A DNA stretch of 64,000 nucleotides, from positions 2,232,001-2,296,000 of the forward strand of contig NC_010407.1 of the NCBI RefSeq assembly GCF_000069225.1, read 5' to 3'. The notes beneath the pieces are model-generated. The model worked only from the letters and a program-made list of their open reading frames with translations. It was not told the origin of the DNA and made no database searches. Made by a program: the position numbers and the translations under genes. The stretch is from Clavibacter sepedonicus. GTDB lineage: Bacteria > Actinomycetota > Actinomycetes > Actinomycetales > Microbacteriaceae. Below are positions 1 through 64,000 of the stretch, in pieces; positions within the stretch are counted from its first letter, which is position 1; each line of letters starts with the position of its first letter.

Positions 1-51
1 CTGCGCGCCGGCGACCCGGCGATCCCGACCGAGGAGGGCGCCCCGGCCTGA
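1..51 (+). CDS. C-terminal end of an upstream gene (partial)
   Basis: The frame open from base 1 ends at TGA (49-51) and gives only 16 residues, polar and Pro/Ala-rich at the end. It is followed by a short gap and then the convergent DUF3039 gene, which fits the tail of a plus-strand gene. There is too little sequence to name a family. Confidence 0.35.
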   Translation: MRAGDPAIPTEEGAPA

Positions 52-100
52 TGCGGACGGCACCCCGGACGGCACTGCGCGAGGCGCCGCGGACGGGCTT

Positions 101-388
101 CTACTCGGGCTTCATGTTCTCGTAGATGCGCTTGCAGTCGGGGCAGACCGGGAACTTCTCCGGGTCGCGCCCGGGCAGCCACTTCTTACCGCAGAGCGCC
201 TTCACGGGCTTGCCGCTGATCGCGGACTCGAGGATCTTGTCCTTCTTCACGTAGTGCGAGAAGCGCTCGTGATCCCCCGGCTCGATCGTCTCCTGCTCGA
301 GGAGCTCCTCGAGCTCGCGGTCGAGGGTGTCGGTGCCGCCGCCCTGCGCGGGCCGGCCGGGGGCCTGTTCGATGCTGAGGATGACCAT
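101..388 (-). CDS. DUF3039 family small protein
   Basis: A 95-residue soluble protein. The first ~25 residues look flexible; the rest carries the conserved block GDHERFSHYVKKDKILES followed by a zinc-ribbon-like pair, ALCGKKW and CPDCK (one Cys, then CxxC). This matches DUF3039, a small actinobacterial family of unknown role. The C-terminal cysteines suggest metal binding, which is inference. It lies alone, downstream of the ABC exporter genes on the same strand with a 61-base gap. The ATG start is used because the family motif follows at the usual distance. Confidence 0.85.
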   Translation of the reverse strand: MVILSIEQAPGRPAQGGGTDTLDRELEELLEQETIEPGDHERFSHYVKKDKILESAISGKPVKALCGKKWLPGRDPEKFPVCPDCKRIYENMKPE

Positions 389-449
389 GCGCCCAGTCTA
401 CTTTTCCCGCGCGCGGGAACCGGCGGCCGGCTGGCGTCCGTCACGGTCC

Positions 450-2021
450 TCAGTGGCGCTGCGCGAACGCCAGCAGCTCGGGGCCGCGCCGCTCGAACAC
501 CCGTCCGCCGCCGGCGACGCCCGCGACGAGCGTCACGATGCCGATGCCCAGCCCCACAACGAGCGACCAGATCGGGTACGCGCCCCCGTGGACGAGCCCC
601 ATCCAACCGAGCCAGGCGGACGGGAGGGCGAGGACGACCGTCGCGAGGAAGGAGAGCGTGGGCACCGTGGATCCGCCGGCGCTCACGCTCTGCGGCGCGT
701 GGAACGGGCTGTCCCCGGGCCGCGACGCGGGATAGGGGAACCGCGCGGAGAAGAGCGAGGCGAGCCCCATGCCGACGAGCAGTACGCCGCCGCTGACCCC
801 GATGACGGAGGGCAGGACCGATGCGTCGCCGAAGCCGAGCGCGCTGAGCGGCGCGCCGATCGCGACGAGCGGGACGCCGATCGCGAGGACCGGCACGAGG
901 CGGCCGACGCGGTCCGCGACGCCGCGGATGCCCGAGACGACGTGCAGCCAGACTGCGGTGTGGTCGTGCGCGGTGTCGTTGTGCGCGCTCCAGCCGAGGA
1001 ACAGCGCCATCACCGGCAGGGGCACGAGGGCGAGGACGTGCGCGTCCACGTCCACGATCACGAGCGGGATGAGGAGCACGAGCGGGAGCACGGGGATCAG
1101 CACGAGCGTGGCCCGGTACCGCGGGTCGCGGATCCAGTAGGTGACGCTCCGTGCGGCCACCGCGCCCGCGGGCGTGGCGCCGAAGCGGCCGAACCAGCCG
1201 AGGCCGTCCTGCACGCGACCGCCGCCGGCGCGGTCGGGTGCCGTGAGGGCCCACGGCACCAGGCGGATCCAGGCGAGCGCCAGGAGCGCGGCGGAGGCGA
1301 CGGCCACGAGCAGCATCCCCGCGGCCGCACCGCCGTCGCCGGCGACGGCTGCCGCGGGAGCGGACCAGGCCGCGCCGAGCGGGGTCCAGGCGATGGCACC
1401 CAGCACGCCGCGCACGGGACGGAGCCCGTCGTCGAGGAGGTCGGCCTGCGCGAGCGCGATGACCGCGGGCACGAGGAGCACGGCGACGAGGCCGGCTCCG
1501 AGGCCGGTCGCCTCGCGCGCCCGCCGCGTGCTGAGCAGCACGAAGGAGAGGACGGTGCTGATCCGGGCGACGAGCACGCACGTGACGACCGCGGCGCAGG
1601 TGGAGACCACGGCGACGAGGGCCGTGAGCGGGTCGCGGGCCCAGGTGACCACGGTGGTCAGCGCCACGACCACGAGGACCGCTCCCGGGACGCTGACGGC
1701 GGCGGCGGCGGCCAGCGCCACGGCGAGTCGCCGGGGCTCGATGCCGTACGGCGCGAACCGGCGCGGATCCATGGCGTCCTGGCTGCCGAGCACGAGCGGC
1801 ACGACGAGGCACCCCAGGACGACGAGCGCGCCACCTGCCACGACGACGTCCCGCGCGGATGCGACGTCCGCGTCGCGGAGACCCGCGAGCGCGCCGACGG
1901 CGAGCACCGTGACGAGGAGCCCGTAGACGCCGGCCGCGACCAGCCCGAGGACCTGCCAGGGGCTGCGGCGGAAGGCGTTGGCGAGGAGGGCGAGCCTCAG
2001 TCGGAGAACGAGTGCAACCAC
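450..2021 (-). CDS. ABC exporter, multi-spanning permease subunit
   Basis: A 523-residue, strongly hydrophobic protein with roughly ten to twelve predicted membrane segments, beginning near residue 25 and ending in a short polar tail. No soluble domain is visible. The GTG start lies 25 bases inside the 3' end of the ATPase gene, so the two are almost certainly co-transcribed and translationally coupled, and the pair forms an ABC exporter. The substrate cannot be read from sequence. Large unassigned ABC permeases of this size are common beside ATPases in Microbacteriaceae. Confidence 0.8.
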   Translation of the reverse strand: MVALVLRLRLALLANAFRRSPWQVLGLVAAGVYGLLVTVLAVGALAGLRDADVASARDVVVAGGALVVLGCLVVPLVLGSQDAMDPRRFAPYGIEPRRLAVALAAAAAVSVPGAVLVVVALTTVVTWARDPLTALVAVVSTCAAVVTCVLVARISTVLSFVLLSTRRAREATGLGAGLVAVLLVPAVIALAQADLLDDGLRPVRGVLGAIAWTPLGAAWSAPAAAVAGDGGAAAGMLLVAVASAALLALAWIRLVPWALTAPDRAGGGRVQDGLGWFGRFGATPAGAVAARSVTYWIRDPRYRATLVLIPVLPLVLLIPLVIVDVDAHVLALVPLPVMALFLGWSAHNDTAHDHTAVWLHVVSGIRGVADRVGRLVPVLAIGVPLVAIGAPLSALGFGDASVLPSVIGVSGGVLLVGMGLASLFSARFPYPASRPGDSPFHAPQSVSAGGSTVPTLSFLATVVLALPSAWLGWMGLVHGGAYPIWSLVVGLGIGIVTLVAGVAGGGRVFERRGPELLAFAQRH

Positions 2022-3940
2022 GAGAACCCCTCCGCCGTGCGTCGACCGCCGGCCAGCGCCACGAAGCGCTCCTCCAGCGAGCGGCCCGCGCGGACCTCGT
2101 CCATGGTGCCCGCGGCGAGCACACGGCCGTTGACGATGATCGCGACGTGGTCGCAGATGCGCTGGATGAAGTCCATGCCGTGGCTCGACAGCACGACCGT
2201 GCCGCCGTGCGCCACGTAGTCCTGCAGGATCTCGACCACGTTCGCCGCCGACACCGGGTCGACCGACTCGAACGGCTCGTCGAGGACGAGCATGCGCGGC
2301 GAGTGGATCATGGCGCAGGCCAGCGCGACCTTCTTGGTCATGCCCGCCGAGTAGTCGGTGACGAGCCGTCCGACGGCGTCCTCGAGCCCGAATGCGGCGA
2401 TCAGGTCGGCCGAGCGGCTGCGGATCTCCGCGTCGTCGAGCCCCCGCAGGGCGCCCGAGTAGTGCAGCAGCTGGGCACCGGTGAGGCGGTCGAAGAGCCG
2501 GAGTCGGTCCGGCAGCACGCCGATGCTCCGCTTCGCGGTGAGCGGGTCGGCCCAGACGTCGATCCCGTTGACGGTGACGGTGCCCGCGTCGGGCCGGAGG
2601 AGACCCGTGACCATGGACATGGTCGTCGTCTTGCCCGCGCCGTTCGGGCCGACGATGCCGTAGAAGGAGCCGGCGCGGACGGTGAGCGCGATGTCGTCGA
2701 CGGCGACCTTCTCGTCGAAGCGTTTGGTCAGGCCGTCGATGACGAGGACGTCGTCCCCGAGCTCCGGAGCGGCGGCGCGGTCGCCGCGCACGGACGGCGT
2801 GAGGGCGGTCTCGGCGACGCCCGCGAGGCCGGGCCGGGTCGAGCGCGGCGCGGTGAGGCTGTCGGTGCGGACGGTCACGGTGCGGGCGGGCTCGGGATCC
2901 GGACCGGGTGCCGGCTCGTCGTCGTCCGCGACGGACGCGGTCGCGGTGACGACCCCGACGACCGGCTCGGACGCCGCGAGGGGATCCGCCTCGACGGCGG
3001 GCTCCGCCTCCGGCTCCGGCGCGGAATCCGCCTCGGGCTCGTCCTCCGCGACGACGTCCTGCTGGGCATCGGGCAGGTCGACGGGACTGGAGGCCGGCTC
3101 GATCATGAGGTCGGGCTCGCGCTCGGCCTCGGTGGACGCTTCCACGTCCGGCTCCGGCTCATCGACGTCCTCGTGAGCCACCCGCTCCGGATCCGTCGCC
3201 TCGACGTCCGCGGGGACGTCCGCCTCGGCAGCCGGCGGGGACGCACGCGGTCGATCCGCGGGATCCGGTGCCGCGTCGTCGTCCGGCGGGGCGACGTGCT
3301 GCTCCACGACGGCGTGCACGGGCTCGACAGCGGGCTGCGGATCAGCGTCCGTGAACATGCTGCTGAGCTCCGTCAGACCGTCGCGGTCCGGCCGCGTGGC
3401 CTCGGGACCGTCCTGGGGCGCCGCATCCGGATCCTTGACGGGAGTCGCAGCCGAGCCCGCGGTGGAGCCCGCCGCCGTCTCGTCATCGACCGGGCCCGGT
3501 GCCGTGCCGCTCCCGGCGCCCGGGGCGACCTCGGCGCTCCCCGCCGCACGCTGCACGCGGGTGCGCCGCCGGACGCGTGGAGGACGTGACGTCGTGGCCG
3601 CGCTGCCCCCATCGCCCTCGGCTGCCGCGGCGGTCGACCGCGACACGGGCGCGACCACGGAGGTCGGCTTCACCCGGGGCGGCGTCGGCGCCACGATGAC
3701 GGCGGGCGCGGTCCGCGGCGACGGCGCGGTGGCACGACGCGGGACGCGCTGACCGGGGCGCGGCGGTCGCGGCGGGGCGGCCTCGGCGACCGTGCCCGTG
3801 GCCTCGGGCTCGGCAGGGGCGGCGTCTGCCAGCGGCTCCTCGGCGGGGAGCGATGCAGCGCGATCCGTGTGATCCCGGGGCTCCGCGGAGGAGTCGGACG
3901 TGGCGTCGGTGGGGGTCGTCTCGTCGGGGGCGTCGGTCAC
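1997..3940 (-). CDS. ABC exporter ATPase with long disordered N-terminus
   Basis: A 647-residue protein. The C-terminal ~250 residues are a canonical ABC ATPase: Walker A GPNGAGKTTT, a signature in YSAGMTKKVALA, and Walker B MLVLDEP. The ATPase domain starts with LVIDGLTKRF near residue 400. Residues 1 to ~395 are low-complexity, rich in Ala, Pro, Glu and Asp, with a basic patch near residues 110-130, and have no recognisable domain. Such an extension is rare on a cytosolic ATPase. Internal Met codons exist in the acidic region, so the true start could be further in, but the frame stays open and coding-like throughout. The partner permease overlaps its 3' end. Confidence 0.8.
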   Translation of the reverse strand: MTDAPDETTPTDATSDSSAEPRDHTDRAASLPAEEPLADAAPAEPEATGTVAEAAPPRPPRPGQRVPRRATAPSPRTAPAVIVAPTPPRVKPTSVVAPVSRSTAAAAEGDGGSAATTSRPPRVRRRTRVQRAAGSAEVAPGAGSGTAPGPVDDETAAGSTAGSAATPVKDPDAAPQDGPEATRPDRDGLTELSSMFTDADPQPAVEPVHAVVEQHVAPPDDDAAPDPADRPRASPPAAEADVPADVEATDPERVAHEDVDEPEPDVEASTEAEREPDLMIEPASSPVDLPDAQQDVVAEDEPEADSAPEPEAEPAVEADPLAASEPVVGVVTATASVADDDEPAPGPDPEPARTVTVRTDSLTAPRSTRPGLAGVAETALTPSVRGDRAAAPELGDDVLVIDGLTKRFDEKVAVDDIALTVRAGSFYGIVGPNGAGKTTTMSMVTGLLRPDAGTVTVNGIDVWADPLTAKRSIGVLPDRLRLFDRLTGAQLLHYSGALRGLDDAEIRSRSADLIAAFGLEDAVGRLVTDYSAGMTKKVALACAMIHSPRMLVLDEPFESVDPVSAANVVEILQDYVAHGGTVVLSSHGMDFIQRICDHVAIIVNGRVLAAGTMDEVRAGRSLEERFVALAGGRRTAEGFSWLHSFSD

Positions 3941-4175
3941 GGCCCCACGTTAGCAAGGCGGTCCTCCGTGCCCGGTGCGGCGTCCTCGGAGGTCCGCGCA
4001 CGAGGTCGGGTCGACGGCGGAGGAGGGCGGGACGGGACCGCGGTCGGAGGCCGTCCACATCACGAAAGGGACACGACCCCACCCTGGATCCCGCCTATTT
4101 CCCCACCTGCGGCCTACGATAGGGGAGACATGACGGCGTGTCGAACAGGAAACCCGCGAGTGAAGTCCCGGCGAA

Positions 4176-4192
4176 CCCTCGGTGCCCGAGGG
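4176..4192 (+). promoter_or_regulatory. leader hairpin before the nucleotidyltransferase gene
   Basis: A perfect 7-bp stem (CCCTCGG / CCGAGGG) with a 3-base loop ends 41 bases before the nucleotidyltransferase ATG. A possible -10 box, TACGAT, lies at about 4114-4119, so the hairpin would fall in the 5' leader. It could be an mRNA stabiliser or attenuator; no U-tract follows. The rest of 3941-4233 shows no gene. Confidence 0.4.
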
Positions 4193-4233
4193 CCGCTGGT
4201 CGGGCTCGACACCCCGCATGGAACGGAGAACAC

Positions 4234-4926
4234 ATGACGACGCAGGTAGTCATCCTGGCGGCTGGCATGGGCAGCCGACTCGGACGCAGCCTCCCCAAGC
4301 CCCTCACCGAGCTGAGCGACGGCCGCACCATCATGGGCCAGCAGTTCGACAACATCCGCTTCGGCCTCGGCGACGACGCCCGGGTCAGCATCGTGGTCGG
4401 CTACAAGCTCGACCACATCATCGACGCTTTCCCGGACGCCGACTACATCTACAACGAGCAGTACGACCAGACGAACACGTCGAAGAGCCTGCTCCGCGCA
4501 CTGCGCGCCTCGGCACCCGGCGGCGTCCTCTGGATGAACGGCGACGTCGTCTTCGACCCGATGATCCTCCGCCGCGCCGCCGCGATGATCGCCCGCGACC
4601 AGTCGTTCGTCACGGTCAACACCTCCCGCGTCTCCGACGAGGAGGTCAAGTACACGACCAGCCCCGAGGGCTTCATCCGCGAGCTGTCCAAGACGGTGAA
4701 GGGCGGCCTCGGCGAGGCCGTCGGCATCAACTACGTCTCCACGGCCGACAAGCCCGTCCTCATCCGCCAGCTGGCCCGGGTCGCCGACCAGGACTACTTC
4801 GAGCGTGGAATAGAGTTGGCGATCGAGCAGGACTCCCTGCTCGTCGAACCGGTAGACATCTCCGACCTGTACGCGGTCGAGGTCGACTTCGCAGAGGACC
4901 TCGAGAGGGCCAACCTCTTCGTCTAG
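4234..4926 (+). CDS. LicC-like sugar/choline-phosphate nucleotidyltransferase
   Basis: A 230-residue NTP transferase. The N-terminal motif VILAAGMGSRLG...LPKPL is the nucleotide-binding signature of the GT-A-type nucleotidyltransferases; WMNGDVVFD supplies the metal-binding Asp, and a YAVEVDFAEDLERA tail closes the fold. Size and motif spacing resemble LicC/IPCT-type cytidylyltransferases that make CDP-alcohols, rather than longer RmlA/GalU enzymes. ATG 4234 is chosen because the fold starts there and GGAACGGAG precedes it; an upstream in-frame ATG would add a non-conserved arginine-rich leader. The gene ends in TAG inside a CTAG. It heads a unit with a surface-polymer exporter. Confidence 0.8.
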   Translation: MTTQVVILAAGMGSRLGRSLPKPLTELSDGRTIMGQQFDNIRFGLGDDARVSIVVGYKLDHIIDAFPDADYIYNEQYDQTNTSKSLLRALRASAPGGVLWMNGDVVFDPMILRRAAAMIARDQSFVTVNTSRVSDEEVKYTTSPEGFIRELSKTVKGGLGEAVGINYVSTADKPVLIRQLARVADQDYFERGIELAIEQDSLLVEPVDISDLYAVEVDFAEDLERANLFV

Positions 4927-4938
4927 ACCGCCTCGGGG

Positions 4939-5763
4939 ATGCTGATGCAGAGGATCCCCGTCGTGCGCGATGCCGCCAGCCCCGGTCGCGCATCCCGCAC
5001 CCCCGTCGCCCGCTACCGCCGGTCGCTCTGGCTCCTCACGACGCGAGACCTGAAGGTCCGCTACTCCACGAGCGCGCTCGGCTGGTTCTGGTCGATCCTC
5101 GACCCGCTGGTCATGTCGGGCATCTACTGGTTCGTCTTCACCGTCGTGTTCTCGCGCGACGTCGGCGAGGAGCCGTACATCGTCTTCCTGCTCGCGGCGC
5201 TCCTCCCCTGGATGTGGTTCACGGGCGCGACGAGCGACTTCACCAGGGCGTTCAGCTCGCAGGCCAAGCTCGTCCGCTCCACGCGGATCCCGCGCAGCAT
5301 CTGGGTGCTCCGGCTCGTGCTCGCGAAGGGCTTCGAGTTCGTCGCGAGCCTCCCGGTCCTGGCCGTCTTCGCGATCGTCGCGGGCGCCCGACTCGACGTA
5401 CTTGTGCTGCTGTTGCCGCTCGCCGTGCTCATCCAGGCGGCGCTGCTCCTCGGCATCGGGCTGATCGTCGCGCCGCTCGTCGTGTTCTTCCGCGACCTCG
5501 AGCGCGCCGTGAAGCTCGTGCTGCGCTTCCTCTTCTACGCCTCCCCCATCGTCTACTCGTCGAGCGACCTGCCCGCCGACCTGCACCCCTGGGCCGCGCT
5601 CAACCCCCTCACCGGCATCTTCGGCCTCTACCGCGCGGCGTTCTTCCCCTCCGAGCTCGACTGGTACGCGGTCGGGGTGAGCGCGGCCATCTCCGCGGTG
5701 CTGGTGCTCGTCGGCTCGCTGGTCTTCCGGCGCTCCCTGCCCGCCGTGCTGAAGGAGATCTGA
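4939..5763 (+). CDS. ABC-2 polysaccharide/teichoic acid export permease (Wzm/TagG type)
   Basis: A 274-residue inner-membrane protein with a cytosolic N-terminus and about six membrane segments. The motif LTTRDLKVRYSTSALGWFWS, followed by a first hydrophobic helix, is typical of Wzm/TagG permeases, and the size is right for the family. It lies 12 bases after the nucleotidyltransferase gene and its TGA overlaps the ATG of the ATPase gene (TGATG), indicating one operon. With the ATPase it should export a lipid-linked cell-wall glycopolymer across the membrane. Confidence 0.88.
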   Translation: MLMQRIPVVRDAASPGRASRTPVARYRRSLWLLTTRDLKVRYSTSALGWFWSILDPLVMSGIYWFVFTVVFSRDVGEEPYIVFLLAALLPWMWFTGATSDFTRAFSSQAKLVRSTRIPRSIWVLRLVLAKGFEFVASLPVLAVFAIVAGARLDVLVLLLPLAVLIQAALLLGIGLIVAPLVVFFRDLERAVKLVLRFLFYASPIVYSSSDLPADLHPWAALNPLTGIFGLYRAAFFPSELDWYAVGVSAAISAVLVLVGSLVFRRSLPAVLKEI

Positions 5764-6542
5764 TGGGCGCGTCGCACCCGGAGCCGACCGACCGGACCGT
5801 CCTCGCGGTCGAGGACGCGGGCATCCGCTTCCGTCGCAACCGCAAAGCCAGACGGAGCTTCAAGGACCTCTTCGCCGGATCGGCGCGCCGCGCCCGTCCG
5901 GGCGAGTTCTGGGCGCTGCGCCACGTCTCCTTCGAGGTGCGGGCGGGCGAGGCGATCGGCGTGGTCGGCAGGAACGGCCAGGGGAAGTCGACGCTCCTCA
6001 AGCTCGTCGCCGAGGTGCTCATCGCCGACGAGGGGTCGATCGGCGTCCATGCCGGCGTCGCACCGCTCATCGAGATCACGGGCGGCTTCGTCAACGACCT
6101 GACGGTGCGCGACAACATCTACCTCACGGCGGGTCTCCACGGCATGTCCAAGGCGGAGATCGACGCGCGGTTCGACGAGATCATCGCCTTCGCCGAGATC
6201 CCGGACTTCGTCGACACCCCCTACAAGCACCTGTCCAGCGGCATGAAGGTGAGGATCGCGTTCGCCGTGATCTCGCGGCTCGACGAGCCGGTGCTCCTCG
6301 TGGACGAGGTGCTCGCCGTGGGCGACCGGGCCTTCCGGGAGAAGTGCTACCACCGGATCGAGGAGATGCTCGCGGAGGGGCGCACGCTCTTCTTCGTCTC
6401 GCACAACGAGCGCGACCTCCGCCGCTTCTGCACGCGCGGCCTGTACCTCGACAAGGGCGCCCTCGTGCTCGACGGCCCCATGGACCAGGTCATGGACGCC
6501 TACAACGCCGACCACAACCCGCCGGACTCGAGCGGTTCCTGA
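5763..6542 (+). CDS. ABC polysaccharide/teichoic acid export ATPase (Wzt/TagH type)
   Basis: A 259-residue ATPase. It shows the KSFKDLFAG-like preamble and ALRHVSFEVRAGEAIGVVGRNG characteristic of Wzt/TagH, Walker A GRNGQGKST, the family hallmark LIEITGGFVNDLTVRDNIYL, signature LSSGMKVRIAFA and Walker B VLLVDEVLAVGD. There is no C-terminal carbohydrate-binding domain, so it belongs to the short, TagH-like class without a Wzt-type O-antigen sensor. The ATG overlaps the permease stop codon. It energises export of a surface glycopolymer. Confidence 0.9.
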   Translation: MGASHPEPTDRTVLAVEDAGIRFRRNRKARRSFKDLFAGSARRARPGEFWALRHVSFEVRAGEAIGVVGRNGQGKSTLLKLVAEVLIADEGSIGVHAGVAPLIEITGGFVNDLTVRDNIYLTAGLHGMSKAEIDARFDEIIAFAEIPDFVDTPYKHLSSGMKVRIAFAVISRLDEPVLLVDEVLAVGDRAFREKCYHRIEEMLAEGRTLFFVSHNERDLRRFCTRGLYLDKGALVLDGPMDQVMDAYNADHNPPDSSGS

Positions 6543-6626
6543 GGCGAGTCGCTCCCCTCCTCCCCAACCCCGCCCTTCCACAGGCCCGCGGCCACGCACG
6601 TCGCACGCCGCGCCTACCGTGCACGC

Positions 6627-6938
6627 ATGCTGCGACCGGTCCCTCCCCTGCCCACCCGTCCCGACCCCGAGCCCGCGTACCGCGTGCCGTGGCACTTCGA
6701 CCGCACGCTCGAGCGGCCGCGCTTCGCGCTGGTCAACGTCGGCGACGAGGTGCTGCACGCCATCTCGCTGCACCTGCTCGGGTCCGGCACCATGCTGTCG
6801 CGCGCTCCCGTCACCGTGCGTCCCGGAGAGCGCCTGTCCACCACCATCCGCGGAGACGACCTGGCGCTCGACACGATCCTCGTGGTGCGCTGGTTCCGGC
6901 CGGACGGAGGCGAGTACCTGTGGCGGGTCAGCTTCTGA
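6627..6938 (+). CDS. hypothetical small soluble protein
   Basis: A 103-residue protein without membrane segments or signal peptide. Alternating hydrophobic residues (FALVNVGDEVLHAISLHLLG, TILVVRWFRPDG) suggest an all-beta domain. No family recognised. Its last 11 bases overlap the 3' end of the convergent XRE regulator gene. It sits just after the exporter operon (84-base gap), but nothing ties it functionally to it. The start has GC-rich upstream sequence and no clear Shine-Dalgarno. Confidence 0.6.
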   Translation: MLRPVPPLPTRPDPEPAYRVPWHFDRTLERPRFALVNVGDEVLHAISLHLLGSGTMLSRAPVTVRPGERLSTTIRGDDLALDTILVVRWFRPDGGEYLWRVSF

Positions 6939-7251
6939 CGGGCGTGGTCCCGCGCCGGTCGCGCTCGCGCTCCAGGCGGATCAGCTCGGCGGGCGAGTCC
7001 CCGTCGTCCTGCGGGAGCATGTCCGCCGTGAGGCCCGTCACCAGCAGCCCCGCATCCACGTCAAGGCCGCTCGCGATCTTGATGATGTTGCGCAGGCTCG
7101 GGTTCCGCTGGCCGCGCTCGATCTTGCCGAGGGCGGTCCAGTGGATGCCGGAGAGCTCCGCGAGCGTCTCCTGGCTGATGCCGATGCGCTGGCGCTGCTC
7201 GCGCACGCGGGACCCGAACTCGGCGGCGGCGTCGGAGACGGTGGTGACCAT
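6928..7251 (-). CDS. XRE-family transcriptional regulator
   Basis: A 107-residue protein with a lambda-Cro/C1-type helix-turn-helix at about residues 12-66 (FGSRVREQRQRIGISQETLAELSG, then LGKIERGQRNPSLRNIIKIASGL). The short C-terminal tail is charged. Such stand-alone XRE proteins normally repress their own promoter; the intergenic space upstream contains a perfect 10-bp inverted repeat that could be the operator. It is divergent from an uncharacterised membrane-associated protein. Confidence 0.85.
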   Translation of the reverse strand: MVTTVSDAAAEFGSRVREQRQRIGISQETLAELSGIHWTALGKIERGQRNPSLRNIIKIASGLDVDAGLLVTGLTADMLPQDDGDSPAELIRLERERDRRGTTPVRS

Positions 7252-7258
7252 GTCACAT

Positions 7259-7333
7259 GCCTATCCGCCACATGGAGGAATGACCAGAGTCCCGACGCCC
7301 CATGCGCATGTGCCCGCACCTCAGCGGATAGGC
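7259..7333. promoter_or_regulatory. widely spaced 10-bp inverted repeat between divergent genes
   Basis: GCCTATCCGC (7259-7268) and GCGGATAGGC (7324-7333) are perfect inverted copies 55 bases apart between the XRE gene (starting at 7251) and the plus-strand gene starting at 7406. A second pair, CACATG and CATGTG, lies inside it. The arrangement is consistent with paired operator half-sites for the adjacent XRE regulator; this is inference. Confidence 0.4.
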
Positions 7334-7405
7334 CCGATCGCGCGTTTGCATCCGGAGGACGACGAGGGGGACGAACGGCGGAGGCACCCCGCGTAGGCTC
7401 GGAGC

Positions 7406-8155
7406 ATGAAGGACGCCTCCGAGCTCGACCCGACCGTGGCCACCGGCATCGATCGTCTCCTGTCCGTGCAGCGCCCCGTCGTGCTCGCCCACATCCGCTC
7501 GATCCGGGCCCGGCACCCCGAGGCGTCACCCGACCGCATCATCGCGATCCTCGAGAAGCGCTTCCTGGCCGCCGTCACCGCGGGTGGTGCCGCCGTGGGA
7601 GCGAACGCCGTCATCCCCGGCGTCGGCACCGGCGTGTCCCTCGCGCTCACGGGCGTGGAGACGGCCGGCTTCCTCGAGGCGAGCGCCCTGTTCGCGCAGT
7701 CCATCACGGAGGTGCACGGCATCACCGTCGAGGATCCGGCCCGCGCCCGGGCGCTCGTGATGACGATGATGCTCGGCGCCCCGGGCGCGCAGGTCATCCA
7801 GCAGTTCACGGGCCAGTTCTCCGGCCAGCCCGTCGACCGGAACGCCAACTGGGGCCGGGCCATCACCTCGGGCCTGCCGTCGTTCGCCATCGGCCCCATC
7901 GCCGACCGCATCAAGCGCGCCTTCATCAAGCGCTTCGTCGTGAACCAGAGCGCGAGCGCCATCGGCCGGGCCGTCCCGTTCGGCATCGGCGCCGTGATCG
8001 GGGGTGCGGGCAACCGCATGCTGGGCAGCAAGATCGTCGCGAGCTCCCGTCAGGCCTTCGGCCCCGCCCCCGCCGGATTCCCCGACGAGCTCGCGGTGCC
8101 GGAGCGGAAGCCGCGCGTGATCCGCGTCGCCGAGAAGAAGGCCGCCAAGGGCTGA
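7406..8155 (+). CDS. uncharacterised protein with hydrophobic Gly/Ala-rich segments
   Basis: A 249-residue protein of unknown function. A charged helical N-terminus (residues 1-50) is followed by two Gly/Ala-rich hydrophobic stretches (about residues 53-80 and 190-210) that could insert in or associate with the membrane, and a basic C-terminus (RKPRVIRVAEKKAAKG). It loosely recalls EcsC-type proteins, but I do not see enough to assign it. The ATG sits 73 bases after the inverted repeat. It is divergent from an XRE regulator. Confidence 0.7.
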   Translation: MKDASELDPTVATGIDRLLSVQRPVVLAHIRSIRARHPEASPDRIIAILEKRFLAAVTAGGAAVGANAVIPGVGTGVSLALTGVETAGFLEASALFAQSITEVHGITVEDPARARALVMTMMLGAPGAQVIQQFTGQFSGQPVDRNANWGRAITSGLPSFAIGPIADRIKRAFIKRFVVNQSASAIGRAVPFGIGAVIGGAGNRMLGSKIVASSRQAFGPAPAGFPDELAVPERKPRVIRVAEKKAAKG

Positions 8156-8197
8156 CGGCCCTCCGCGCGGCGGTCGGACGTCGCGGCCGCGAAGGGC

Positions 8198-9484
8198 TCA
8201 GGCCTCTTCGTCCTCGTCGTCGACCGGGTCGTCGGACGGCGGGACCACGTCGCCGTCCCGTGCGTGCAACGCCGCATGCCGCTCCCACTCCCCCATGAGG
8301 TGCTCGATCGCCTCGTGGAATCGGGCTGTAGCGGCCCCGGGAGAGGTGTCGCCGAAGTAGTGGCGGACCCACGCCGCGAGCCGGCGGTCGGCCGCCGCGT
8401 CCTGCTGCAGCGCGTCCAGCCGGGTGACGATGTCGCGCGCGTCGTCCGCGGTCAGCCACTCGCAGTCGGACAGGTACCCGTCGGTGTCGATCTGCGCCTC
8501 GGGGCGCACGGGGCGCGTCACGAGGAGCGGGCGCCCGGCCGCGAGCCGGTCGTAGACCATGGCCGAGATGTCGACGATGGCGAGGTCCGCGGCGGACAGC
8601 TGCCAGGCGAGCTCGCGTGACCGGTCGACGACGTGCTGCGCCGAGGGATCCTGCGCGTTGGCCCGCTCGAGCATGGTGGCGATCTCGCGGTTCGCGCGCG
8701 CGTACTCGGGATCGACGACGCCCGACCGCGGGTGCGGTCGGTAGACGATCCGATGCCGCCCGGTCACGATGAGGTCCCGGACGAGCGGCACCCCGTGCGT
8801 GGCGATGGAACCGTACGCGGCGGCGGCGCGGTCCCCCTCCCAGGTGGGGGCGTACAGCACGACCGTGCGGTCGTCGGGCGCGTAGGGCAGCTCGCCGGAG
8901 TAGTGGTCCGCCTGCGGCCGGCCGATGGGGATCGCGCGGCGGTCGAGGTCGTAGTCCCAGAGGACCTTGCCGAGCCGGGCGCGAGCGGCATCGCCCGCGA
9001 TGAGGCTGTAGTCGTACGCCTTGAACTGGTTGGTCGTCATGTACATCTTGTCGGACTCGCCGTGGTTGACGAAGACGTGCCAGCGGCGCCCGTACCGCAT
9101 CATCTGGAAGTTCCGGGTGTTCTGGTTGACGTAGAGGACGATGCGGATGTCCTGCTCCGCGATGACCTGCTCGAGGTCGGCGACCCGACGCACGTACTCC
9201 ACCGGGAGGGGGCTCTCGTCGAGGAGCGCGTTGGCCCCGCCCGGGTGGCGGCTGAGGATGACGACCGGATGCGTGCGCGCCAGCTCCACGAGCGGCCGGT
9301 ACCACTGGCGGATCTGGTACATGTTCACGGCCGAGTCGGCGAAGTACACGGCGATGCGGTACTCGCCCCGGGGCGAGGGGGCGCGGACCGCGAGCTTGCG
9401 CTGCAGGGTCCCGCGCGCCCGGCGCTGGCGGACCAGCGAGCGGACAGCGCGCACGCCGAGGCGAGCGTCGTTCAGGAGACCCAT
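8198..9484 (-). CDS. CDP-glycerol glycerophosphotransferase family protein (TagB/TagF-like)
   Basis: A 428-residue protein of the glycerol/ribitol-phosphate polymer transferase family. Recognisable blocks are the short amphipathic N-terminus, YAPTWEGDR after the dinucleotide-binding half, YRPHPRSG (the conserved His-Pro pair) and ADLAIVDISAMVYDRLA followed by PLLVTRP, all typical of the TagF C-terminal half. The enzyme acts at the inner membrane face and adds glycerol- or ribitol-phosphate units from a CDP-alcohol. It is last in a minus-strand run with two glycosyltransferases and a CDP-alcohol phosphatidyltransferase, and faces an exporter operon, so it likely builds the exported wall polymer. 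Confidence 0.82.
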   Translation of the reverse strand: MGLLNDARLGVRAVRSLVRQRRARGTLQRKLAVRAPSPRGEYRIAVYFADSAVNMYQIRQWYRPLVELARTHPVVILSRHPGGANALLDESPLPVEYVRRVADLEQVIAEQDIRIVLYVNQNTRNFQMMRYGRRWHVFVNHGESDKMYMTTNQFKAYDYSLIAGDAARARLGKVLWDYDLDRRAIPIGRPQADHYSGELPYAPDDRTVVLYAPTWEGDRAAAAYGSIATHGVPLVRDLIVTGRHRIVYRPHPRSGVVDPEYARANREIATMLERANAQDPSAQHVVDRSRELAWQLSAADLAIVDISAMVYDRLAAGRPLLVTRPVRPEAQIDTDGYLSDCEWLTADDARDIVTRLDALQQDAAADRRLAAWVRHYFGDTSPGAATARFHEAIEHLMGEWERHAALHARDGDVVPPSDDPVDDEDEEA

Positions 9485-9552
9485 GCATCCACCGTAGCCA
9501 GCGCTCCCGGCGGCTCCTGACCAGCCCCGGCCGGGGGCGCGGAACGGTGTGC

Positions 9553-9583
9553 GATCGTGACCGAGCGGGGCGGGATCACGATC
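9553..9583 (-). terminator. probable terminator or attenuator after the GT2 gene
   Basis: A perfect 8-bp stem (GATCGTGA / TCACGATC) with a 15-base GC-rich loop begins at the stop codon of the GT2 gene on the minus strand. There is no U-tract, as is usual in GC-rich actinobacteria. It would reduce read-through into the TagF-like gene 98 bases downstream. Confidence 0.45.
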
Positions 9584-10457
9584 AGATGACGGGCGGCCTG
9601 CCCGCGCGCGTCATGCGGACGACGGTGCCCCACGACATCGGCCGACGCGGCCCGGGCGACGTCGTCCATCCCTCGCGCCACCCACGCAGCCACGTGCCGA
9701 GCCCGTCGCGGTTCCGTGCGCTGCGGATCAGCTGCACCGCCGTCCACGACCCCACGTACACGGGGACGAGCGGCAGCGGCAGGTTGCGCCGTGCCAGCCA
9801 GACCCGGTTGCGCGCCGTGAGGCGGTGGTACTCCGCGTGCCGTGTGGGGGCGACGGCGGGGTGGTGCGCCACGAGGTCGCCGGCGTACCAGGCGCGCAGG
9901 CCCTGGTCCCAGATCCGCCACGCCAGCTCGATCCCCTCGTGGGCGTAGAAGAACTCCCCCGCCCATCCGTCCGCCGCCTCGAACGCGTCACGGCGGACCA
10001 CGACGGCGCCCTCCAGGACGGACATCACCGCGCTCGCGCGCGCGGGGTCGCCCTTGCGGATGCGTGGGATCCAGCGGCGCGGTGTGGCGGCGCCCGTCGG
10101 GTCGACGATGCGCGGCTGGATGAGCGCGACGTCGTCGGCGCGGCGCATCAGCTCGAGGCAGTCCGCGAGGAACGCCGCGCTGGGGACGGTCTCGTCGTCG
10201 TCGAGGAAGAACAGCGTCTCGCCGACGACGAGCGGGACGCCCGCGTTGCGACCCGCCGGGATGCCGAGGTTCTCCGGCAGGTGCAGGCCCCGCACGCCGT
10301 CGGGGAGACCCTGGGGATCCCAGCCGTTGCCGACCACGACCACGTCCGTCGACACGCGCTCCTGCCGCAGGACGGAGGCGATCGCGGCCGCGAGTCCCTC
10401 CGGCCGACGGCCCTGGCTGAGGATGACCACGCCCACGCGGGGCAGGCTCCCCGTCAC
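9582..10457 (-). CDS. GT2-family glycosyltransferase
   Basis: A 291-residue family-2 glycosyltransferase. GVVILSQGRRPEGLAAAIASVL starts the nucleotide-binding fold, NLGIPAGRNAGV and FFLDDDETV supply the donor-binding and metal-binding Asp residues (DDD), and GIELAWRIWDQG carries the late acidic motif. The C-terminal ~60 residues are basic with a hydrophobic patch and may associate with the membrane. Its start overlaps the stop of the CDP-alcohol phosphatidyltransferase gene, so the two are coupled. Likely transfers a sugar in surface-polymer assembly; donor and acceptor are unknown. Confidence 0.85.
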   Translation of the reverse strand: MTGSLPRVGVVILSQGRRPEGLAAAIASVLRQERVSTDVVVVGNGWDPQGLPDGVRGLHLPENLGIPAGRNAGVPLVVGETLFFLDDDETVPSAAFLADCLELMRRADDVALIQPRIVDPTGAATPRRWIPRIRKGDPARASAVMSVLEGAVVVRRDAFEAADGWAGEFFYAHEGIELAWRIWDQGLRAWYAGDLVAHHPAVAPTRHAEYHRLTARNRVWLARRNLPLPLVPVYVGSWTAVQLIRSARNRDGLGTWLRGWREGWTTSPGPRRPMSWGTVVRMTRAGRPPVI

Positions 10458-11275
10458 GCGGACGTCAGCCGACGGGAGGTGACGATCATCACGAAGTGCC
10501 CGACGAGGGCGAGCACCGCGAGCGGCACCAGGACCGCGAGGAACACCCGGTCGGTCTCCGGCTGACCCGCGACGAGGCCGACGAGCGCGACGACGAAGGT
10601 CACGATGGTGAGCTCCACCGAGTGGAACATGTGGTGGAAGGGCAGGAACCGCACGATGCGCCGTGCCGTGGCGATCAGGGAGTGCTGGGACGCGACCGTA
10701 CCGGCGCCGACGGGGGCCTTGGGCAGGTCAGCGGAGGCGCGCGCCACGCGCACCATGTCGTTCAGCGCCTTGTTCAGCACGATGACGAGCGCCAGGGCGA
10801 ACGCGAGGGTGGTCCACGGCAGGTCGCCGGGTGCCTCGAACGGGTAGACCGCGGCACGGATCCCGAGGGCGAGCGCGATGAGCGTCTCCGTCGAGTAGTG
10901 GCCGACGGCGTCGAGGAAGTGGCCGACCGGCGACGACGTGCGGCGCCAGCGCGCCACCTCGCCGTCGCAGCAGTCCACCAGCATCTGCAGCTGGCCGAGG
11001 ACCAGCGCGAGGGCCGCTCCCCCGATGCCGGGGATCAGGAGCGCGGCGGCGGCCGCCCAGCCCGTGAGGATCATGACGACGGTCACGCCGTTGGCGCTGA
11101 TCCGGGTGCGCAGGAGCAGCCAGGTGAGGTATGGCGAGAGGTCGCGGAGGTAGAGGTGCGCCGTCCAGTGCTCGGCGTTCGCCCGCAGCCGGACGTCGGG
11201 CGGCTGCGTCACCCGACGGAGCTCCGCGATGGAGGAGGGCAGGCCGCGGTCGCCGGTGCCGGGAGCGCTGCTCAT
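10454..11275 (-). CDS. CDP-alcohol phosphatidyltransferase family protein
   Basis: A 273-residue membrane protein with about six hydrophobic segments. The catalytic signature of the family (DG, AR, G, D, D) is visible in CCDGEVARWR, then SPVGHFLDAVGHY. The enzyme couples a CDP-activated alcohol to a second alcohol with release of CMP. The nearby LicC-like nucleotidyltransferase would make a CDP-alcohol, so the pair could make a phosphodiester-linked lipid or polymer precursor, analogous to IPCT/DIPP synthase pairs. It overlaps both flanking glycosyltransferase genes by 4 bases. Confidence 0.82.
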   Translation of the reverse strand: MSSAPGTGDRGLPSSIAELRRVTQPPDVRLRANAEHWTAHLYLRDLSPYLTWLLLRTRISANGVTVVMILTGWAAAAALLIPGIGGAALALVLGQLQMLVDCCDGEVARWRRTSSPVGHFLDAVGHYSTETLIALALGIRAAVYPFEAPGDLPWTTLAFALALVIVLNKALNDMVRVARASADLPKAPVGAGTVASQHSLIATARRIVRFLPFHHMFHSVELTIVTFVVALVGLVAGQPETDRVFLAVLVPLAVLALVGHFVMIVTSRRLTSA

Positions 11276-12345
11276 CGGCCGGTGTGCCCGTCGAGGTCGT
11301 CGGTGAGCTCGAGGAAGCCGAGGACGAACCCGGTGCCCCAGCTGAAGTGGATGGACGGGAGGACCGCCGCGAAGCGCAGCATCGTCGCGGCGCCGTCCCG
11401 GGAGGCCACGGATACGGTGCTGATCAGCACGAAGCCGGCGTAGACGCCCGGCGCGACGAACGCGCCGACGAGGCGGCGCAGTCCCGGCATGCCGAGCGCG
11501 GCGCCGACGAGTCCCGCGGTGCCGAGGACGAGGCCGGCGGCCACCCCGGCGACGGCGACCGGCGGCACGAAGTACCGCACGGAGTTCTGACGCGTGTAGC
11601 GCCGCGCGAGCTCCCCGCGCCAGAGCCCGGTGGCGAAGAACTGGCGGATGAGCGAGCGGAACGTGGAGCGCGGACGGTAGGTGACCTTCATCCGCGGCGT
11701 GAACCAGACGAGGCCGCCGCTCTGCCGGAGCCGGCGGTTGAGCTCCCAGTCCTGGCCTCGACGCACGCCCTCGTCAAAGAGCCCGACCTCGAGCAGACGC
11801 TCGCGACGGAAGGCGCCGAGGTACGCGGTCTCCGCCGGCCCCTCCTTGCCGCCGACGTGGTGCGCGGTGCCGCCGAGCCCGACCCGGGCGCCGTAGGCCC
11901 GGGCGACAGCCTTCTCGAACGGCGTCCGGCCCTCGGCCGACATGAGTCCGCCGACGTTGTCCGCGCCCGTGGCGTGCAGCGTCTCCACCGCGATGCGCGT
12001 GTAGTCGCGCGGCAGGAGCGAGTGCGCGTCGACGCGGATGACGACGGGGTGGCGCGTGGCGCGGATGGCCGCATTGAGGCCGCCCGGCGTGGATCCCGTG
12101 GGGTTGTCGACGCTCGTGATGCGGGGATCGGCACGCGACATCTCGCGGACGACCTCGGTCGTGCCGTCGGTGCTCGGACCGAGCGCAAGCACGACCTCGA
12201 AGTCGCCGGCGTAGTCCTGCCGCATCATGCTGTCGACGGCGGCACGGACGTGGGCCACCTCGTTGAGGATCGGCATGACGTACGAGACGGCGGGGAGGTC
12301 GCCGGGGCTGCCGGCGACGGGGTCGCGTCGCGGGTGGTGCGCCAT
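11272..12345 (-). CDS. GT2-family glycosyltransferase with C-terminal membrane anchor
   Basis: A 357-residue glycosyltransferase. SYVMPILNEVAHVRAAVDS starts the GT-A fold; NPTGSTPGGLNAAIRA and RVDAHSLLP (DxD-like) form the donor site, and RGQDWELNRRLRQSGG is the conserved ED-containing acceptor motif. Two or three hydrophobic helices after residue ~265 indicate membrane anchoring. The sequence resembles ExoA-type succinoglycan glycosyltransferases. It is the first gene of the minus-strand polymer operon (11272-12345 down to 9582), with 4-base overlaps. Confidence 0.85.
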   Translation of the reverse strand: MAHHPRRDPVAGSPGDLPAVSYVMPILNEVAHVRAAVDSMMRQDYAGDFEVVLALGPSTDGTTEVVREMSRADPRITSVDNPTGSTPGGLNAAIRATRHPVVIRVDAHSLLPRDYTRIAVETLHATGADNVGGLMSAEGRTPFEKAVARAYGARVGLGGTAHHVGGKEGPAETAYLGAFRRERLLEVGLFDEGVRRGQDWELNRRLRQSGGLVWFTPRMKVTYRPRSTFRSLIRQFFATGLWRGELARRYTRQNSVRYFVPPVAVAGVAAGLVLGTAGLVGAALGMPGLRRLVGAFVAPGVYAGFVLISTVSVASRDGAATMLRFAAVLPSIHFSWGTGFVLGFLELTDDLDGHTGR

Positions 12346-12451
12346 CTGAGCCGATCTCTTGAGGGAGGTGCGGCCGGGGCCTGTCGGGGGCCGAGCCTCG
12401 CAGGAGTTTACCAGCCTCCCCGTCGGCCGCCCGCCGGTCGCGGACGACGAA

Positions 12452-12479
12452 GGGCGGACCGGCGTCCGCCGATCCGCCC
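12452..12479 (-). terminator. probable terminator of the HtrA gene
   Basis: GGGCGGA and TCCGCCC form a 7-bp stem that continues, after one mismatch, with CGGC/GCCG around a 4-base loop, 17 bases beyond the HtrA stop on the minus strand. The downstream side reads TTCGTC. A strong GC hairpin at this place fits an intrinsic terminator of actinobacterial type. Confidence 0.6.
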
Positions 12480-12495
12480 CTCGCGATGCGCCCGA

Positions 12496-14049
12496 CTACT
12501 GCTGGAGCGTGCCGAGCTTCACGTCGACCTGCTGCTTCTGCCCACCGCGGATCACGGTGAGCTCGACGTCGCTGCCGCCCGCGAGGGCACGCACCTGTGC
12601 CGTCAGGTCGCTCGCCTTGCTGATCGGGATGCTGCCGAACGCGGTCACGATGTCGCCCTGCTTCAGCCCCGCGGCGGGCGCCGCCCCGCCGCTCTGGACC
12701 TCGGCGATGAACGCGCCGCCGACGGGAGTCGAGGAGTCACCCTTGGCGACGTCGCGGACGCTCGCCCCGAGGAGCCCGTGCGACGCCTTGCCGTCCTGGA
12801 TGATCTCCTGGCCGACGCGCTTCGCCAGGTTCGACGGGATGGCGAAGCCGACGCCGATGCTGCCGGCGGTGGAGCTGGTGCCGCCCGCGTTCGCGATGGC
12901 GACGTTGACGCCGATGAGCTTGCCGTCCCCGTCGAGGAGCGCGCCACCCGAGTTGCCGGGGTTGATGGCCGCGTCGGTCTGGATGACCGCGAGGTTGATC
13001 GACGCGGCGGCCTGGCCCTGGGCCCCGGATCCGCCCTGACCGCCCTGCCCACCCGATCCGCCCTGACCGCCCGATCCGCCCTGGCCCTCGTTGCCGAACG
13101 GCCAGAAGTTGAAGGGCGTCTCGTCGCTCTGGCTGCCGTCGCCCGGGGTCGTCGGCGCTGCCGAGGACGCGACCTGGATGCTCCGGTCGAGCGCGCTGAC
13201 GATCCCGTCGGTGACGGTGCCGGAGAGGCCGAGCGGGGCGCCGATGGCGATGGCGGTGTCGCCGACGTTGAGCTTGGACGAGTCGGCGAAGTCGATGGGC
13301 GTGAGGCCGCTCGCGTCGTCGAGCTTGATGACCGCCAGGTCGACCACGGGATCCGTGCCGACCAGCTTCGCCGAGTACAGGGCGCCGTCCGCCGTCTTGA
13401 CCTGGATGGTGGCGTCGCCGGTCTGGCCGTCGAGCGTCACGACGTGCGTGTTGGTCAGGACGTAGCCGTCGCTGGAGAGGATGACCCCGGAGCCCGTGCC
13501 GCCGGCCTGAGCGCCCGCCACGTCGATGGTGACGACGGATCCCGAGACCTTCGCGGCGACGGCCGTGATGGGCGTCGCGTTGTCCGGGTCGTTGACGGTG
13601 ATGTTCGCGGGAGACTGGCTGACCGCCTCGGTGGAGGCGTCGTCGTGCGCGATGGCCCAGGTCGTGAGCCCGCCGGCGGCACCGCCGATGAGCGCGCCGA
13701 CGGCGAGCATGGCGACGAGGGGCAGGGCCTTGTTCGTCTTCTTCTTGGGAGGAGCTGTCGTGGTACTGCCGACCGGCTCGTGACCTTCGGCTGCGGGACC
13801 AGCGAGCGGCGCGGTCGCGGTGTGATCCGTCGGCGCGTTCGAGCCGTAGGCCAGGGTGTCCCGCTGGTCCGGGTTCGTGGGCGCGGGGTGGGATGCGGCG
13901 GCGGGACCTGCGGGCGCCGGCCAGGCGGATCCGCCGTCACCGGGCTGAGGGGCGGTGGACGACGGTGCCTCCGTCGAGGAGCGCTCGGCTCGGCCGTCGA
14001 CCTCGCGGCCGCCCTCGTGCTCGTCTTCGCCGTGGCTTCTGTCCGTCAT
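12496..14049 (-). CDS. membrane-anchored HtrA/DegP-type serine protease with PDZ domain
   Basis: A 517-residue protease. Residues 1-107 are cytosolic and polar, 108-130 form one membrane helix, and the trypsin-like domain faces the outside. The catalytic triad is His202 (LTNTHVV), Asp237 (DPVVDLAVIKL) and Ser367 (NPGNSGGAL). A PDZ domain spans about 425-513. An insertion at ~293-348, including a Gly/Gln/Ser-rich stretch at 321-346, lies between the Asp and Ser blocks and is absent from standard HtrA. The family degrades or refolds misfolded exported proteins under stress. Monocistronic, with a hairpin terminator; the start has GAGAGGAG 8 bases upstream. Confidence 0.9.
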   Translation of the reverse strand: MTDRSHGEDEHEGGREVDGRAERSSTEAPSSTAPQPGDGGSAWPAPAGPAAASHPAPTNPDQRDTLAYGSNAPTDHTATAPLAGPAAEGHEPVGSTTTAPPKKKTNKALPLVAMLAVGALIGGAAGGLTTWAIAHDDASTEAVSQSPANITVNDPDNATPITAVAAKVSGSVVTIDVAGAQAGGTGSGVILSSDGYVLTNTHVVTLDGQTGDATIQVKTADGALYSAKLVGTDPVVDLAVIKLDDASGLTPIDFADSSKLNVGDTAIAIGAPLGLSGTVTDGIVSALDRSIQVASSAAPTTPGDGSQSDETPFNFWPFGNEGQGGSGGQGGSGGQGGQGGSGAQGQAAASINLAVIQTDAAINPGNSGGALLDGDGKLIGVNVAIANAGGTSSTAGSIGVGFAIPSNLAKRVGQEIIQDGKASHGLLGASVRDVAKGDSSTPVGGAFIAEVQSGGAAPAAGLKQGDIVTAFGSIPISKASDLTAQVRALAGGSDVELTVIRGGQKQQVDVKLGTLQQ

Positions 14050-14278
14050 CGGTGGTGCTCCTCTCAGGTCGTGCCAGCATTCAGGGCGAGTCTGAGCGTT
14101 CCCTATGGCAGCGCTGACAGCGGACCGCCCGCCAGGTGACGGGAGGACGTCGGCAGCTCAGGCCCGGAGTTGCTCGGCTCGCATGCTGCCACGAGCGTAC
14201 GCGGCCACGGCGTGCGCGCCGCTCGGGGTCACGCCGTGCGACTCGTCGTCCGCGACCTCTCGCCAGCTCGGACGGGAG

Positions 14279-15193
14279 TCAGCACCCGGGTCCGGCGTCG
14301 CGGGTCCCGCACGCACCCCCGACCAGCACCGTCGACCCCTGGAGGACGCGAAGCGTGACCGGACCCACCTGCACCGGGAGCGTGCCCGGGATCTGCTGCC
14401 ACCCACCGCCGTCGAAGCGGTAGCTGGGCGAGTACGCGATCGTCAACGTCACCTGCCGGACACCGACGCTCGGATACACGTGACTCGTGTCCGTCGCCGT
14501 GGAATCCTGCTGACCCAAGGCCTTCCACGACGACCCCGGACCCTCGACCGTGCTGCTCGTGCCGTCGCCGTGATCCCACGTGAACGACACCGGCACGAAC
14601 CGCACCTGCGCCGGACGACCCAGCAACGTCCCGCCGACCACCTGCGTGGTCGCATCGGTGAACAGGTTCACCGGTGCCCCGACGATCGCCCACCCGTTCG
14701 GCTGCGACCGGATCGACGCATCCCGCGGCACGAACTGGGCCACGTCCGCCAGCGACACCCCTGGTGTCGCCGCGACTACCGGAGCCGGATCCGCGGGCTT
14801 CGTCGGCGCCTTCGCCGGCGGCAAGAACGCATGCTGCCCGTCCGAACACAGACCCCCACCCGCCAGGCGGGCACTGGGCTGGCACGGCGCGTCCACGTCC
14901 GCAGCCAACCGACCCCGCGGCACCGGAGGCGGCGGCGCCGGTTTCGCGACACGTGGTTCTGCTGTCGCCGAGGCCTGCCCCAAGTGGTCGGCGACGTCGT
15001 CGGAGGGCGACCCTTCCGTGGTCGTCTCCGCTCGGAGTTGGACTTCCCCCATGCCGACGGCACCGGATGAGCAGGTCGGCATACGCGTGTATCCGATTCC
15101 GCAGTAGCCGTCGGCCGCTTTGCTAGCCGACGCCGGGACGACGACGGTGAGCACGACCGCGACGATGAGTATCGACGGGTAGCTCAGTCGCAT
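14279..15193 (-). CDS. exported protein with PKD-like beta domain
   Basis: A 304-residue protein with an N-terminal hydrophobic signal segment (residues ~5-24), then a Pro-rich, probably flexible stretch to about residue 150. The C-terminal part holds a PKD-like motif: FTWDHGDGTSSTV, then DTSHVYPSVGVRQVTLTIAY. PKD domains are beta-sandwiches of surface proteins. Cys residues occur near both ends (CGIGYTRMPTC and CGTRDAGPGC). Its start overlaps the end of the lipoprotein gene by 10 bases, so the two are one operon. Proteins of this kind are frequent in Microbacteriaceae; function unknown. Confidence 0.72.
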   Translation of the reverse strand: MRLSYPSILIVAVVLTVVVPASASKAADGYCGIGYTRMPTCSSGAVGMGEVQLRAETTTEGSPSDDVADHLGQASATAEPRVAKPAPPPPVPRGRLAADVDAPCQPSARLAGGGLCSDGQHAFLPPAKAPTKPADPAPVVAATPGVSLADVAQFVPRDASIRSQPNGWAIVGAPVNLFTDATTQVVGGTLLGRPAQVRFVPVSFTWDHGDGTSSTVEGPGSSWKALGQQDSTATDTSHVYPSVGVRQVTLTIAYSPSYRFDGGGWQQIPGTLPVQVGPVTLRVLQGSTVLVGGACGTRDAGPGC

Positions 15194-15744
15194 GCGCGCG
15201 TGTCCTCGTTGCGGACGGAGTCACTGATGCGCCAGGAACCGTCGGCGATCTTGACTGCCTTCATCTGCAGGGCCACGGCGGCATCACGTTGCGGCGTCAC
15301 ATCGTTGCCCTGCTCGTCCAGTGTCCTCGTCCCGCTGATGTCGAGGCAGGCTTGTGCGGTCATGTACTCCGAACCCCGCGCGTCAGAGCCTCGATCCGTG
15401 ACTCGGAAGCTCCGGGACATCGCTTTGCCGATCACCGTCTGATGGTTGTCCGCGCTGTACTTGAGCGAGTCAAGCTCGCCTTGAAGAGCGGACCCTGTGA
15501 GCAACGGAGTCAGGTCCGCCTCGGTCTCGCTGCTGAGATCAATCCCGACGAAGCGCGCGAACAGATCTTGGAACGCCTGGTCGTCCTGCGGCTCCTGCGT
15601 CAGGGACGGGGCCGGAGCGGGTGCCGGTGACGGCGCAGATGAGAGCGCGCATCCCGCGAGCAGCTGGCTCGTGACGAGGAGGGCCAGCGACAGCGCTGCC
15701 GCTCCTCCTCGACGTCGCGACGGTATGAGCGGTTGCTCGTGCAA
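15184..15744 (-). CDS. putative lipoprotein
   Basis: A protein of 186 residues using a TTG start at 15744, chosen because GGAG lies 6 bases upstream and a clean lipoprotein signal follows (basic RRR, hydrophobic stretch, lipobox LLAGC with Cys32). After a Pro/Ala spacer, the mature domain (FARFVGIDLSS..., KYSADNHQTVIGKAMS, WRISDSVRNEDTRACD) looks like an NTF2/SnoaL-like or DUF-type extracellular domain, not assigned. It overlaps the PKD-like protein gene by 10 bases, suggesting both work at the cell surface. Confidence 0.7.
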   Translation of the reverse strand: MHEQPLIPSRRRGGAAALSLALLVTSQLLAGCALSSAPSPAPAPAPSLTQEPQDDQAFQDLFARFVGIDLSSETEADLTPLLTGSALQGELDSLKYSADNHQTVIGKAMSRSFRVTDRGSDARGSEYMTAQACLDISGTRTLDEQGNDVTPQRDAAVALQMKAVKIADGSWRISDSVRNEDTRACD

Positions 15745-15924
15745 GATCGTCTCCCCGGTCCGTAGGTGACCCGCGCGGAAAAGGAGGCGCGAGAGCGCCG
15801 GGCGTCGCGGGTCCCGGAAAGGTAGCCGGGGCAGGGCGAACAGGGTTGCATCGGTCCACACCGCCCGAAGATCGCGCGGCGCTGTCGCCTGTGAAGGGAG
15901 GAGCGAGCGCGGGATGATGGGCGC

Positions 15925-17130
15925 ATGACGATTCCCGGTGCGTGGGTGCGCGCGGCCCGAGGGGCGATGCTGGTGACGCCGGACGGGTTCCCGAGCACCA
16001 CCGTGTTCGCGGAGATGAGCGCGCTGGCCGCGGCGACCGGCGCGATCAACCTCGGCCAGGGGTTCCCGGACGAGGACGGGCCCCGCGAGGTGCTCGAGGC
16101 GGCGCGGGCGGCGATCTCCGCGGGCATGAACCAGTACCCGCCGGGCCGCGGGACGCCCGAGCTGCGGGAGGCGGTCGCCGCGCACCAGGGGCGCTTCTAC
16201 GGTCTGGCCGTCGATCCGGACACGGAGGTGCTCGTCACCGCCGACGCGACCGAGGCCATCGCCGCGACGCTACTCGCGCTCGTCGAGGAGGGCGATGAGG
16301 TCGTGACGCTCGAGCCGTTCTACGACGCGTACGGGGCGCTCATCTCGCTCGCTCGCGGGATCCACCGGACCGTGCCGCTGCGCGCTCCCGACTTCCAGCC
16401 CCGGCTCGACGACCTCCGCCGGGCGATCACGGACCGCACCCGCGTGATCCTCCTCAACGACCCGCACAACCCCACGGGGACCGTGCTCAGCCGCGAGGTG
16501 CGGGAGCTCGTCGTCGAGCTCGCCATCGCCCACGACGCGGTGATCGTCACGGACGAGGTCTACGAGCACCTCGCCTTCGACACGCCCCACGTGCCCGTCG
16601 CGACGCTGCCGGGTGCGCGGGAGCGCACGGTGACCATCTCCTCGGGCGGCAAGACGTTCCTCACCACGGGGTGGAAGGTCGGCTGGCTGACCGCGCCGGC
16701 GCCGCTCGTGTCGGCGATCCTCGCGGTGAAGCAGTTCCTGACGTTCGTGAACGGCGCGCCGTTCCAGCCCGCCATCGCGACGGGGCTCGCGCTGCCCGAC
16801 GAGGTGTACGACGGCATCGCCGACGACCTGCGGCGCAAGCGCGACGTCCTCGCCGCGGGGCTGACCGCCGCGGGCTTCCGGATCCACCTCCCCGCGGCCG
16901 GGTACTTCATCGTCGCCGACGCGGCCCCGCTCGGCTTCCCCGACGCCCGCGAGCTGTGCCTGCGCCTCCCGGAGCTCGCGGGCGTCGTCGGCGTGCCGCT
17001 GTCGGCCTTCTGCCACGCGCCCCTCGCCGCGGAGCACGCGTCCCTGGTGCGGTTCGCGTTCTGCAAGCGGATCGACGTGCTCGAGGAGGCGGCGCGACGG
17101 CTCGGCGCGCTGGCGGTCGGGACCGCCTGA
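15925..17130 (+). CDS. PLP-dependent class I/II aminotransferase (possible succinyl-DAP aminotransferase)
   Basis: A 401-residue fold-type I aminotransferase. It has INLGQGFPDEDGP, NQYPPGRGTPELR, NDPHNPTGTVLS (the conserved Asn), TDEVYEHL (the PLP-binding Asp and Tyr) and SSGGKTFLTTGWKVGW with the PLP-binding lysine at about residue 243. This pattern is that of the kynurenine/methionine aminotransferase group that in actinobacteria includes DapC-type succinyldiaminopimelate aminotransferases. The exact substrate cannot be fixed here. Monocistronic; the next gene begins 129 bases later. Confidence 0.88.
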   Translation: MTIPGAWVRAARGAMLVTPDGFPSTTVFAEMSALAAATGAINLGQGFPDEDGPREVLEAARAAISAGMNQYPPGRGTPELREAVAAHQGRFYGLAVDPDTEVLVTADATEAIAATLLALVEEGDEVVTLEPFYDAYGALISLARGIHRTVPLRAPDFQPRLDDLRRAITDRTRVILLNDPHNPTGTVLSREVRELVVELAIAHDAVIVTDEVYEHLAFDTPHVPVATLPGARERTVTISSGGKTFLTTGWKVGWLTAPAPLVSAILAVKQFLTFVNGAPFQPAIATGLALPDEVYDGIADDLRRKRDVLAAGLTAAGFRIHLPAAGYFIVADAAPLGFPDARELCLRLPELAGVVGVPLSAFCHAPLAAEHASLVRFAFCKRIDVLEEAARRLGALAVGTA

Positions 17131-17259
17131 GCCGGCACCCTGGTACCGGCGTCTCCTCCGGACGGGGGCCGGAGGGGGGACGCCGCCCCGAGGAGCGCGC
17201 CCCTAACGTTGCTTCCGCGGGCGCTGGGCCCGCGCACCCACCCTGAGGAGGCAGCGCGC

Positions 17260-18195
17260 ATGATCGTCGCTGAGAACCTGACCAAGCGCTACGGCGCGAA
17301 GACCGCCGTGGACGGCGTGAGCTTCACCGTCCAGCCGGGCATGGTGACCGGATTCCTCGGTCCGAACGGCGCCGGCAAGTCCACCACGATGCGCATGATC
17401 GTCGGGCTCGACACCCCCACGTCCGGCTCGGTGACCGTCAACGGCCGCCGCTACCGCAACCTCCAGGCCCCGCTCCACGAGGTCGGCGCGCTCCTCGACG
17501 CCAAGGCGGTGCACACCGGCCGGAGCGCCTACAACCACCTGCTCGCCATGGCGGCCACGCACGGGATCCCGCGGACCCGCGTCGACGAGGTCATCGAGAT
17601 GACGGGCCTGCAGCCCGTCGCCAAGAAGCGCGTCGGCGGGTTCTCGCTCGGCATGGGCCAGCGCCTCGGCATCGCCGTCGCGCTCCTCGGCGACCCGCGC
17701 ACGCTGATCCTCGACGAGCCCGTGAACGGCCTCGACCCCGAGGGCGTCATGTGGGTGCGCAACATCACCCGCTACCTGGCCGGACAGGGACGCACCGTGC
17801 TCCTCTCCTCGCACCTCATGAGCGAGATGGCGCAGACAGCCGACCACCTCATCGTCCTCGGGCGCGGTCGCGTGCTCGCCGACGCTCCCGTCGCCGCGGT
17901 CGTCGCGGGAGCCACGAGCGGCCTCGTCCGCGTCCGCTCCCCGCACGCCGACCGGCTCGGCCAGGCGGTTGCGCGACCCGAGGTCGTGGTCACCAGCGTC
18001 GAGCGCGACGTGATCGAGATCACGGGGCTGACGGCCGCGCAGGTCGGCGACGCGGCGATGTCCGCCGGGGTCGTCCTGCACGAGCTCACGCCCGTCACCG
18101 CGTCCCTCGAGGACGCCTACCTGTCGCTCACGCAGGGCGACGTCGAGTACCACAGCGCCGCAGTCGGCACGACCGAGCAGGAGATCGCACGATGA
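17260..18195 (+). CDS. ABC transporter ATPase (DrrA/BcrA type)
   Basis: A 311-residue ATPase with Walker A GPNGAGKSTTMRM, signature FSLGMGQRLGIAVAL, and Walker B TLILDEPVNGLDPEG. The ~80-residue C-terminal part is the small domain seen in drug- and peptide-resistance ABC-2 exporters. ATG 17260 follows GAGGAGGCAGCGCGC and is preceded by a TAACGTTG-containing region that may hold the promoter. The next three genes (permease, histidine kinase, response regulator) are co-directional with overlaps or a short gap, so this is a self-regulated exporter unit, plausibly for an antimicrobial. Confidence 0.9.
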   Translation: MIVAENLTKRYGAKTAVDGVSFTVQPGMVTGFLGPNGAGKSTTMRMIVGLDTPTSGSVTVNGRRYRNLQAPLHEVGALLDAKAVHTGRSAYNHLLAMAATHGIPRTRVDEVIEMTGLQPVAKKRVGGFSLGMGQRLGIAVALLGDPRTLILDEPVNGLDPEGVMWVRNITRYLAGQGRTVLLSSHLMSEMAQTADHLIVLGRGRVLADAPVAAVVAGATSGLVRVRSPHADRLGQAVARPEVVVTSVERDVIEITGLTAAQVGDAAMSAGVVLHELTPVTASLEDAYLSLTQGDVEYHSAAVGTTEQEIAR

Positions 18196-19031
18196 CCGCC
18201 ACCAGCACGACCTACGCGCCCGCACCGGTGACGACGGGCCGGCCCACGCTCCCCCGCCTCATGCGCTCCGAGTGGATCAAGCTGCGGACGCTGCGCTCCA
18301 CCGTCTGGTGCTTCGCGCTCGTCTTCCTCCTGCTCGCCGGCTTCTCCGCGCTCTTCACGCCCTTCGTCGTGGACCAGCTGCGGGATCAGCTCTCCCTCCC
18401 CGGTGTCCCCGCATCCGACCTGCTGATCCAGGTGGGCCTCAGCGGAGTGACCCTGGCGATGCTCGTGGCGGGCGTGCTCGGGGTGCTGGTCATCAGCGGC
18501 GAGTACTCGACCGGCATGATCCGCTCGTCCTTCAGCGCGGCGCCCCGTCGGCTCGACGTGATCGCCGCGAAGGCGATCGTCTACACGGTCGTCACGTTCG
18601 TCGTGACCGCCGTCGCGGTGGCCGCCGCGCTCCTCATCGCCCGCGGGTACTTCGCGTCGGCGGGCGCGGAGGTCGACGTGCTCGACGGCGACTTCCTGCT
18701 CGCGGCCCTCGGCGGCGTGCTCTTCGTCGTGCTCATCGGCCTGATGGGCTTCGGCTTCGGCCTGCTGCTGCGCAACGGCGCGGCGGGGATCGGCGCCCTC
18801 GTCGGCCTCGTGCTCGTCGTCCCCATCGTCGGCCAGCTGCTCGGCGGCGTTCTCGACTGGGTCGCGGACCTCGCGCCGTACTTCCCGCTCAGCGCCGGCA
18901 ACCGGCTCTACAGCACCGCCACCGGGGCGCCCGGCGAGCTCGAGTTCTGGCAGGCGCTGCTCGTCATGGTCGCGTGGGTCGCCGTGATCCTCGTGCCCGC
19001 GCTGATCCTCGCCAAGAAGCGGGACGCCTGA
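18192..19031 (+). CDS. ABC-2 type transporter permease
   Basis: A 279-residue integral membrane protein with six predicted helices. A short N-terminus leads into LMRSEWIKLRTLRSTVWCF, the typical entry of ABC-2 exporters, and YSTGMIRSSFSAAPRR is the usual coupling-loop region. ATGA overlap (18192) with the ATPase gene. Together they form an exporter; the linked two-component system suggests induction by an extracellular compound or envelope stress. Confidence 0.88.
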   Translation: MTATSTTYAPAPVTTGRPTLPRLMRSEWIKLRTLRSTVWCFALVFLLLAGFSALFTPFVVDQLRDQLSLPGVPASDLLIQVGLSGVTLAMLVAGVLGVLVISGEYSTGMIRSSFSAAPRRLDVIAAKAIVYTVVTFVVTAVAVAAALLIARGYFASAGAEVDVLDGDFLLAALGGVLFVVLIGLMGFGFGLLLRNGAAGIGALVGLVLVVPIVGQLLGGVLDWVADLAPYFPLSAGNRLYSTATGAPGELEFWQALLVMVAWVAVILVPALILAKKRDA

Positions 19032-19126
19032 TCGACGCGGGCGGGAGGGCGCCGTCGGGCGCGGCGGACACCGCCGCGCCCGACGGCGTCCGCCTGCCCA
19101 CCCCACCCGGCGCGGTCCGGGGGTGG

Positions 19127-20368
19127 ATGGCGCGGCATCCGCGGGTCGTCGACGGCGCCATCGCGATCGCCTACACGCTGCTGTCGGTGAGCGCCGCCCC
19201 CGTGGTGGGCAGCCGATCCTCCACCATCCCCGGGGGCGTGGCGCTGGCGGTGCTCAGCATCCTGACAGGCGTGGCGCTCATGTTCCGGCGCAGCCGACCC
19301 GTGGCCGTCCTGGCCGTCACGGGTGCCGCGGCCGCCGCGGCGGCGCTCGTGTCCGGGAGGTTCGACGGCGGGGCCATCCCCATCGCGCTCTACGCGCTGG
19401 CCGTCTACGGGTCGTCCCGGCGTGCGTGGATCGGGTTCGGGGGCGTGGCCGTCGTCATCGCGGCCGTCACGCCGGCGACAGCCGGCGAGGGTCCCCTCGC
19501 CCTGTCGATCGCGACCATGCTGCTGGTGAACCTGATCCTCCCGCTCATCGCGACGCTCATCGGCACCAACGTGGGCGGACGCAAGCGGTACGTCGAGGCG
19601 CTGCGTGACCTCGCGGTGCAGCTCGCCCGGGAACGCGACCAGCAGGCGCGGCTCGCCACGGCGGCGGAGCGGACGCGGATCGCGCGGGAGATCCACGACA
19701 TCGTCGCCCACGGGATCACCGTGATGGTGACCCTCGCCGACGGGGCGGCCGCGAGCGCCGTCGCCCGGCCGGAGCTCGCGCGCGACGCGATGCGCGAGGT
19801 CGCCGAGACCGGTCGCACGTCCCTCTCGGAGATGCGCCGGATGCTGGGCGTCCTCGCCGAGGAGCCCGGCGCGGGCGACGCCGCCCCGCCGTCGCTCCGC
19901 GCGCCCCAGCCCGGGCACGCCGACCTCGCCGCCCTCGTCGACTCCTTCCGCTCCACCGGCCTCCCGGTGCGCTTCACCAGCACGGGCGCGCCGCCCGACG
20001 ACCCGGGGCGCCAGCTGGCCGTCTTCCGCGTCGTGCAGGAGTCCCTGACCAACGTGCTCCGCTACGCGCCGAACGCCGACCGGGTCGAGGTGCGGGTCGA
20101 CCACCGGCCGGAGGAGATCACCGTCGAGGTGACCGACGACGACCTCACGGGACCCGTCGTGCCACCCGTCCCCGGCAGCGGGCGCGGCCTCGTGGGCGTC
20201 GCGGAGCGCATGGCCGTATACGGCGGCACCGCCACCGCCGGGCGCCGTGAGACGGGCGGCTGGCGCGTGCTGGCCACCATGCCCAGCGGGCTCCACGACG
20301 TCCGGCCGGGCGACGTGTCCCGGACCGCCGACCCGACCGACAGCCCCCGCGTCCAGGAGGACCGTTGA
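19127..20368 (+). CDS. sensor histidine kinase (HisKA_3/DesK type)
   Basis: A 413-residue kinase. ATG 19127 is the first usual start after the permease stop. About four to five membrane helices occupy residues ~10-150, then a HisKA_3 dimerisation domain with the phospho-acceptor in REIHDIVAHGITVMV (His about 190) and an HATPase_c domain with VVQESLTNVLRYAP (N-box) and GSGRGLVGVAERMAVYGG (G-box). This is the NarX/DesK class that pairs with NarL-type regulators. Its TGA overlaps the TTG start of the regulator gene. Confidence 0.88.
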   Translation: MARHPRVVDGAIAIAYTLLSVSAAPVVGSRSSTIPGGVALAVLSILTGVALMFRRSRPVAVLAVTGAAAAAAALVSGRFDGGAIPIALYALAVYGSSRRAWIGFGGVAVVIAAVTPATAGEGPLALSIATMLLVNLILPLIATLIGTNVGGRKRYVEALRDLAVQLARERDQQARLATAAERTRIAREIHDIVAHGITVMVTLADGAAASAVARPELARDAMREVAETGRTSLSEMRRMLGVLAEEPGAGDAAPPSLRAPQPGHADLAALVDSFRSTGLPVRFTSTGAPPDDPGRQLAVFRVVQESLTNVLRYAPNADRVEVRVDHRPEEITVEVTDDDLTGPVVPPVPGSGRGLVGVAERMAVYGGTATAGRRETGGWRVLATMPSGLHDVRPGDVSRTADPTDSPRVQEDR

Positions 20369-21063
20369 CCGACACCAGCTCCCCCGTCCGCGTCCTGATC
20401 GTGGACGACCAGGCGCTCGTCCGCATGGGCTTCCGCATGGTGCTCGACGCCGAACCCGGGATCGAGGTGGTCGGCGAGGCAGCCGACGGCCGCGCGGCCG
20501 TGCAGCGCACGGGCGAGCTCGCCCCGGACATCGTGCTCATGGACGTCCGCATGCCCGGCATGGACGGGATCGACGCCACGGCCGAGATCGTCGCCCGGCA
20601 CCCGGCGACGCGCGTCATCGTGCTCACCACGTTCGACCTCGACGAGTACGCGTTCGCCGGGCTCCGCGCGGGTGCCAGCGGCTTCCTCGTGAAGGACACG
20701 CGGCCCGAGCACCTGATGGAGGCGATCCGCGCGGTGGCCGACGGCGACGCCGCCATATCGCCACGGGTGACGCGCCGCATGATCGAGCTGCTCGGCCCGA
20801 CGATGCCCGCGACCGGCGGCGCGGCCGGGACCGGCGAGGGCGCGGCCGACCCGCGCCTGCGTCCCCTCACCGCGCGCGAGCTGGAGGTGCTCACGGCGCT
20901 GGCCGAGGGGCTCACCAACCAGGAGATCGCGGGACGCCTGTTCCTGTCGGAGTCGACGGTGAAGACGCACGTCGGCCGGGTGCTGGCGAAGCTCGAGGTG
21001 CGGGACCGCGTCCAGGCGGTGATCCTCGCGTACGACTGCGGGCTCGTGCGGCCCGGTGCGTGA
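20365..21063 (+). CDS. NarL/FixJ-family response regulator
   Basis: A 232-residue regulator with receiver domain (VLIVDDQ, phospho-acceptor Asp60 in IVLMDVRMPG, Lys in LVKDTRPE) and a C-terminal LuxR-type helix-turn-helix (LTARELEVLTALAEGLTNQE, then STVKTHVGRVLAKL). The TTG start (20365) overlaps the kinase stop and has AGGAGG upstream. It should be phosphorylated by the adjacent kinase and control the exporter genes in front of it. Confidence 0.92.
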   Translation: MTDTSSPVRVLIVDDQALVRMGFRMVLDAEPGIEVVGEAADGRAAVQRTGELAPDIVLMDVRMPGMDGIDATAEIVARHPATRVIVLTTFDLDEYAFAGLRAGASGFLVKDTRPEHLMEAIRAVADGDAAISPRVTRRMIELLGPTMPATGGAAGTGEGAADPRLRPLTARELEVLTALAEGLTNQEIAGRLFLSESTVKTHVGRVLAKLEVRDRVQAVILAYDCGLVRPGA

Positions 21064-21166
21064 CGGCCGGGCGCATGACGGCCTGCCCTCGGGGTCGCCG
21101 ACGGCCCGCGCGGCAGGAGAGGATGGACGCCTCGGCCGCTCGCCGGGACGACCCCACAGGAGCGCG

Positions 21167-21541
21167 ATGACCACCACCGCCGCGGACGCGCACGCCCCGC
21201 GCCTCCTGCCCGCCGCGCGACGGGCCGCCGACCCGCCCGCCGGCGATCCCGGGTCCGGCACGAGCACGGGATCCGACACGAGCCTCCTCGAGCGCGCGTC
21301 GACGCCGCCGGTGTGGAGCTGCGTGGTCTGGAACGACCCCGTCAACCTCATGACCTACGTCTCGTACGTGTTCCGCAGCTACTTCGGCTTCACCCGCGAA
21401 CGCGCCGACGAGCTGATGCTCCGCGTGCACGAGGACGGCCGGGCGGTGGTCGCGACGGGCATCCGCGAAGAGATCGAGCGGCACGTGCTCGCGATGCACG
21501 GCTTCGGCCTCTGGGCGACGCTCGAGCGGGTGGACACGTGA
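21167..21541 (+). CDS. clpS: ATP-dependent Clp protease adaptor ClpS
   Basis: A 124-residue protein. The ClpS core begins at WSCVVWNDPVNLMTYVSYVF, with conserved Asn-Asp-Pro and Met contacts for N-degron binding, and ends with EEIERHVLAMHGFGLWATLE. Residues 1-48 are a long, low-complexity N-terminal tail, typical in length for actinobacterial ClpS. The protein delivers N-end-rule substrates to ClpA/ClpC. ATG 21167 is preceded by ACAGGAGCGCG. The stop overlaps the GTG of the DUF2017 gene, a common actinobacterial pair. Confidence 0.95.
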   Translation: MTTTAADAHAPRLLPAARRAADPPAGDPGSGTSTGSDTSLLERASTPPVWSCVVWNDPVNLMTYVSYVFRSYFGFTRERADELMLRVHEDGRAVVATGIREEIERHVLAMHGFGLWATLERVDT

Positions 21542-22053
21542 GGGCCTTCCGCGCGCGCCCTGACGGCACGGTCGCCGCGCACCTCGAGCCGCACGAGGTC
21601 GCGATGCTGCGCGGCCTCCTCGGCGAGCTCAGCGGGATCCTCGAGGAGGGCACCGCGACCGGCGGCGCGACCGACGGGGCCGCCCCCTCCCCCGTCGTCG
21701 AGCGCCTGCTGCCCCAAGCATACCCGGACGACGCCGAGGCCTCCGCCGAGTTCCGGCGGTTCACGGCGTCCGACCTCACCGAGGCGAAGGCCGCGAACGC
21801 GAGCACGGTCGAGGCGACGCTGGCGGAGGCCGACGCGCGCGGTGCCGGCCGACGCGGGCTGCTCGTGGTGCTGGATCCGACGGGCGCGCAGGCCTGGCTC
21901 CGCACGCTCAACGACCTCCGCCTCGCGATCTCGGTGCCGCTGCGCATCGACGAGGCCGAGGGCTGGCGCGATCGCGCCCCATCGGAGAGCGCGAGCCTGT
22001 ACGACTGGCTGACCTTCGCGCAGGGGTCGCTCATCGAGGCCGTCGACCGCTGA
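21538..22053 (+). CDS. DUF2017 family protein
   Basis: A 171-residue soluble protein starting with GTG in a GTGA overlap with clpS. It begins MRAFRARPDGTVAAHLEPHEVAMLRGLLGEL-like (helix-rich) and contains YPDDAEASAEFRRFTASDL and a C-terminal YDWLTFAQGSLIEAV block, all typical of DUF2017. The family almost always follows clpS in actinobacteria, which suggests a role in the Clp pathway, but no activity is known to me. Confidence 0.85.
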   Translation: MRAFRARPDGTVAAHLEPHEVAMLRGLLGELSGILEEGTATGGATDGAAPSPVVERLLPQAYPDDAEASAEFRRFTASDLTEAKAANASTVEATLAEADARGAGRRGLLVVLDPTGAQAWLRTLNDLRLAISVPLRIDEAEGWRDRAPSESASLYDWLTFAQGSLIEAVDR

Positions 22054-22166
22054 GCATCGGCCCGCACCTCCCGCTGGCCGGCTCGGCGGCGGGCGCCGGC
22101 GAGCATGATGGAGGGGACCCGCGGATCAGCCGGCCCGCCGGGTCCCGTCCGCAGGAGAGGAGCAGC

Positions 22167-23180
22167 ATGCGCGTCGTCGTCATCGGAGCCACCGGGAACC
22201 TGGGTACCGGGGTCCTGCGCCGCCTCCACGCCGCGGGGGCCGAGATCGTGGGCGTCGCCCGGCGCATGCCCGACGCCTCGCTCGAGCCGTACTCCGAGGT
22301 CACCTGGCGCCTCGCCGACATCGGCGCGGCGGGCGCGGTCTCCGGGCTCGCGGCGACCATGCGGGGTGCCGACGCGGTGATCCACCTCGGGTGGGCGCTG
22401 CAGCCGAACCACCGCGAGCGCGTGATGCACCGCACCAACGTCATCGGCACGGCGCACGTGCTCGAGGCCGTCGCGCAGGCGGGAGTGCCCCAGGTGGTCG
22501 TCGCGTCGTCGGTCGGCGCGTACAGCGCGGCGGCGAAGGACCGGCCGCGCGACGAGACCTGGCCCACGGGAGGGATCCACACCTCCCACTACTCCCGGCA
22601 CAAGGCCGAGAACGAGCGCGCGATGGACGCGTTCGACGAGGCCCACCCCGGGATCGTGGTGACGCGCATGCGGCCCGGGCTCGTGATGCACGACGAGGCG
22701 GCGGCGGAGATCGCCGGGCTCTTCCTCGGGCGGTGGATCCCCACGCGCTGGCTGGGCCTCGCCACCCGCACCCCGGTACTGCCGCTCCCCCGCGAGCTGG
22801 TGTCGCAGGTGGTGCACAACGAGGACGTCGCGGACGCGTTCTGGCGCGCGGTGGAGCGGCGGGCGCCGGGCGCGTTCAACGTGGCGGCGGATCCGGTCGT
22901 CGACCCCGCGCTCGTCGGCCGGCTGCTCGACGCACGCGTCGTGACGGTGCCGCTGCCGGCGCTCCGCGCGCTCGTGTCGGCCAGCTGGCGGCTGCGCGTG
23001 CAGCGGACGGATCCGGGCTGGATCGACATCGCCGCGAACGTGCCCGTCATGTCGACGGCCCGCGCCCGCGAGGTGCTGGGCTGGGTCCCGACGCACACGG
23101 CGGAGGAGGTGCTGGTCGAGTTCGGCCGCGCCTTCGTGCACCGCACCGGGCGCGAGGGCTCGGCGCCGCTCGCCGGATGA
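22167..23180 (+). CDS. NAD(P)-dependent epimerase/dehydratase family protein
   Basis: A 337-residue extended short-chain dehydrogenase. VVVIGATGNLGTGVL is the Rossmann glycine motif (GxxGxxG), and the catalytic Tyr-Lys pair lies in TSHYSRHKAENE. VRMRPGLVM-like and NVAADPVVD segments follow as in NAD-dependent sugar epimerases and NAD(P)-binding redox enzymes. Substrate unknown. GGAGAGGAG lies upstream. It overlaps the next gene by 4 bases. Confidence 0.85.
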   Translation: MRVVVIGATGNLGTGVLRRLHAAGAEIVGVARRMPDASLEPYSEVTWRLADIGAAGAVSGLAATMRGADAVIHLGWALQPNHRERVMHRTNVIGTAHVLEAVAQAGVPQVVVASSVGAYSAAAKDRPRDETWPTGGIHTSHYSRHKAENERAMDAFDEAHPGIVVTRMRPGLVMHDEAAAEIAGLFLGRWIPTRWLGLATRTPVLPLPRELVSQVVHNEDVADAFWRAVERRAPGAFNVAADPVVDPALVGRLLDARVVTVPLPALRALVSASWRLRVQRTDPGWIDIAANVPVMSTARAREVLGWVPTHTAEEVLVEFGRAFVHRTGREGSAPLAG

Positions 23181-23806
23181 CCGAGGACGCCGACTTCGTC
23201 GCGGCGGCGCTCGAGCGGGAGGGGGCGTGGTACCGCGCCGAGGCGGAGCGGGAGCGGCTGCGCTCCGACCTGGACTTCGTGGGGGCGTCGGTCGGCGCCG
23301 TGCGCGGGACGGTGCGCGACCTCGGGCGGCGCCGGCCCGGGATGACCCGCGACGAGGCGGTGGCGCTCGCGTCCGAGCTCTGGCGCTCCCGCGTCTACGA
23401 GCGTCGCCTCGCCGCCGTCGTGCTGCTGCAGGAGCACGTCGACGGGCTCGACAACGGCGACCTCACCCGCATCGAGGGCTTCGTGCGGGACGCGCGGCTG
23501 CGGGCTCTCGTGGATCCGCTCGCCCTCGACGTCATCGGCCCGCTCGTCGAGCGGCTGTCCGGCGTCGCGCGCACCCGGGCCGACCAGGCGCTGGACCGAT
23601 GGGCCGGCGAGCAGGACGTGTGGCTGCGCCGAGCCGCCCTGCTCGCGTCGACGCGTCCGCTCCGCGCCGGCGGCGGCGACTGGGACGCCTTCCTCCGCCG
23701 CACCCGCACCGCCGAGGCCGCACCCCGGGGCGCGCACGACGTGGTGCGCGAGGCGGTCGAGCGGGTGCGGGAGGTCGTGCGCGAGACGCGACCTGACCTC
23801 GCCTGA
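23177..23806 (+). CDS. AlkD-like DNA alkylation repair protein
   Basis: A 209-residue all-helical protein. LASELWRSRVYERRLAAVVLLQEH resembles the HEAT-like repeats of AlkD/AlkC DNA glycosylases, and VDPLALDVIGPLVERL, ALDRWAGEQDVWLRRAALLAST continue them (the WxRRAA motif is a hallmark). Shorter than many AlkD proteins but complete. The ATG overlaps the epimerase stop. Assignment rests on fold-level motifs only. Confidence 0.7.
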   Translation: MTEDADFVAAALEREGAWYRAEAERERLRSDLDFVGASVGAVRGTVRDLGRRRPGMTRDEAVALASELWRSRVYERRLAAVVLLQEHVDGLDNGDLTRIEGFVRDARLRALVDPLALDVIGPLVERLSGVARTRADQALDRWAGEQDVWLRRAALLASTRPLRAGGGDWDAFLRRTRTAEAAPRGAHDVVREAVERVREVVRETRPDLA

Positions 23807-23837
23807 CGCCTCCCCCGCCCGCGGGTACGTTCATGGC

Positions 23838-24752
23838 ATGACCTTCGACGACGACGCCCGCATCGACAGCAGCAAGGTCACGCGACGCCGCGGCGGCCGG
23901 GGACGGACGACCGGCATCGCGGCCGGCGGCGGCGGGCTCCTGGTGGTGGTCGCGGTGATCCTCGTGCAGCAGTTCACGGGCGTCGACCTGTCGCAGATCG
24001 TCGGCGGCGGAGCGGGCGGCACGGGAGCCGGCGGATCCTCGCAGGAGCAGGACGAGGCGATCGAGGGCTGCACGACCGGCGCGGAGGCCAACGCGAGCGT
24101 CGAGTGCCGCATGGCGGGCGCGGCCGACTCGCTCGACACGTACTGGACGACCGCCGCGACGGAGGTCGGCATCGCCGACTACGCGAGCCCCGGCTTCTCG
24201 CTGTTCGACGCCGCGACGAGCACCGGCTGCGGCGAGGCGACGAGCGCCACCGGCCCGTTCTACTGCCCGCCGGACCGACGCCTCTTCGTCGACACGACGT
24301 TCTTCGACGAGCTGCGCACGCGCTTCGGCGCCTCGGGCGGTCCGCTCGCGCAGATGTACGTGGTGGGCCACGAGTGGGGCCACCACATCCAGCAGCTGTC
24401 GGGCGCGTTCGACCGCGCCGACCGCAGCGGCACGGGGCCGGACTCCGACTCCGTGCGGCTCGAGGTGCAGGCCGACTGCGACGCCGGCGCCTGGGTCGGC
24501 GCCGCATCGGAGGTGCGCGACGACACCGGCCGCGCCTTCCTCGAGCCGGTCACCCCGGCCGAGGTGGCCGACGCGCTCGACGCCGCGGCCGCCGTCGGCG
24601 ACGACCGCATCCAGGCGCAGGCGGGCGGCGGGGTGGACCCGGACACCTGGACCCACGGATCCGCGGAGCAGCGCCAGCGGTGGTTCGAGGCCGGCCGCGC
24701 GGGCGGGCCCACGTCGTGCGACACGTTCGCGGTGCCCGGCAGCGCGCTCTAG
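23838..24752 (+). CDS. neutral zinc metallopeptidase family protein (YpfJ-like)
   Basis: A 304-residue protein with a short cytosolic N-terminus, one membrane helix (about residues 30-52) and an extracellular domain. The zinc site HEWGHHIQ is at about residues 178-185, with LEVQADCDAGAW giving the third ligand. Conserved GPFYCPPDRRLFVDT and VDPDTWTHGSAEQRQRWFEAG match the YpfJ/PF04228 family. The stop TAG lies in a CTAG that is duplicated around IS copy 1; the protein is intact. Confidence 0.88.
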   Translation: MTFDDDARIDSSKVTRRRGGRGRTTGIAAGGGGLLVVVAVILVQQFTGVDLSQIVGGGAGGTGAGGSSQEQDEAIEGCTTGAEANASVECRMAGAADSLDTYWTTAATEVGIADYASPGFSLFDAATSTGCGEATSATGPFYCPPDRRLFVDTTFFDELRTRFGASGGPLAQMYVVGHEWGHHIQQLSGAFDRADRSGTGPDSDSVRLEVQADCDAGAWVGAASEVRDDTGRAFLEPVTPAEVADALDAAAAVGDDRIQAQAGGGVDPDTWTHGSAEQRQRWFEAGRAGGPTSCDTFAVPGSAL

Positions 24753-24762
24753 TTGTACTGGG

Positions 24763-25725
24763 TCATGACGTTGGTGACACTCGGGCCGCGGGCGTGAGCC
24801 CGTGGCTTGAGTGGATTCGTTCAGTGTTGTAGTGCTCGATGAAGGGGTCAAGCGCGTCGGCCCGGTGTTGGTTGCTGGTGAAGGGTTGCCGGTAGGCCCA
24901 CTCGGTCGCGAGGGTCCGGTTGAAGCGCTCGACCTTGCCGTTCTGCCAGGGGCAGTGCGGGCGGATGAACTTCTGCCGCGCGCCCAGGTCCTGGACGGCG
25001 TTCTTGAACACGGTCGAGTGCCGGTAGGCGAACGCGTTGTCCGTGATGACCCGCTCGATCCGGGTGATCCCATGCCCGGCGAAGTACGCCGCTGCGCGGG
25101 TCAGGAACCCGGCCGCGGTCGCGCCTTTCTCATCGGGATGGATCTCCGCGTAGGCGAGACGGGTGTGGTCATCGACCGCGGCATGGACGTAATCGAACCC
25201 GATCCCGCGGCCGCGGACCTGCTCGCTGCGCCCGTGGACCCGCCAGCCGCCTCCGTCCGGGATCCTCCCGAGCTTCTTCACGTCCACGTGGATCAGATCA
25301 CCCGGATGCTCGTGCTCATACCGGTGCGCCGTTGACCGGGATGCCCGGATCACGGCCCCGGTGACGGGGTCCAACCATGCCAACGGCGGCGCCCCGTGCC
25401 GGCGCAGGATGCGGGAGATCGTACGGGATGGAACACCTGTCACCGGCGCCAGCCGCGCAGGACCCGCCCGCAACTGGGCCCGCGCTTCCAGCACGGCCCG
25501 TTCCCGCTCCGGGCTCGTTCGCCTCGGTACTGACCGGGGCCGCGATGACCGATCCGTCAGCCCTCGCAGCCCCTCGGCACGGAACCGGTTCACCCATCGA
25601 TGCGCGCACTGCCGCGACACCCCCAGCTCCCGCGCGACGTGCGCGACCGGCCGACGATCCTCCACCACCCGCCGCACGAGGAGAACCCTCCCGTGAACCG
25701 TCAGACGAGCATTACCGTGGGACAT
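24763..25725 (-). CDS. IS481-family transposase
   Basis: A 320-residue DDE transposase. An N-terminal helix-turn-helix (VAHVARELGVSRQCAHRWVN, residues ~27-46) and second helical domain bind the ends. The catalytic residues are Asp148 (HVDVKKLG), Asp229 (ITDNAF) and Glu266 (GKVERFNR), 36 residues apart as expected. The stop codon lies inside the left inverted repeat. Relative to the other copies this one has His218 and Val239 (Arg and Ala in both others). The start has AGGAGG at ideal spacing, buried in a hairpin. Confidence 0.95.
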   Translation of the reverse strand: MSHGNARLTVHGRVLLVRRVVEDRRPVAHVARELGVSRQCAHRWVNRFRAEGLRGLTDRSSRPRSVPRRTSPERERAVLEARAQLRAGPARLAPVTGVPSRTISRILRRHGAPPLAWLDPVTGAVIRASRSTAHRYEHEHPGDLIHVDVKKLGRIPDGGGWRVHGRSEQVRGRGIGFDYVHAAVDDHTRLAYAEIHPDEKGATAAGFLTRAAAYFAGHGITRIERVITDNAFAYRHSTVFKNAVQDLGARQKFIRPHCPWQNGKVERFNRTLATEWAYRQPFTSNQHRADALDPFIEHYNTERIHSSHGLTPAARVSPTS

Positions 25726-25726
25726 C

Positions 25727-25779
25727 GAGGCCTCCTGGCGATGGTTGAACTGAACAGCTCCATCAAGCCAGGAGGCCTC
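25727..25779 (-). promoter_or_regulatory. hairpin covering the transposase ribosome binding site (copy 1)
   Basis: GAGGCCTCCTGGC (25727-25739) and its exact complement (25767-25779) form a 13-bp stem, extended by GATGG/CCATC around a 15-base loop. On the minus strand the inner arm contains the Shine-Dalgarno AGGAGG just before the transposase ATG. A transcript entering from the upstream gene would contain both arms and hide the ribosome site. Confidence 0.7.
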
Positions 25780-25822
25780 TTCACACGCCCCGAAGTGTCA
25801 CCAACGTCATGGCCGAGTACAC

Positions 25823-26314
25823 CTAGCTGCCGGACGTGGAGGTGGGCGCTGGCGTCGTGGCGGGCGCGCCGCCGGACGTCGAGCCCTCCGGGGAACCGGG
25901 CTTCGTGGCGGGTGCCGCGGGACCGGCGGGCGGGGTCGGCGCCGTGCCGTCCGCGTTCGTGGGCGGCGTCGGCGGCGTGGGCGGCGTCGCCGGCGTCCCG
26001 TCCGCGTTCGTCGGCGGGGCCGGCGGCGTGGATCCGTCCGGCAGGGTCACGGGCGCGGGCGGCGTCGTGCCGTCGGGCAGCGCGGGCGGGGCGGGGCAGG
26101 TCGCGGTCGTGCCGCTCCCGGATCCGGCCTGGCCGCTGGTGTCGCCGCCGTTCCCGTCGGCGTACGCCGCCGAGGAGAACAGCGCGACGAGGCCGAGCGA
26201 CGCGCCCGCGATGCCGACGGCGATGCCCGCGCGACGCTTCCGCGGGGCGGGCGTCGGGGTACCGGGCGTCCGCGCGCCCGGCCCCTTCTCGAAGACGGTA
26301 ATGGTGTCGTCCAT
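25823..26314 (-). CDS. exported proline-rich protein
   Basis: A protein of 163 residues from ATG 26314, chosen because GGAAGGACCACC precedes it. Residues ~25-52 (KRRAGIAVGIAGASLGLVAL, then AAYADG) form a signal peptide or anchor. The mature part is almost entirely Pro/Thr/Ala/Gly with repeated LPDGTTPPAP, LPDGSTPPAP and NADGTPATPP units, a wall-spanning or surface linker composition. The TAG stop lies in the CTAG target of IS copy 1. It is divergent from an OmpR-type regulator and could be its target. No family assigned. Confidence 0.7.
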   Translation of the reverse strand: MDDTITVFEKGPGARTPGTPTPAPRKRRAGIAVGIAGASLGLVALFSSAAYADGNGGDTSGQAGSGSGTTATCPAPPALPDGTTPPAPVTLPDGSTPPAPPTNADGTPATPPTPPTPPTNADGTAPTPPAGPAAPATKPGSPEGSTSGGAPATTPAPTSTSGS

Positions 26315-26460
26315 GGTGGTCCTTCCGTGTCCGCCGCGGCGCGGGTGCGCCGGCGGTCGTGGATCCAGGCTCGGCAGCGGATCTGAAGTCCTCCTTAAGT
26401 TCCGCGGCCCCAGCTGACATGGGCCCGGGATCGCCCATCCGCGGCTCCTACAGTCGGGGC

Positions 26461-27129
26461 ATGCTCCCTCCCGCACGCGTCCTCGTGGTCGAGGACGACC
26501 AGGCCATCCGCGCCGCCGTCGTCTCCACCCTCACCGCCGAGCGCTTCGTCGTCCGCGGCCTCGCGTCCGGCGTCGAGCTCGAGGAGGAGGTCAAGGGCTT
26601 CCTGCCCGACCTCGTGGTGCTCGACTGGATGCTCCCCGGGCCGAGCGGCATCCAGCTGGCCGAGCGGATCCGCCGCTGGAGCGACGCGGGCGTCATCATG
26701 CTCACCGCGCGCGACGCCGTCGAGGACCGCCTGCGCGGCTTCGGCCATGGCGTCGACGACTACATCGTGAAGCCGTTCGCGCTCGCCGAGCTGGTGGCGC
26801 GGGTCGGCGCGGTGCTGCGGCGGCGCGGGCGGCTCGCGTCCGTGGTGGAGATCGGCGACCTGCTCGTGGATCCTGACGCAGGGCTCGCCCGGCGCGGCGG
26901 CGAGCCGCTCGAGCTGACCTCGATCGAGTTCCAGCTGCTCGCCTACCTCGCCGCCCACCGCGGCCGCACGCTCTCGAAGACGCAGCTGCTCACGCAGGTG
27001 TGGGGCTACGACCACGCCGACCCGAACCTCGTCGAGGTCCACATCAGCGCGCTGCGCAAGAAGATGGAGGCGCACGGTCCGCGGCTCCTCCACACCGTCC
27101 GCGGGCTCGGGTACCGGGTGGAGGCGTGA
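26461..27129 (+). CDS. OmpR-family response regulator
   Basis: A 222-residue regulator. Receiver domain with VLVVEDDQ, phospho-acceptor Asp55 (LVVLDWMLPG), IMLTARD and YIVKPF; then a winged-helix DNA-binding domain (LELTSIEFQLLAYLAAH, RTLSKTQLLTQVWGY, HISALRKKME, VRGLGYRV). Its TGA overlaps the GTG of the sensor kinase gene, a standard two-component pair. The signal is unknown. Confidence 0.93.
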   Translation: MLPPARVLVVEDDQAIRAAVVSTLTAERFVVRGLASGVELEEEVKGFLPDLVVLDWMLPGPSGIQLAERIRRWSDAGVIMLTARDAVEDRLRGFGHGVDDYIVKPFALAELVARVGAVLRRRGRLASVVEIGDLLVDPDAGLARRGGEPLELTSIEFQLLAYLAAHRGRTLSKTQLLTQVWGYDHADPNLVEVHISALRKKMEAHGPRLLHTVRGLGYRVEA

Positions 27130-28592
27130 GGGCGCGCTCCCGCATCGCAGCCCCGGACGCGCCGCTGCGCACCGGATCCCTCCGCACCCGCACCGTGCTC
27201 GCGGTGCTCGCGCTCCTCGCCGTGCTGCTCGTGGCGCTGTCGCTCACCGTGCAGGCGATCCTCGGTGCGCAGCTGCGGCAGCAGATCCAGGACCGGCTGG
27301 CCGACCGCGCATCCGCCGCCGCCGCGCTCGTGGGCGTGCTCGACGACGACGCGCTCGCGGAGCGGCTGAGCGCGCAGGGCGTGGCCGTGCAGATCACGAG
27401 CCCGGATGGCGGGGCGGTCTCGGCGCGGCCCGGCCGGGATCCGCTCGGCGCCACGCTGCCCGGGCCGGATCCGCTGGGCTCCGCACCCGGCCCCGCCACG
27501 ACCGCGACGCCCACCACGCGCGCCGACGCCGTGACCGTCACCTCGAGCGCCGTCAGCTCGTCGGACGGCGCCCTCACCCTCCGCTCCGACCTCAGCGACG
27601 GCACGGTGCTCGAGCTGGCGGCGGGCACCGGATCCGTGGACGACACGCTCGCTTCCCTCCGCGGGATCCTCGCGGTCGCCTCCCTCGCGTTCCTCCTGCT
27701 CGCGGCGGTCGCGCTCGTCGTCGTGGTGCGCCGGACCCTGCAGCCCCTCGAGGACATGACGGGCGTCGCGCGCTCCATCGGCCGCGGCGACCGCGGCCGC
27801 CGCCTCCGCCCCACCCGGCCCGGCACGGAGCTCGGCCGCACCGCGACCGCGTTCGACGAGATGCTCGACGACATCGAGCACGCGGAGCGCCAGGCCCTCG
27901 CGGCCGAGGCGCGCATGCGCGCCTTCGTGGCGGACGCGGCGCACGAGCTGCGGACGCCGGTCGCCGGGATCCGCGCCTCCGCCGACGCCCTCGTCCGCAC
28001 CGATCCGAGCGCCGAGGAGCGCGAGCGCCTGTCGGTGCACGTGGTGCGCGAGGCGATACGCGCGGGCCGCCTGGTCGACGACATGCTCATGATGGCCCGG
28101 CTCGACGAGGGCCTCTCGGTCGAGGGCCGGCCCGTGCGCGTGCCCGCCGCGGTCGAGCAGGCGGTCGCCCAGCAGCAGGCGCGCACGCCCGACACGCGCG
28201 TCGTCGCCGACGTGCGCGTCGTCGCCGACGTGCGCGGCGCTCCCCCGGCGGTGCGCGCGGATCCCGACCGGCTCGCGCAGATCCTCGACAACCTCCTCCA
28301 GAACGCGGCCCGCTACGCCCGATCCGAGGTGCGCGTCGAGGCCGAGGCGGCCGACGACGGATCCGTGCGCATCACGGTCGCCGACGACGGCCCCGGCGTC
28401 CCCGACGCCGACCGCGAGCGCATCTTCGACCGCCTCGTGCGCCTCGACGCCGGCCGCGACCGCCAGGACGGCGGCGCGGGCCTCGGCCTCCCCATCGCCC
28501 GCGCCCAGGGCGGCGACCTGGTGTGCTTGTCCGCGGAGCCGGGCGCGGGCGCGCGCTTCCGGGTGACGCTGCCGGTGGATCCTGCGATGTGA
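27126..28592 (+). CDS. sensor histidine kinase (HisKA/EnvZ type)
   Basis: A 488-residue kinase starting with GTG in a GTGA overlap with the regulator. Two membrane helices (about 20-42 and 178-200) bracket an extracellular sensor region. HAMP follows, then the H-box DAAHELRTPVAGIRASADAL (His ~273), N-box NLLQNAARYAR, DDGPGVP and GGAGLGLPIARAQGG. Between H-box and N-box an 18-base exact tandem duplication (28200-28235) repeats VVADVR. Otherwise complete and of normal length. Confidence 0.92.
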   Translation: MRARSRIAAPDAPLRTGSLRTRTVLAVLALLAVLLVALSLTVQAILGAQLRQQIQDRLADRASAAAALVGVLDDDALAERLSAQGVAVQITSPDGGAVSARPGRDPLGATLPGPDPLGSAPGPATTATPTTRADAVTVTSSAVSSSDGALTLRSDLSDGTVLELAAGTGSVDDTLASLRGILAVASLAFLLLAAVALVVVVRRTLQPLEDMTGVARSIGRGDRGRRLRPTRPGTELGRTATAFDEMLDDIEHAERQALAAEARMRAFVADAAHELRTPVAGIRASADALVRTDPSAEERERLSVHVVREAIRAGRLVDDMLMMARLDEGLSVEGRPVRVPAAVEQAVAQQQARTPDTRVVADVRVVADVRGAPPAVRADPDRLAQILDNLLQNAARYARSEVRVEAEAADDGSVRITVADDGPGVPDADRERIFDRLVRLDAGRDRQDGGAGLGLPIARAQGGDLVCLSAEPGAGARFRVTLPVDPAM

Positions 28593-28630
28593 CACGGCTC
28601 TCGGTGACCGTCAGTGCGTGAGACCCCCTG

Positions 28631-29116
28631 TCAATCCCCGAGGACGAAGCAGGCCCCTTCGTGACGGAGCATGTCGAACGGCGTGGTGCAGTCGACGCCC
28701 AACGCCGCGCACGCATCAGGGATCTTCACCTTGCTCCGACGGTTCGGTTCCGACCGCTCCATGGTGACCACGGTCAGCTGATGCGCATGCGCGAACGCGA
28801 CGAGCTGGTAATCCGCCACGGAGAGGAACTCCTGGGATGCGGCATCGGTGTATCCGGCGCCGAGGACCCAGCCCGCCAGCGCGCCGAGGCTCGGCGCGCA
28901 CGCCTGATCCATGGCGACGAAGAGACGCGGGTGCTCCTTCGCCCACTCAGAGAGGTCGTCCTCGCCCGCGGCGATCTCGTCGCGGATGGGGATGATGCTG
29001 ACGAGCTGTCCCGCGAGGAACGTCCGCTCGAGCCAATGCCAGAACGCCGGCACGAAGTCGAGTCCGTAATGCGCACGATGCGACTGGATGAAGACGTTCG
29101 CGTCGAGGACGTACAT
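28631..29116 (-). CDS. DUF4411 family PIN-like protein (putative toxin)
   Basis: A 161-residue protein. MYVLDANVFIQ gives the first PIN-type Asp; IRDEIAAGED and SVADYQLVAFAHAHQLTVVTME, then KIPDAC, supply later acidic residues. This matches DUF4411, a PIN-like family commonly encoded after an XRE/ImmA-IrrE protein. The ATG at 29116 overlaps the upstream stop (TGATG), so the pair is translationally coupled; a GTG one codon earlier is possible. PIN proteins are metal-dependent ribonucleases, and a toxin role is inferred from family and context. Confidence 0.82.
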   Translation of the reverse strand: MYVLDANVFIQSHRAHYGLDFVPAFWHWLERTFLAGQLVSIIPIRDEIAAGEDDLSEWAKEHPRLFVAMDQACAPSLGALAGWVLGAGYTDAASQEFLSVADYQLVAFAHAHQLTVVTMERSEPNRRSKVKIPDACAALGVDCTTPFDMLRHEGACFVLGD

Positions 29117-30258
29117 CACGCCACCCCGAGCCTCTCCGCCATCTCCGTGAAGGTCGCGTGCTTCCGCGTATCGAGGAGACGGAACGCATCCCGGTACAGT
29201 GTGCGACCCTCCATGGTGTCGACGATGACGCCACGTGCGAAGGCATGGCCGATGTGACGCAGGTGGGTGTTGTAGTAGTTCCCCCCGTCGCTTCGGCTGG
29301 CGACCTCCAGGTCAGCCAGTTCCCGCCCCCGGATCTCCTCGGTGACGTAGCGCCGACGGAACTCATCCCACGGGAGCAAGCCCGTGTCGAAGAGCCGGTG
29401 CAGCACGACGAGGGCGCTCACCCGGTACCGCTTCGTCAGGAGCTCGATGGATGGGTCCTTCGCGTCGCCCGAGTAGGCCCGCTCCAGATCGGCGCGGGGC
29501 ACCAGCACCTCGGCGGCCACTGCGTTCGCCCATCTCTCCTCTGCGTGGACTGCCGGGGAATCGAACTCGATGTCGGAGAGCGCGCTCTGGCCCGCCCAGA
29601 TGTGTGCCAGTTCGTGCATGAGCGTGAACAGCTGCGCCGTCTTCGCATCGACGCCGTTGACGAAGACGACCGGCGCGCGAGGGTCGGTCAACGCGAAACC
29701 ACGGAACTCGTCGATCGTGAGCTTTCGATGGGTGTTGGACCCGACGATGCCGGACACCATGACGAGGACGCCCAGTCCCTCGACCAGATCGATGGCGGTG
29801 CGCAGGGCGTCCCCTCGGCGCCGTGCCTCCACCGTGAAGCCCAGCCGGCTCCTGATGTCGGCGGCGACGGCGAGCGGATCCGTGTCGCGATTCACGGAGC
29901 CCACGAATGGCAACTCCTGCTGACCCCTATCGCGCGCATGATCGCGGAACCAGTCCTGACGTCGTTGTGCCAGATGGATGGTGTCGAGTAGCTCGGGGCT
30001 CGGCTTTCGCACCCCCGCATCGCGGATGGTACGGAGGTCCGGGATGGGCACTTCCTCGCGGGGAGGTCGAGGGAGGAAGAGATATCCGAGCGGGACATGC
30101 GCCGCTCGGGCGAACGTCTCCAGCTGGCGGAAGGTGGGCGCTCCGTCGCCGTCCGCCCACCGACGGAACTGCGGATACTTCGCTGACTCCGGGTCCATGC
30201 GAGAACGCTCGAGCGCCCAGCCGATCATCTCCGGACGCACCGGTACGTGTGTGACCAC
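29116..30258 (-). CDS. XRE/ImmA-IrrE family metallopeptidase (putative antitoxin partner)
   Basis: A 380-residue protein from GTG 30258, preceded by GAGAGGGGCACC. The N-terminus (PEMIGWALERSRM..., FRRWADGDGAPTFRQLETFA) resembles a degenerate helix-turn-helix of the HigA/ImmA class. The IrrE-type peptidase domain has LMHELAHIW, with His215 and His219 of HExxH, and EERWANAVAAEVLVP supplying the third ligand. Proteins of this architecture pair with DUF4411 as type II toxin-antitoxin-like modules. It overlaps the DUF4411 gene by one base. Confidence 0.85.
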   Translation of the reverse strand: MVTHVPVRPEMIGWALERSRMDPESAKYPQFRRWADGDGAPTFRQLETFARAAHVPLGYLFLPRPPREEVPIPDLRTIRDAGVRKPSPELLDTIHLAQRRQDWFRDHARDRGQQELPFVGSVNRDTDPLAVAADIRSRLGFTVEARRRGDALRTAIDLVEGLGVLVMVSGIVGSNTHRKLTIDEFRGFALTDPRAPVVFVNGVDAKTAQLFTLMHELAHIWAGQSALSDIEFDSPAVHAEERWANAVAAEVLVPRADLERAYSGDAKDPSIELLTKRYRVSALVVLHRLFDTGLLPWDEFRRRYVTEEIRGRELADLEVASRSDGGNYYNTHLRHIGHAFARGVIVDTMEGRTLYRDAFRLLDTRKHATFTEMAERLGVA

Positions 30259-30389
30259 GGTGCCCCTCTCGCGCGATGGGTCGAATGTACACAGCGCCGC
30301 CGACCGCGGGCAGGACGACGCGGGCATGTCGCAGCCCACGGCGCGGTCGCGCACCTGTGCAGGACCCGCCCCCGGCCTACGCTGACGAC

Positions 30390-31328
30390 ATGAGCACCGA
30401 CGCCCACGCCCCGCGCCCCCTGTCCGAGCATCGGCCCGAGGATGCGGAGGACCTGACGATCGAGGTCCCGGCGGCGCGGCTGTCGGCGGTGCGCGTGCCC
30501 GCCCGCACCGGGGATCCGGCCACCGCGCCCGTCGCGCTGCTCGTGCCCGGCTTCACGGGATCGAAGGAGGACTTCCTCCCGGTCATGGGCCCGCTCGCCG
30601 ACCGCGGCTTCACGGTGGTGGCGTTCTCGCAGCGCGGGCAGTGGGGATCCACCGGCCCCGGCCAGGCCGAGCCGCCCGTCGACGCGACCGGCTACGAGCT
30701 CGAGACCCTCGGCCAGGACGTGCACCACGTGGTCGACGCGCTCGCGGGCGTCGGCGGACCCGGCGGCCGGCACGTCGCGGCCGACACGGAACGCGTCGCG
30801 CCCCTCGGACCCGTGCACCTCCTCGGCCACAGCTTCGGCGACGTCGTCGGCATGCAGGCCGTGATCCGCGACCCCGGCCGCTTCGCCAGCTACACGCACT
30901 GGAACTCGGGCCCCCGCAGCCGCGGCGAGCGCGCCGAGCAGATCGACGCCGTCCGCGCGTCGGGCAGCGCCGGGCTCTGGCCGCTCTGGTTCCTGCCCGA
31001 GCAGCTCGACGGCGACGACCCCGAGGTCGCGTGGTTCCGCACGCGCCTGTTCGGCACGGCGTCGGCGCAGCTCCTCGGCGCGCTCCAGATCATGCAGGCG
31101 CAGACCGACCGCGTCGACGAGCTGCGCGCCACGGGGATCCCCGTGCTCGTCTCCCACGGCGACGCCGACGACGCGTGGCCCCAGGACTGGCAGCGCGACA
31201 TGGCCGAGCGCGCGGGCGCCCGCTACGAGGTCGTCGCCGACGCCGGCCACTCCGCCCAGGTCGACCAGCCGGAGGCGAGCGCGGACCTCCTCGCGGACTT
31301 CTGGCGGAGCACGGTGCCGACCGCCTGA
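30390..31328 (+). CDS. alpha/beta hydrolase
   Basis: A 312-residue hydrolase. VALLVPGFTGSKEDFLPVM forms the oxyanion strand and GHSFGD is the nucleophile elbow with Ser; VLVSHGDADDAWP gives the acid and DAGHSAQVDQPE the catalytic His. All triad parts are present. The substrate is unknown. Residues 110-145 hold a short insertion. It is divergent from the ImmA-type gene and convergent with the BLUF gene. Confidence 0.88.
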   Translation: MSTDAHAPRPLSEHRPEDAEDLTIEVPAARLSAVRVPARTGDPATAPVALLVPGFTGSKEDFLPVMGPLADRGFTVVAFSQRGQWGSTGPGQAEPPVDATGYELETLGQDVHHVVDALAGVGGPGGRHVAADTERVAPLGPVHLLGHSFGDVVGMQAVIRDPGRFASYTHWNSGPRSRGERAEQIDAVRASGSAGLWPLWFLPEQLDGDDPEVAWFRTRLFGTASAQLLGALQIMQAQTDRVDELRATGIPVLVSHGDADDAWPQDWQRDMAERAGARYEVVADAGHSAQVDQPEASADLLADFWRSTVPTA

Positions 31329-31354
31329 GCCGCAGGTCGGGTGGCTCGCCTCCG

Positions 31355-31783
31355 TCAGGACAGCCGGCCCGTGTCCTCCTGGAACCATCGGATCAGCTCG
31401 CGGAGCGCGGGCCGGATGGCGTCGTCCGGACGCTCGCCCTCCAGGTCGTCGAAGGTGTCGCGGTAGCCGGGGATCCGCTCGGCCACGCGGGCGTCGTACT
31501 TCGCCATGCCCATGGTCCAGTCGGGGAACTGCCGCTCGGTGATGCGCTCCTCCATCAGCGTGGAGATGCGACCGTGGCGGTCGTCGGCGAGGATCGCCTC
31601 CATGCGCTCCCGGACGTCGGCGTCCTCGCCCTCGATCAGCTGCAGGAAGCGTCCCTGCCGGTGGACGAGGAGACCGGTGAGCCCGTGCGCCGCGTTGGTC
31701 GCGCGGCTCTGCGCGAGGAGCTGGGCGAGGTCCATGTCGTCGAAGGACCGCTCGGCGGTGCTGGAGTAGACGATGCAGAGCAT
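31355..31783 (-). CDS. BLUF-domain blue-light photoreceptor
   Basis: A 142-residue stand-alone BLUF protein that binds FAD and senses blue light. The key residues Tyr6, Asn30, Gln48, Trp89 and Met91 have exactly the spacing of AppA Tyr21, Asn45, Gln63, Trp104 and Met106. LTGLLVHRQGRFLQLIEGE is the classic core. No output domain is attached; the ~45-residue C-terminal helix region would cap the domain and contact a partner. ATG 31783 is preceded by GGTGAGGACCCC. An intact flavin switch is expected; the partner is unknown. Confidence 0.92.
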   Translation of the reverse strand: MLCIVYSSTAERSFDDMDLAQLLAQSRATNAAHGLTGLLVHRQGRFLQLIEGEDADVRERMEAILADDRHGRISTLMEERITERQFPDWTMGMAKYDARVAERIPGYRDTFDDLEGERPDDAIRPALRELIRWFQEDTGRLS

Positions 31784-31939
31784 GGGGTCCTCACCGGTGC
31801 GCGGGGCCGCGCGTCCTCGGGCGGGACCGGATCCCGCCGCCCCTCCAGCCTGGTCCTCCGTCGCCCCGGCGACCAGGCCGACCCAGGATCCATCGCTCGC
31901 CGGATGCCGTCGGCGCGACCTCCGCCGTAGGTTGCGGCC

Positions 31940-32476
31940 ATGATCATCTGGCTGAACGGCACGCACGGGGTGGGCAAGACGACGACGGCGGGGCTCGTGC
32001 AGGAGCGGATCCCCGACAGCCGCCTCCTCGACGCCGAGAAGGTCGGCGAGGTGCTCATGGACATCCGCCCGCCGCTCCCCCAGCTGGACGACTTCCAGCA
32101 CTGGACCCCGTGGCGCCCGCTCGTCGTCGAGACCGCGCGCCGCGTGCTCGAGTACACGGGCGGCACCCTCGTGATGCCCATGACGGTGCTCGTCGAGGCG
32201 TACTGGCGCGAGATCAGCGGGGGCCTCGCCGCGCACGGGATCCCGATCCGCCACTTCGTGCTGCACACGGACACCGACACGCTCCGGGATCGCATCCAGC
32301 ACGATCCCGACGTCGGCCCGTCCGCCTTCCGCTTCTCCCGCGTGGAGCCGTACGCGGAGGCGGCTCGCACGTGGCTGCACGCGGAGGCGGAGGTGGTCGA
32401 CACGACGCGCATCACGCCGGAGCAGGCGGCGGATCGCATCGCGACCGCGGTCCTCGCGGGAGTGCCTGGCGCCTGA
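31940..32476 (+). CDS. P-loop kinase-like ATP-binding protein (TmrB-like)
   Basis: A 178-residue P-loop protein. MIIWLNGTHGVGKTTTAGLV is Walker A, followed by LLDAEKVGEVLMD and FVLHTDTDTLRDRI; the lid carries Arg residues. The arrangement matches AAA_18/TmrB-like small kinases (related to tunicamycin-resistance ATPases and gluconate or nucleoside kinases). Substrate unknown. It is divergent from BLUF across a 156-base gap, where no operator stands out. Confidence 0.78.
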   Translation: MIIWLNGTHGVGKTTTAGLVQERIPDSRLLDAEKVGEVLMDIRPPLPQLDDFQHWTPWRPLVVETARRVLEYTGGTLVMPMTVLVEAYWREISGGLAAHGIPIRHFVLHTDTDTLRDRIQHDPDVGPSAFRFSRVEPYAEAARTWLHAEAEVVDTTRITPEQAADRIATAVLAGVPGA

Positions 32477-32482
32477 TCCGCG

Positions 32483-32851
32483 TCAGGCCCGGTCGTGCAG
32501 CGTCACGTGGTAGCCGTCCGGGTCCGCGAACGTGAAGGTGCGGCCGAACGGCCCGTCGAACGGCGCCGTCACGATGCGGTGCCCGTCCGCGACGAGCGCG
32601 TCGTGGATCGCCTGCACGTCCGTCGCGTGCAGCCAGATGGCCGCGCCGATGCCCGGCTGGGGGGTGCCTGCGATGTCGGTGCCGGGGACCATGTCGCGGA
32701 GCGCGAACGCGATGGGCGTCGTGGTGAAGACGACGGCGTGCGGGGGTCCGGCGGGCGAGCGCACGAGACCGAGGTACCGCTCGTAGAAGACTCGCGACGC
32801 GTCGAGGTCGGTGACCTGGAGCGAGATGAAGTCGGGGCCGGTGACGGGCAT
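32483..32851 (-). CDS. VOC (glyoxalase/bleomycin resistance) family protein
   Basis: A 122-residue VOC protein with two beta-alpha-beta-beta-beta modules: DFISLQVTDLDASRVFYERYLG and AIWLHATDVQAIHDALVADGH, then FDGPFGRTFTFADPDGYHVTLHD, the typical C-terminal glyoxalase motif. VOC proteins bind a metal and isomerise, cleave or bind small molecules. It has a strong GGAGGCACC ribosome site and is divergent from a marR gene with two perfect operators between, so it is probably repressed by that MarR. Confidence 0.88.
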   Translation of the reverse strand: MPVTGPDFISLQVTDLDASRVFYERYLGLVRSPAGPPHAVVFTTTPIAFALRDMVPGTDIAGTPQPGIGAAIWLHATDVQAIHDALVADGHRIVTAPFDGPFGRTFTFADPDGYHVTLHDRA

Positions 32852-32868
32852 GGTGCCTCCTGCGTTCG

Positions 32869-32914
32869 ATGTCAGATGCCTGACATATGGAAGCGTATGT
32901 CAGAATGCTGACAT
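32869..32914. promoter_or_regulatory. two perfect MarR-type operators
   Basis: Two 18-bp palindromes of the form ATGTCAG-N4-CTGACAT at 32869-32886 and 32897-32914 lie between the divergent VOC and marR genes, centres 28 bp apart. The inner half-sites also form GACATA/TATGTC. The second site includes the A and T of the marR start codon. This is the expected layout for autorepression and control of the divergent gene. Confidence 0.75.
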
Positions 32915-33365
32915 GAGTCAAGGCGATGACGGCATCGATCTCCCCACCTCGCTCGGCTACCTGCTGAAGGAGGCGGCGAGCGCCCTGCGTCAGGCGATGG
33001 AGGAGGCGCTGCGCCCCCTCGGGATGACGATCACGCACTACTCGTGCCTGGAGCTCCTCGCCCAGCGCCCCGGATCCTCGAACTCCGACCTCGCCCGCGG
33101 CGCCTTCGTGACGCGCCAGTCGATGAACGTGCTGCTGCAGACCCTCGAGCGCGACGGATCCGTGACGCGCCCCGCCGAGGAGGCCGTCGGCCGCGTGCAG
33201 CCCACGCGCCTCACGGCGAAGGGCCGCCGCGACCTGGCGAAGGCGAGCGCCGCGGTGCGCGCGGTCGAGCTGCGGATGCTCGGCGACCTCAGCGACGCCG
33301 ACCGGGAGGCGGCCACGCGGATCCTGCGCGGCATGGTCCGCTCCTTGCGCGACGGCGGGGAGTGA
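32913..33365 (+). CDS. MarR-family transcriptional regulator
   Basis: A 150-residue winged-helix regulator. MTITHYSCLELLAQRPGSSNSDLARGAFVTRQSMNVLLQ covers the recognition-helix region when read in family alignment, and RVQPTRLTAKGRRDLAKA is the wing with the conserved Asp/Arg. The start codon overlaps an operator half-site, so the mRNA may be nearly leaderless. It probably represses itself and the divergent VOC gene and is released by a phenolic or oxidant ligand. Confidence 0.88.
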   Translation: MSQGDDGIDLPTSLGYLLKEAASALRQAMEEALRPLGMTITHYSCLELLAQRPGSSNSDLARGAFVTRQSMNVLLQTLERDGSVTRPAEEAVGRVQPTRLTAKGRRDLAKASAAVRAVELRMLGDLSDADREAATRILRGMVRSLRDGGE

Positions 33366-33377
33366 CCCGCTAGCGGA

Positions 33378-33602
33378 TCACCGCTCGACGACGAGCCGCC
33401 GCAGCTCCGCCGACGACACGTACCCGAAGCGGTGCAGCTCGCGCCAGGCCGCGACGTACTGCTCCTGGCCCATGTCGAGATCCGCCTGGAGGCGCTCGCG
33501 GTTCATGGTGCGTGCGTCCGCGCGGCTGAGGAAGCGCGCGAGGTCCGACGCGTCCGTGCCGAGGCGGGCGTCGTCCTGCCAGCCGTCGTGGATCAGGGTC
33601 AG
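33378..33602 (-). CDS. small hypothetical protein downstream of purA (start uncertain)
   Basis: An open frame whose protein-like part ([20 protein letters not shown], then [19 protein letters not shown] and ELRRLVVER) begins just at the purA stop. No ATG or GTG lies at the beginning; CTG codons at 33602 and 33596 are the only candidates there, and the first ATG (33506) would leave only 42 residues. The helical, charged composition looks coding. It may be a small conserved protein coupled to purA, or a remnant. No function recognised. Confidence 0.35.
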
Positions 33603-34888
33603 GCCTCGAGGAGGTCGTGCAGCACGACGACCTGCTCGCGCTCCGGGCCCACGCCGATGGCGGAGATGCGGGCGCCGCTCATGCGCTCGATGGCCGTCAC
33701 GTAGTCCTGGGCGTTCTTCGGCAGGTCCTCGAAGCGGCGGCAGCCCGTGATGTCCTCCTGCCAGCCCGGGAACTCCTCGTAGATCGGGGTCGCGTGGTGG
33801 AAGTCGGACTGCGAGACGGGCACCTCGTCGTGGCGCACGCCGTCGACGTCGTAGGCGACGCAGACCGGGATGGTCGCGAGGCCCGAGAGCACGTCGAGCT
33901 TGGTGAGCACGAAGTCGGTGACGCCGTTGATGCGGGCGGTGTAGCGCGCGATGGGCGCGTCGTACCAGCCGCACCGGCGCGGGCGGCCGGTGGTGGTGCC
34001 GAACTCGAAGCCCTTGGCGCGGAGGTACTCGCCCGACTCGTCGTGCAGCTCCGTGGGGAAGGGGCCGGCGCCGACGCGGGTCGTGTACGCCTTGACGACC
34101 GCGATGATCCGCTCGAGCCGGTTCGGCGCGACGCCGGATCCCGTGGCCGCGCCGCCGGACGTGGCGCTCGACGACGTGACGAACGGGTACGTGCCGTGGT
34201 CGATGTCGAGCATCGTGGCCTGGCCGGCCTCGAACAGGACGGTCTTGCCCTCGTCGAGCGCGGCGTTGAGCTCGAGCGACGCGTCGCCCACCATCGGGCG
34301 GAGGCGCTCGACGTAGGAGAGCAGGCTCTCCACGATCTCCTCGGCCGAGATGGCGCGGCGGTTGTAGATCTTCACGAGCATGTGGTTCTTGGCGTCGAGG
34401 GCCGCCTCGACCTTCTGGCGGAGGATGTTCTCGTCGAAGAGGTCCTGGATCCGGATGCCGACGCGGTTGATCTTGTCCGCGTACGTGGGCCCGATGCCGC
34501 GGCCGGTGGTGCCGATCTGGCGCTTGCCAAGGAAGCGCTCGGTCACCTTGTCGATGGTGCGGTGGTAGTGGGTGATGACGTGCGCGTTGGCGCTCACGCG
34601 GAGCTTGGAGACGTCGACGCCGCGGGCGGCCAGCGCGTCCAGCTCGTGGAATAGCACCTCGATGTCGACGACGACGCCGTTGCCGATGACGGGCACGACG
34701 CCCGGCGTGAGGATGCCCGACGGCAGCAGGTGCAGCGCGTACTTCTCGTCGCCGACGACGACCGTGTGGCCGGCGTTGTTGCCGCCGTTGAACTTCACGA
34801 CATAGTCGACGCGGCTGCCGAGGAGGTCGGTCGCGCGTCCCTTGCCCTCGTCACCCCACTGGGCTCCGATGATCACTACTGCGGGCAT
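33599..34888 (-). CDS. purA: adenylosuccinate synthetase
   Basis: A 429-residue enzyme of full length. It makes adenylosuccinate from IMP, Asp and GTP in AMP synthesis. Landmarks: [17 protein letters not shown] (P-loop with the catalytic Asp), [26 protein letters not shown] (catalytic His), [23 protein letters not shown] and [13 protein letters not shown], and TKLDVLSGL for guanine binding. Cytosolic. It is followed by a possible small gene and preceded by DUF3151, both on the same strand. Confidence 0.97.
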
Positions 34889-34969
34889 GGCTCACTCCTC
34901 GTCGGGGCGGGTCGGTCGGGGTGGATCGGGTGGCGTGCGGCGGTGCGGGCGGTGCGGTGTGGCGGTGGA

Positions 34970-35446
34970 TCAGTCCTGGCCGCGGATGACGATGGCCTCC
35001 GTGGGCGGGAGCGCCCCGGCGGTGGCGGCCTCGATGTGGCCGGCGGCCGTGGGATCCGCGTCGCGCAGGAAGGCGGAGAGGCGCGAGACCTCCTCCTCCT
35101 CGCCGATGGCGGCGGCCGCGCGGCGCAGAGCGTAGAGGGAGCGGAGGACGCCGCGGTTCGGCTCGTGGCTCCACGGCACGGGGCCCTGGCCCTTCCATCC
35201 GGACTTCCGCAGCGAGTCGAGGCCGCGGTGGTAGCCGACGCGCGCGAAGGCGTACGAGGCGATGCGGTCGCCCTGCACGTATGCGGAGTCCGACAGCAGC
35301 GCCCAGACGAGCGACGACTGCGGGTGGTCGGCGGCGATGGCGCCGAGGGTGTCGTGGTGGCCGTCGGCATCCTGGATGCGGGCGGCGACCTCGGGCTCGT
35401 CGGCCAGGCGCGTCTCGGGCACGCCGAGCAGGTTCTCTCCAGTCAC
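34970..35446 (-). CDS. DUF3151 family protein
   Basis: A 158-residue soluble, helical protein from GTG 35446. Conserved DUF3151 blocks are present: ENLLGVPETRLADEPEV, DHPQSSLVWALLSDSAYVQG, AYAFARVGYHRGLDSLRKSGW and VPWSHEPNRGVLRSLYALRR. The family is restricted to actinobacteria and often lies near purA or fructose-bisphosphate aldolase genes; role unknown. Co-directional with purA across 81 bases, so probably co-transcribed. Confidence 0.87.
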   Translation of the reverse strand: MTGENLLGVPETRLADEPEVAARIQDADGHHDTLGAIAADHPQSSLVWALLSDSAYVQGDRIASYAFARVGYHRGLDSLRKSGWKGQGPVPWSHEPNRGVLRSLYALRRAAAAIGEEEEVSRLSAFLRDADPTAAGHIEAATAGALPPTEAIVIRGQD

Positions 35447-35569
35447 ACTCGATCCTACCGCGAGGGTGTCGCGGGACTCCCGGGCACGAGCGATCCCGAC
35501 CGGCCCGGCCATGTCGGCCCCCTCGGGTAGGGTGACGGGCACCGCAGCCCGCCCCGAGGAAGGACCCGC

Positions 35570-36748
35570 GTGCGCATCCTCCACACGAGCGACTGGCACC
35601 TTGGGCGCACCCTCCACGGCGAGGACCTGCACGCGCACCACGCCGCGTTCCTCGACCACCTCGTCGAGGTCGTGCGCGAGCGGGAGGTCGACGTGGTGCT
35701 CGTCGCGGGTGACGTCTACGACCGCGCGGTGCCGGGTGTGCCCAGCGTGCGGCTGCTCGGGGACGCGCTCGCGCGGCTGAGCGCGCTCGCGACCGTCATC
35801 GTCACGCCCGGCAACCACGACTCGGCCGCACGCCTCGGGTTCGCGTCGGCGCTGCTGCGGGACGGGCTGCGGATCCTCGCGTCGCCGGAGGCGCTCGACG
35901 TGCCCGTCGTGATCGAGGACGCGCACGGGCCGGTCGCGATCTACGGGGTGCCGTACCTGGATCCGGAAGCCGTGCGCGCGACGCTCGCCGCGCCCGGGTC
36001 GCCTCCTCTCCCCCGCTCGCACGAGGCCGTGCTGGGCGCCGCGATGGAGCGGGTGCGCGCCGACGCCGCCGGCCGACCCGGCGCGCGCGTCGTCGTCGTC
36101 GCGCACGCGTTCGTCACCGGAGCCGAGCCCAGCGAGAGCGAGCGCGACATCCGCGTGGGCGGGTTCGACCAGGTGCCGGCGGTGGTGTTCGCCGGCGCGG
36201 ACTACGTGGCGCTCGGGCACCTGCACGGGGCGCAGGAGGTGCGGGCGGGATCCGCGCGGCCGCGCATCAGGACTCCGCGCATCAGATACTCCGGCTCGCC
36301 GCTCGCGTTCTCGTTCGGGGAGCGCATGCAGCGGAAGTCGAGCGCGCTCGTGGAGCTGGCCGCCGACGGATCCACGACGGTCGAGCTGATCCCGGCGCCC
36401 GTGCCGCGGCGGCTCGCGGAGGTCACGGGGACGCTCGCGGAGATCGTCGACGGGCGGCACGCCGACCTCGCCGACGCGTGGCTGCGCGTGCACGTGACCG
36501 ATCCCGTGCATCCGGCGCACCTCGTGGCGCGCGTGCGGGAGGCGCTGCCGCACGCGCTCGTGGTGCTGCACGAGCCCGAGGGGCGGGTCGAGGGCGTGCG
36601 GTCGCGCGTGGTCGACGCGACGACGGATCCGCTCGAGGTCGCCGCCGACTTCGTGGAGTACGCGACCGGAGCGGCCCCGACCGAGGCCGAGGCGCTCGTC
36701 ATGCGGCAGGCGTACGAGCAGGCCCTGGCCGCGGACCGGAGCGCCTGA
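35570..36748 (+). CDS. sbcD: exonuclease SbcCD, subunit D (Mre11-like nuclease)
   Basis: A 392-residue calcineurin-type nuclease. The metal ligands lie in HTSDWHLG, AGDVYDRA, TPGNHDSAARLG, VVAHAFVTGA and LGHLHG. With SbcC it cleaves hairpins and DNA ends in repair. GAGGAAGGACCCGC precedes the GTG start. Its TGA overlaps the sbcC ATG, so the complex is made in coupled fashion. Length is normal for actinobacterial SbcD. Confidence 0.95.
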   Translation: MRILHTSDWHLGRTLHGEDLHAHHAAFLDHLVEVVREREVDVVLVAGDVYDRAVPGVPSVRLLGDALARLSALATVIVTPGNHDSAARLGFASALLRDGLRILASPEALDVPVVIEDAHGPVAIYGVPYLDPEAVRATLAAPGSPPLPRSHEAVLGAAMERVRADAAGRPGARVVVVAHAFVTGAEPSESERDIRVGGFDQVPAVVFAGADYVALGHLHGAQEVRAGSARPRIRTPRIRYSGSPLAFSFGERMQRKSSALVELAADGSTTVELIPAPVPRRLAEVTGTLAEIVDGRHADLADAWLRVHVTDPVHPAHLVARVREALPHALVVLHEPEGRVEGVRSRVVDATTDPLEVAADFVEYATGAAPTEAEALVMRQAYEQALAADRSA

Positions 36749-39700
36749 TGGACCTGCACCGGCTCACGCTCCAGGCGATCGGCCCGTTCGCGGACGAGCA
36801 CGTCATCGACTTCGCCGAGCTGGGGCGGTCGGGGCTGTTCCTGCTGGAGGGGCCCACGGGATCCGGCAAGTCGACGCTCATCGACGCCGTGGTGTTCGCG
36901 CTCTACGGGTCGCTCGCGAGCGAGGGGTCGAGCCGCGACCGGCTGCACAGCCACCACGCGTCACCCGGTGTGGAGCCGTACGTGGAGCTGGTGTTCGAGA
37001 CGGCCGCGGGGATCCACCGGGTGCGCCGGAGCCCGCAGCACCAGCGCCCGAAGGCCCGCGGCACCGGCACCACGAACCAGAACGCGGCGGCCACGCTCGT
37101 GCGGCTCTCCTCGCCGGACGCCGACGCGGGCGAGGTCGTCGGCACCAGCACGCAGGAGGTGGGCACGGAGATCCAGCGCATCGTCGGGCTCACGCGCGCG
37201 CAGTTCGTGCAGACGGTCGTGCTGCCGCAGGGCGAGTTCGCCGAGTTCCTGCGCTCCACGGGCGAGCAGCGGCGGCTCGTGCTGCAGTCGCTGTTCGGGA
37301 CGGCCGTCTACGACCGGACGGCGAAGCAGCTCGCCGAGATGCGCACGGCCGCGAAGGCGCGCACCGACGCAGCCGACGCGAGGGTCGCCGAGGCGCTCAC
37401 GGGGCTGCGCGAGGCGACGCGGGTGGATGCGCTGGAGGTCGCCGACGCCCCCGACACCGTGCGCCTGCTGGCCGAGCTGGCCGACGCGGCGGAGGAGGCG
37501 CGCACGGATCACGAGCGTGCACGGCAGGACGCGGCGACCGCGCTCGCCGACGCCGAGCGGGTGTCCCGGGCGCTCGACCGGCGGCGGGCGCTGATCGCGC
37601 GCGAGGAAACCGTGCGGGCGGAGGCGGCGGAGATCGCGGGCCTTGCGCGACGCGTGGAGGAGGCGCGACGCGCGGCGGCGGTCGCGGGTCCGCTGGCGGC
37701 GCGTGATCGGGCGGATGCGGCGCGGGTCGCGGCCGAGGCCGAGGACGACGCGGCCCGCGCGGCATGCCGGGCGGAGCGGACAGCGCTCGCGGATGCGACG
37801 GCCCCGGCGCTGGCCGAGCGGCGCGACGCGCTCGTGGCGGAGCTCACGACGCTGGCCGACGCGGAGGCGCGCGAGCGCGGGCTGCCGCGCCGACGCGCCG
37901 ACGTGCGGGCCGCGGAGGACGCGGTCGCGGCGCGCGAGGCGGCCGCCGACGAGGCGGAGGCGGCGCTCGCGGAGCGGCCGGCCGGGCGGATCCCGCTGGT
38001 CGAGGCCCGGGACGCCGCGGCCGCTGCGGCGGGCGGCGTCGACGCGGCGCGCGCGGCGGTCGCCGAGGCGGAGGCGACCCGGCGGCGCGTGGCCGAACTC
38101 GAGGAGCTGGAGGCGCGGATCACCGCGGCTCGCGAGGCCCTCGACGCGCGCTCGGCGACCGCGACGACCGCCGTGCGCCACGAGGCGGAGCTCCGGCAGC
38201 GGAAGATCCGCGGGCTCGCCGGCGAGCTGGCGCGGGAGCTCGAGGACGACGCGCCGTGCCCGGTGTGCGGCGCCGTCGACCACCCGCATCCGGCCCCGAG
38301 CGCTCCCGGCCACCCGGACGACGACGAGATCGAGCGGGCGGCCGAGGCGCGCGCCCGCGCCGAGCGGACGCAGGGCGACGCGGCGGCGGCCCTCGCCGCG
38401 GAGACCGCGCGGCACGAGGTGGCGGAGGCGGCGCTGGACGGGATCACGGTCGAGGCCGCCGACGCCGAGGTCGCCGCCCGCGCCGCGCGGCTCGCGGAGG
38501 CCGAGGCAGCCGGCGGCGCGCTCCGGGCGGCGGAGGCCGCGGTCGTCGCGCACGACGCGGAGACCGAACGGATCCGCACCCGCCGCGACGACGCCCGCGC
38601 GGCGCTCTCCGGGCTGCGCGAGCGCGTGATCCGGGCGCGCGAGCTCCTCGCGGAGGACGAGGCGGCCGTGCGCGCGGTGCACGCGGAGCGGGACGCGGAC
38701 GAGGGCGAGGCGGGCGGGCACGAGGCGGACGATGCCGACGCCGACGCACCCCGCGTGGCCGCCCTGGTCGCCGACCGCGCCGCCGAGCGCGCCGTCGTCG
38801 ACCGCCTCATCGCCCTCGCCGCCGCCCGCGAGCGCACGGCCGCCGACGCCGCCGCGCGCGCCGCGGAGTTCGCCCAGGCGCTCGCCGACCACGACTTCGC
38901 GACCGCGGACGGGGCGCGCGCCGCCGCCCTCCCGCCGGCCGAGCTCGAGGCCGTCGCACGCCGGGTCGCCGCGCACGAGCGGGAGCAGGCCGTCGTCGCG
39001 GAGGGGCTCGTGGATCCCGAGATCGCGACGCTCACGGGCGCCGAGCACCCGGATCCCGACGCCGCCCGCGCCGCCCTCGACGCCGCCCAGGCCGCCGCGC
39101 GCACGAGCGCCGAGCGCGCCGCCCGCGCCCGGGACCGCGCCGAACGCAGCGCCGAAGCCCTCGCCCGGCACGACGCCGCCCGCCGGGAGAGCGCCCGGGC
39201 GGGCGACCAGGCGCGCGCGGCGATCCGCATGGCCGAGGTCGCGAACGCCATCACCCCCGAGAACACGCGCGGCACGACCCTCGGCACCTACGTGCTGCTG
39301 CGCCGCTTCGAGGACGTGGTGCAGGCCGCCAACGCGCGCCTGCGGATCATGTCGAGCGGCCGCTACGAGCTGGAGGTGAGCGAGGAGCGGGAGGCGACGA
39401 GCCGGTCGCGGAAGACGGGGCTCGCGCTGCAGATCCGCGACCACGTCGTCGACCGCGTGCGCGAGCCCGCCAGCTTCTCCGGCGGCGAGACCTTCTACGC
39501 GTCGCTCGCGCTCGCGCTCGGCCTCGCCGACGTCGTGCAGGCGGAGGCGGGCGGGCTCCAACTCGGCACGCTGTTCGTCGACGAGGGCTTCGGCACGCTG
39601 GATCCGGAGACGCTCGACGCCGTGATGTCCGAGCTCGGGCGGCTCTCCTCGGGCGGCCGCACGGTCGGCATCGTCAGCCACGTGGAGGAGCTGAAGCAGC

Positions 39701-39780
39701 GCGTCGCCGACCGGATCGAGGTGCGGCGCCGCCCGGACGGCTCGTCGACCCTCACGTCCACGGTCGCCGACCCGGTGTGA
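36748..39780 (+). CDS. sbcC: exonuclease SbcCD, subunit C (Rad50-like ATPase)
   Basis: A 1,010-residue SMC-like ATPase. Walker A GPTGSGKSTLID sits near residue 35; FVQTVVLPQGEFAEFLR is the Q-loop region. Two long Ala/Glu/Arg-rich coiled coils flank a zinc hook, CPVC (Cys504 and Cys507), exactly at mid-length. The C-terminal half has SFSGGETFYASLALALGLAD (signature) and LFVDEGFGTLD (Walker B). It bridges DNA ends and drives SbcD. The coiled coils are extremely Ala-rich but uninterrupted. Confidence 0.95.
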   Translation: MDLHRLTLQAIGPFADEHVIDFAELGRSGLFLLEGPTGSGKSTLIDAVVFALYGSLASEGSSRDRLHSHHASPGVEPYVELVFETAAGIHRVRRSPQHQRPKARGTGTTNQNAAATLVRLSSPDADAGEVVGTSTQEVGTEIQRIVGLTRAQFVQTVVLPQGEFAEFLRSTGEQRRLVLQSLFGTAVYDRTAKQLAEMRTAAKARTDAADARVAEALTGLREATRVDALEVADAPDTVRLLAELADAAEEARTDHERARQDAATALADAERVSRALDRRRALIAREETVRAEAAEIAGLARRVEEARRAAAVAGPLAARDRADAARVAAEAEDDAARAACRAERTALADATAPALAERRDALVAELTTLADAEARERGLPRRRADVRAAEDAVAAREAAADEAEAALAERPAGRIPLVEARDAAAAAAGGVDAARAAVAEAEATRRRVAELEELEARITAAREALDARSATATTAVRHEAELRQRKIRGLAGELARELEDDAPCPVCGAVDHPHPAPSAPGHPDDDEIERAAEARARAERTQGDAAAALAAETARHEVAEAALDGITVEAADAEVAARAARLAEAEAAGGALRAAEAAVVAHDAETERIRTRRDDARAALSGLRERVIRARELLAEDEAAVRAVHAERDADEGEAGGHEADDADADAPRVAALVADRAAERAVVDRLIALAAARERTAADAAARAAEFAQALADHDFATADGARAAALPPAELEAVARRVAAHEREQAVVAEGLVDPEIATLTGAEHPDPDAARAALDAAQAAARTSAERAARARDRAERSAEALARHDAARRESARAGDQARAAIRMAEVANAITPENTRGTTLGTYVLLRRFEDVVQAANARLRIMSSGRYELEVSEEREATSRSRKTGLALQIRDHVVDRVREPASFSGGETFYASLALALGLADVVQAEAGGLQLGTLFVDEGFGTLDPETLDAVMSELGRLSSGGRTVGIVSHVEELKQRVADRIEVRRRPDGSSTLTSTVADPV

Positions 39781-39841
39781 GGGGCCGCGCGCCCGGATCG
39801 CGTCGGCTGCACGGCCCGCGTGTCAGCTGCCGGCCCCCGCG

Positions 39842-40045
39842 TCAGCTGAAGGGGTCGCGCCGCTTCGCCGCGAGGTGCCGCCGCCAGTAGAAGGTCGCGC
39901 CGCCGCCGAGGCCGGCCGCGAGCACGAACGCGACGACGCCCACGACGCCGAGGCCGCCGCCGGTCTGCACGGTGACGACGCCGAGGGCCACCATCACGAG
40001 GCACGAGCGCAGCAGGATGAAGGCCAGGGACCGGTCGCTCGTCAT
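39842..40045 (-). CDS. small two-helix membrane protein
   Basis: A 67-residue protein from ATG 40045 (GAGAGGCGCCGC upstream). Two hydrophobic helices (LAFILLRSCLVMVALGVVTV and LGVVGVVAFVLAAGLGGGAT) and a basic tail, WRRHLAAKRRDPFS. No family recognised; small proteins of this shape are common in actinobacteria. Convergent with sbcC. Confidence 0.6.
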   Translation of the reverse strand: MTSDRSLAFILLRSCLVMVALGVVTVQTGGGLGVVGVVAFVLAAGLGGGATFYWRRHLAAKRRDPFS

Positions 40046-40063
40046 GCGGCGCCTCTCGGTGGA

Positions 40064-40093
40064 GCGGATGGGTGCGGATGGGTGCGGATGGGT
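40064..40093. repeat. three tandem 10-bp repeats
   Basis: GCGGATGGGT occurs three times without change just upstream of the small membrane protein gene, about 20-50 bases before its start codon on the minus strand. It lies between genes; copy number could vary between strains. Confidence 0.7.
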
Positions 40094-40247
40094 GCCGGCG
40101 GGGTCGCGGTGCGTCGTGCATCGCGGCGCGACGCGGCCGCCGACACCCGAGCCTAGGCGGCGCGGCCGTGCGGATCCGGTGCGTCCCCGGGGCACGGGCG
40201 GGGAGCCGACGGCGGCCGCCGCGAAGAGCTGCCGGGGGACAGGTCTT

Positions 40248-40330
40248 CGCGGATCGGATATCCGCGGAGCGACGACCCGCTCTCTGACGGGGCCGCGCCG
40301 AATGACTGTCACCTCCCGGGAATCGGGAGG
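40248..40330. promoter_or_regulatory. two 19-bp dyads upstream of the AraC-type gene
   Basis: CGCGGAT-N5-ATCCGCG (40248-40266) and CCTCCCG-N5-CGGGAGG (40312-40330) are perfect dyads with 7-bp arms. Their sequences are unrelated, their centres are 64 bp apart, and both lie in the 359-base gap 40046-40404 that contains no gene. They may be binding sites or hairpins; function unknown. Confidence 0.35.
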
Positions 40331-40404
40331 CGCCCTGCCGCGAGAGCACCATGCATGATGAGCGGGAGGGCGGAGATCACCGACGCCCAGAGACCGCAGG
40401 AACC

Positions 40405-41606
40405 ATGACCACCACGCTGCCCCCCATCGAGACGAGGGATCCCTCGCTCCGCCCGCGCACGACGCACGCCGACGCTGTCGGGGTTGAGGCGTTCGTCGCC
40501 GCACCGGTCGTGGATCCGTCCTCGTCCGACACGGACCCCCTCGACACCGCGTCGCTCGGCACCGGCTCGCTCGCGCTCGTCGCCGGCGCGACCGCCGCCG
40601 TCATGGGCATGGCCGCCGACACCGGCTTCTCCGTCGCCGCGCCCGCACCGGCCCCCGCGACCACCGAGCCCTTCGTCCGCTCCGTGGCGTCCGGCGCCGA
40701 CACCGACGAGGCCACCGCGACCTTCGCCCCCGTGCTCGAGGGCATCCGCTTCGCCCGCGACCGCCGCTCGGACTCCTTCTCCTACCGGTACGCCACCCTC
40801 GGCAGCGAGCGCGTGACGCTCCGCACCTTCCGGGTCGGGGGCCCACACTGGGCCGACGGCGCCACGCTGTCGGAGCACGTCGTCACCTGGTTCCTGGAGG
40901 GCCGCATCACGGTGGACCGCGGATCCCGCGCCTACTCGAGCACCGCCCAGCTGCCCGTGCTCCTCCCCACCGGCCGGCCGTTCCAGTACCAGGCGACCGC
41001 GACCCGCCAGAACTGCGTGCACCTCGACGCGGGCTTCCTCCAACAGACCGCGACCGAGTTCCACCACGGCCCCGCGCGTCCGCTCCTTTTCGAGCACCGC
41101 AGCGCTCCGACCGCCGAGATCGCGGCCACCTGGCGCCGTGCCGTCGCCGCGGCCGCCCCGATCATCACGGATCCGGACGCCTCCCCCTCATGCGCCTCGA
41201 GGCCGACCTCTCGCTCGCCCGCGCGACGCTGCGCCTCTTCCCCTGGGACGACGTGGAGCTGCCCGCCGAGCTCCGCGCGCCCCGCATGGCGCACATCCGC
41301 GTGGCCGTCGAGTACCTGCACCACAACGCGCACCTGCCGATCACGCCCGCCGAGGCCGCGGCCGCCGCCGGCATCTCGACGCGCGTCCTCCAGCTCGCCC
41401 TGCGCCGGCACCACGGACAGACGCCCACCGAGTACCTGCGCGGGATCCGCCTGCGCCGCGTGCGCGCGCAGCTCCTGGACGCGACGCCCACCTCGACGAC
41501 CGTCCGCAGCGTCGCCGAGGAGTGGGGCTTCGCGCACCTCGGCCGGTTCGCGGCGTCGTACGCGGGCGTCTTCGGGGAGCTGCCGAGCGAGACGCTGCGG
41601 AGCTGA
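40405..41606 (+). pseudogene. AraC-family transcriptional regulator, frameshifted
   Basis: Two adjoining frames together make one AraC-type regulator. The first (from ATG 40405, GCAGGAACC upstream) holds a long Thr/Ala/Pro-rich leader and a cupin-like sensor (VRVGGPHWADGATLSEHVVT-like region, then FQYQATATRQNCVHL). The second frame has the helix-turn-helix domain (HLPITPAEAAAAAGISTRVL, EYLRGIRLRRVRAQL, VAEEWGFAHLGRFAASYAGVFGE). The switch is at a run of five C at 41183-41187; six C would join the frames. The DNA-binding half could be translated alone from ATG 41190. Sequencing error, decay or phase variation are all possible. Confidence 0.72.
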
Positions 41607-41651
41607 CCCGGGCGGGGCGCGGGCCGCGGGCTGGGAGCTCGCCCGACTAAG

Positions 41652-41667
41652 TTGCACACACGTGTGC
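41652..41667. promoter_or_regulatory. palindromic operator candidate before tetR
   Basis: TTGCACACACGTGTGCAG contains a perfect inverted repeat, TGCACA/TGTGCA around CACG, about 20 bases before the tetR start codon. TetR regulators usually bind such palindromes beside their own gene, so self-regulation of the tetR operon is likely; the exact limits are my estimate. Confidence 0.55.
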
Positions 41668-41687
41668 AGGCTCACTAGCCTGGTCAC

Positions 41688-42380
41688 ATGACCTCCCTCG
41701 CCTCCGCCCGCGCGCCCCGCAAGGACGCCGCGACGAACCGCCAGGCCCTCATCGACGCGGCCGTGGTCGCGCTCGACCGCGACCCGGACGCCTCCCTCGA
41801 GACCATCGCCGCCGCCGCCGGCCTCAGCCGTCGCGCCGTCTACGGCCACTTCGCCACGCGCGACGACCTCGTGCGCGAGGTGCTGCAGCGCGGCGCCCGG
41901 CGCGTCGTCGAGTCGCTCGAGGGGATCACGCATCCCGACAGCCGGATCCACCTCGCCCTCATCGGCGCGCGCCTCTGGGCCGAGGTCGAGCAGGTGCGCG
42001 TCATGGCCCGCGTCGCCGTGCGCGGGCCGCTCGCGCGCGAGGTCGCCACCGAGCTGGCGCCGCTCCGCGCCGAGCTGCTGCGCGTCGTCGAGCGCGGGAT
42101 CGCGGCGGGCGAGCTGCGCAGCGACATCCCCGCCCCCACGCTCGCGCGGCTCGTCGAGGGCGGCGCGCTCGCGGTGCTCGACGAGGCCACGCGCAGCGAC
42201 ATCGGCCGCGCGGAGGGCCACTCCCTCGTGCTCCTCACCTCCCTCGCCATCTGCGGCCTCGACTGGCGGGCGGCCGGCGAGCTCATCGCCGCCACCCCGG
42301 AGCTCCGCGAGGCGGCGCCCCGCGCGGACGAAGCGCCCGCGACCACCACCCCCGCGTCGACCGCCGGAGCCGCATCGTGA
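41688..42380 (+). CDS. TetR-family transcriptional regulator
   Basis: A 230-residue regulator with N-terminal helix-turn-helix (RQALIDAAVVALDRDPDASL, then TIAAAAGLSRRAVYGHFATRDDLV). The remaining helices form a ligand-binding domain. Just upstream, 41655-41667 reads ACACACGTGTGCA, with a perfect TGCACACACGTGTGCA-type palindrome, a good operator candidate. It heads an operon with two overlapping genes and most likely controls them. Confidence 0.88.
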   Translation: MTSLASARAPRKDAATNRQALIDAAVVALDRDPDASLETIAAAAGLSRRAVYGHFATRDDLVREVLQRGARRVVESLEGITHPDSRIHLALIGARLWAEVEQVRVMARVAVRGPLAREVATELAPLRAELLRVVERGIAAGELRSDIPAPTLARLVEGGALAVLDEATRSDIGRAEGHSLVLLTSLAICGLDWRAAGELIAATPELREAAPRADEAPATTTPASTAGAAS

Positions 42381-43072
42381 TCGTCACCCTCACCGACGCG
42401 CGTGTCGGCGACGGCCCCGCGCCCGCCCTGCCCGCGATCTCCCTCTCCTACGGCGGCCCGGATCCCGTGGTCGCCGTCGCCGAGACCGAGCTGCGGCCGA
42501 CCGTCCTGTCGCTCGTCGCCTCCGGGCGCATGCGCATCGACGGCGGGACGCTCGCCCTCGACGGCGACGACGCCCCCGCAGCCGACGCCGACCCGAAGGC
42601 CGTCGCCGCGCGCGTCGCCGAGCGGGTCGCGCTCGTCGACACCCCGCGGATCAACGAGCCCGCTGACGACGTCACGCTCCGCGCGGTCGTCGCCGAGGAG
42701 CTCGCCCTCGCCGGGCACCGCTCCGGCCGGCACGAGGTCGGCGTGATCCTCGACGATCAGGGGCTCTCCGACCTCGCCCGGGCCCCCTTCTCGGCCGTCC
42801 CCGCGGTCGCCCGCATCCGCCTGCTCACGACGCTCGCCGCCTCGCGCGCGGGCGTCGAGGCCGTCGTCGTCACCTCGCCCGAGCGGCACGGCGGCGCGGT
42901 CGCCGAGTGGATGCGCGTCCTCCGCGACCTCGCGCGCTCCGGCACCGGCGTCCTCATCGTCACGAGCGAGGCCGCCGCGGAGGCCATCCGGGCCCTCCCC
43001 GCCGGCGACGCGATCGCCGCGCCCACCACCCCCGAACCCACCCCCTCGATCGACGGAACGCTGGACCGATGA
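42377..43072 (+). CDS. degenerate ABC-ATPase-like protein without Walker A
   Basis: A 231-residue protein resembling an ABC ATPase that has lost its catalytic motifs. RPTVLSLVASGRMRIDGGTLALDG aligns in style with the post-Walker-A helix and strand, DTPRINEPADDVTLRAVVAEEL with the Q-loop region, LSDLARAPFSAVPAVARIRLLTTLAASRAGVEAVVVTSPE with signature plus Walker B, and GTGVLIVTSEAAAEAI with the H-loop. The GxxGxGKS, LSGGQ and DE residues are all absent. It overlaps tetR and the YhgE gene by 4 bases each, the place where an ATPase would normally sit. ATP hydrolysis is unlikely. Confidence 0.65.
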   Translation: MIVTLTDARVGDGPAPALPAISLSYGGPDPVVAVAETELRPTVLSLVASGRMRIDGGTLALDGDDAPAADADPKAVAARVAERVALVDTPRINEPADDVTLRAVVAEELALAGHRSGRHEVGVILDDQGLSDLARAPFSAVPAVARIRLLTTLAASRAGVEAVVVTSPERHGGAVAEWMRVLRDLARSGTGVLIVTSEAAAEAIRALPAGDAIAAPTTPEPTPSIDGTLDR

Positions 43073-45174
43073 GACTGATCCCCCTGGTGCGCGCCGAGCT
43101 GACGCGCCTCACCGCCACCACCATGTCCAAGATCGCGCTCGTCGCGCTCGTGCTGGTGCCCGTGCTCTACGGCGGCCTGTACCTCTGGGCGAACCAGGAT
43201 CCGTACAGCAACCTCGACAAGGTCCCCGCCGCGCTCGTCGTCGCCGACCAGGGCGCCACGGTCGACGGGAAGCCGGTCGACTACGGCACCGACGTCGCGA
43301 AGGACGTGCTCGACGACGCGTCCTTCGACTGGCACGAGGTCTCCTCGGCCGAGGCGCGCACGGGCCTCGAGGACGGCACCTATGACTTCACGCTGACGAT
43401 CCCGTCCGGCTTCTCGGCCGCGCTCTCGTCGTCCTCGGGCACGGATCCGCAGCAGGCCCGCGTGGTCATGGCGACCGACGACGCGAACAGCTACCTCGCC
43501 ACGACCATCGCGCAGCAGGCGGGCGCCCGGATCACGAAGTCGGTCGCCTCGCGCGTCGGCACCGAGGCCGCGGGCAAGCTCCTGCTCGGCCTCGCCGACG
43601 TGCGCTCCAGCCTCGGCGACGCCGCATCCGGCGCGCAGCAGCTCGTCGACGGCACCGCGTCCGCGCGCTCCGGCGCCGACTCGCTGGCCGACGGCAACGG
43701 CAAGCTCGCCACGGGCGCCGACACCCTCTCCTCCGGGCTCGGCCAGCTCCGCTCGGGCACCGCGCAGCTCCCCGCGCAGACGCAGAAGCTCGCCTCGGGT
43801 GCCGACCAGGTCGCATCCGGTGCGGCGACGCTCTCGTCCGGCGCGGACGACCTCTCGACCGGCGCCGCCGCGCTCACCCCGGGCGCGCAGCAGACCGCGG
43901 CGGGCGCGCGCAAGGTCGCCGACGGGAACGCGCAGCTCGCGGCGCTCGGATCCACCGCCACCGCGGGCGTCGACCAGCTCGCCGGACGGGTCCCCGCGAT
44001 CCGCACCGCGATCCAGCAGCGCATGCAGGACGCCGGGATACCGCAGGCCGACATCGACGCCGCGCTGGCGAAGCTCGACGTGCTCGGAACCGACATCACC
44101 GGCGCCGCGGGGAAGAGCGACGGTCTGAACACCCAGCTGCAGCAGCTCGCCGCCGGCAGCGAGCAGGTCGCGCAGGGCAGCGCCCAGGTCGCCGACGGCG
44201 CCGGGAAGCTGCAGACCGGATCCGCCGCCCTCGCCACCGGTGCGGGCACGCTCGCGACGGGCAGCCGCCAGGTCGCGGACGGCGCCGACGCGCTCGCCAA
44301 GGCCTCCCCCGCGCTCGCGGACGGGATCGCCCAGGCCGCCGACGGCAGCGCGACCCTCGCCACGGGCGCGCACTCCGCCGCCGACGGCGCGACCCAGCTC
44401 GCGTCCGGCCTCGGCACGCTGCAGGACGGCACGACGAAGCTGCGTGATGGCCTCGACTCCGGGCTCGACCAGATCCCCGCCTCCACCGAGGCCCAGCGCG
44501 GCGCGCAGGCGGACACGATCGGCGATCCCGTCGCGCTCCGCCAGGACGCCGTGACCCAGGCCGGCGAGTACGGCGCAGGTCTCGCGCCGTTCTTCATCAG
44601 CCTCGCCGCGTGGATCGGGATCTACGCCCTGTTCCTCATCGTCAAGCCGCTGTCGCGCCGGGCGATCACGGCCCGCAAGGCGCCGCTGCGGATCACGCTG
44701 GCCGGCTGGCTGACGCCCGCGCTCCTCGGCGTCGTGCAGATGGCCGGCCTCTACGCGATCGTCGCCGGCGCGCTCGGCTTCCGCATCGCCCACCCGCTCG
44801 CCATGTACGGGACGATGGTGCTCGCCTCGATCACGTTCGCGGCGATCATCCTCGCGCTCAACGTGCTGCTCGGCAGCGTCGGCCAGTTCCTCGGGCTCGT
44901 GCTCATGGTCGTGCAGCTCGTCACGGCGGGCGGCACGTTCCCCTGGCAGACCCTGCCCGGCCCGCTCGCGGCGCTGCACCACGTGCTGCCGATGAGCTTC
45001 GCGGTGGATGCGCTCCGCCAGCTCATGTACGGCGGCGACCTCGGGCAGGCGGCCCAGGATGCCGGCGTGCTCGCGCTGTGGCTTGTCGCGGGACTCGCCG
45101 TCGCGCTGGCCGGGGCGATCCGCATCACGTCGCACCGCACGCTGCGGGACCTGCGGCCGTCGCTGATCGGGTGA
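43069..45174 (+). CDS. YhgE/Pip-domain membrane protein
   Basis: A 701-residue protein. One membrane helix near residues 20-40, a large extracellular region, and a C-terminal ABC-2-like block of about five helices (residues ~500-680). YhgE/Pip hallmarks: TMSKIALVALVLVPVLYGGLYLWANQDPY and KLPVALVVADQ-like KVPAALVVADQGA. The extracellular middle is built of short repeats of the type LASGADQVASGAATLSSGAD, predicted to be a long helical stalk. Homologues are phage-infection proteins and type VII secretion-associated exporters. Overlaps the ABC-like gene by 4 bases. Confidence 0.88.
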   Translation: MRLIPLVRAELTRLTATTMSKIALVALVLVPVLYGGLYLWANQDPYSNLDKVPAALVVADQGATVDGKPVDYGTDVAKDVLDDASFDWHEVSSAEARTGLEDGTYDFTLTIPSGFSAALSSSSGTDPQQARVVMATDDANSYLATTIAQQAGARITKSVASRVGTEAAGKLLLGLADVRSSLGDAASGAQQLVDGTASARSGADSLADGNGKLATGADTLSSGLGQLRSGTAQLPAQTQKLASGADQVASGAATLSSGADDLSTGAAALTPGAQQTAAGARKVADGNAQLAALGSTATAGVDQLAGRVPAIRTAIQQRMQDAGIPQADIDAALAKLDVLGTDITGAAGKSDGLNTQLQQLAAGSEQVAQGSAQVADGAGKLQTGSAALATGAGTLATGSRQVADGADALAKASPALADGIAQAADGSATLATGAHSAADGATQLASGLGTLQDGTTKLRDGLDSGLDQIPASTEAQRGAQADTIGDPVALRQDAVTQAGEYGAGLAPFFISLAAWIGIYALFLIVKPLSRRAITARKAPLRITLAGWLTPALLGVVQMAGLYAIVAGALGFRIAHPLAMYGTMVLASITFAAIILALNVLLGSVGQFLGLVLMVVQLVTAGGTFPWQTLPGPLAALHHVLPMSFAVDALRQLMYGGDLGQAAQDAGVLALWLVAGLAVALAGAIRITSHRTLRDLRPSLIG

Positions 45175-45193
45175 CGCGGGCGCGCCGGCCGCC

Positions 45194-45481
45194 TCAGCGG
45201 TCGGCGCTCGGGGGCCGTCCGTCGAGACGGGCGCGCTCGCCCAGGCGGATCCCGAGCGCGAGCGCCAGGCCCGCCAGACCCGCGACGAGCACCACCCCGC
45301 CCACGACCGCAGTGGTCGTGAGGAAGTGCACGCCGGATCCGCGGAACGGGTTCCCGGGACCGACGGACGCGAACGAGCCGATGACGACCGGCTGCGCCAG
45401 CGCGACGACGAGCGCGACCGCCCCGCCAGCGGTCGCGAGCACCGCCACGGCGAGCAGCACGCGCATCCCGGTGCGGCTCAT
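45194..45481 (-). CDS. small membrane protein
   Basis: A 95-residue protein with two hydrophobic helices (residues ~7-30 and 52-77) and a charged C-terminal tail (RLGERARLDGRPPSADR). No family recognised. Its start overlaps the stop of the HD-domain gene by 4 bases (ATGA), so the two are coupled. Confidence 0.7.
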   Translation of the reverse strand: MSRTGMRVLLAVAVLATAGGAVALVVALAQPVVIGSFASVGPGNPFRGSGVHFLTTTAVVGGVVLVAGLAGLALALGIRLGERARLDGRPPSADR

Positions 45482-46098
45482 CGGAGCGCCTCGAGCGGGT
45501 TCGCCGCGAGCTTCGCGACGACGCCGCCGTCGACGAGGCGGCGGGCGGCCGTCGTCGGCTTCCGCTCCGCCTGGTCGACGACGCAGGCGCCGAACTCCGC
45601 GGCGAGGTGGCCGCGCGGATGCAGCGCGAGCACCTCCCGCAGGTACTCCTCGGGCAGCGCGTGGGCCCGCGCGCCGGAGATGTCGAGCCCGGTCGCGACC
45701 TCCAGCAGGTGCCCCTCGACGTCGAGCTCAGGATCCACCGACGGCCAGTTGTGCCGCACGATCGCGTCGAGCACGCGCTGCCTGCGAGACGCCGGCCAGC
45801 CCGCGCCGGCCGTGAGCGCGACCCCGACGTGCCCGCCCGCGTGCTCGTAGGAGACCGTGTGGTTGTCGAACTCGGCGACCGTGCCGATGTCGTGCAGCAC
45901 GGCGGAGACGTAGAGGATCTCGTGGTCGACGTCCGCCAGCCCCTCGACCACCGCGAACGCCTCGGCCCAGAGCCAGGAGCGGAGAGCGTGGGCCGTGATC
46001 GCCTCCGACTGGTAGCTCGTGGCGAGGTCGAGGGCGCCGCGGGCGGCCGCCGTGTCGGGCACGGGGAAGTCGGCGATGCGCATGGCCCATGCTGGCAT
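45478..46098 (-). CDS. HD-domain metal-dependent phosphohydrolase family protein
   Basis: A 206-residue soluble protein. The metal site is formed by TAHALRSWLWAEAF (His), SAVLHDIGTVAEF (the HD pair) and later His residues in VSYEHAGGHVG. The sequence resembles the HD-domain group containing cyanamide hydratase and related hydrolases. Substrate unknown. ATG 46098 is used; ATG 46083 (MRIADFPVPD) is an equally possible start. Coupled with the small membrane protein downstream. Confidence 0.82.
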   Translation of the reverse strand: MPAWAMRIADFPVPDTAAARGALDLATSYQSEAITAHALRSWLWAEAFAVVEGLADVDHEILYVSAVLHDIGTVAEFDNHTVSYEHAGGHVGVALTAGAGWPASRRQRVLDAIVRHNWPSVDPELDVEGHLLEVATGLDISGARAHALPEEYLREVLALHPRGHLAAEFGACVVDQAERKPTTAARRLVDGGVVAKLAANPLEALR

Positions 46099-46160
46099 GG
46101 TGCCGACCGTCCACCCGGCCGCCGCATCCGATTCACCCGCCGCCCCTACCGTGATCGTCC

Positions 46161-48083
46161 GTGACCCAGGACCCGACGACGCCTCCCTCCTCCGCGCTCT
46201 CCCGACGCGGCTTCCTCATCACGAGCGGCGCGGCCGACGCGCTCGGCGTGGCCGGCCTCGGCGGGGCGCTTCCCGCCACCGCGGCCACCGCGGCCGACGT
46301 CGCGGACAGCGCGACGGCGAAGGCACCCGCCGCGCAGCAGGGATCCGGCGCGCGCTGGAAGCCCGACACGACCTCGCCCCGCTTCACGATCGCCGTGCTG
46401 CCCGACACGCAGTACCTCTTCGACGGCGCGTCGATCCACCCGGAGCCGCTCGAGGCGTCGCTGCGCTACGTGCTGGCGGAGCGGGATCGCCACAACATCG
46501 TCTTCCTCGCGCACCTCGGCGACGTGACGCAGAACGGCGCCGCGAACGAGATCCAGGCCGCGAGCGCGCAGTTCACGCTCCTCGACAAGGCCGGCGCCGC
46601 GTGGAGCGTGCTCGCCGGCAACCACGACGTCGACTCCTCCACCGACGACCAGCGCGGCCGCACGCCGTACCTCGACGCGTTCGGGCCGAAGCGCTTCCGG
46701 AAGTCGCCGAGCTACCGCGGATCCAGCCCCGACGGCTACAACTCGTTCCACACCTTCACGGCGGGCGGCCGCGACTGGCTCGTGCTCGCGCTCGACTGGC
46801 GCACGAGCGCGCGCGGCGTCGAGTGGGCGCGCGGCGTGCTCGCGGCGCACCCGACGCTGCCGGTGATCCTCACGGCGCACGACATCGTCGACTCGAAGCC
46901 CGACGGATCCGCCGTGCTCGACGACTACGGCCAGGGCCTCTGGGACTCCTTCATCTCCCAGCACGACCAGATCTTCCTGACCCTCAACGGGCACTACTGG
47001 AAGCCCGGCCGCACGACGATGCAGAACCGCGCTGGCCACGACGTCGCCATGCACCTCGTGAACTACCAGGACCGCTACTACGGCGGCGCCGCGATGATCC
47101 GGCTGTACCACGTGGACCTCGAGCGGAACGCGATCGACGTCGAGACGCTGTCGCCGTTCATCCTCGGCGGCGGCCTCGGCACGGGCAACGAGCTCGCGGA
47201 CGAGGAGGCCTTCCTCTCCGGCGACGTCGACCGGTTCACGGTGAGCGTCGACTTCGAGGCGCGGTTCGCGGGCTTCGCGCCCGTCCCCGCGCGCCCGGCC
47301 CGCCCGGCGTCGCAGATGCTCGTGGCCGGCACGGTCGCGTACTGGCGCTTCGACGGGCACGCCGACGGATCCGCGCTCGGCACCGCCACCCGCATCCCCG
47401 ACGCGTCCGGCCGCGGCAACGACCTCGTGGTGGCGAACCGCGCGGGCGCGGCGGCCGGATCCCTCCGCTTCGCCTCCGCGCACCACGACGACCAGCCGGG
47501 CTTCGGCAGCCTCACCCTCACGGGCGGCAAGGAGTCGGGCGACTACCTGCGCACCGTGCCGGGCGCCCCGCTGGACGCCGCGACCTTCCGCCAGGGCTAC
47601 ACGGTCGAGGCGTTCGTCCGCATCCCGGCCGACTTCGACGGCGACGCCGACGGCTTCAGCGCGATCCTCTCCCGCGCCGCCTCCGCGAAGGACGCGGGCA
47701 GGACGCCCGGCGACGCGGGCGACCCGGACGAGCCCGCCGCGACCCTCAGCGTCTCCGGCAGCCGCGAGATCCAGTGGTGCGTCTACCCGACCACGCAGCA
47801 GGGATCCCTCACGAACTGGTCGCACGAGCTGCCGCCGGCGCGGTGGTGGCACGTGGCGGTCGTGAACGACGGCCAGCACACGACGATGTACGTCGACGGC
47901 TGCCCGGTCGTGCGGAACCCCTCGACCGGGAACCGCGGGCTGGCCGCAGCGTCGCCCGCCACCTCGTGGCTGCTCGGTGCGAACCTCTACGCAGGGAAGC
48001 TCGACCACGTGCTCCCGGCGTCGATCGGCGACGTGCGGATCGTGGAGCGCGCGCTGAAGCCGTCGGAGTTCATGATCGCGTGA
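46161..48083 (+). CDS. Tat-exported metallophosphoesterase with LamG-like domain
   Basis: A 640-residue exported protein from GTG 46161. The N-terminus has a twin-arginine signal (LSRRGFLITSGAADALG). Residues ~75-330 are a calcineurin-type phosphoesterase with VLPDTQYLF, HLGDVTQNG, AGNHDVD, TAHDIVD and NGHYW. Residues ~405-640 form a LamG/concanavalin-type beta sandwich (AYWRFDGHADGSALGTA..., YTVEAFVRIPADFDG..., WWHVAVVNDGQHTTMYVDG). The last domain likely binds carbohydrate. Secreted phosphatase or phosphodiesterase; substrate not known. Confidence 0.88.
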   Translation: MTQDPTTPPSSALSRRGFLITSGAADALGVAGLGGALPATAATAADVADSATAKAPAAQQGSGARWKPDTTSPRFTIAVLPDTQYLFDGASIHPEPLEASLRYVLAERDRHNIVFLAHLGDVTQNGAANEIQAASAQFTLLDKAGAAWSVLAGNHDVDSSTDDQRGRTPYLDAFGPKRFRKSPSYRGSSPDGYNSFHTFTAGGRDWLVLALDWRTSARGVEWARGVLAAHPTLPVILTAHDIVDSKPDGSAVLDDYGQGLWDSFISQHDQIFLTLNGHYWKPGRTTMQNRAGHDVAMHLVNYQDRYYGGAAMIRLYHVDLERNAIDVETLSPFILGGGLGTGNELADEEAFLSGDVDRFTVSVDFEARFAGFAPVPARPARPASQMLVAGTVAYWRFDGHADGSALGTATRIPDASGRGNDLVVANRAGAAAGSLRFASAHHDDQPGFGSLTLTGGKESGDYLRTVPGAPLDAATFRQGYTVEAFVRIPADFDGDADGFSAILSRAASAKDAGRTPGDAGDPDEPAATLSVSGSREIQWCVYPTTQQGSLTNWSHELPPARWWHVAVVNDGQHTTMYVDGCPVVRNPSTGNRGLAAASPATSWLLGANLYAGKLDHVLPASIGDVRIVERALKPSEFMIA

Positions 48084-48114
48084 CGCATCTCGACGCGTGC
48101 GATGGGGCGCGGCG

Positions 48115-48184
48115 ATCCGGATTTCCGAATCGCGAGGCTTGATCCGGAAAATCGGATGCGCTAGAGTGATCCGGATAAGCGGAT
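48115..48184 (+). promoter_or_regulatory. hipBA promoter with three phased HipB-type operators
   Basis: Three copies of ATCC-N8-GGAT-like palindromes start at 48115 (one mismatch: CGAAT arm), 48142 and 48169, each 16 bp and exactly 27 bp apart; the core ATCCG-N6-CGGAT is perfect in the last two. The E. coli HipB operator is TATCC-N8-GGATA. A promoter fits between them: -35 TTGATC (48139-48144), 17-bp spacer, -10 TAGAGT (48162-48167), so sites 2 and 3 cover spacer and start site. Confidence 0.78.
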
Positions 48185-48218
48185 CACATCCGTCCGCGAC
48201 ATCGCGACGGGAGACAGC

Positions 48219-48455
48219 ATGCGCACGGCGGCCATCACGGATCCGACCACCCTCGGTCTCGTCCTCCGCGAGGCGCGTCTGCAGCGCGGGATGACCCAGC
48301 GCGAGCTGGCCGCCGTCCTCGACGTCCGGCAGAGCTACATCGCGGAGATGGAGCTCGGCAAGTCGATCAAGGCCCTCGAGCGACTGTTCGACTTCGCTCG
48401 CGAGACCGGTCTGACGCTGAGCGCCGACCTCGTCGACGATCCGGACGCCCGCTGA
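48219..48455 (+). CDS. hipB: HipB-like XRE antitoxin
   Basis: A 78-residue protein with one helix-turn-helix (LGLVLREARLQRGMTQRELAAVLDVRQSYIAEMELG, split as motif and recognition helix) and a short tail. GGGAGACAGC precedes the ATG. It should repress the operon at three operators and bind HipA. Its TGA overlaps the HipA ATG (TGATG), ensuring balanced synthesis. Confidence 0.88.
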   Translation: MRTAAITDPTTLGLVLREARLQRGMTQRELAAVLDVRQSYIAEMELGKSIKALERLFDFARETGLTLSADLVDDPDAR

Positions 48456-49759
48456 TGCGGCTCGCGGTCGAGCTCTACGGCGAGCGCCTCGGTGAGCTGA
48501 TCGAGAGGCGGGGCGGCTTCGACTTCGTCGCCGACCCGCAGGCGGTGGCCGCACACGGCATCGGCAGTCGACTCCTCTCCGTCGCCGTCCCGCTCATCAC
48601 CCGCGCCCGGCCTGCGGACGCCGCCCTGCGCCGGAACTTCTTCGACGAGCTGCTACCCGAGGGGCGCGCGAGGACCAGCCTGGCCGGACGCGCAGGAGTC
48701 ACCGCCGACTACACGATCGGCATGCTGGCCCGCTACGGACGCGACGTCGCCGGGGCCCTCCGCATCTGGGACCCGGAAGGCCCCGACGAACCGCGGAAGC
48801 CCGAAGCCGTCCCCATCGACAATCTCGGCGTGGAGAAGTCGATGAAAGCCGTGAGGGCGGCACCGCTCGGCAACAGCACCGCCCGCCGGATGTCGTCGCT
48901 CGCGGGAGTGCAGGACAAGATCGTGCTGGCCCGGACGGCGTCCGGCTGGGCGGAACCCCTCGACGGCTTCCCTTCCACCCACATCATCAAGCCCATCCTC
49001 ATGACCATGCCGACCCTGATCTTCGACGAGGAGTACGGCGCGCGCATCGCCCGGCATCTCGGCCTGCTCGACTACGCGACGGAGATCAGGATGTTCGGCC
49101 GCACGTCGGCGCTCGTGATCGAGCGTTACGACCGCGATCCGGGCTCACCCGACGGACGCATCCATCAGGAGGACTTCAACCAGGCGCTCGGCATGAGCGG
49201 CGACGGGAAGTACGAGGACGACGGACACCCGGGCCTCGCCGCCATCGCCCGCGTCGTGCGACAGGCGGACACGGGATCGCTCGCGCGGCTCGCGCAGATG
49301 ATGACCCTGTCAGCTGCCGTCGGGAACCTCGACATGCACGCCAAGAACCTGTCCTTGCTCCACCGCCCGGACGGGTCGATGACCCTGGCACCGGCCTACG
49401 ACATCGTCCCGCAGCTGCACCAGGACGTCGACCCCGTCATTGCCCTCCACGTCGACGGTGTGCGACAGCACCGCGACCTCCGAGCCGTGCACCTCATCGC
49501 CGAGGCGCGGTCATGGGGACTGCGCGGCGCCGATGAGCTGGTCAGGACGACCATCGCGGAGATCTCGGGATTCGTCGCGACGGAGGAGCCGGACGCCGGG
49601 GCCGCACCCGACCTCGCGCGCTCCATCTCCGCCCTCTGCGCACAGCTGCTCGACGATGCCCCCAGCTCGACACCTGACGCGGGCACGGACGAGGGCGACC
49701 CGCCCCTCCGCTACCTGCCGGAGAGCCCCGGCGGGTGGGGCGGCCCCGTCCGCCGGTGA
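48455..49759 (+). CDS. hipA: HipA-like serine/threonine kinase toxin
   Basis: A 434-residue kinase. An N-terminal couple_hipA domain (residues 1-100) precedes the kinase core: SLAGVQDK (148-155, P-loop-like segment), HIIKP (176-180, ATP-binding Lys), NLDMHAKN (291-298, catalytic Asp) and APAYDI (312-317, metal-binding Asp). All key motifs are present. E. coli HipA phosphorylates glutamyl-tRNA synthetase and causes dormancy; whether this protein has the same target is unknown. The C-terminal 60 residues are acidic and Pro-rich. Confidence 0.9.
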   Translation: MRLAVELYGERLGELIERRGGFDFVADPQAVAAHGIGSRLLSVAVPLITRARPADAALRRNFFDELLPEGRARTSLAGRAGVTADYTIGMLARYGRDVAGALRIWDPEGPDEPRKPEAVPIDNLGVEKSMKAVRAAPLGNSTARRMSSLAGVQDKIVLARTASGWAEPLDGFPSTHIIKPILMTMPTLIFDEEYGARIARHLGLLDYATEIRMFGRTSALVIERYDRDPGSPDGRIHQEDFNQALGMSGDGKYEDDGHPGLAAIARVVRQADTGSLARLAQMMTLSAAVGNLDMHAKNLSLLHRPDGSMTLAPAYDIVPQLHQDVDPVIALHVDGVRQHRDLRAVHLIAEARSWGLRGADELVRTTIAEISGFVATEEPDAGAAPDLARSISALCAQLLDDAPSSTPDAGTDEGDPPLRYLPESPGGWGGPVRR

Positions 49760-49785
49760 GATGCGGCCGTGGTGGCCACCCGGCC

Positions 49786-50280
49786 TCAGAGCTCCGGGTG
49801 GTCGTCCTCGAGCAGGTGGAAGCGGCGGTCGCGGTAGACGAGCGGCGGGGCGGGCTCGCCCAGGATGACGTCGAGGACCTCGGCGACGACCAGCACGGAT
49901 CCGCCGACCGGCACGGTCTGGATGGTGCGGCAGCGGAGGGCGGCGCGCGCGTCGGCGAGCAGCGGCTCGCCGGTCGGCAGCTCCTGGAAGCCCTGCTCCT
50001 CGGTGAATCGCGGGGACCCGGAGACGGCGAACGCGCGGGCGAGCGCGGCGTGCTGCCCGGCGAGCAGGTGCACGAGGTAGGTGTCGGCCCCGAGGATCGC
50101 GCCGGCGGATCCCGTGGCGCGCGTCACCGAGAACGACAGGGCGGGCGGATCCACCGAGAGCGACGCGACGCTCGACGCGGTGAGGCCGGACGGCCCGTCA
50201 GCAGTGCGTGCGGTGATGAGCGCGACGCCCGCCGGGTGCCCGCGGAACGCGGCCTTGAAGAGGTCGGGGTCGGCGCTCAC
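49786..50280 (-). CDS. flavin reductase family protein
   Basis: A 164-residue FMN-binding split-barrel protein from GTG 50280 (GTGA overlap with fdxA). FKAAFRGHPAGVALITA..., then GLTASSVASLSVDPPALSFSV and LVHLLAGQHAALARAFA are the flavin reductase signature segments; PPLVYRDRRFHLLE closes the fold. It reduces free FMN/FAD with NAD(P)H. Together with a ferredoxin and SoxR in one region it forms a redox-responsive unit. Confidence 0.88.
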   Translation of the reverse strand: MSADPDLFKAAFRGHPAGVALITARTADGPSGLTASSVASLSVDPPALSFSVTRATGSAGAILGADTYLVHLLAGQHAALARAFAVSGSPRFTEEQGFQELPTGEPLLADARAALRCRTIQTVPVGGSVLVVAEVLDVILGEPAPPLVYRDRRFHLLEDDHPEL

Positions 50281-50603
50281 GCGGGCTCGCCCTGGCGCGG
50301 GACGGCGGCCACCACCGGGTGGTCGTACGCGACGGTCCCGACCTTCACGGCGCCGCCCGGGGATCCCATCTCGGCGAAGAACTCGACGTTGGCCGTGTAG
50401 TAGTCCGACCACTTCTCGGGCAGGTCGTCCTCGTAGTAGATCGCCTCGACCGGGCACACGGGCTCGCACGCACCGCAGTCCACGCACTCGTCGGGGTGGA
50501 TGTACAGGCTCCGCTCGCCCTCGTAGATGCAGTCCACGGGGCACTCGTCGATGCACGCGCGGTCCTTCACGTCGACACACGGGAGGGCGATCACGCAGGT
50601 CAC
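50277..50603 (-). CDS. fdxA: seven-iron ferredoxin
   Basis: A 108-residue FdxA-type ferredoxin. The start VIALPCVDVKDRACIDECPVDCIYEGERS and CVDCGACEPVCPVEAIYYEDD (read as separate motifs) contain the cysteines for one 3Fe-4S and one 4Fe-4S cluster. Length and motif order match mycobacterial FdxA. The start is GTG 50603, overlapping the stop of a possible 18-codon leader ORF. It supplies electrons in the cytosol; SoxR control is implied by the upstream dyad. Confidence 0.93.
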   Translation of the reverse strand: MTCVIALPCVDVKDRACIDECPVDCIYEGERSLYIHPDECVDCGACEPVCPVEAIYYEDDLPEKWSDYYTANVEFFAEMGSPGGAVKVGTVAYDHPVVAAVPRQGEPA

Positions 50604-50656
50604 AGGGCGTCCTGACGGGTGGCGGCCGACGCGGCGGCGGGGGTGGCGATGCGCAT
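50600..50656 (-). CDS. possible 18-residue leader ORF coupled to fdxA
   Basis: ATG 50656 opens an 18-codon ORF (MRIATPAAASAATRQDAL) whose TGA (50600-50602) overlaps the fdxA GTG as GTGA. The predicted promoter (-10 TAACGT) would start transcription at about 50657, making this ORF leaderless. A GGAG lies before the ATG but may be outside the transcript. It may exist only to load ribosomes onto fdxA. Confidence 0.45.
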   Translation of the reverse strand: MRIATPAAASAATRQDAL

Positions 50657-50663
50657 GGTCTCC

Positions 50664-50694
50664 ACGTTAGAACCTCACGTACCCTTGAGGTCAA
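50664..50694 (-). promoter_or_regulatory. SoxR-type promoter with operator in a 19-bp spacer
   Basis: On the minus strand, TTGACC (-35, 50689-50694) and TAACGT (-10, 50664-50669) are 19 bp apart, the long spacing typical of MerR/SoxR-activated promoters. The spacer region carries a perfect dyad, ACCTCA-N8-TGAGGT (50672-50691), resembling the E. coli soxS box (CCTCAAG...CTTGAGG). It drives fdxA and the flavin reductase gene and lies just before soxR on the other strand. Confidence 0.75.
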
Positions 50695-50709
50695 TCGAGG
50701 GGGGACGTC

Positions 50710-51180
50710 GTGGCGGATGCGCAGGCGGGGCCGCGGCACGCGCCCGGCGAGCAGCTCACGGTCGGCGAGATGACCCGCCGCACGGGCGTCGCCGCCTCCG
50801 CCCTCCGCTTCTACGAGGACCTCGGCCTCATCGCCGCCGAGCGCACGGCCGGCAACCAGCGGCGCTACGCGCGGCACATGCTGCGACGCGTGTCGCTGAT
50901 CACGGTGGCCAAGCGCCTGGGCATCCCGCTCGCCGACGTGCAGTCCACCTTCGACGACGTCCCGCTCGACCGCCCGCCCAGCCACGCCGACTGGCAGCGC
51001 GCGTCCCGCAGGTGGAAGCGCCTGCTCGAGGAGCGGCGCCGCGGCATCGAGCGGCTCGAGCGCGAGCTGACCGGCTGCATCGGCTGCGGCTGCCTCTCGA
51101 TGAAGGCGTGCGGGCTGCTGAACCCGGACGACGCGCTGGGCGACCGCGGGGCGGGGCCGCGGCGGGTGCAGCTGGACTGA
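50710..51180 (+). CDS. soxR: redox-sensing activator SoxR
   Basis: A 156-residue MerR-family regulator. The winged helix-turn-helix is at residues ~16-60 (LTVGEMTRRTGVAASALRFY), followed by the dimerisation helix and the [2Fe-2S] motif CIGCGC...C with Cys123, 126, 128 and 134, the same spacing as E. coli SoxR. GTG start with GAGGGGGGAC upstream. Oxidation by redox-active compounds should activate the divergent fdxA promoter, which contains a SoxR-type box. In actinobacteria SoxR responds to quinones and phenazines rather than superoxide directly. Confidence 0.93.
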   Translation: MADAQAGPRHAPGEQLTVGEMTRRTGVAASALRFYEDLGLIAAERTAGNQRRYARHMLRRVSLITVAKRLGIPLADVQSTFDDVPLDRPPSHADWQRASRRWKRLLEERRRGIERLERELTGCIGCGCLSMKACGLLNPDDALGDRGAGPRRVQLD

Positions 51181-51209
51181 GCCGCGGGCGCCGCCCTAGC
51201 TGTACTGGG

Positions 51210-52172
51210 TCATGACGTTGGTGACACTCGGGCCGCGGGCGTGAGCCCGTGGCTTGAGTGGATTCGTTCAGTGTTGTAGTGCTCGATGAAGGGGTCAAGC
51301 GCGTCGGCCCGGTGTTGGTTGCCGGTGAAGGGTTGCCGGTAGGCCCACTCGGTCGCGAGGGTCCGGTTGAAGCGCTCGACCTTGCCGTTCTGCCAGGGGC
51401 AGTGCGGGCGGATGAACTTCTGCCGCGCGCCCAGGTCCTGGACGGCGTTCTTGAACGCGGTCGAGTGCCGGTAGGCGAACGCGTTGTCCGTGATGACCCG
51501 CTCGATCCGGGTGATCCCGCGCCCGGCGAAGTACGCCGCTGCGCGGGTCAGGAACCCGGCCGCGGTCGCGCCTTTCTCATCGGGATGGATCTCCGCGTAG
51601 GCGAGACGGGTGTGGTCATCGACCGCGGCATGGACGTAATCGAACCCGATCCCGCGGCCGCGGACCTGCTCGCTGCGCCCGTGGACCCGCCAGCCGCCTC
51701 CGTCCGGGATCCTCCCGAGCTTCTTCACGTCCACGTGGATCAGATCACCCGGATGCTCGTGCTCATACCGGTGCGCCGTTGACCGGGATGCCCGGATCAC
51801 GGCCCCGGTGACGGGGTCCAACCATGCCAACGGCGGCGCCCCGTGCCGGCGCAGGATGCGGGAGATCGTACGGGATGGAACACCTGTCACCGGCGCCAGC
51901 CGCGCAGGACCCGCCCGCAACTGGGCCCGCGCTTCCAGCACGGCCCGTTCCCGCTCCGGGCTCGTTCGCCTCGGTACTGACCGGGGCCGCGATGACCGAT
52001 CCGTCAGCCCTCGCAGCCCCTCGGCACGGAACCGGTTCACCCATCGATGCGCGCACTGCCGCGACACCCCCAGCTCCCGCGCGACGTGCGCGACCGGCCG
52101 ACGATCCTCCACCACCCGCCGCACGAGGAGAACCCTCCCGTGAACCGTCAGACGAGCATTACCGTGGGACAT
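51210..52172 (-). CDS. IS481-family transposase
   Basis: A 320-residue intact transposase, with the DDE residues Asp148, Asp229 and Glu266 present. It differs from copy 1 at positions 218 (Arg), 239 (Ala) and 284 (Gly instead of Ser) and from copy 3 only at 284. Start, ribosome site and hairpin are the same as in copy 1. Confidence 0.95.
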   Translation of the reverse strand: MSHGNARLTVHGRVLLVRRVVEDRRPVAHVARELGVSRQCAHRWVNRFRAEGLRGLTDRSSRPRSVPRRTSPERERAVLEARAQLRAGPARLAPVTGVPSRTISRILRRHGAPPLAWLDPVTGAVIRASRSTAHRYEHEHPGDLIHVDVKKLGRIPDGGGWRVHGRSEQVRGRGIGFDYVHAAVDDHTRLAYAEIHPDEKGATAAGFLTRAAAYFAGRGITRIERVITDNAFAYRHSTAFKNAVQDLGARQKFIRPHCPWQNGKVERFNRTLATEWAYRQPFTGNQHRADALDPFIEHYNTERIHSSHGLTPAARVSPTS

Positions 52173-52173
52173 C

Positions 52174-52226
52174 GAGGCCTCCTGGCGATGGTTGAACTGA
52201 ACAGCTCCATCAAGCCAGGAGGCCTC
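52174..52226 (-). promoter_or_regulatory. hairpin covering the transposase ribosome binding site (copy 2)
   Basis: The same 13-bp arms as in copy 1 lie at 52174-52186 and 52214-52226. The helicase gene upstream ends 44 bases before the outer arm, so helicase read-through transcripts would fold this hairpin and hide the AGGAGG. Confidence 0.7.
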
Positions 52227-52269
52227 TTCACACGCCCCGAAGTGTCACCAACGTCATGGCCGAGTACAG

Positions 52270-54555
52270 CTAGACGCGCGCGAGGTCCGCGATGACGCGG
52301 TCCCCGGCGGCGGCCATGACGGTCGTCGCCTTGATCTCGGCGCGACCCAGGAGGTCGTCCATGCGGCGACGGCGGGCCTTCGTGATCAGCGTCACGACGG
52401 TGCCCTGCTTGCCCGCGCGGCCCGTGCGGCCGGCGCGGTGGAGGTAGCTCTTGTACTCGTCGGGCGCGTCGGCCTGGATGACCAGCCCGATGTCGTCGAC
52501 ATGGATGCCGCGGGCGGCCACGTCGGTGGCGACGAGCACGCGGACCTTGCCGCTCGTGAGGAGCTGCAGGTTGCGCGTGCGACGCGCCTGGTTGAGGTCG
52601 CCGTGCAGCGACGTGGCCGGGATGCCGGCGTCCTCGAGCTGGTCGGCGAGCTGCTCGGCGAACGCGCGGGTGCGGGCGAAGATCAGCGTCTTGCCCTCGC
52701 CGGAGCTCAGCTGCTCGATGATCGCGGCCTTGTCGCGCTGCTCGATGAGGAGCACGCGGTGGTCGATGGTCGACGATGCCTGGTCCTCGCCCGCGACCTC
52801 GTGGACGCTGGGCGACGGCAGGAACTCGTTGACGAGCGTCGCGACGCCCTTGTCGAGCGTGGCGGAGAAGAGCAGGCGCTGGCCGTCCTTCTTCACCTGG
52901 CGGAGGATCCGCTGCACGGGCTCGAGGAACCCGAGGTCGCACATGTGGTCGGCCTCGTCGAGCACGGTGACGACGATCTCCGAGAGGTCGAGGCGGCCCT
53001 GGTCGATGAGGTCCTCGAGGCGGCCGGGGGTCGCGATGAGGATGTCGACGCCGCGCTGGAGAGCCCCGACCTGCTTGAACTGCGGCACGCCGCCGAAGAT
53101 CGTGGTGGTGAACAGGCCGACGGAGCGGGCGATGGGCTGCACCGTGCGGTCGATCTGCATGGCGAGCTCGCGCGTCGGGGCGAGGATCAGCGCGCGGGGC
53201 TTGCGGCCCATCTTGCGGTTCTTCGCGCCGTCGTTCTCGAGCAGGCGCTCCACGAGGGGCGCGCCGAACGCGATGGTCTTGCCGGATCCGGTGCGGCCGC
53301 GGCCGAGCACGTCGCGACCCGCGAGCACGTCCGGGATGGTGGCGGCCTGGATCGGGAACGGGCTGGATGCGCCCAGCTCCTCGAGCACGCGCACGATGTT
53401 CTGGCCGAGGCCGAGGGCCGCGAAGGTCACGCCGTCGACGTCCTTGGCCGTGGTGGCCTGGGCCTCGAGGCGCTCGAGCACGACGTCCTCGGCGGGAGCG
53501 TGGCGCGGGGCGCCCTCCTTGCTCGGGTAGAAGTCGCTGTCGCGCTTGGGGCGGGCGTCGTCGTAGGACGGGCGCTCGCTGCGCTGGGGGCGGTCGCCGT
53601 AGGAGGGGCGCTCGGAGCGCTGCGGGCGGTCGCCGTACGAGGGACGCTCCGTGCGTGCCGGGCGGTCGTTGTAGGACGGACGCTCCGTGCGAGCCGGGCG
53701 GTCGTTGTAGGACGGACGCTCCGTGCGAGCCGGGCGGTCGTTGTAGGACGGACGCTCCGTTCGCTCGGCACGGTCACCGTACGACGGACGCTCCGTGCGG
53801 GCCGGGCGGGAGTCGTTGTACGACGGGCGCTCGGCGCGAGCCGGACGGTCGCTGTACGCGGGACGCTCGGTGCGGGTGTTCCGGTCGTTGTACGACGGGC
53901 GCTCGGCGCGGTCGTTGTACGCGGGGCGCTCGGAGCGCTGGGCGCGGTCGCCGTACGAGGGACGCTCGGCGCGGTCGTTGTGGGAGGGACGCTCCGAACG
54001 AGCCGGACGGTCGTCGCACGACGGACGCTCCGACCGCTGCGGCCGGTCGTTCCCGTAGGACGGACGGTCGTTGCGCGGGGCGCGGTCGTTGTACGACGGA
54101 CGCTCGGAGCGCTCGTCGCGCGCCGGACGCGCGTTCCCGTAGGACGGACGCTCGGAACGCTGGCCGCGCTCGGCACCGTAGGAGGGACGCTCGCTGCGCT
54201 GGCCGCGGTCGTTGCCGCCGCCGTAGGAGGGGCGCTCGCCGCGCTGCGGGCGGGCGTCGCCGCGCTCGGGGCGCTGGCCGGCGCGGTTGGGACGGTCGCC
54301 GTACGCGGGACGCTCGCCGCGGCCGGCGGGGCGCTCGGCGCGGGGCTCCCAGTTGGGGCGGTCGCCGCCGCGTGCGGGGCGGGCTGCGCCGCCGCGCTGG
54401 GGGCGGTCGTCCTGGCCGGAGCGCTGGGCGCGCTCGTCGGCGTTCCAGCGCTGCTTCTTGGGCGCGGGATCGGAGTTGTAGCCGCGGTGGTTCGGGCTGC
54501 GGGATCCCGCGGGGGCGCGCTTGGCGCCGCGCGGGGAGTCGTTGTTGTAGGGCAT
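52270..54555 (-). CDS. DEAD-box RNA helicase with repetitive N-terminus
   Basis: A 761-residue protein. The helicase core starts near residue 375: FAALGLGQNIVRVLEELGAS with the Q motif (PFPIQAATIPD), GRTGSGKT (motif I, ~420), PTRELA, TPGRLED, LDEADHM (the family's DEAD box), SATLD and HRAGRTGRAGKQG (motif VI). Residues ~107-334 are unstructured Arg/Ser/Tyr repeats (ERPSYNDRPART type), preceded by a Gly/Arg-rich start. Most DEAD-box proteins carry the RGG-like tail at the C-terminus. It likely remodels mRNA or ribosome precursors at low temperature. The TAG stop lies in the CTAG of IS copy 2. Confidence 0.92.
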   Translation of the reverse strand: MPYNNDSPRGAKRAPAGSRSPNHRGYNSDPAPKKQRWNADERAQRSGQDDRPQRGGAARPARGGDRPNWEPRAERPAGRGERPAYGDRPNRAGQRPERGDARPQRGERPSYGGGNDRGQRSERPSYGAERGQRSERPSYGNARPARDERSERPSYNDRAPRNDRPSYGNDRPQRSERPSCDDRPARSERPSHNDRAERPSYGDRAQRSERPAYNDRAERPSYNDRNTRTERPAYSDRPARAERPSYNDSRPARTERPSYGDRAERTERPSYNDRPARTERPSYNDRPARTERPSYNDRPARTERPSYGDRPQRSERPSYGDRPQRSERPSYDDARPKRDSDFYPSKEGAPRHAPAEDVVLERLEAQATTAKDVDGVTFAALGLGQNIVRVLEELGASSPFPIQAATIPDVLAGRDVLGRGRTGSGKTIAFGAPLVERLLENDGAKNRKMGRKPRALILAPTRELAMQIDRTVQPIARSVGLFTTTIFGGVPQFKQVGALQRGVDILIATPGRLEDLIDQGRLDLSEIVVTVLDEADHMCDLGFLEPVQRILRQVKKDGQRLLFSATLDKGVATLVNEFLPSPSVHEVAGEDQASSTIDHRVLLIEQRDKAAIIEQLSSGEGKTLIFARTRAFAEQLADQLEDAGIPATSLHGDLNQARRTRNLQLLTSGKVRVLVATDVAARGIHVDDIGLVIQADAPDEYKSYLHRAGRTGRAGKQGTVVTLITKARRRRMDDLLGRAEIKATTVMAAAGDRVIADLARV
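53554..54237 (-). repeat. in-frame repeat region coding the helicase tail
   Basis: About 19 imperfect 8-13-residue units centred on RPSY or RPAY followed by GDR, NDR or similar. Four consecutive SYNDRPARTERP-type starts at residues 270, 282, 294 and 306 follow a strict 12-residue (36-bp) period with almost identical DNA, so this part has expanded recently. Confidence 0.85.
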
Positions 54556-54644
54556 GAGGGATTCCTCGTTCTGCTCGGATGCATGACAGTGCGCATGTGC
54601 GAAGCAGCGCGCTACAGGATCAGGGTGCGCAGAGCTGCTCTCAA

Positions 54645-54665
54645 CCCGGGCAGTCGTCGCCCGGG
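54645..54665 (-). promoter_or_regulatory. GC-rich hairpin in the helicase leader
   Basis: CCCGGGC and GCCCGGG form a perfect 7-bp stem with a 7-base loop about 90 bases before the helicase ATG on the minus strand. Cold-shock helicase genes often have long structured 5' leaders. The rest of 54556-54854 shows no gene; the hairpin could also end transcription arriving from the broken RND gene's promoter region in the opposite orientation. Confidence 0.35.
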
Positions 54666-54854
54666 GGCCGTGTCATCGCGTGACGTACCCCTCTGCGGAA
54701 TGAGAGGGGGAAACCGGCCCACCTGACTGACAAATCCGATCCGCCCGGATGGATGGTCCGGTAGCGGTGTCAAGAGCCGACGGGAGAACACTACCGGACG
54801 CGGACCGCGGGCACCAGGGCAGCGCTCCGCCCGGGCGGGGTCGTGAGGCCAGGA

Positions 54855-57800
54855 TCAGCTTGCGGCGTCGGCCTCGGTCGTCGCCGCGGATCCGCCCGCC
54901 GGCAGCCCGCGCTCGGCCCGCTTCCGGTCGCGGCGCGCCTGGATCCTGAGGCCCGCGCGCTCCACGAGCGAGTACAGCGACGGCAGCACGAGCAGCGTCA
55001 GCACGGTCGACGACAGCAGGCCGCCGATCACGACGATCGCGAGCGGCTGCGAGATGAACCCGCCGTGCCCGGTGAGCCCGATCGCGAGCGGCAGCAGCGC
55101 GAAGATCGTCGCGAGCGCCGTCATGAGGATGGGCCGGAGCCGTCGCCCCGCCCCCTGGAGGATGGCCTGGCGGAGGCTCATGCCGCGCGTCCGGTACTGG
55201 TTCACGAGGTCGATGAGGACGATCGCGTTGGTCACCACGATGCCCACGAGCATCAGGAGGCCTGATGATCGACGCGACGCCCAGGGGGATCCCCGTCACC
55301 ACCTGCAGCAGCACCGCGCCGGTCGCCGCGAACGGCACCGAGACGAGCAGCACGAGCGGCTGGATGAGGCTCCGGAACGTCGCCACCATGATGATGTAGA
55401 CGATCAGGATCGCCGCCAGCACCGCGAGCCCGAGCTGCCCGAACGCGTCGGACTGCTGCGACGCGACGCCGCCGAGCGAGGCCTGCGCGCCGGCGGGCAG
55501 CTGCACGCCGGCGACGGCCTGCGAGACCTCGGACGACGCGAAGCCCACGTCGTCGCTGCCGGGCGTGGCACTCACGGTCGCGCTGCGGAAGCCGCCCGTG
55601 GTCGTCACGGTCGCGGGGCCGTCGGCCACCTCGACGGTCGCGAGGTCGCTGAGCGGCACGAGGCCGCGGGCGGTCGGGATCCGGAAGTCGCGCAGCCCCT
55701 GCAGGCTCTGCGCGGCGTCCGGGTCCTGGATGTAGATGGACAGCGTCTTCTCGTCGATGACGACCTGCCCGACCGCGGCCGGCAGCCGGCTCGCGGTGAC
55801 GATGCCGCCCACGGCCTGCTCGCTGAGCCCGGCGGCCGCGGCCTTCGCCCGGTCGACGGTCACCGCGATGTACGGCTGCGTCTCGGACAGGTTGCTCGTG
55901 GCCTGCTCGATGGACGGGATGTCCTTCACGGCCGCGAGCACCGCATCTGCCGACGCCTTGAGGTCGTCGGAGTCGTTGGCGGTGATCTCCACGGTGATGT
56001 CGCTCGAGGAGAACCCGCCCGAGGCCGCCGCGAGCGACACGTCGCCCACGTCGGTGAGGCCGTCGACCGCGGTGCGCACCCGTTCGCGGATGGCGTCCTG
56101 GTCCGCGTCCGCGTCGGTCGTCAGCGCGAACGTGATCCCGCCGCCGCCGAAGGCCGAGGTGAGCGATGTGCTGTCCGAGCCGATGGAGGTCTGGACGGTG
56201 TCGACGCCCTCGACGCCGATGAGCGCCTGCTCGACCTTCGTCGCCGCGGCGTCCTGCGCCTCGAGGCTCGTGTCGCTCGGGAGCTCCTGCGAGACGGTGA
56301 GCGTGTTCTGCCCGCTGTCGCCGAGGAAGTTCGTCTTCATGCTCGGGATGAGCGCGACCGTGCCGCCGAGCACGAGGATCGCGAGGATCAGCGTGACCGC
56401 GGAGTGCTTGAGCGTCCACGCGAGGATCGGCAGGTAGCCGCGCTGGAGGCGGGTCGGCTTGCCGATCCCCTCGGCCTGGCCGTCGGCCTAGCCGTTCGCG
56501 GCGTGGGATCCGCGGGCCCGCCGACCGGCGCGCCCCCGGTCGTCGACCCCACCGCGGACGGCGGCGTGCGCCCCCGTGCGCGCGGTCTCGGCGGTCGCGG
56601 CGGCGGCGGCCTTCCTGCGCGCCCGCCGCGACTCCCCCTCCGGCCGCAGGAACCAGTACGCGAGCACCGGCACGATCGTCAGCGAGACGAACAGCGACGC
56701 GGCGAGCGCGATGGTCACGGTCAGCGCGAACGGCCGGAACAGCTCGCCCGTGATGTCGCCCACGAGCGCGATCGGCAGGAACACCGCGACCGTCGTGGCG
56801 GTGGACGCCGTCACCGCGCCCGCGACCTCCCGCACGGCCGCGCGGATCGCGTCGAGCCGGTCGGGCGTGAAGGAGAGGTGCCGCTTGATGTTCTCGATCA
56901 CCACGATGGAGTCATCCACCACGCGCCCGACCGCGATCGTGAGCGCGCCGAGCGTGATGATGTTGAGCGTGTAGCCGGAGGCCAGCATCCCGATGAAGGT
57001 GATGAGCACGGACGCCGGGATGGAGATCGCGGTCACGATCGTCGACCGGATCGACATCAGGAACACGAGGATCACGAGGACGGCGAACACGAGGCCGAGC
57101 AGTCCCTCTGTGGTGAGGCTCGAGATCGACTGCTCGATGAACGGCGCCTGGTCGAAGACGACCGTCAACTTCGTGTCGTTCCCCAGGTCCTCCGACAGCT
57201 GCGGCAGCAGCTGGGTGACGAGGTGCGACACGTCGACCGTGTTGCCCGCGGGCGTCTTGGTGACCGCGATGGTGAGCGACGGCTGGCCGTCGACGCGCGA
57301 GATGCCGGTGGTCGGATCCTGGCCGAGCTCCACGGTGGCGACGTCGCCGATCGTGAGCTGGCGCCCGCCCGCCGCGCCCAGGAGCGGCAGCGACGCGAGG
57401 TCCTGGGTGGATCCGAGGCGCGTGCCCGACTGCACCGAGAGCGTCGTGCCGTCCTCCGTCACGGATCCCGCGGGCAGGAGCGAGCCGTTCGCGTCGAGCG
57501 CGTCGCGGATCGCCTGGTTCGTGAGGCCGGCCGCCTGCACCTTCGCGGGGTCGGGCGTGACGACCACGCGCTGCCCGACCGTGCCGAGGAGGCTCGCGTC
57601 GCGCACGCCGGCGAGCTTGCGGATGTCGGCGAGCGTCGAGCGCTCGAGCGCGGCCGTCAGGTCCTGCGGGCTGAGGTCGCTCGTGACGGCGATCTGGATC
57701 ACCGGCAGGTCGTCGATGCTGCCCGCGATCACCACCGGGTCGATGCCGTCCGGCAGCGTCGTGCGGATCCGGTTGATGGCCTGGTCGATCTTCTGCTCGG

Positions 57801-58113
57801 CCGTCGCCAGGTCGGTGCCGTACGTGAAGGACGCCGAGATGACGGACGAGTCGGTGCGCGAGGTCGCGGTGGAGGACTCGAGCCCCGGCACCGCCTGGAT
57901 CGCGCGCTCGATGGGCGTCGACACGTCGGAGTCGACGACCGCGGGCGATGCGCCCGGGTAGGCCGTGACGACCGCGAGCTGCGGGAACGACACCGACGGG
58001 ATGAGCTCCTGCTTGAGCGTCGTCAGCGCGATGCCGCCGAACACCCCGATGACGACCGTGATGAGCGCGATCAGCGCCCGGTTGCGGAGGCTGAAGACGG
58101 AGAGGAGATGCAG
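54855..58113 (-). pseudogene. RND-family efflux transporter (AcrB/HAE1-like), disrupted
   Basis: Three adjoining parts make one ~1,085-residue RND pump. Part 1 (to 56488) has the N-terminal helix SLRNRALIALITVVIGVFGG, porter domain and helices TM2-6 with GRVVDDSIVVIENI (the proton-relay Asp pair). It stops at an in-frame TAG (56488-56490), and the same frame resumes with GKPTRLQRGYLPILAW and the second porter half. At about 55258 one extra base shifts the frame (VASII, then LLMLVGIVVTNAIVLIDLVN in the next frame). A likely CTG start at 58113 follows AAGGAG by 6 bases. Removing one base and the nonsense codon restores a normal transporter. Confidence 0.82.
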
Positions 58114-58300
58114 GGGGTGCTCCTTGTGCGATGCGGGCCGCGGGTGCGGCGGTCGCTCGGACCGCTGATCGCCCGCACCGGGACCCGCCCCGTGGGGGAA
58201 GTATCGCACCCGCCGTCGGGAAATCCCCGCTCGCGACCGGTTTTCAGTGGTCCGTCACCGCATCCAGCCGACTCCCCTGTCCGCGGAGCATGCTGGAGGG

Positions 58301-58699
58301 ATGGCGCACCGGGCATCGAGCACGAGGGACAGCGTCCCCGCGCCCAAGACCTGCGCCTCGTGCGGCCGCACCATCGAGTGGCGGAAGAAGTGGGAGCGCG
58401 ACTGGGACGAGGTGCGCTACTGCAGCGACGCGTGCCGTCGCCGCGGCGTCACCGACGTCGACGAGCGGCTCGAACGCCGGATCCTCGACCTCCTCGCGCA
58501 CCGTGCCGGCGGCGCCACCATCTGCCCGTCGGAGGCCGCCCGCGCGGAGTCGCCCGACGAGTGGCGCGACCTCATGGAGCCGGCCCGGCGCGCGGCCCGG
58601 CGGCTGGTCGAGGCCGGCGAGGTGGAGATCACCCAGAAGGGGTCGGTCGTCGATCCCTCCACCGCCAAGGGGCCCATCCGGATCCGCCGTCGTCGCTGA
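58301..58699 (+). CDS. DUF2256-DUF3253 fusion protein
   Basis: A 132-residue protein. The N-terminal half is DUF2256: [20 protein letters not shown] then [10 protein letters not shown], a treble-clef-like zinc site with four Cys. The C-terminal half is DUF3253, a winged-helix-like domain ([40 protein letters not shown]). Each is also found alone. Role unknown; nucleic-acid binding is plausible from the fold. ATG 58301 sits directly after GGAGGG, so the spacing is unusually short. Confidence 0.8.
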
Positions 58700-58716
58700 C
58701 GAGGCACACTAGGGGG

Positions 58717-59115
58717 ATGCATCGACCGACCCTCACCGTCCTGACCGCCGTCGCGAGCGCGGCGCTCCTGTCCGGATGCGGGGCCAGCGCGCAGTTCACG
58801 TCGCCCACCACGGAGATCTACGCGACCACGGCGGACGCCCAGACCGCGCTCGCCACGGCGATGCCGACGTGGATCCCCGCGGACGGCACCCTCATCCGCA
58901 CCAAGTCCGAGGCGAAGGCCGGCAGCATCGTCGCCGTGCAGACGGGCCAGGCCGCGCCCGCCCCCGGCGGCTGCACCGACCTCCAGATGCCCACCATCGA
59001 GGACACCTGGTGGCCACCGGAGATCGACCCGGCCACCGTCACCTGCGCCGACGGCTGGAACGTGTTCGGCGCGAACGGCCGTCTCTACGGCTGGAGCACC
59101 ACGGTCCTCCCCTAA
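58717..59115 (+). CDS. putative lipoprotein
   Basis: A 132-residue protein with a lipoprotein signal peptide ending in LLSGC (Cys21). The mature part is polar with two Cys (GGCTDLQMP and VTCADGWNVFG), probably a disulphide, and Trp-rich TWWPPEI. No family assigned. The start is just after AGGGGG. Its TAA overlaps the TAG of the convergent FUSC-type gene by three bases. Confidence 0.72.
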   Translation: MHRPTLTVLTAVASAALLSGCGASAQFTSPTTEIYATTADAQTALATAMPTWIPADGTLIRTKSEAKAGSIVAVQTGQAAPAPGGCTDLQMPTIEDTWWPPEIDPATVTCADGWNVFGANGRLYGWSTTVLP

Positions 59116-60191
59116 GCCGTGGCGGTGCCCCCGGATGCGGCTCCCGCCCGCCGCCGACGCCGGGCCGCGAGCGCCCGCAGCACGAGGATCACGACCACGC
59201 CGACCGCCGCGCCCACCCCCGTGTCGACCACGCGGTCGGCGACGAGCGGCAGCACCGGCAGAGGCCGGCCGAGGCCGCCCATCACGAGCGCGAGCGGCGT
59301 GATGAAGACGAGCGCCAGCCCGTAGTGCCTGCCGACCGCGATCTCCGCGGCGAACTGGCAGGCGACGGCGACGGCGATCACGGCCGGCGCGGGCAGGTGC
59401 AGCGCGAGGATTCCCGCGGCCACCACCGATCCGGCGAGCGTCCCGAGCACGCGGTGCGCCACGCGCGTGAACGACAGCGGCCCGCGCACCACCGGCAGCA
59501 CGGCGACGAGCGTCACGACGGCCCAGTAGTGGTGCCCGAGCCCGAGCGCCACCGCGATCGCGCCCGCCACCAGAGCGCCGACGACGTTCGCGACCACGGC
59601 CGTCCACGCGGCGGGGTCCCGGTGCACGGCGGCGTCGCGCACGGGGATCCGCGGCAGCGCACGGAAGCGGTGCGCCTGCGTGTCGGGCGCCCAGCGGCGG
59701 AGCAGCCAGCCGGACATGCAGACGCCGGCGGAGAAGAGGATCGCGGCCACCGCGGTCAGCAGCGCGTCGCGCGCCTGCGAGGGATCCACCGGCACGGCCG
59801 CGCACACGACGAGGCCGAACACGGGGAACAGCGGATGCGGGGGCACGAGGCTCATCGCCGTCGACACGAGGGACGCCCCGCCCAGCACGATCACGAGGCC
59901 GACGGCCTCGAGCGCGAGCGGCGCGTCGGCGAGCGACAGCAGGACGCCCGTGGAGATCGCGACGAGCATCATCGCCGCTCCGGCGCCCACGCTCGCGAGC
60001 CGCAGCCGATAGCGCTCGTTCCGCCCGTAGAGCCCGGTGAACACCCCGAACGACGCGTAGAGCGCGAGGTCCAGGCGGTCGATCGCGAGCAGCACGACGA
60101 GCGGCACCAGGAGCCCGACGCTCGCGCGCATCGCGGCCTCGAGGCCGAGCGTCCGGGTCGACGGCGGTCGCGGGATGGGCGATGACGTCAC
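59112..60191 (-). CDS. FUSC-family membrane protein (aromatic acid exporter-like)
   Basis: A 359-residue membrane protein with two sets of about five helices (residues ~20-165 and 200-345). ALYASFGVFTGLYGRNERYR and GHHYWAVVTLVAVLPVVRGPLSFTRVAHRVLGTLAGS are the typical FUSC repeats, with the conserved RxxxTxxG-like segment. Family members export aromatic acids or modify envelope traffic. Monocistronic; its upstream 127 bases contain a terminator-like hairpin. Confidence 0.82.
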   Translation of the reverse strand: MTSSPIPRPPSTRTLGLEAAMRASVGLLVPLVVLLAIDRLDLALYASFGVFTGLYGRNERYRLRLASVGAGAAMMLVAISTGVLLSLADAPLALEAVGLVIVLGGASLVSTAMSLVPPHPLFPVFGLVVCAAVPVDPSQARDALLTAVAAILFSAGVCMSGWLLRRWAPDTQAHRFRALPRIPVRDAAVHRDPAAWTAVVANVVGALVAGAIAVALGLGHHYWAVVTLVAVLPVVRGPLSFTRVAHRVLGTLAGSVVAAGILALHLPAPAVIAVAVACQFAAEIAVGRHYGLALVFITPLALVMGGLGRPLPVLPLVADRVVDTGVGAAVGVVVILVLRALAARRRRRAGAASGGTATA

Positions 60192-60267
60192 ACGGGGTCC
60201 GATCTCCCCGGGAGCGGAAACGGGGCCTCCCCACGGTACGCCCGTGCGGCACCGCCCCCGGACGCGA

Positions 60268-60299
60268 CGACGCGCCCCCGGTCTCCCGAGGGCGCGTCG
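60268..60299 (-). terminator. strong hairpin, probable original terminator of the LysR-type gene
   Basis: CGACGCGCCC and GGGCGCGTCG form a perfect 10-bp GC stem with a 12-base loop between the FUSC gene and IS copy 3. Read on the minus strand it would lie about 23 bases after the LysR-type stop codon if the 1.07-kb element were removed. It now stands downstream of the transposase gene. Confidence 0.6.
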
Positions 60300-60331
60300 G
60301 TCGATCTCGCGTCGGCGCTAGGTGTACTGAG

Positions 60332-61294
60332 TCATGACGTTGGTGACACTCGGGCCGCGGGCGTGAGCCCGTGGCTTGAGTGGATTCGTTCAGTGTTGTA
60401 GTGCTCGATGAAGGGGTCAAGCGCGTCGGCCCGGTGTTGGTTGCTGGTGAAGGGTTGCCGGTAGGCCCACTCGGTCGCGAGGGTCCGGTTGAAGCGCTCG
60501 ACCTTGCCGTTCTGCCAGGGGCAGTGCGGGCGGATGAACTTCTGCCGCGCGCCCAGGTCCTGGACGGCGTTCTTGAACGCGGTCGAGTGCCGGTAGGCGA
60601 ACGCGTTGTCCGTGATGACCCGCTCGATCCGGGTGATCCCGCGCCCGGCGAAGTACGCCGCTGCGCGGGTCAGGAACCCGGCCGCGGTCGCGCCTTTCTC
60701 ATCGGGATGGATCTCCGCGTAGGCGAGACGGGTGTGGTCATCGACCGCGGCATGGACGTAATCGAACCCGATCCCGCGGCCGCGGACCTGCTCGCTGCGC
60801 CCGTGGACCCGCCAGCCGCCTCCGTCCGGGATCCTCCCGAGCTTCTTCACGTCCACGTGGATCAGATCACCCGGATGCTCGTGCTCATACCGGTGCGCCG
60901 TTGACCGGGATGCCCGGATCACGGCCCCGGTGACGGGGTCCAACCATGCCAACGGCGGCGCCCCGTGCCGGCGCAGGATGCGGGAGATCGTACGGGATGG
61001 AACACCTGTCACCGGCGCCAGCCGCGCAGGACCCGCCCGCAACTGGGCCCGCGCTTCCAGCACGGCCCGTTCCCGCTCCGGGCTCGTTCGCCTCGGTACT
61101 GACCGGGGCCGCGATGACCGATCCGTCAGCCCTCGCAGCCCCTCGGCACGGAACCGGTTCACCCATCGATGCGCGCACTGCCGCGACACCCCCAGCTCCC
61201 GCGCGACGTGCGCGACCGGCCGACGATCCTCCACCACCCGCCGCACGAGGAGAACCCTCCCGTGAACCGTCAGACGAGCATTACCGTGGGACAT
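60332..61294 (-). CDS. IS481-family transposase
   Basis: A 320-residue intact transposase with Asp148, Asp229 and Glu266. It carries Arg218, Ala239 and Ser284, the combination between copies 1 and 2. Stop codon in the left inverted repeat and hairpin at the start as in the others. Confidence 0.95.
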   Translation of the reverse strand: MSHGNARLTVHGRVLLVRRVVEDRRPVAHVARELGVSRQCAHRWVNRFRAEGLRGLTDRSSRPRSVPRRTSPERERAVLEARAQLRAGPARLAPVTGVPSRTISRILRRHGAPPLAWLDPVTGAVIRASRSTAHRYEHEHPGDLIHVDVKKLGRIPDGGGWRVHGRSEQVRGRGIGFDYVHAAVDDHTRLAYAEIHPDEKGATAAGFLTRAAAYFAGRGITRIERVITDNAFAYRHSTAFKNAVQDLGARQKFIRPHCPWQNGKVERFNRTLATEWAYRQPFTSNQHRADALDPFIEHYNTERIHSSHGLTPAARVSPTS

Positions 61295-61295
61295 C

Positions 61296-61348
61296 GAGGC
61301 CTCCTGGCGATGGTTGAACTGAACAGCTCCATCAAGCCAGGAGGCCTC
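61296..61348 (-). promoter_or_regulatory. hairpin covering the transposase ribosome binding site (copy 3)
   Basis: The same 13-bp arms lie at 61296-61308 and 61336-61348. The LysR-type gene ends 44 bases before the outer arm, so its read-through transcript would carry both arms. Confidence 0.7.
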
Positions 61349-61391
61349 TTCACACGCCCCGAAGTGTCACCAACGTCACGGCCGAGTACAC

Positions 61392-62414
61392 CTAGCGCCC
61401 GCGCCGCTGGCCGCGCGGCGGGGGAGTGCGGCCGCCGCCCTTCGGTGCCGGCTTCGACCCGCCCTTGCCGCCCGCGCCGCCCGGCTTGCCCGCGGCCTTG
61501 CGCGCCGTCTTCTGCGCGGCGGTCGGCTTCCGGCGGTCGCGCTCGTCCTCGTCGCGGGAGGAGCGCGAGCTCGCGGCCGTGCGCCCGCGGACGATGCCCA
61601 CGAGCTCCTCGATGTCGGGGGAAACGTCGCCCTCGCGCCAGGCCACGGCGATCCGCGTCTCCGGCAGGTCGTGCACGGGCACGGCCACGACGTCCTTGCG
61701 CGCGTGCAGGCGGCCGAGCGCGTGCGGCACGACCACGAAGCCGACGCCTGCGGCGACCAGCTCGACGGCCGCGGCGACGTCCTCGGGCATGGGGACGGGA
61801 TCCGCGCCCGCGGTGCGCCCGGGCCAGCCCGGCACCTGGTCGGCCGGCTGCAGGAGCAGGTCGTCCGCGAGGTCGGTGATCGCGATCGCGTCGGCCGTGG
61901 CGTGCGCGTGCTCCTTGGGCAGGATCGCGACCTGCACCTCGCCGTAGAGCGGGACGATCGTGAGGCCCCGGCCGTCGACGGGGAGGCGGAGGAACGCGAC
62001 GTCCGCGGATTGGTCGACCAGCGCGGGCGCGGCGTCCGGCTCGGCGAGCGGCACGACCCGCAGCGGCACGTCGGCGACGCGCTCGTCCCAGGCGCGGGTC
62101 CACTTGGCGACGGTGACGCCGGGCACGATCGCGACGACGAGCCCCCGCGGCGGCGCGGCGGCCTCCTCGGCCAGGCGCGCGTCCTCGGCGGCGATCGCGG
62201 CGCGGGCCTCCGCGAGCCGTGCCTCGCCCGCGGGGCTGAGGCGCGTGGGCCCGTCGTCGCGCACGAACAGCTCGACGCCCCAGAGCGCCTCGAGGTCGAG
62301 GATCGAGCGGCTCACGGCGATGCGCGAGACGTTGAGGGCCTTCGCGGCGCGGGCGAAGTGCAGCTCGTCGGCCACGGCGGCGAAGCGCCGGAGGGCGGTC
62401 GGGTCGGCGTCCAC
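61392..62414 (-). CDS. LysR-family transcriptional regulator with basic C-terminal tail
   Basis: A 340-residue regulator from GTG 62414 (GAGGGG 6 bases upstream). The helix-turn-helix is at residues ~4-60 (ALRRFAAVADELHFARAAKA, NVSRIAVSRSILDLEALWGV). A type 2 periplasmic-binding-like effector domain follows (VDGRGLTIVPLYGEVQVAIL, VVPHALGRLHARKDVV). The last ~60 residues are Lys/Arg/Gly/Pro-rich (KPTAAQKTARKAAGKPGG and similar) and resemble a non-specific nucleic-acid-binding tail, unusual for the family. Divergent from the DUF5997 gene, an association I know from other actinobacteria. TAG stop in the CTAG of IS copy 3. Confidence 0.88.
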   Translation of the reverse strand: MDADPTALRRFAAVADELHFARAAKALNVSRIAVSRSILDLEALWGVELFVRDDGPTRLSPAGEARLAEARAAIAAEDARLAEEAAAPPRGLVVAIVPGVTVAKWTRAWDERVADVPLRVVPLAEPDAAPALVDQSADVAFLRLPVDGRGLTIVPLYGEVQVAILPKEHAHATADAIAITDLADDLLLQPADQVPGWPGRTAGADPVPMPEDVAAAVELVAAGVGFVVVPHALGRLHARKDVVAVPVHDLPETRIAVAWREGDVSPDIEELVGIVRGRTAASSRSSRDEDERDRRKPTAAQKTARKAAGKPGGAGGKGGSKPAPKGGGRTPPPRGQRRGR

Positions 62415-62516
62415 GGGAGTCCCCTCGATCGCCCGCACGAAGGTGGCGCGGTGAGCGGCGGCGGGTCGATCCAGGCTAGTGCAGGGCGGTCGGGGCCCCG
62501 ACGGTACCCTGGGCAC

Positions 62517-62948
62517 ATGACGAGCCCCGGATCCAGCCAGACGATGAAGGCCGCGACCGCGGCGAAGAAGCTGGGCGTGCACCTCCCGGCGACCCCCGTG
62601 GAGTTCCAGGAGTCGACCCCGTCCCGCGCCGAGCTCGCCGAGATGCACGAGAACCCGCCCGAGTGGCTGGCCACGCTGCTGCGCGACGGCCCGCACCCGC
62701 GCCAGGTCATCGCCGGCAAGCTCGGCGTCTCCATCGCCGGCCTGGCCCGCGGCGGCGTCGACGAGGCGCTCACCACCGCCCAGATCAAGGAGCTGCTGCA
62801 GGCCCCGCCGCAGTGGCTCGTGCAGGAGCGCGCGACGCAGGCCGAGGTGCGCGAGGAGCAGATCCGCGTGAAGAACCGCGACGCCGGTCGCGCCGCGATG
62901 GCCGCCGAGCGCGAGCGCCAGGACGGCGCCGGCGGCTCGCGCCGCTGA
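62517..62948 (+). CDS. DUF5997 family protein
   Basis: A 143-residue soluble protein. MKAATAAKKLGVHLPATPVE, then NPPEWLATLLRDGPHPRQVI and AGKLGVSIAGLARGGVDEAL match my memory of DUF5997, with TTAQIKELLQAPPQWLVQER following. The C-terminus is a charged helix. The family is actinobacterial and often divergent from a LysR regulator, as here across 102 bases. Function unknown. Confidence 0.78.
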   Translation: MTSPGSSQTMKAATAAKKLGVHLPATPVEFQESTPSRAELAEMHENPPEWLATLLRDGPHPRQVIAGKLGVSIAGLARGGVDEALTTAQIKELLQAPPQWLVQERATQAEVREEQIRVKNRDAGRAAMAAERERQDGAGGSRR

Positions 62949-62949
62949 G

Positions 62950-63003
62950 CCGACCCGCGCCGAGCGGACACGACCCGCGCTCTGCCGACCCGCGCTGAGC
63001 GGA
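62950..63003. repeat. two 19-bp direct repeats
   Basis: CCGACCCGCGCYGAGCGGA occurs at 62950-62968 and 62985-63003 with one difference, and a partial copy (CGACCCGCGCT) lies between. The repeats follow the DUF5997 stop codon immediately; no function apparent. Confidence 0.55.
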
Positions 63004-63057
63004 TGGCCCCGGGGACCCCGCCGCCGCGAATTCGGCCCCGCGTGAGACCCTGATGCC

Positions 63058-64000
63058 GTGACCCGTACGAACGACACGGCCCGCCGCCGCCACGCCGCCG
63101 CCGCCACCGAGCCGGATCCCGCGGCCGCCGTCCCCGCGCCGATCACCGGATCCCGCGTGCCCGGCACCGTCGGCGTCGTGGTCGTCGCCGCCCTCGTCAC
63201 CGCCGTCTACGTGCTGTACTCCGCGCTCCAATGGCGCCGCTTCACCGTGAAGTCGTGGGACACCGGCATCTTCACGCAGCTCGCGCAGGACTACTCGCGC
63301 CTCCAGGCGCCGCTCGTCTCCATCAAGGGCGACGGCTTCAACCTCATGGGCGACCACTTCCACCCGATCCTCGTGCTGCTCGGCCCGGTCTACGCCGTGT
63401 GGCCGCACGCGTTCGCGCTGCTCGTGGTGCAGGCCGTGCTCATCGGGATCTCGGTGGTCGGCGTCGGCCGTCTGGCCGGCCGCGTCGTCGGGCGGTGGGG
63501 CGCGATCGTCGTCGCCGCGGCCTACGGGCTCAGCTGGGGGATCCAGGGCGCGGTCGCGTTCCAGTTCCACGAGATCGCGTTCGCCCTGCCGCTGCTGGCC
63601 TTCGCGCTCGACGCGGTGATCGCCCGCCGTGCGATGGCCGCCGCCGCATGGGCTGTGCCGCTCGTGTTCGTGAAGGAGGACCTCGGCCTCACCGTCGCGG
63701 TGCTCGGCGCGATCATCGCGCTCACGATGGACCGCCGCATCGGCGTCGCGCTCGCCGGGTGGGGCGTCGCCTGGTTCGTGCTCGCGACCACCGTGATCCT
63801 GCCCGCCTTCAACCGCGAGGCCCGCTGGGACTACGCGTCCAAGCTCGACGCGGGCGGCGCGCTCGCGGATCCCCTCGGCACCGTCGCCGGGCTCTTCGTC
63901 GCGCCGAAGCTCGAGACGGTGGCCTTCCTGATCCTCGCAGGGGCGCTGATAGCCGTGCGCTCGCCGCTGCTGCTCCTCGTGGTGCCGACGCTCGCCTGGC
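63058..64000 (+). CDS. DUF2079 family membrane protein (partial, runs off the window)
   Basis: Starts at GTG 63058 and is open to the end of the window (314 codons). After a polar N-terminus there are at least seven hydrophobic helices. The extracellular motifs SWDTGIFTQLAQDYSR, LMGDHFHPILVLLGPVYAVW and VAFQFHEIAFALPLL are hallmarks of DUF2079, a family with a glycosyltransferase-C-like architecture. By analogy it could use a polyprenyl-phosphate sugar donor; this is inference. The C-terminus is missing. Confidence 0.85.
   Translation, partial: MTRTNDTARRRHAAAATEPDPAAAVPAPITGSRVPGTVGVVVVAALVTAVYVLYSALQWRRFTVKSWDTGIFTQLAQDYSRLQAPLVSIKGDGFNLMGDHFHPILVLLGPVYAVWPHAFALLVVQAVLIGISVVGVGRLAGRVVGRWGAIVVAAAYGLSWGIQGAVAFQFHEIAFALPLLAFALDAVIARRAMAAAAWAVPLVFVKEDLGLTVAVLGAIIALTMDRRIGVALAGWGVAWFVLATTVILPAFNREARWDYASKLDAGGALADPLGTVAGLFVAPKLETVAFLILAGALIAVRSPLLLLVVPTLAW

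What the first reader, a model, noticed from the sequence alone, without database searches (positions are those of the whole stretch)
24749..25826. IS element inserts into CTAG sites that are themselves stop codons
All three copies (24753-25822, 51200-52269, 60322-61391) are bordered on both sides by CTAG. In each case the CTAG on the right contains the TAG stop of a minus-strand gene (proline-rich protein, DEAD-box helicase, LysR regulator). For copy 1 the left CTAG also contains the TAG of the metallopeptidase gene. Rebuilding that site shows two convergent genes whose stops overlapped in one CTAG palindrome. The 4-bp duplication restores the stop on each side, so no protein is altered. In a very GC-rich genome CTAG is rare inside codons and concentrated at TAG stops and in gaps, so this target choice gives harmless insertion almost automatically.
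Basis: partly seen in the sequence, partly recalled or inferred. Interest (0 to 1): 0.75.

Follow-up and report, generated by a model that had tools for sequence, protein, structure and literature searches.

The report
Known jumping element targeting CTAG sites
This is IS1121, an already described IS481-family element of a potato pathogen that inserts at the rare sequence CTAG, often exactly at a gene's stop codon so the gene stays whole, but the specific site rebuilt from copy 1 is not real because recombination between copies brought its two flanks together.

Summary
The borders are as described: all three window copies have CTAG on both sides, and four of six borders are a flanking gene's TAG stop. 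The element is IS1121 (IS481 family), 99.9% identical to a named Clavibacter sepedonicus copy. Of 71 complete copies, 63 have CTAG on both sides and 8 on one. CTAG is rare (105 in 400 kb, 290-964 expected), and 75 of 90 background CTAGs lie at stops or between genes, so the passive logic broadly holds. IS borders coincide with stops more often than other CTAG half-sites (54 of 133 against 29 of 172), partly because of a longer GC-rich target. Two points fail. The duplication is 6 bp (NCTAGN), not 4. The double stop rebuilt at copy 1 is not a real site: its hexamers differ, and the flanks of all three window copies are non-adjacent in 7 of 7 congeners tested, so they are IS-IS recombination junctions. 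True double stops occur at other copies. CTAG targeting with preserved stops was in print for a related Rhodococcus transposon; IS rearrangement in C. sepedonicus is also known. Interest is low; the counts, and hexamer mismatch as an imperfect rearrangement footprint, remain.

The parts
24754..25821 (-). IS1121 copy 1, 1068 bp between the inverted-repeat tips
   Evidence: 99.9% identical to a record annotated IS1121
24763..25725 (-). IS481-family transposase, 320 aa
   Evidence: NCBIfam NF033577, E 9.8e-94, 314 bits against a cut-off of 224; LZ_Tnp_IS481 and rve domains
24748..24753 (.). Left border hexamer TCTAGT; contains the TAG stop of the metallopeptidase gene
25822..25827 (.). Right border hexamer CCTAGC; not equal to the left one; contains the TAG stop of the minus-strand gene
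23838..24752 (+). Zn_peptidase gene ending in the left CTAG of copy 1
   Evidence: the corresponding place reads CTAG in 3 of 4 congeners, TGTAG in the fourth
25823..26476 (-). Gene of a protein without a Pfam match, ending in the right CTAG of copy 1 (start uncertain)
   Evidence: CTAG at the corresponding place in 3 of 3 congeners
51201..52268 (-). IS1121 copy 2; border hexamers CCTAGC / GCTAGA
   Evidence: flanks non-contiguous in 7 of 7 congeners searched
52270..54555 (-). DEAD-box helicase gene ending in the right CTAG of copy 2
   Evidence: CTAG at the corresponding place in 3 of 3 congeners
60323..61390 (-). IS1121 copy 3; border hexamers GCTAGG / CCTAGC
   Evidence: flanks non-contiguous in 7 of 7 congeners searched
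61392..62498 (-). LysR-type regulator gene ending in the right CTAG of copy 3 (start not determined; the stretch searched is given)
   Evidence: CTAG at the corresponding place in 3 of 3 congeners

Best explanation
The element is IS1121, an IS481-family insertion sequence whose transposase inserts at CTAG and duplicates the hexamer NCTAGN (shown). It prefers a GC-rich site with G or C three bases out and a tendency towards GCNCTAGNGC (shown by comparison with unused CTAGs). In this 73% GC genome CTAG is strongly depleted inside codons, but TAG stops preceded by C supply it at gene ends (shown). Insertion therefore often falls on a stop codon, and the duplication leaves each flanking gene its TAG (shown at 54 of 133 borders). 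Selection against insertion in promoters and genes probably adds to this (inferred). Later, homologous recombination between the nearly identical copies reshuffled the chromosome at IS copies, so many copies, including all three in the window, carry left and right flanks from different original insertions (shown for the window copies by synteny in 7 of 7 congeners; inferred for about two thirds of copies from hexamer statistics).
For: Identity. Copy number 71 complete (68 on the large contig, 2 and 1 on the small ones), the same as the review gives for C. sepedonicus ATCC 33113 (passages). CTAG on both borders: 63 of 71, 39 of 39 in G016, 63 of 69 elements with recognised ends, out of 80 loci, in other genomes. 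6-bp duplication: hexamers equal in 31 of 39 and 46 of 63; exact 6-base overlap of flank matches at L049 in 3 of 3 congeners. Stops: 54 of 133 borders against 29 of 172 half-sites, OR 3.4, p 5e-6. Longer motif: base -3 is G or C in 126 of 133 IS half-sites against 120 of 172 background. Recombination: non-contiguous flanks for the window copies in 7 of 7 congeners. One ancestral insertion is split between two copies: the left border of L048 and the right border of L046 copy 1 both read TCTAGC and abut with a 6-base overlap in 3 of 3 congeners.
Against: One hexamer-unequal copy (L084) has contiguous flanks in 3 of 3 congeners, and one hexamer-equal copy (L048) does not, so the hexamer is an imperfect marker (6 of 7 unequal or CTG-bordered against 1 of 4 equal copies non-contiguous, Fisher p 0.088; these 11 are those tested, not a random sample). 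Eight of 71 copies lack CTAG on one side. Stop enrichment in G016 against its own small background is not significant (32 of 78 against 14 of 46, p 0.26). Gene calls are from a home-made caller.
Confidence: 0.9

Rival explanations
1. One reading: copy 1 is a single insertion into one CTAG where two convergent genes' stops overlapped, with a 4-bp duplication restoring both.
For: Both borders of copy 1 are gene stops. Such single-target double stops exist at other copies: L045 in G000, and 5 of 31 hexamer-equal copies in G016.
Against: The border hexamers of copy 1 differ. Its left and right flanks map far apart in 7 of 7 congeners searched, for example G016 2,266,859 and 2,816,374.
Confidence: 0.03
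2. Active targeting: the transposase or a host factor directs insertion to gene 3' ends or terminating transcription, beyond the DNA motif.
For: A stop excess remains after matching context: OR 1.95 (p 0.043) to 2.67 (p 0.009) in the five context classes tried. In other genomes 35 of 126 borders are stops against 7 of 282 control half-sites. A weak bias puts the stop at the IS right border in G000 (33 of 66 R, 21 of 67 L, p 0.035).
Against: With joined sites and a larger, noisier background the excess vanished after context matching (OR 1.33, p 0.66). The R/L bias is absent in G016 (14 of 39 R, 18 of 39 L). Selection against other sites gives the same pattern. The caller was trained on one genome, so the cross-genome comparison is rough.
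Confidence: 0.12
3. Unequal hexamers arise without rearrangement: donor bases retained at the ends, gene conversion between copies, or consensus errors in the assembly.
For: Unequal L084 is contiguous in 3 of 3 congeners. Five of 71 copies have a one-base-short CTG/CAG on one side.
Against: The other tested unequal copies (window 1-3, L038, both of L046) are at non-contiguous junctions. The split TCTAGC pair L048/L046 restores an equal hexamer.
Confidence: 0.15

Closest known systems
IS1121 of Clavibacter sepedonicus (IS481 family)
   Same: 99.9% identity over the element to a named record; 71 copies as in the review (68 + 2 + 1; PMC9190974, passages); rearrangement at IS copies and only five IS inserted in CDSs already reported there, citing Bentley et al. 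2008 (not held).
   Different: Nothing structural; the words CTAG, stop codon and target site do not occur in that review's main text.
TnRErm46 / ISRe46 of Rhodococcus equi (PMC6794481, passages seen)
   Different: A 6.9-kb transposon with cargo; its transposase takes its own stop from the target CTAG, whereas the window transposase ends at an internal TGA (24763-24765).
ISLxc2 / ISLxx4 of Leifsonia xyli (PMC2516522, passages seen)
   Same: IS481 family, NCTAGN duplication, actinobacterial host.
   Different: The transposase stop lies in the host insertion site; stops of target genes are not discussed in the passages seen, and gene/intergenic insertion is called independent of IS family.
IS1122 (records at about 88% identity are so annotated; the sister genome G016 carries an element at 88%, so it is probably this one)
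   Same: 39 of 39 distinct copies in CTAG.
   Different: Hexamers mostly equal (31 of 39 against 25 of 63, p 9e-5), i.e. fewer signs of recombination.
IS481 of Bordetella pertussis
   Same: Consensus target NCTAGN (PMC3053399, passage seen).
   Different: That paper reports a copy in CCTAAC, so CTAG is not absolute.

Membership tests
IS481 family | IS481-type transposase | tested here: met
   NF033577 314 bits against a cut-off of 224; LZ_Tnp_IS481, rve and rve_3
IS481 family | Terminal inverted repeats starting TGT | tested here: met
   143 end matches in the genome; tips TGTACT...AGTACA
IS481 family | Insertion at CTAG with 6-bp duplication NCTAGN (as described for several members) | tested here: met
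   CTAG on both sides in 63 of 71; hexamer equal in 31 of 39 in G016; 6-base overlap in congeners. Not met at the three window copies themselves, whose hexamers are unequal and whose flanks are recombinant
IS481 family | DDE catalytic triad mapped residue by residue | not tested
   Only domain matches were obtained
IS481 family | Copy-out/paste-in transposition | not testable with these tools
   Needs biochemistry; a copy-paste mechanism is stated for the family in PMC6794481 (passage)
IS1121 | Near-identity to the named element | tested here: met
   99.9% over query 2-1069 to NZ_CP088267.1, annotated IS1121 family
   TCTAGT/CCTAGC; non-contiguous in 7 of 7

The most novel reading that the evidence does not exclude
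IS481-family elements of GC-rich actinobacteria are selective for gene ends beyond the CTAG motif: the transposase, or a host process acting at terminating genes, favours stop-codon CTAGs, giving many copies and frequent recombination at gene boundaries, so that chromosomes are reshuffled in whole-gene blocks without breaking reading frames.
Probability: 0.12. Interest if true: 0.5.

Novelty: already known. Interest (0 to 1): 0.22.

Why it matters
It shows with counts how a short rare target word can keep a high-copy mobile element largely out of reading frames in a GC-rich genome. It also warns that empty sites rebuilt from one copy are unsafe in genomes where IS copies recombine. Unequal NCTAGN hexamers offer a cheap, imperfect marker of rearrangement junctions.

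Tried and rejected
Rejected: a pure 4-bp duplication with carried end bases (outer and inner bases match far above chance: x=z 35 of 63, y=w 39 of 63, shuffle means about 22), and an undisturbed 6-bp duplication at every copy (25 of 63 equal). Considered: donor-flap retention and gene conversion to explain unequal hexamers; synteny made recombination the main cause, with L084 left over. Considered: that the stop excess is wholly explained by motif context. says yes, says only partly, so it is left open. In one search the larger background (220 CTAGs, including flank loci) holds many 'intergenic' sites that may be uncalled mobile or plasmid genes, so the headline uses the random 400 kb only. 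Rows dropped: one G000 copy with a left end only (L070), and two G016 copies on contig C3 (L216, L217) that repeat L213 and L214. Literature searches: IS481+CTAG, NCTAGN, stop-codon combinations, IS1121+Clavibacter, and IS1121/IS1122 with CTAG or direct repeat. In their listings I saw no quantified stop-codon share for IS1121, but the last search listed 20 of 130 papers and most subscription papers are not held, so no claim of absence in print is made.

Full report
WHAT IS THERE. The finding concerns three copies of one element at 24754-25821, 51201-52268 and 60323-61390 (1068 bp each). The transposase (24763-25725, minus strand) is a clear IS481-family protein (NF033577, 314 bits against a cut-off of 224). 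A plasmid record of Clavibacter sepedonicus carries the element at 99.9% identity, annotated IS1121; five records at about 88% are annotated IS1122. The genome (three contigs, 3.40 Mb) yielded 143 end matches and 71 copies with both ends, 68 on the large contig and 2 and 1 on the smaller ones, plus one copy with a left end only (L070).

BORDERS. CTAG stands on both borders in 63 of 71 copies and on one border in the other 8. Five of the 8 have a one-base-short CTG or CAG instead (L046 copy 1, L055, L060, L072, L080); L056, L081 and L087 have neither. In the sister genome G016, 81 end matches correspond to 41 copies; two on contig C3 repeat others, and the 39 distinct ones have CTAG on both borders in 39 of 39. 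Of 174 relatives found in other genomes the best 80 were kept; ends were recognised in 69: 63 have CTAG on both sides, 4 on one, 2 on none.

THE DUPLICATION IS NCTAGN. In G016 the full hexamers are equal in 31 of 39 (about 6 by chance); in other genomes in 46 of 63. At hexamer-equal copy L049 the left and right flank matches in three congeners overlap by exactly 6 bases in 3 of 3. At L039 they do in 1 of 3; in the other two the right match starts 12-15 bases in.

UNEQUAL HEXAMERS MARK RECOMBINATION. In the window's genome only 25 of 63 copies have equal hexamers (chance 7.8; G016 against G000 p 9e-5). From the chance rate, about 31% of these G000 copies and 76% of G016 copies would be undisturbed insertions (an inference). 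All three window copies are unequal: TCTAGT/CCTAGC, CCTAGC/GCTAGA and GCTAGG/CCTAGC. In 7 of 7 congeners searched (of 17 handled), the left and right flanks of each of the three are not neighbours. For copy 1 they are at 2,266,859 and 2,816,374 in G016 (the latter match starting about 230 bases into the flank), and at 298,800 and about 2,927,043 in G012. Further tests in three congeners: unequal L038 and both copies of L046 (copy 1 has CTG on one side) non-contiguous; equal L049, L039 and L085 contiguous (L085 where both flanks were found, 2 of 3). Against the rule, equal L048 is non-contiguous and unequal L084 contiguous. Counting the window copies this is 6 of 7 unequal and 1 of 4 equal non-contiguous (Fisher p 0.088). 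The L048 exception is instructive: its left flank and the right flank of L046 copy 1 abut in 3 of 3 congeners with a 6-base overlap, and both borders read TCTAGC, so one original insertion has been split between two present copies. One search, on the parts of G016 fetched, shows further G000 and G016 copies sharing one flank only.

THE REBUILT SITE. Since the flanks come from different places, that site did not exist as such. What relatives show instead: at the left site the Zn-peptidase gene ends in CTAG in 3 of 4 congeners (the fourth has TGTAG); at the right site CTAG is present in 3 of 3. The right sites of copies 2 and 3 also have CTAG in 3 of 3 each, the left site of copy 3 in 3 of 3, and the left site of copy 2 in 0 of 4. 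So five of six half-sites have a CTAG at the corresponding place in congeners, which suggests that it was there before the insertion. Genuine single-target double stops exist elsewhere: 1 of 25 hexamer-equal copies in G000 (L045), 5 of 31 in G016, and 7 of 46 in other genomes (L144, L153, L156, L158, L165, L173, L185; rows).

STOPS, MEASURED. With a gene caller trained on 400 kb of the genome (354 genes, 86.5% coding, TAG 65 of 341 stops), 90 background CTAGs fell 28 at stops, 47 between genes, 15 in genes; 35 of 65 TAG stops read CTAG. The joined-site count for 63 copies was 45 stops, 16 intergenic, 2 coding, but joining is unsafe here, so each border was scored alone: 54 of 133 IS borders are the stop of the gene pointing at them, against 29 of 172 background half-sites (OR 3.4, p 5e-6; 9 of 142 borders dropped for lacking CTAG or being short). 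In G016 it is 32 of 78, not significant against its own 46 half-sites (14 stops, p 0.26). In other genomes it is 35 of 126 against 7 of 282 control half-sites in the same loci, with a caller trained on one genome.

WHY MORE STOPS THAN CTAG ALONE PREDICTS. IS sites favour G or C at three bases out (126 of 133 half-sites against 120 of 172) and GC-rich surroundings; intergenic sites show G at -3 (0.66 against 0.23) and C at -2 (0.62 against 0.29). At a stop, -3 is a third codon position and is nearly always G or C here (28 of 29 background stop half-sites), so the longer motif itself favours stops. Matching context removed the excess in one analysis (OR 1.33, p 0.66) and reduced it to OR 1.95-2.67 (p 0.043-0.001) in the other. 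The rest may be selection against promoter insertions or true targeting; these data do not separate them.

PRIOR ART. The mBio 2019 paper on R. [quoted passage not shown] The Leifsonia paper (passages) reports NCTAGN and transposase stops lying in the target, and calls gene or intergenic insertion independent of IS family. The central idea is therefore already known for this kind of element.

VERDICT. Ordinary element, correct border observation, one wrong inference (the rebuilt site) and one wrong detail (4 bp). The counts and the rearrangement footprint are useful additions.

Noticed in passing
L046 copy 1, L055, L060 (left borders) and L072, L080 (right borders): Five of 71 copies have CTG or CAG instead of CTAG on one border, always lacking the third base counted outward from the element; cause unknown (assembly error, end-processing or mutation).
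   Followed up: partly
L084 (G000:C2:2477904-2478971): Unequal hexamers (TCTAGC/GCTAGC) although the flanks are contiguous in 3 of 3 congeners; about 47 bases of the right flank do not align.
   Followed up: partly
L060 and L236: G000 and G016 carry the element at what looks like the same site but in opposite orientation relative to the flanks; several other sites share one flank only, so some insertions may predate the species split.
   Followed up: no
L196 (Microbacteriaceae MAG): A relative with equal hexamers ATTAGA/ATTAGA, i.e. a duplication that is not CTAG.
   Followed up: no
window 24754-25821 and its other copies: Border stops are weakly more frequent at the right end, upstream of the transposase, in G000 (33 of 66 R, 21 of 67 L, p 0.035) but not in G016 (14 of 39 R, 18 of 39 L).
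   Followed up: partly
L213/L216 and L214/L217 (G016 contig C3): The end of this contig repeats its start (98.6% and 95% of 31-mers shared), which looks like an untrimmed circular plasmid assembly.
   Followed up: partly
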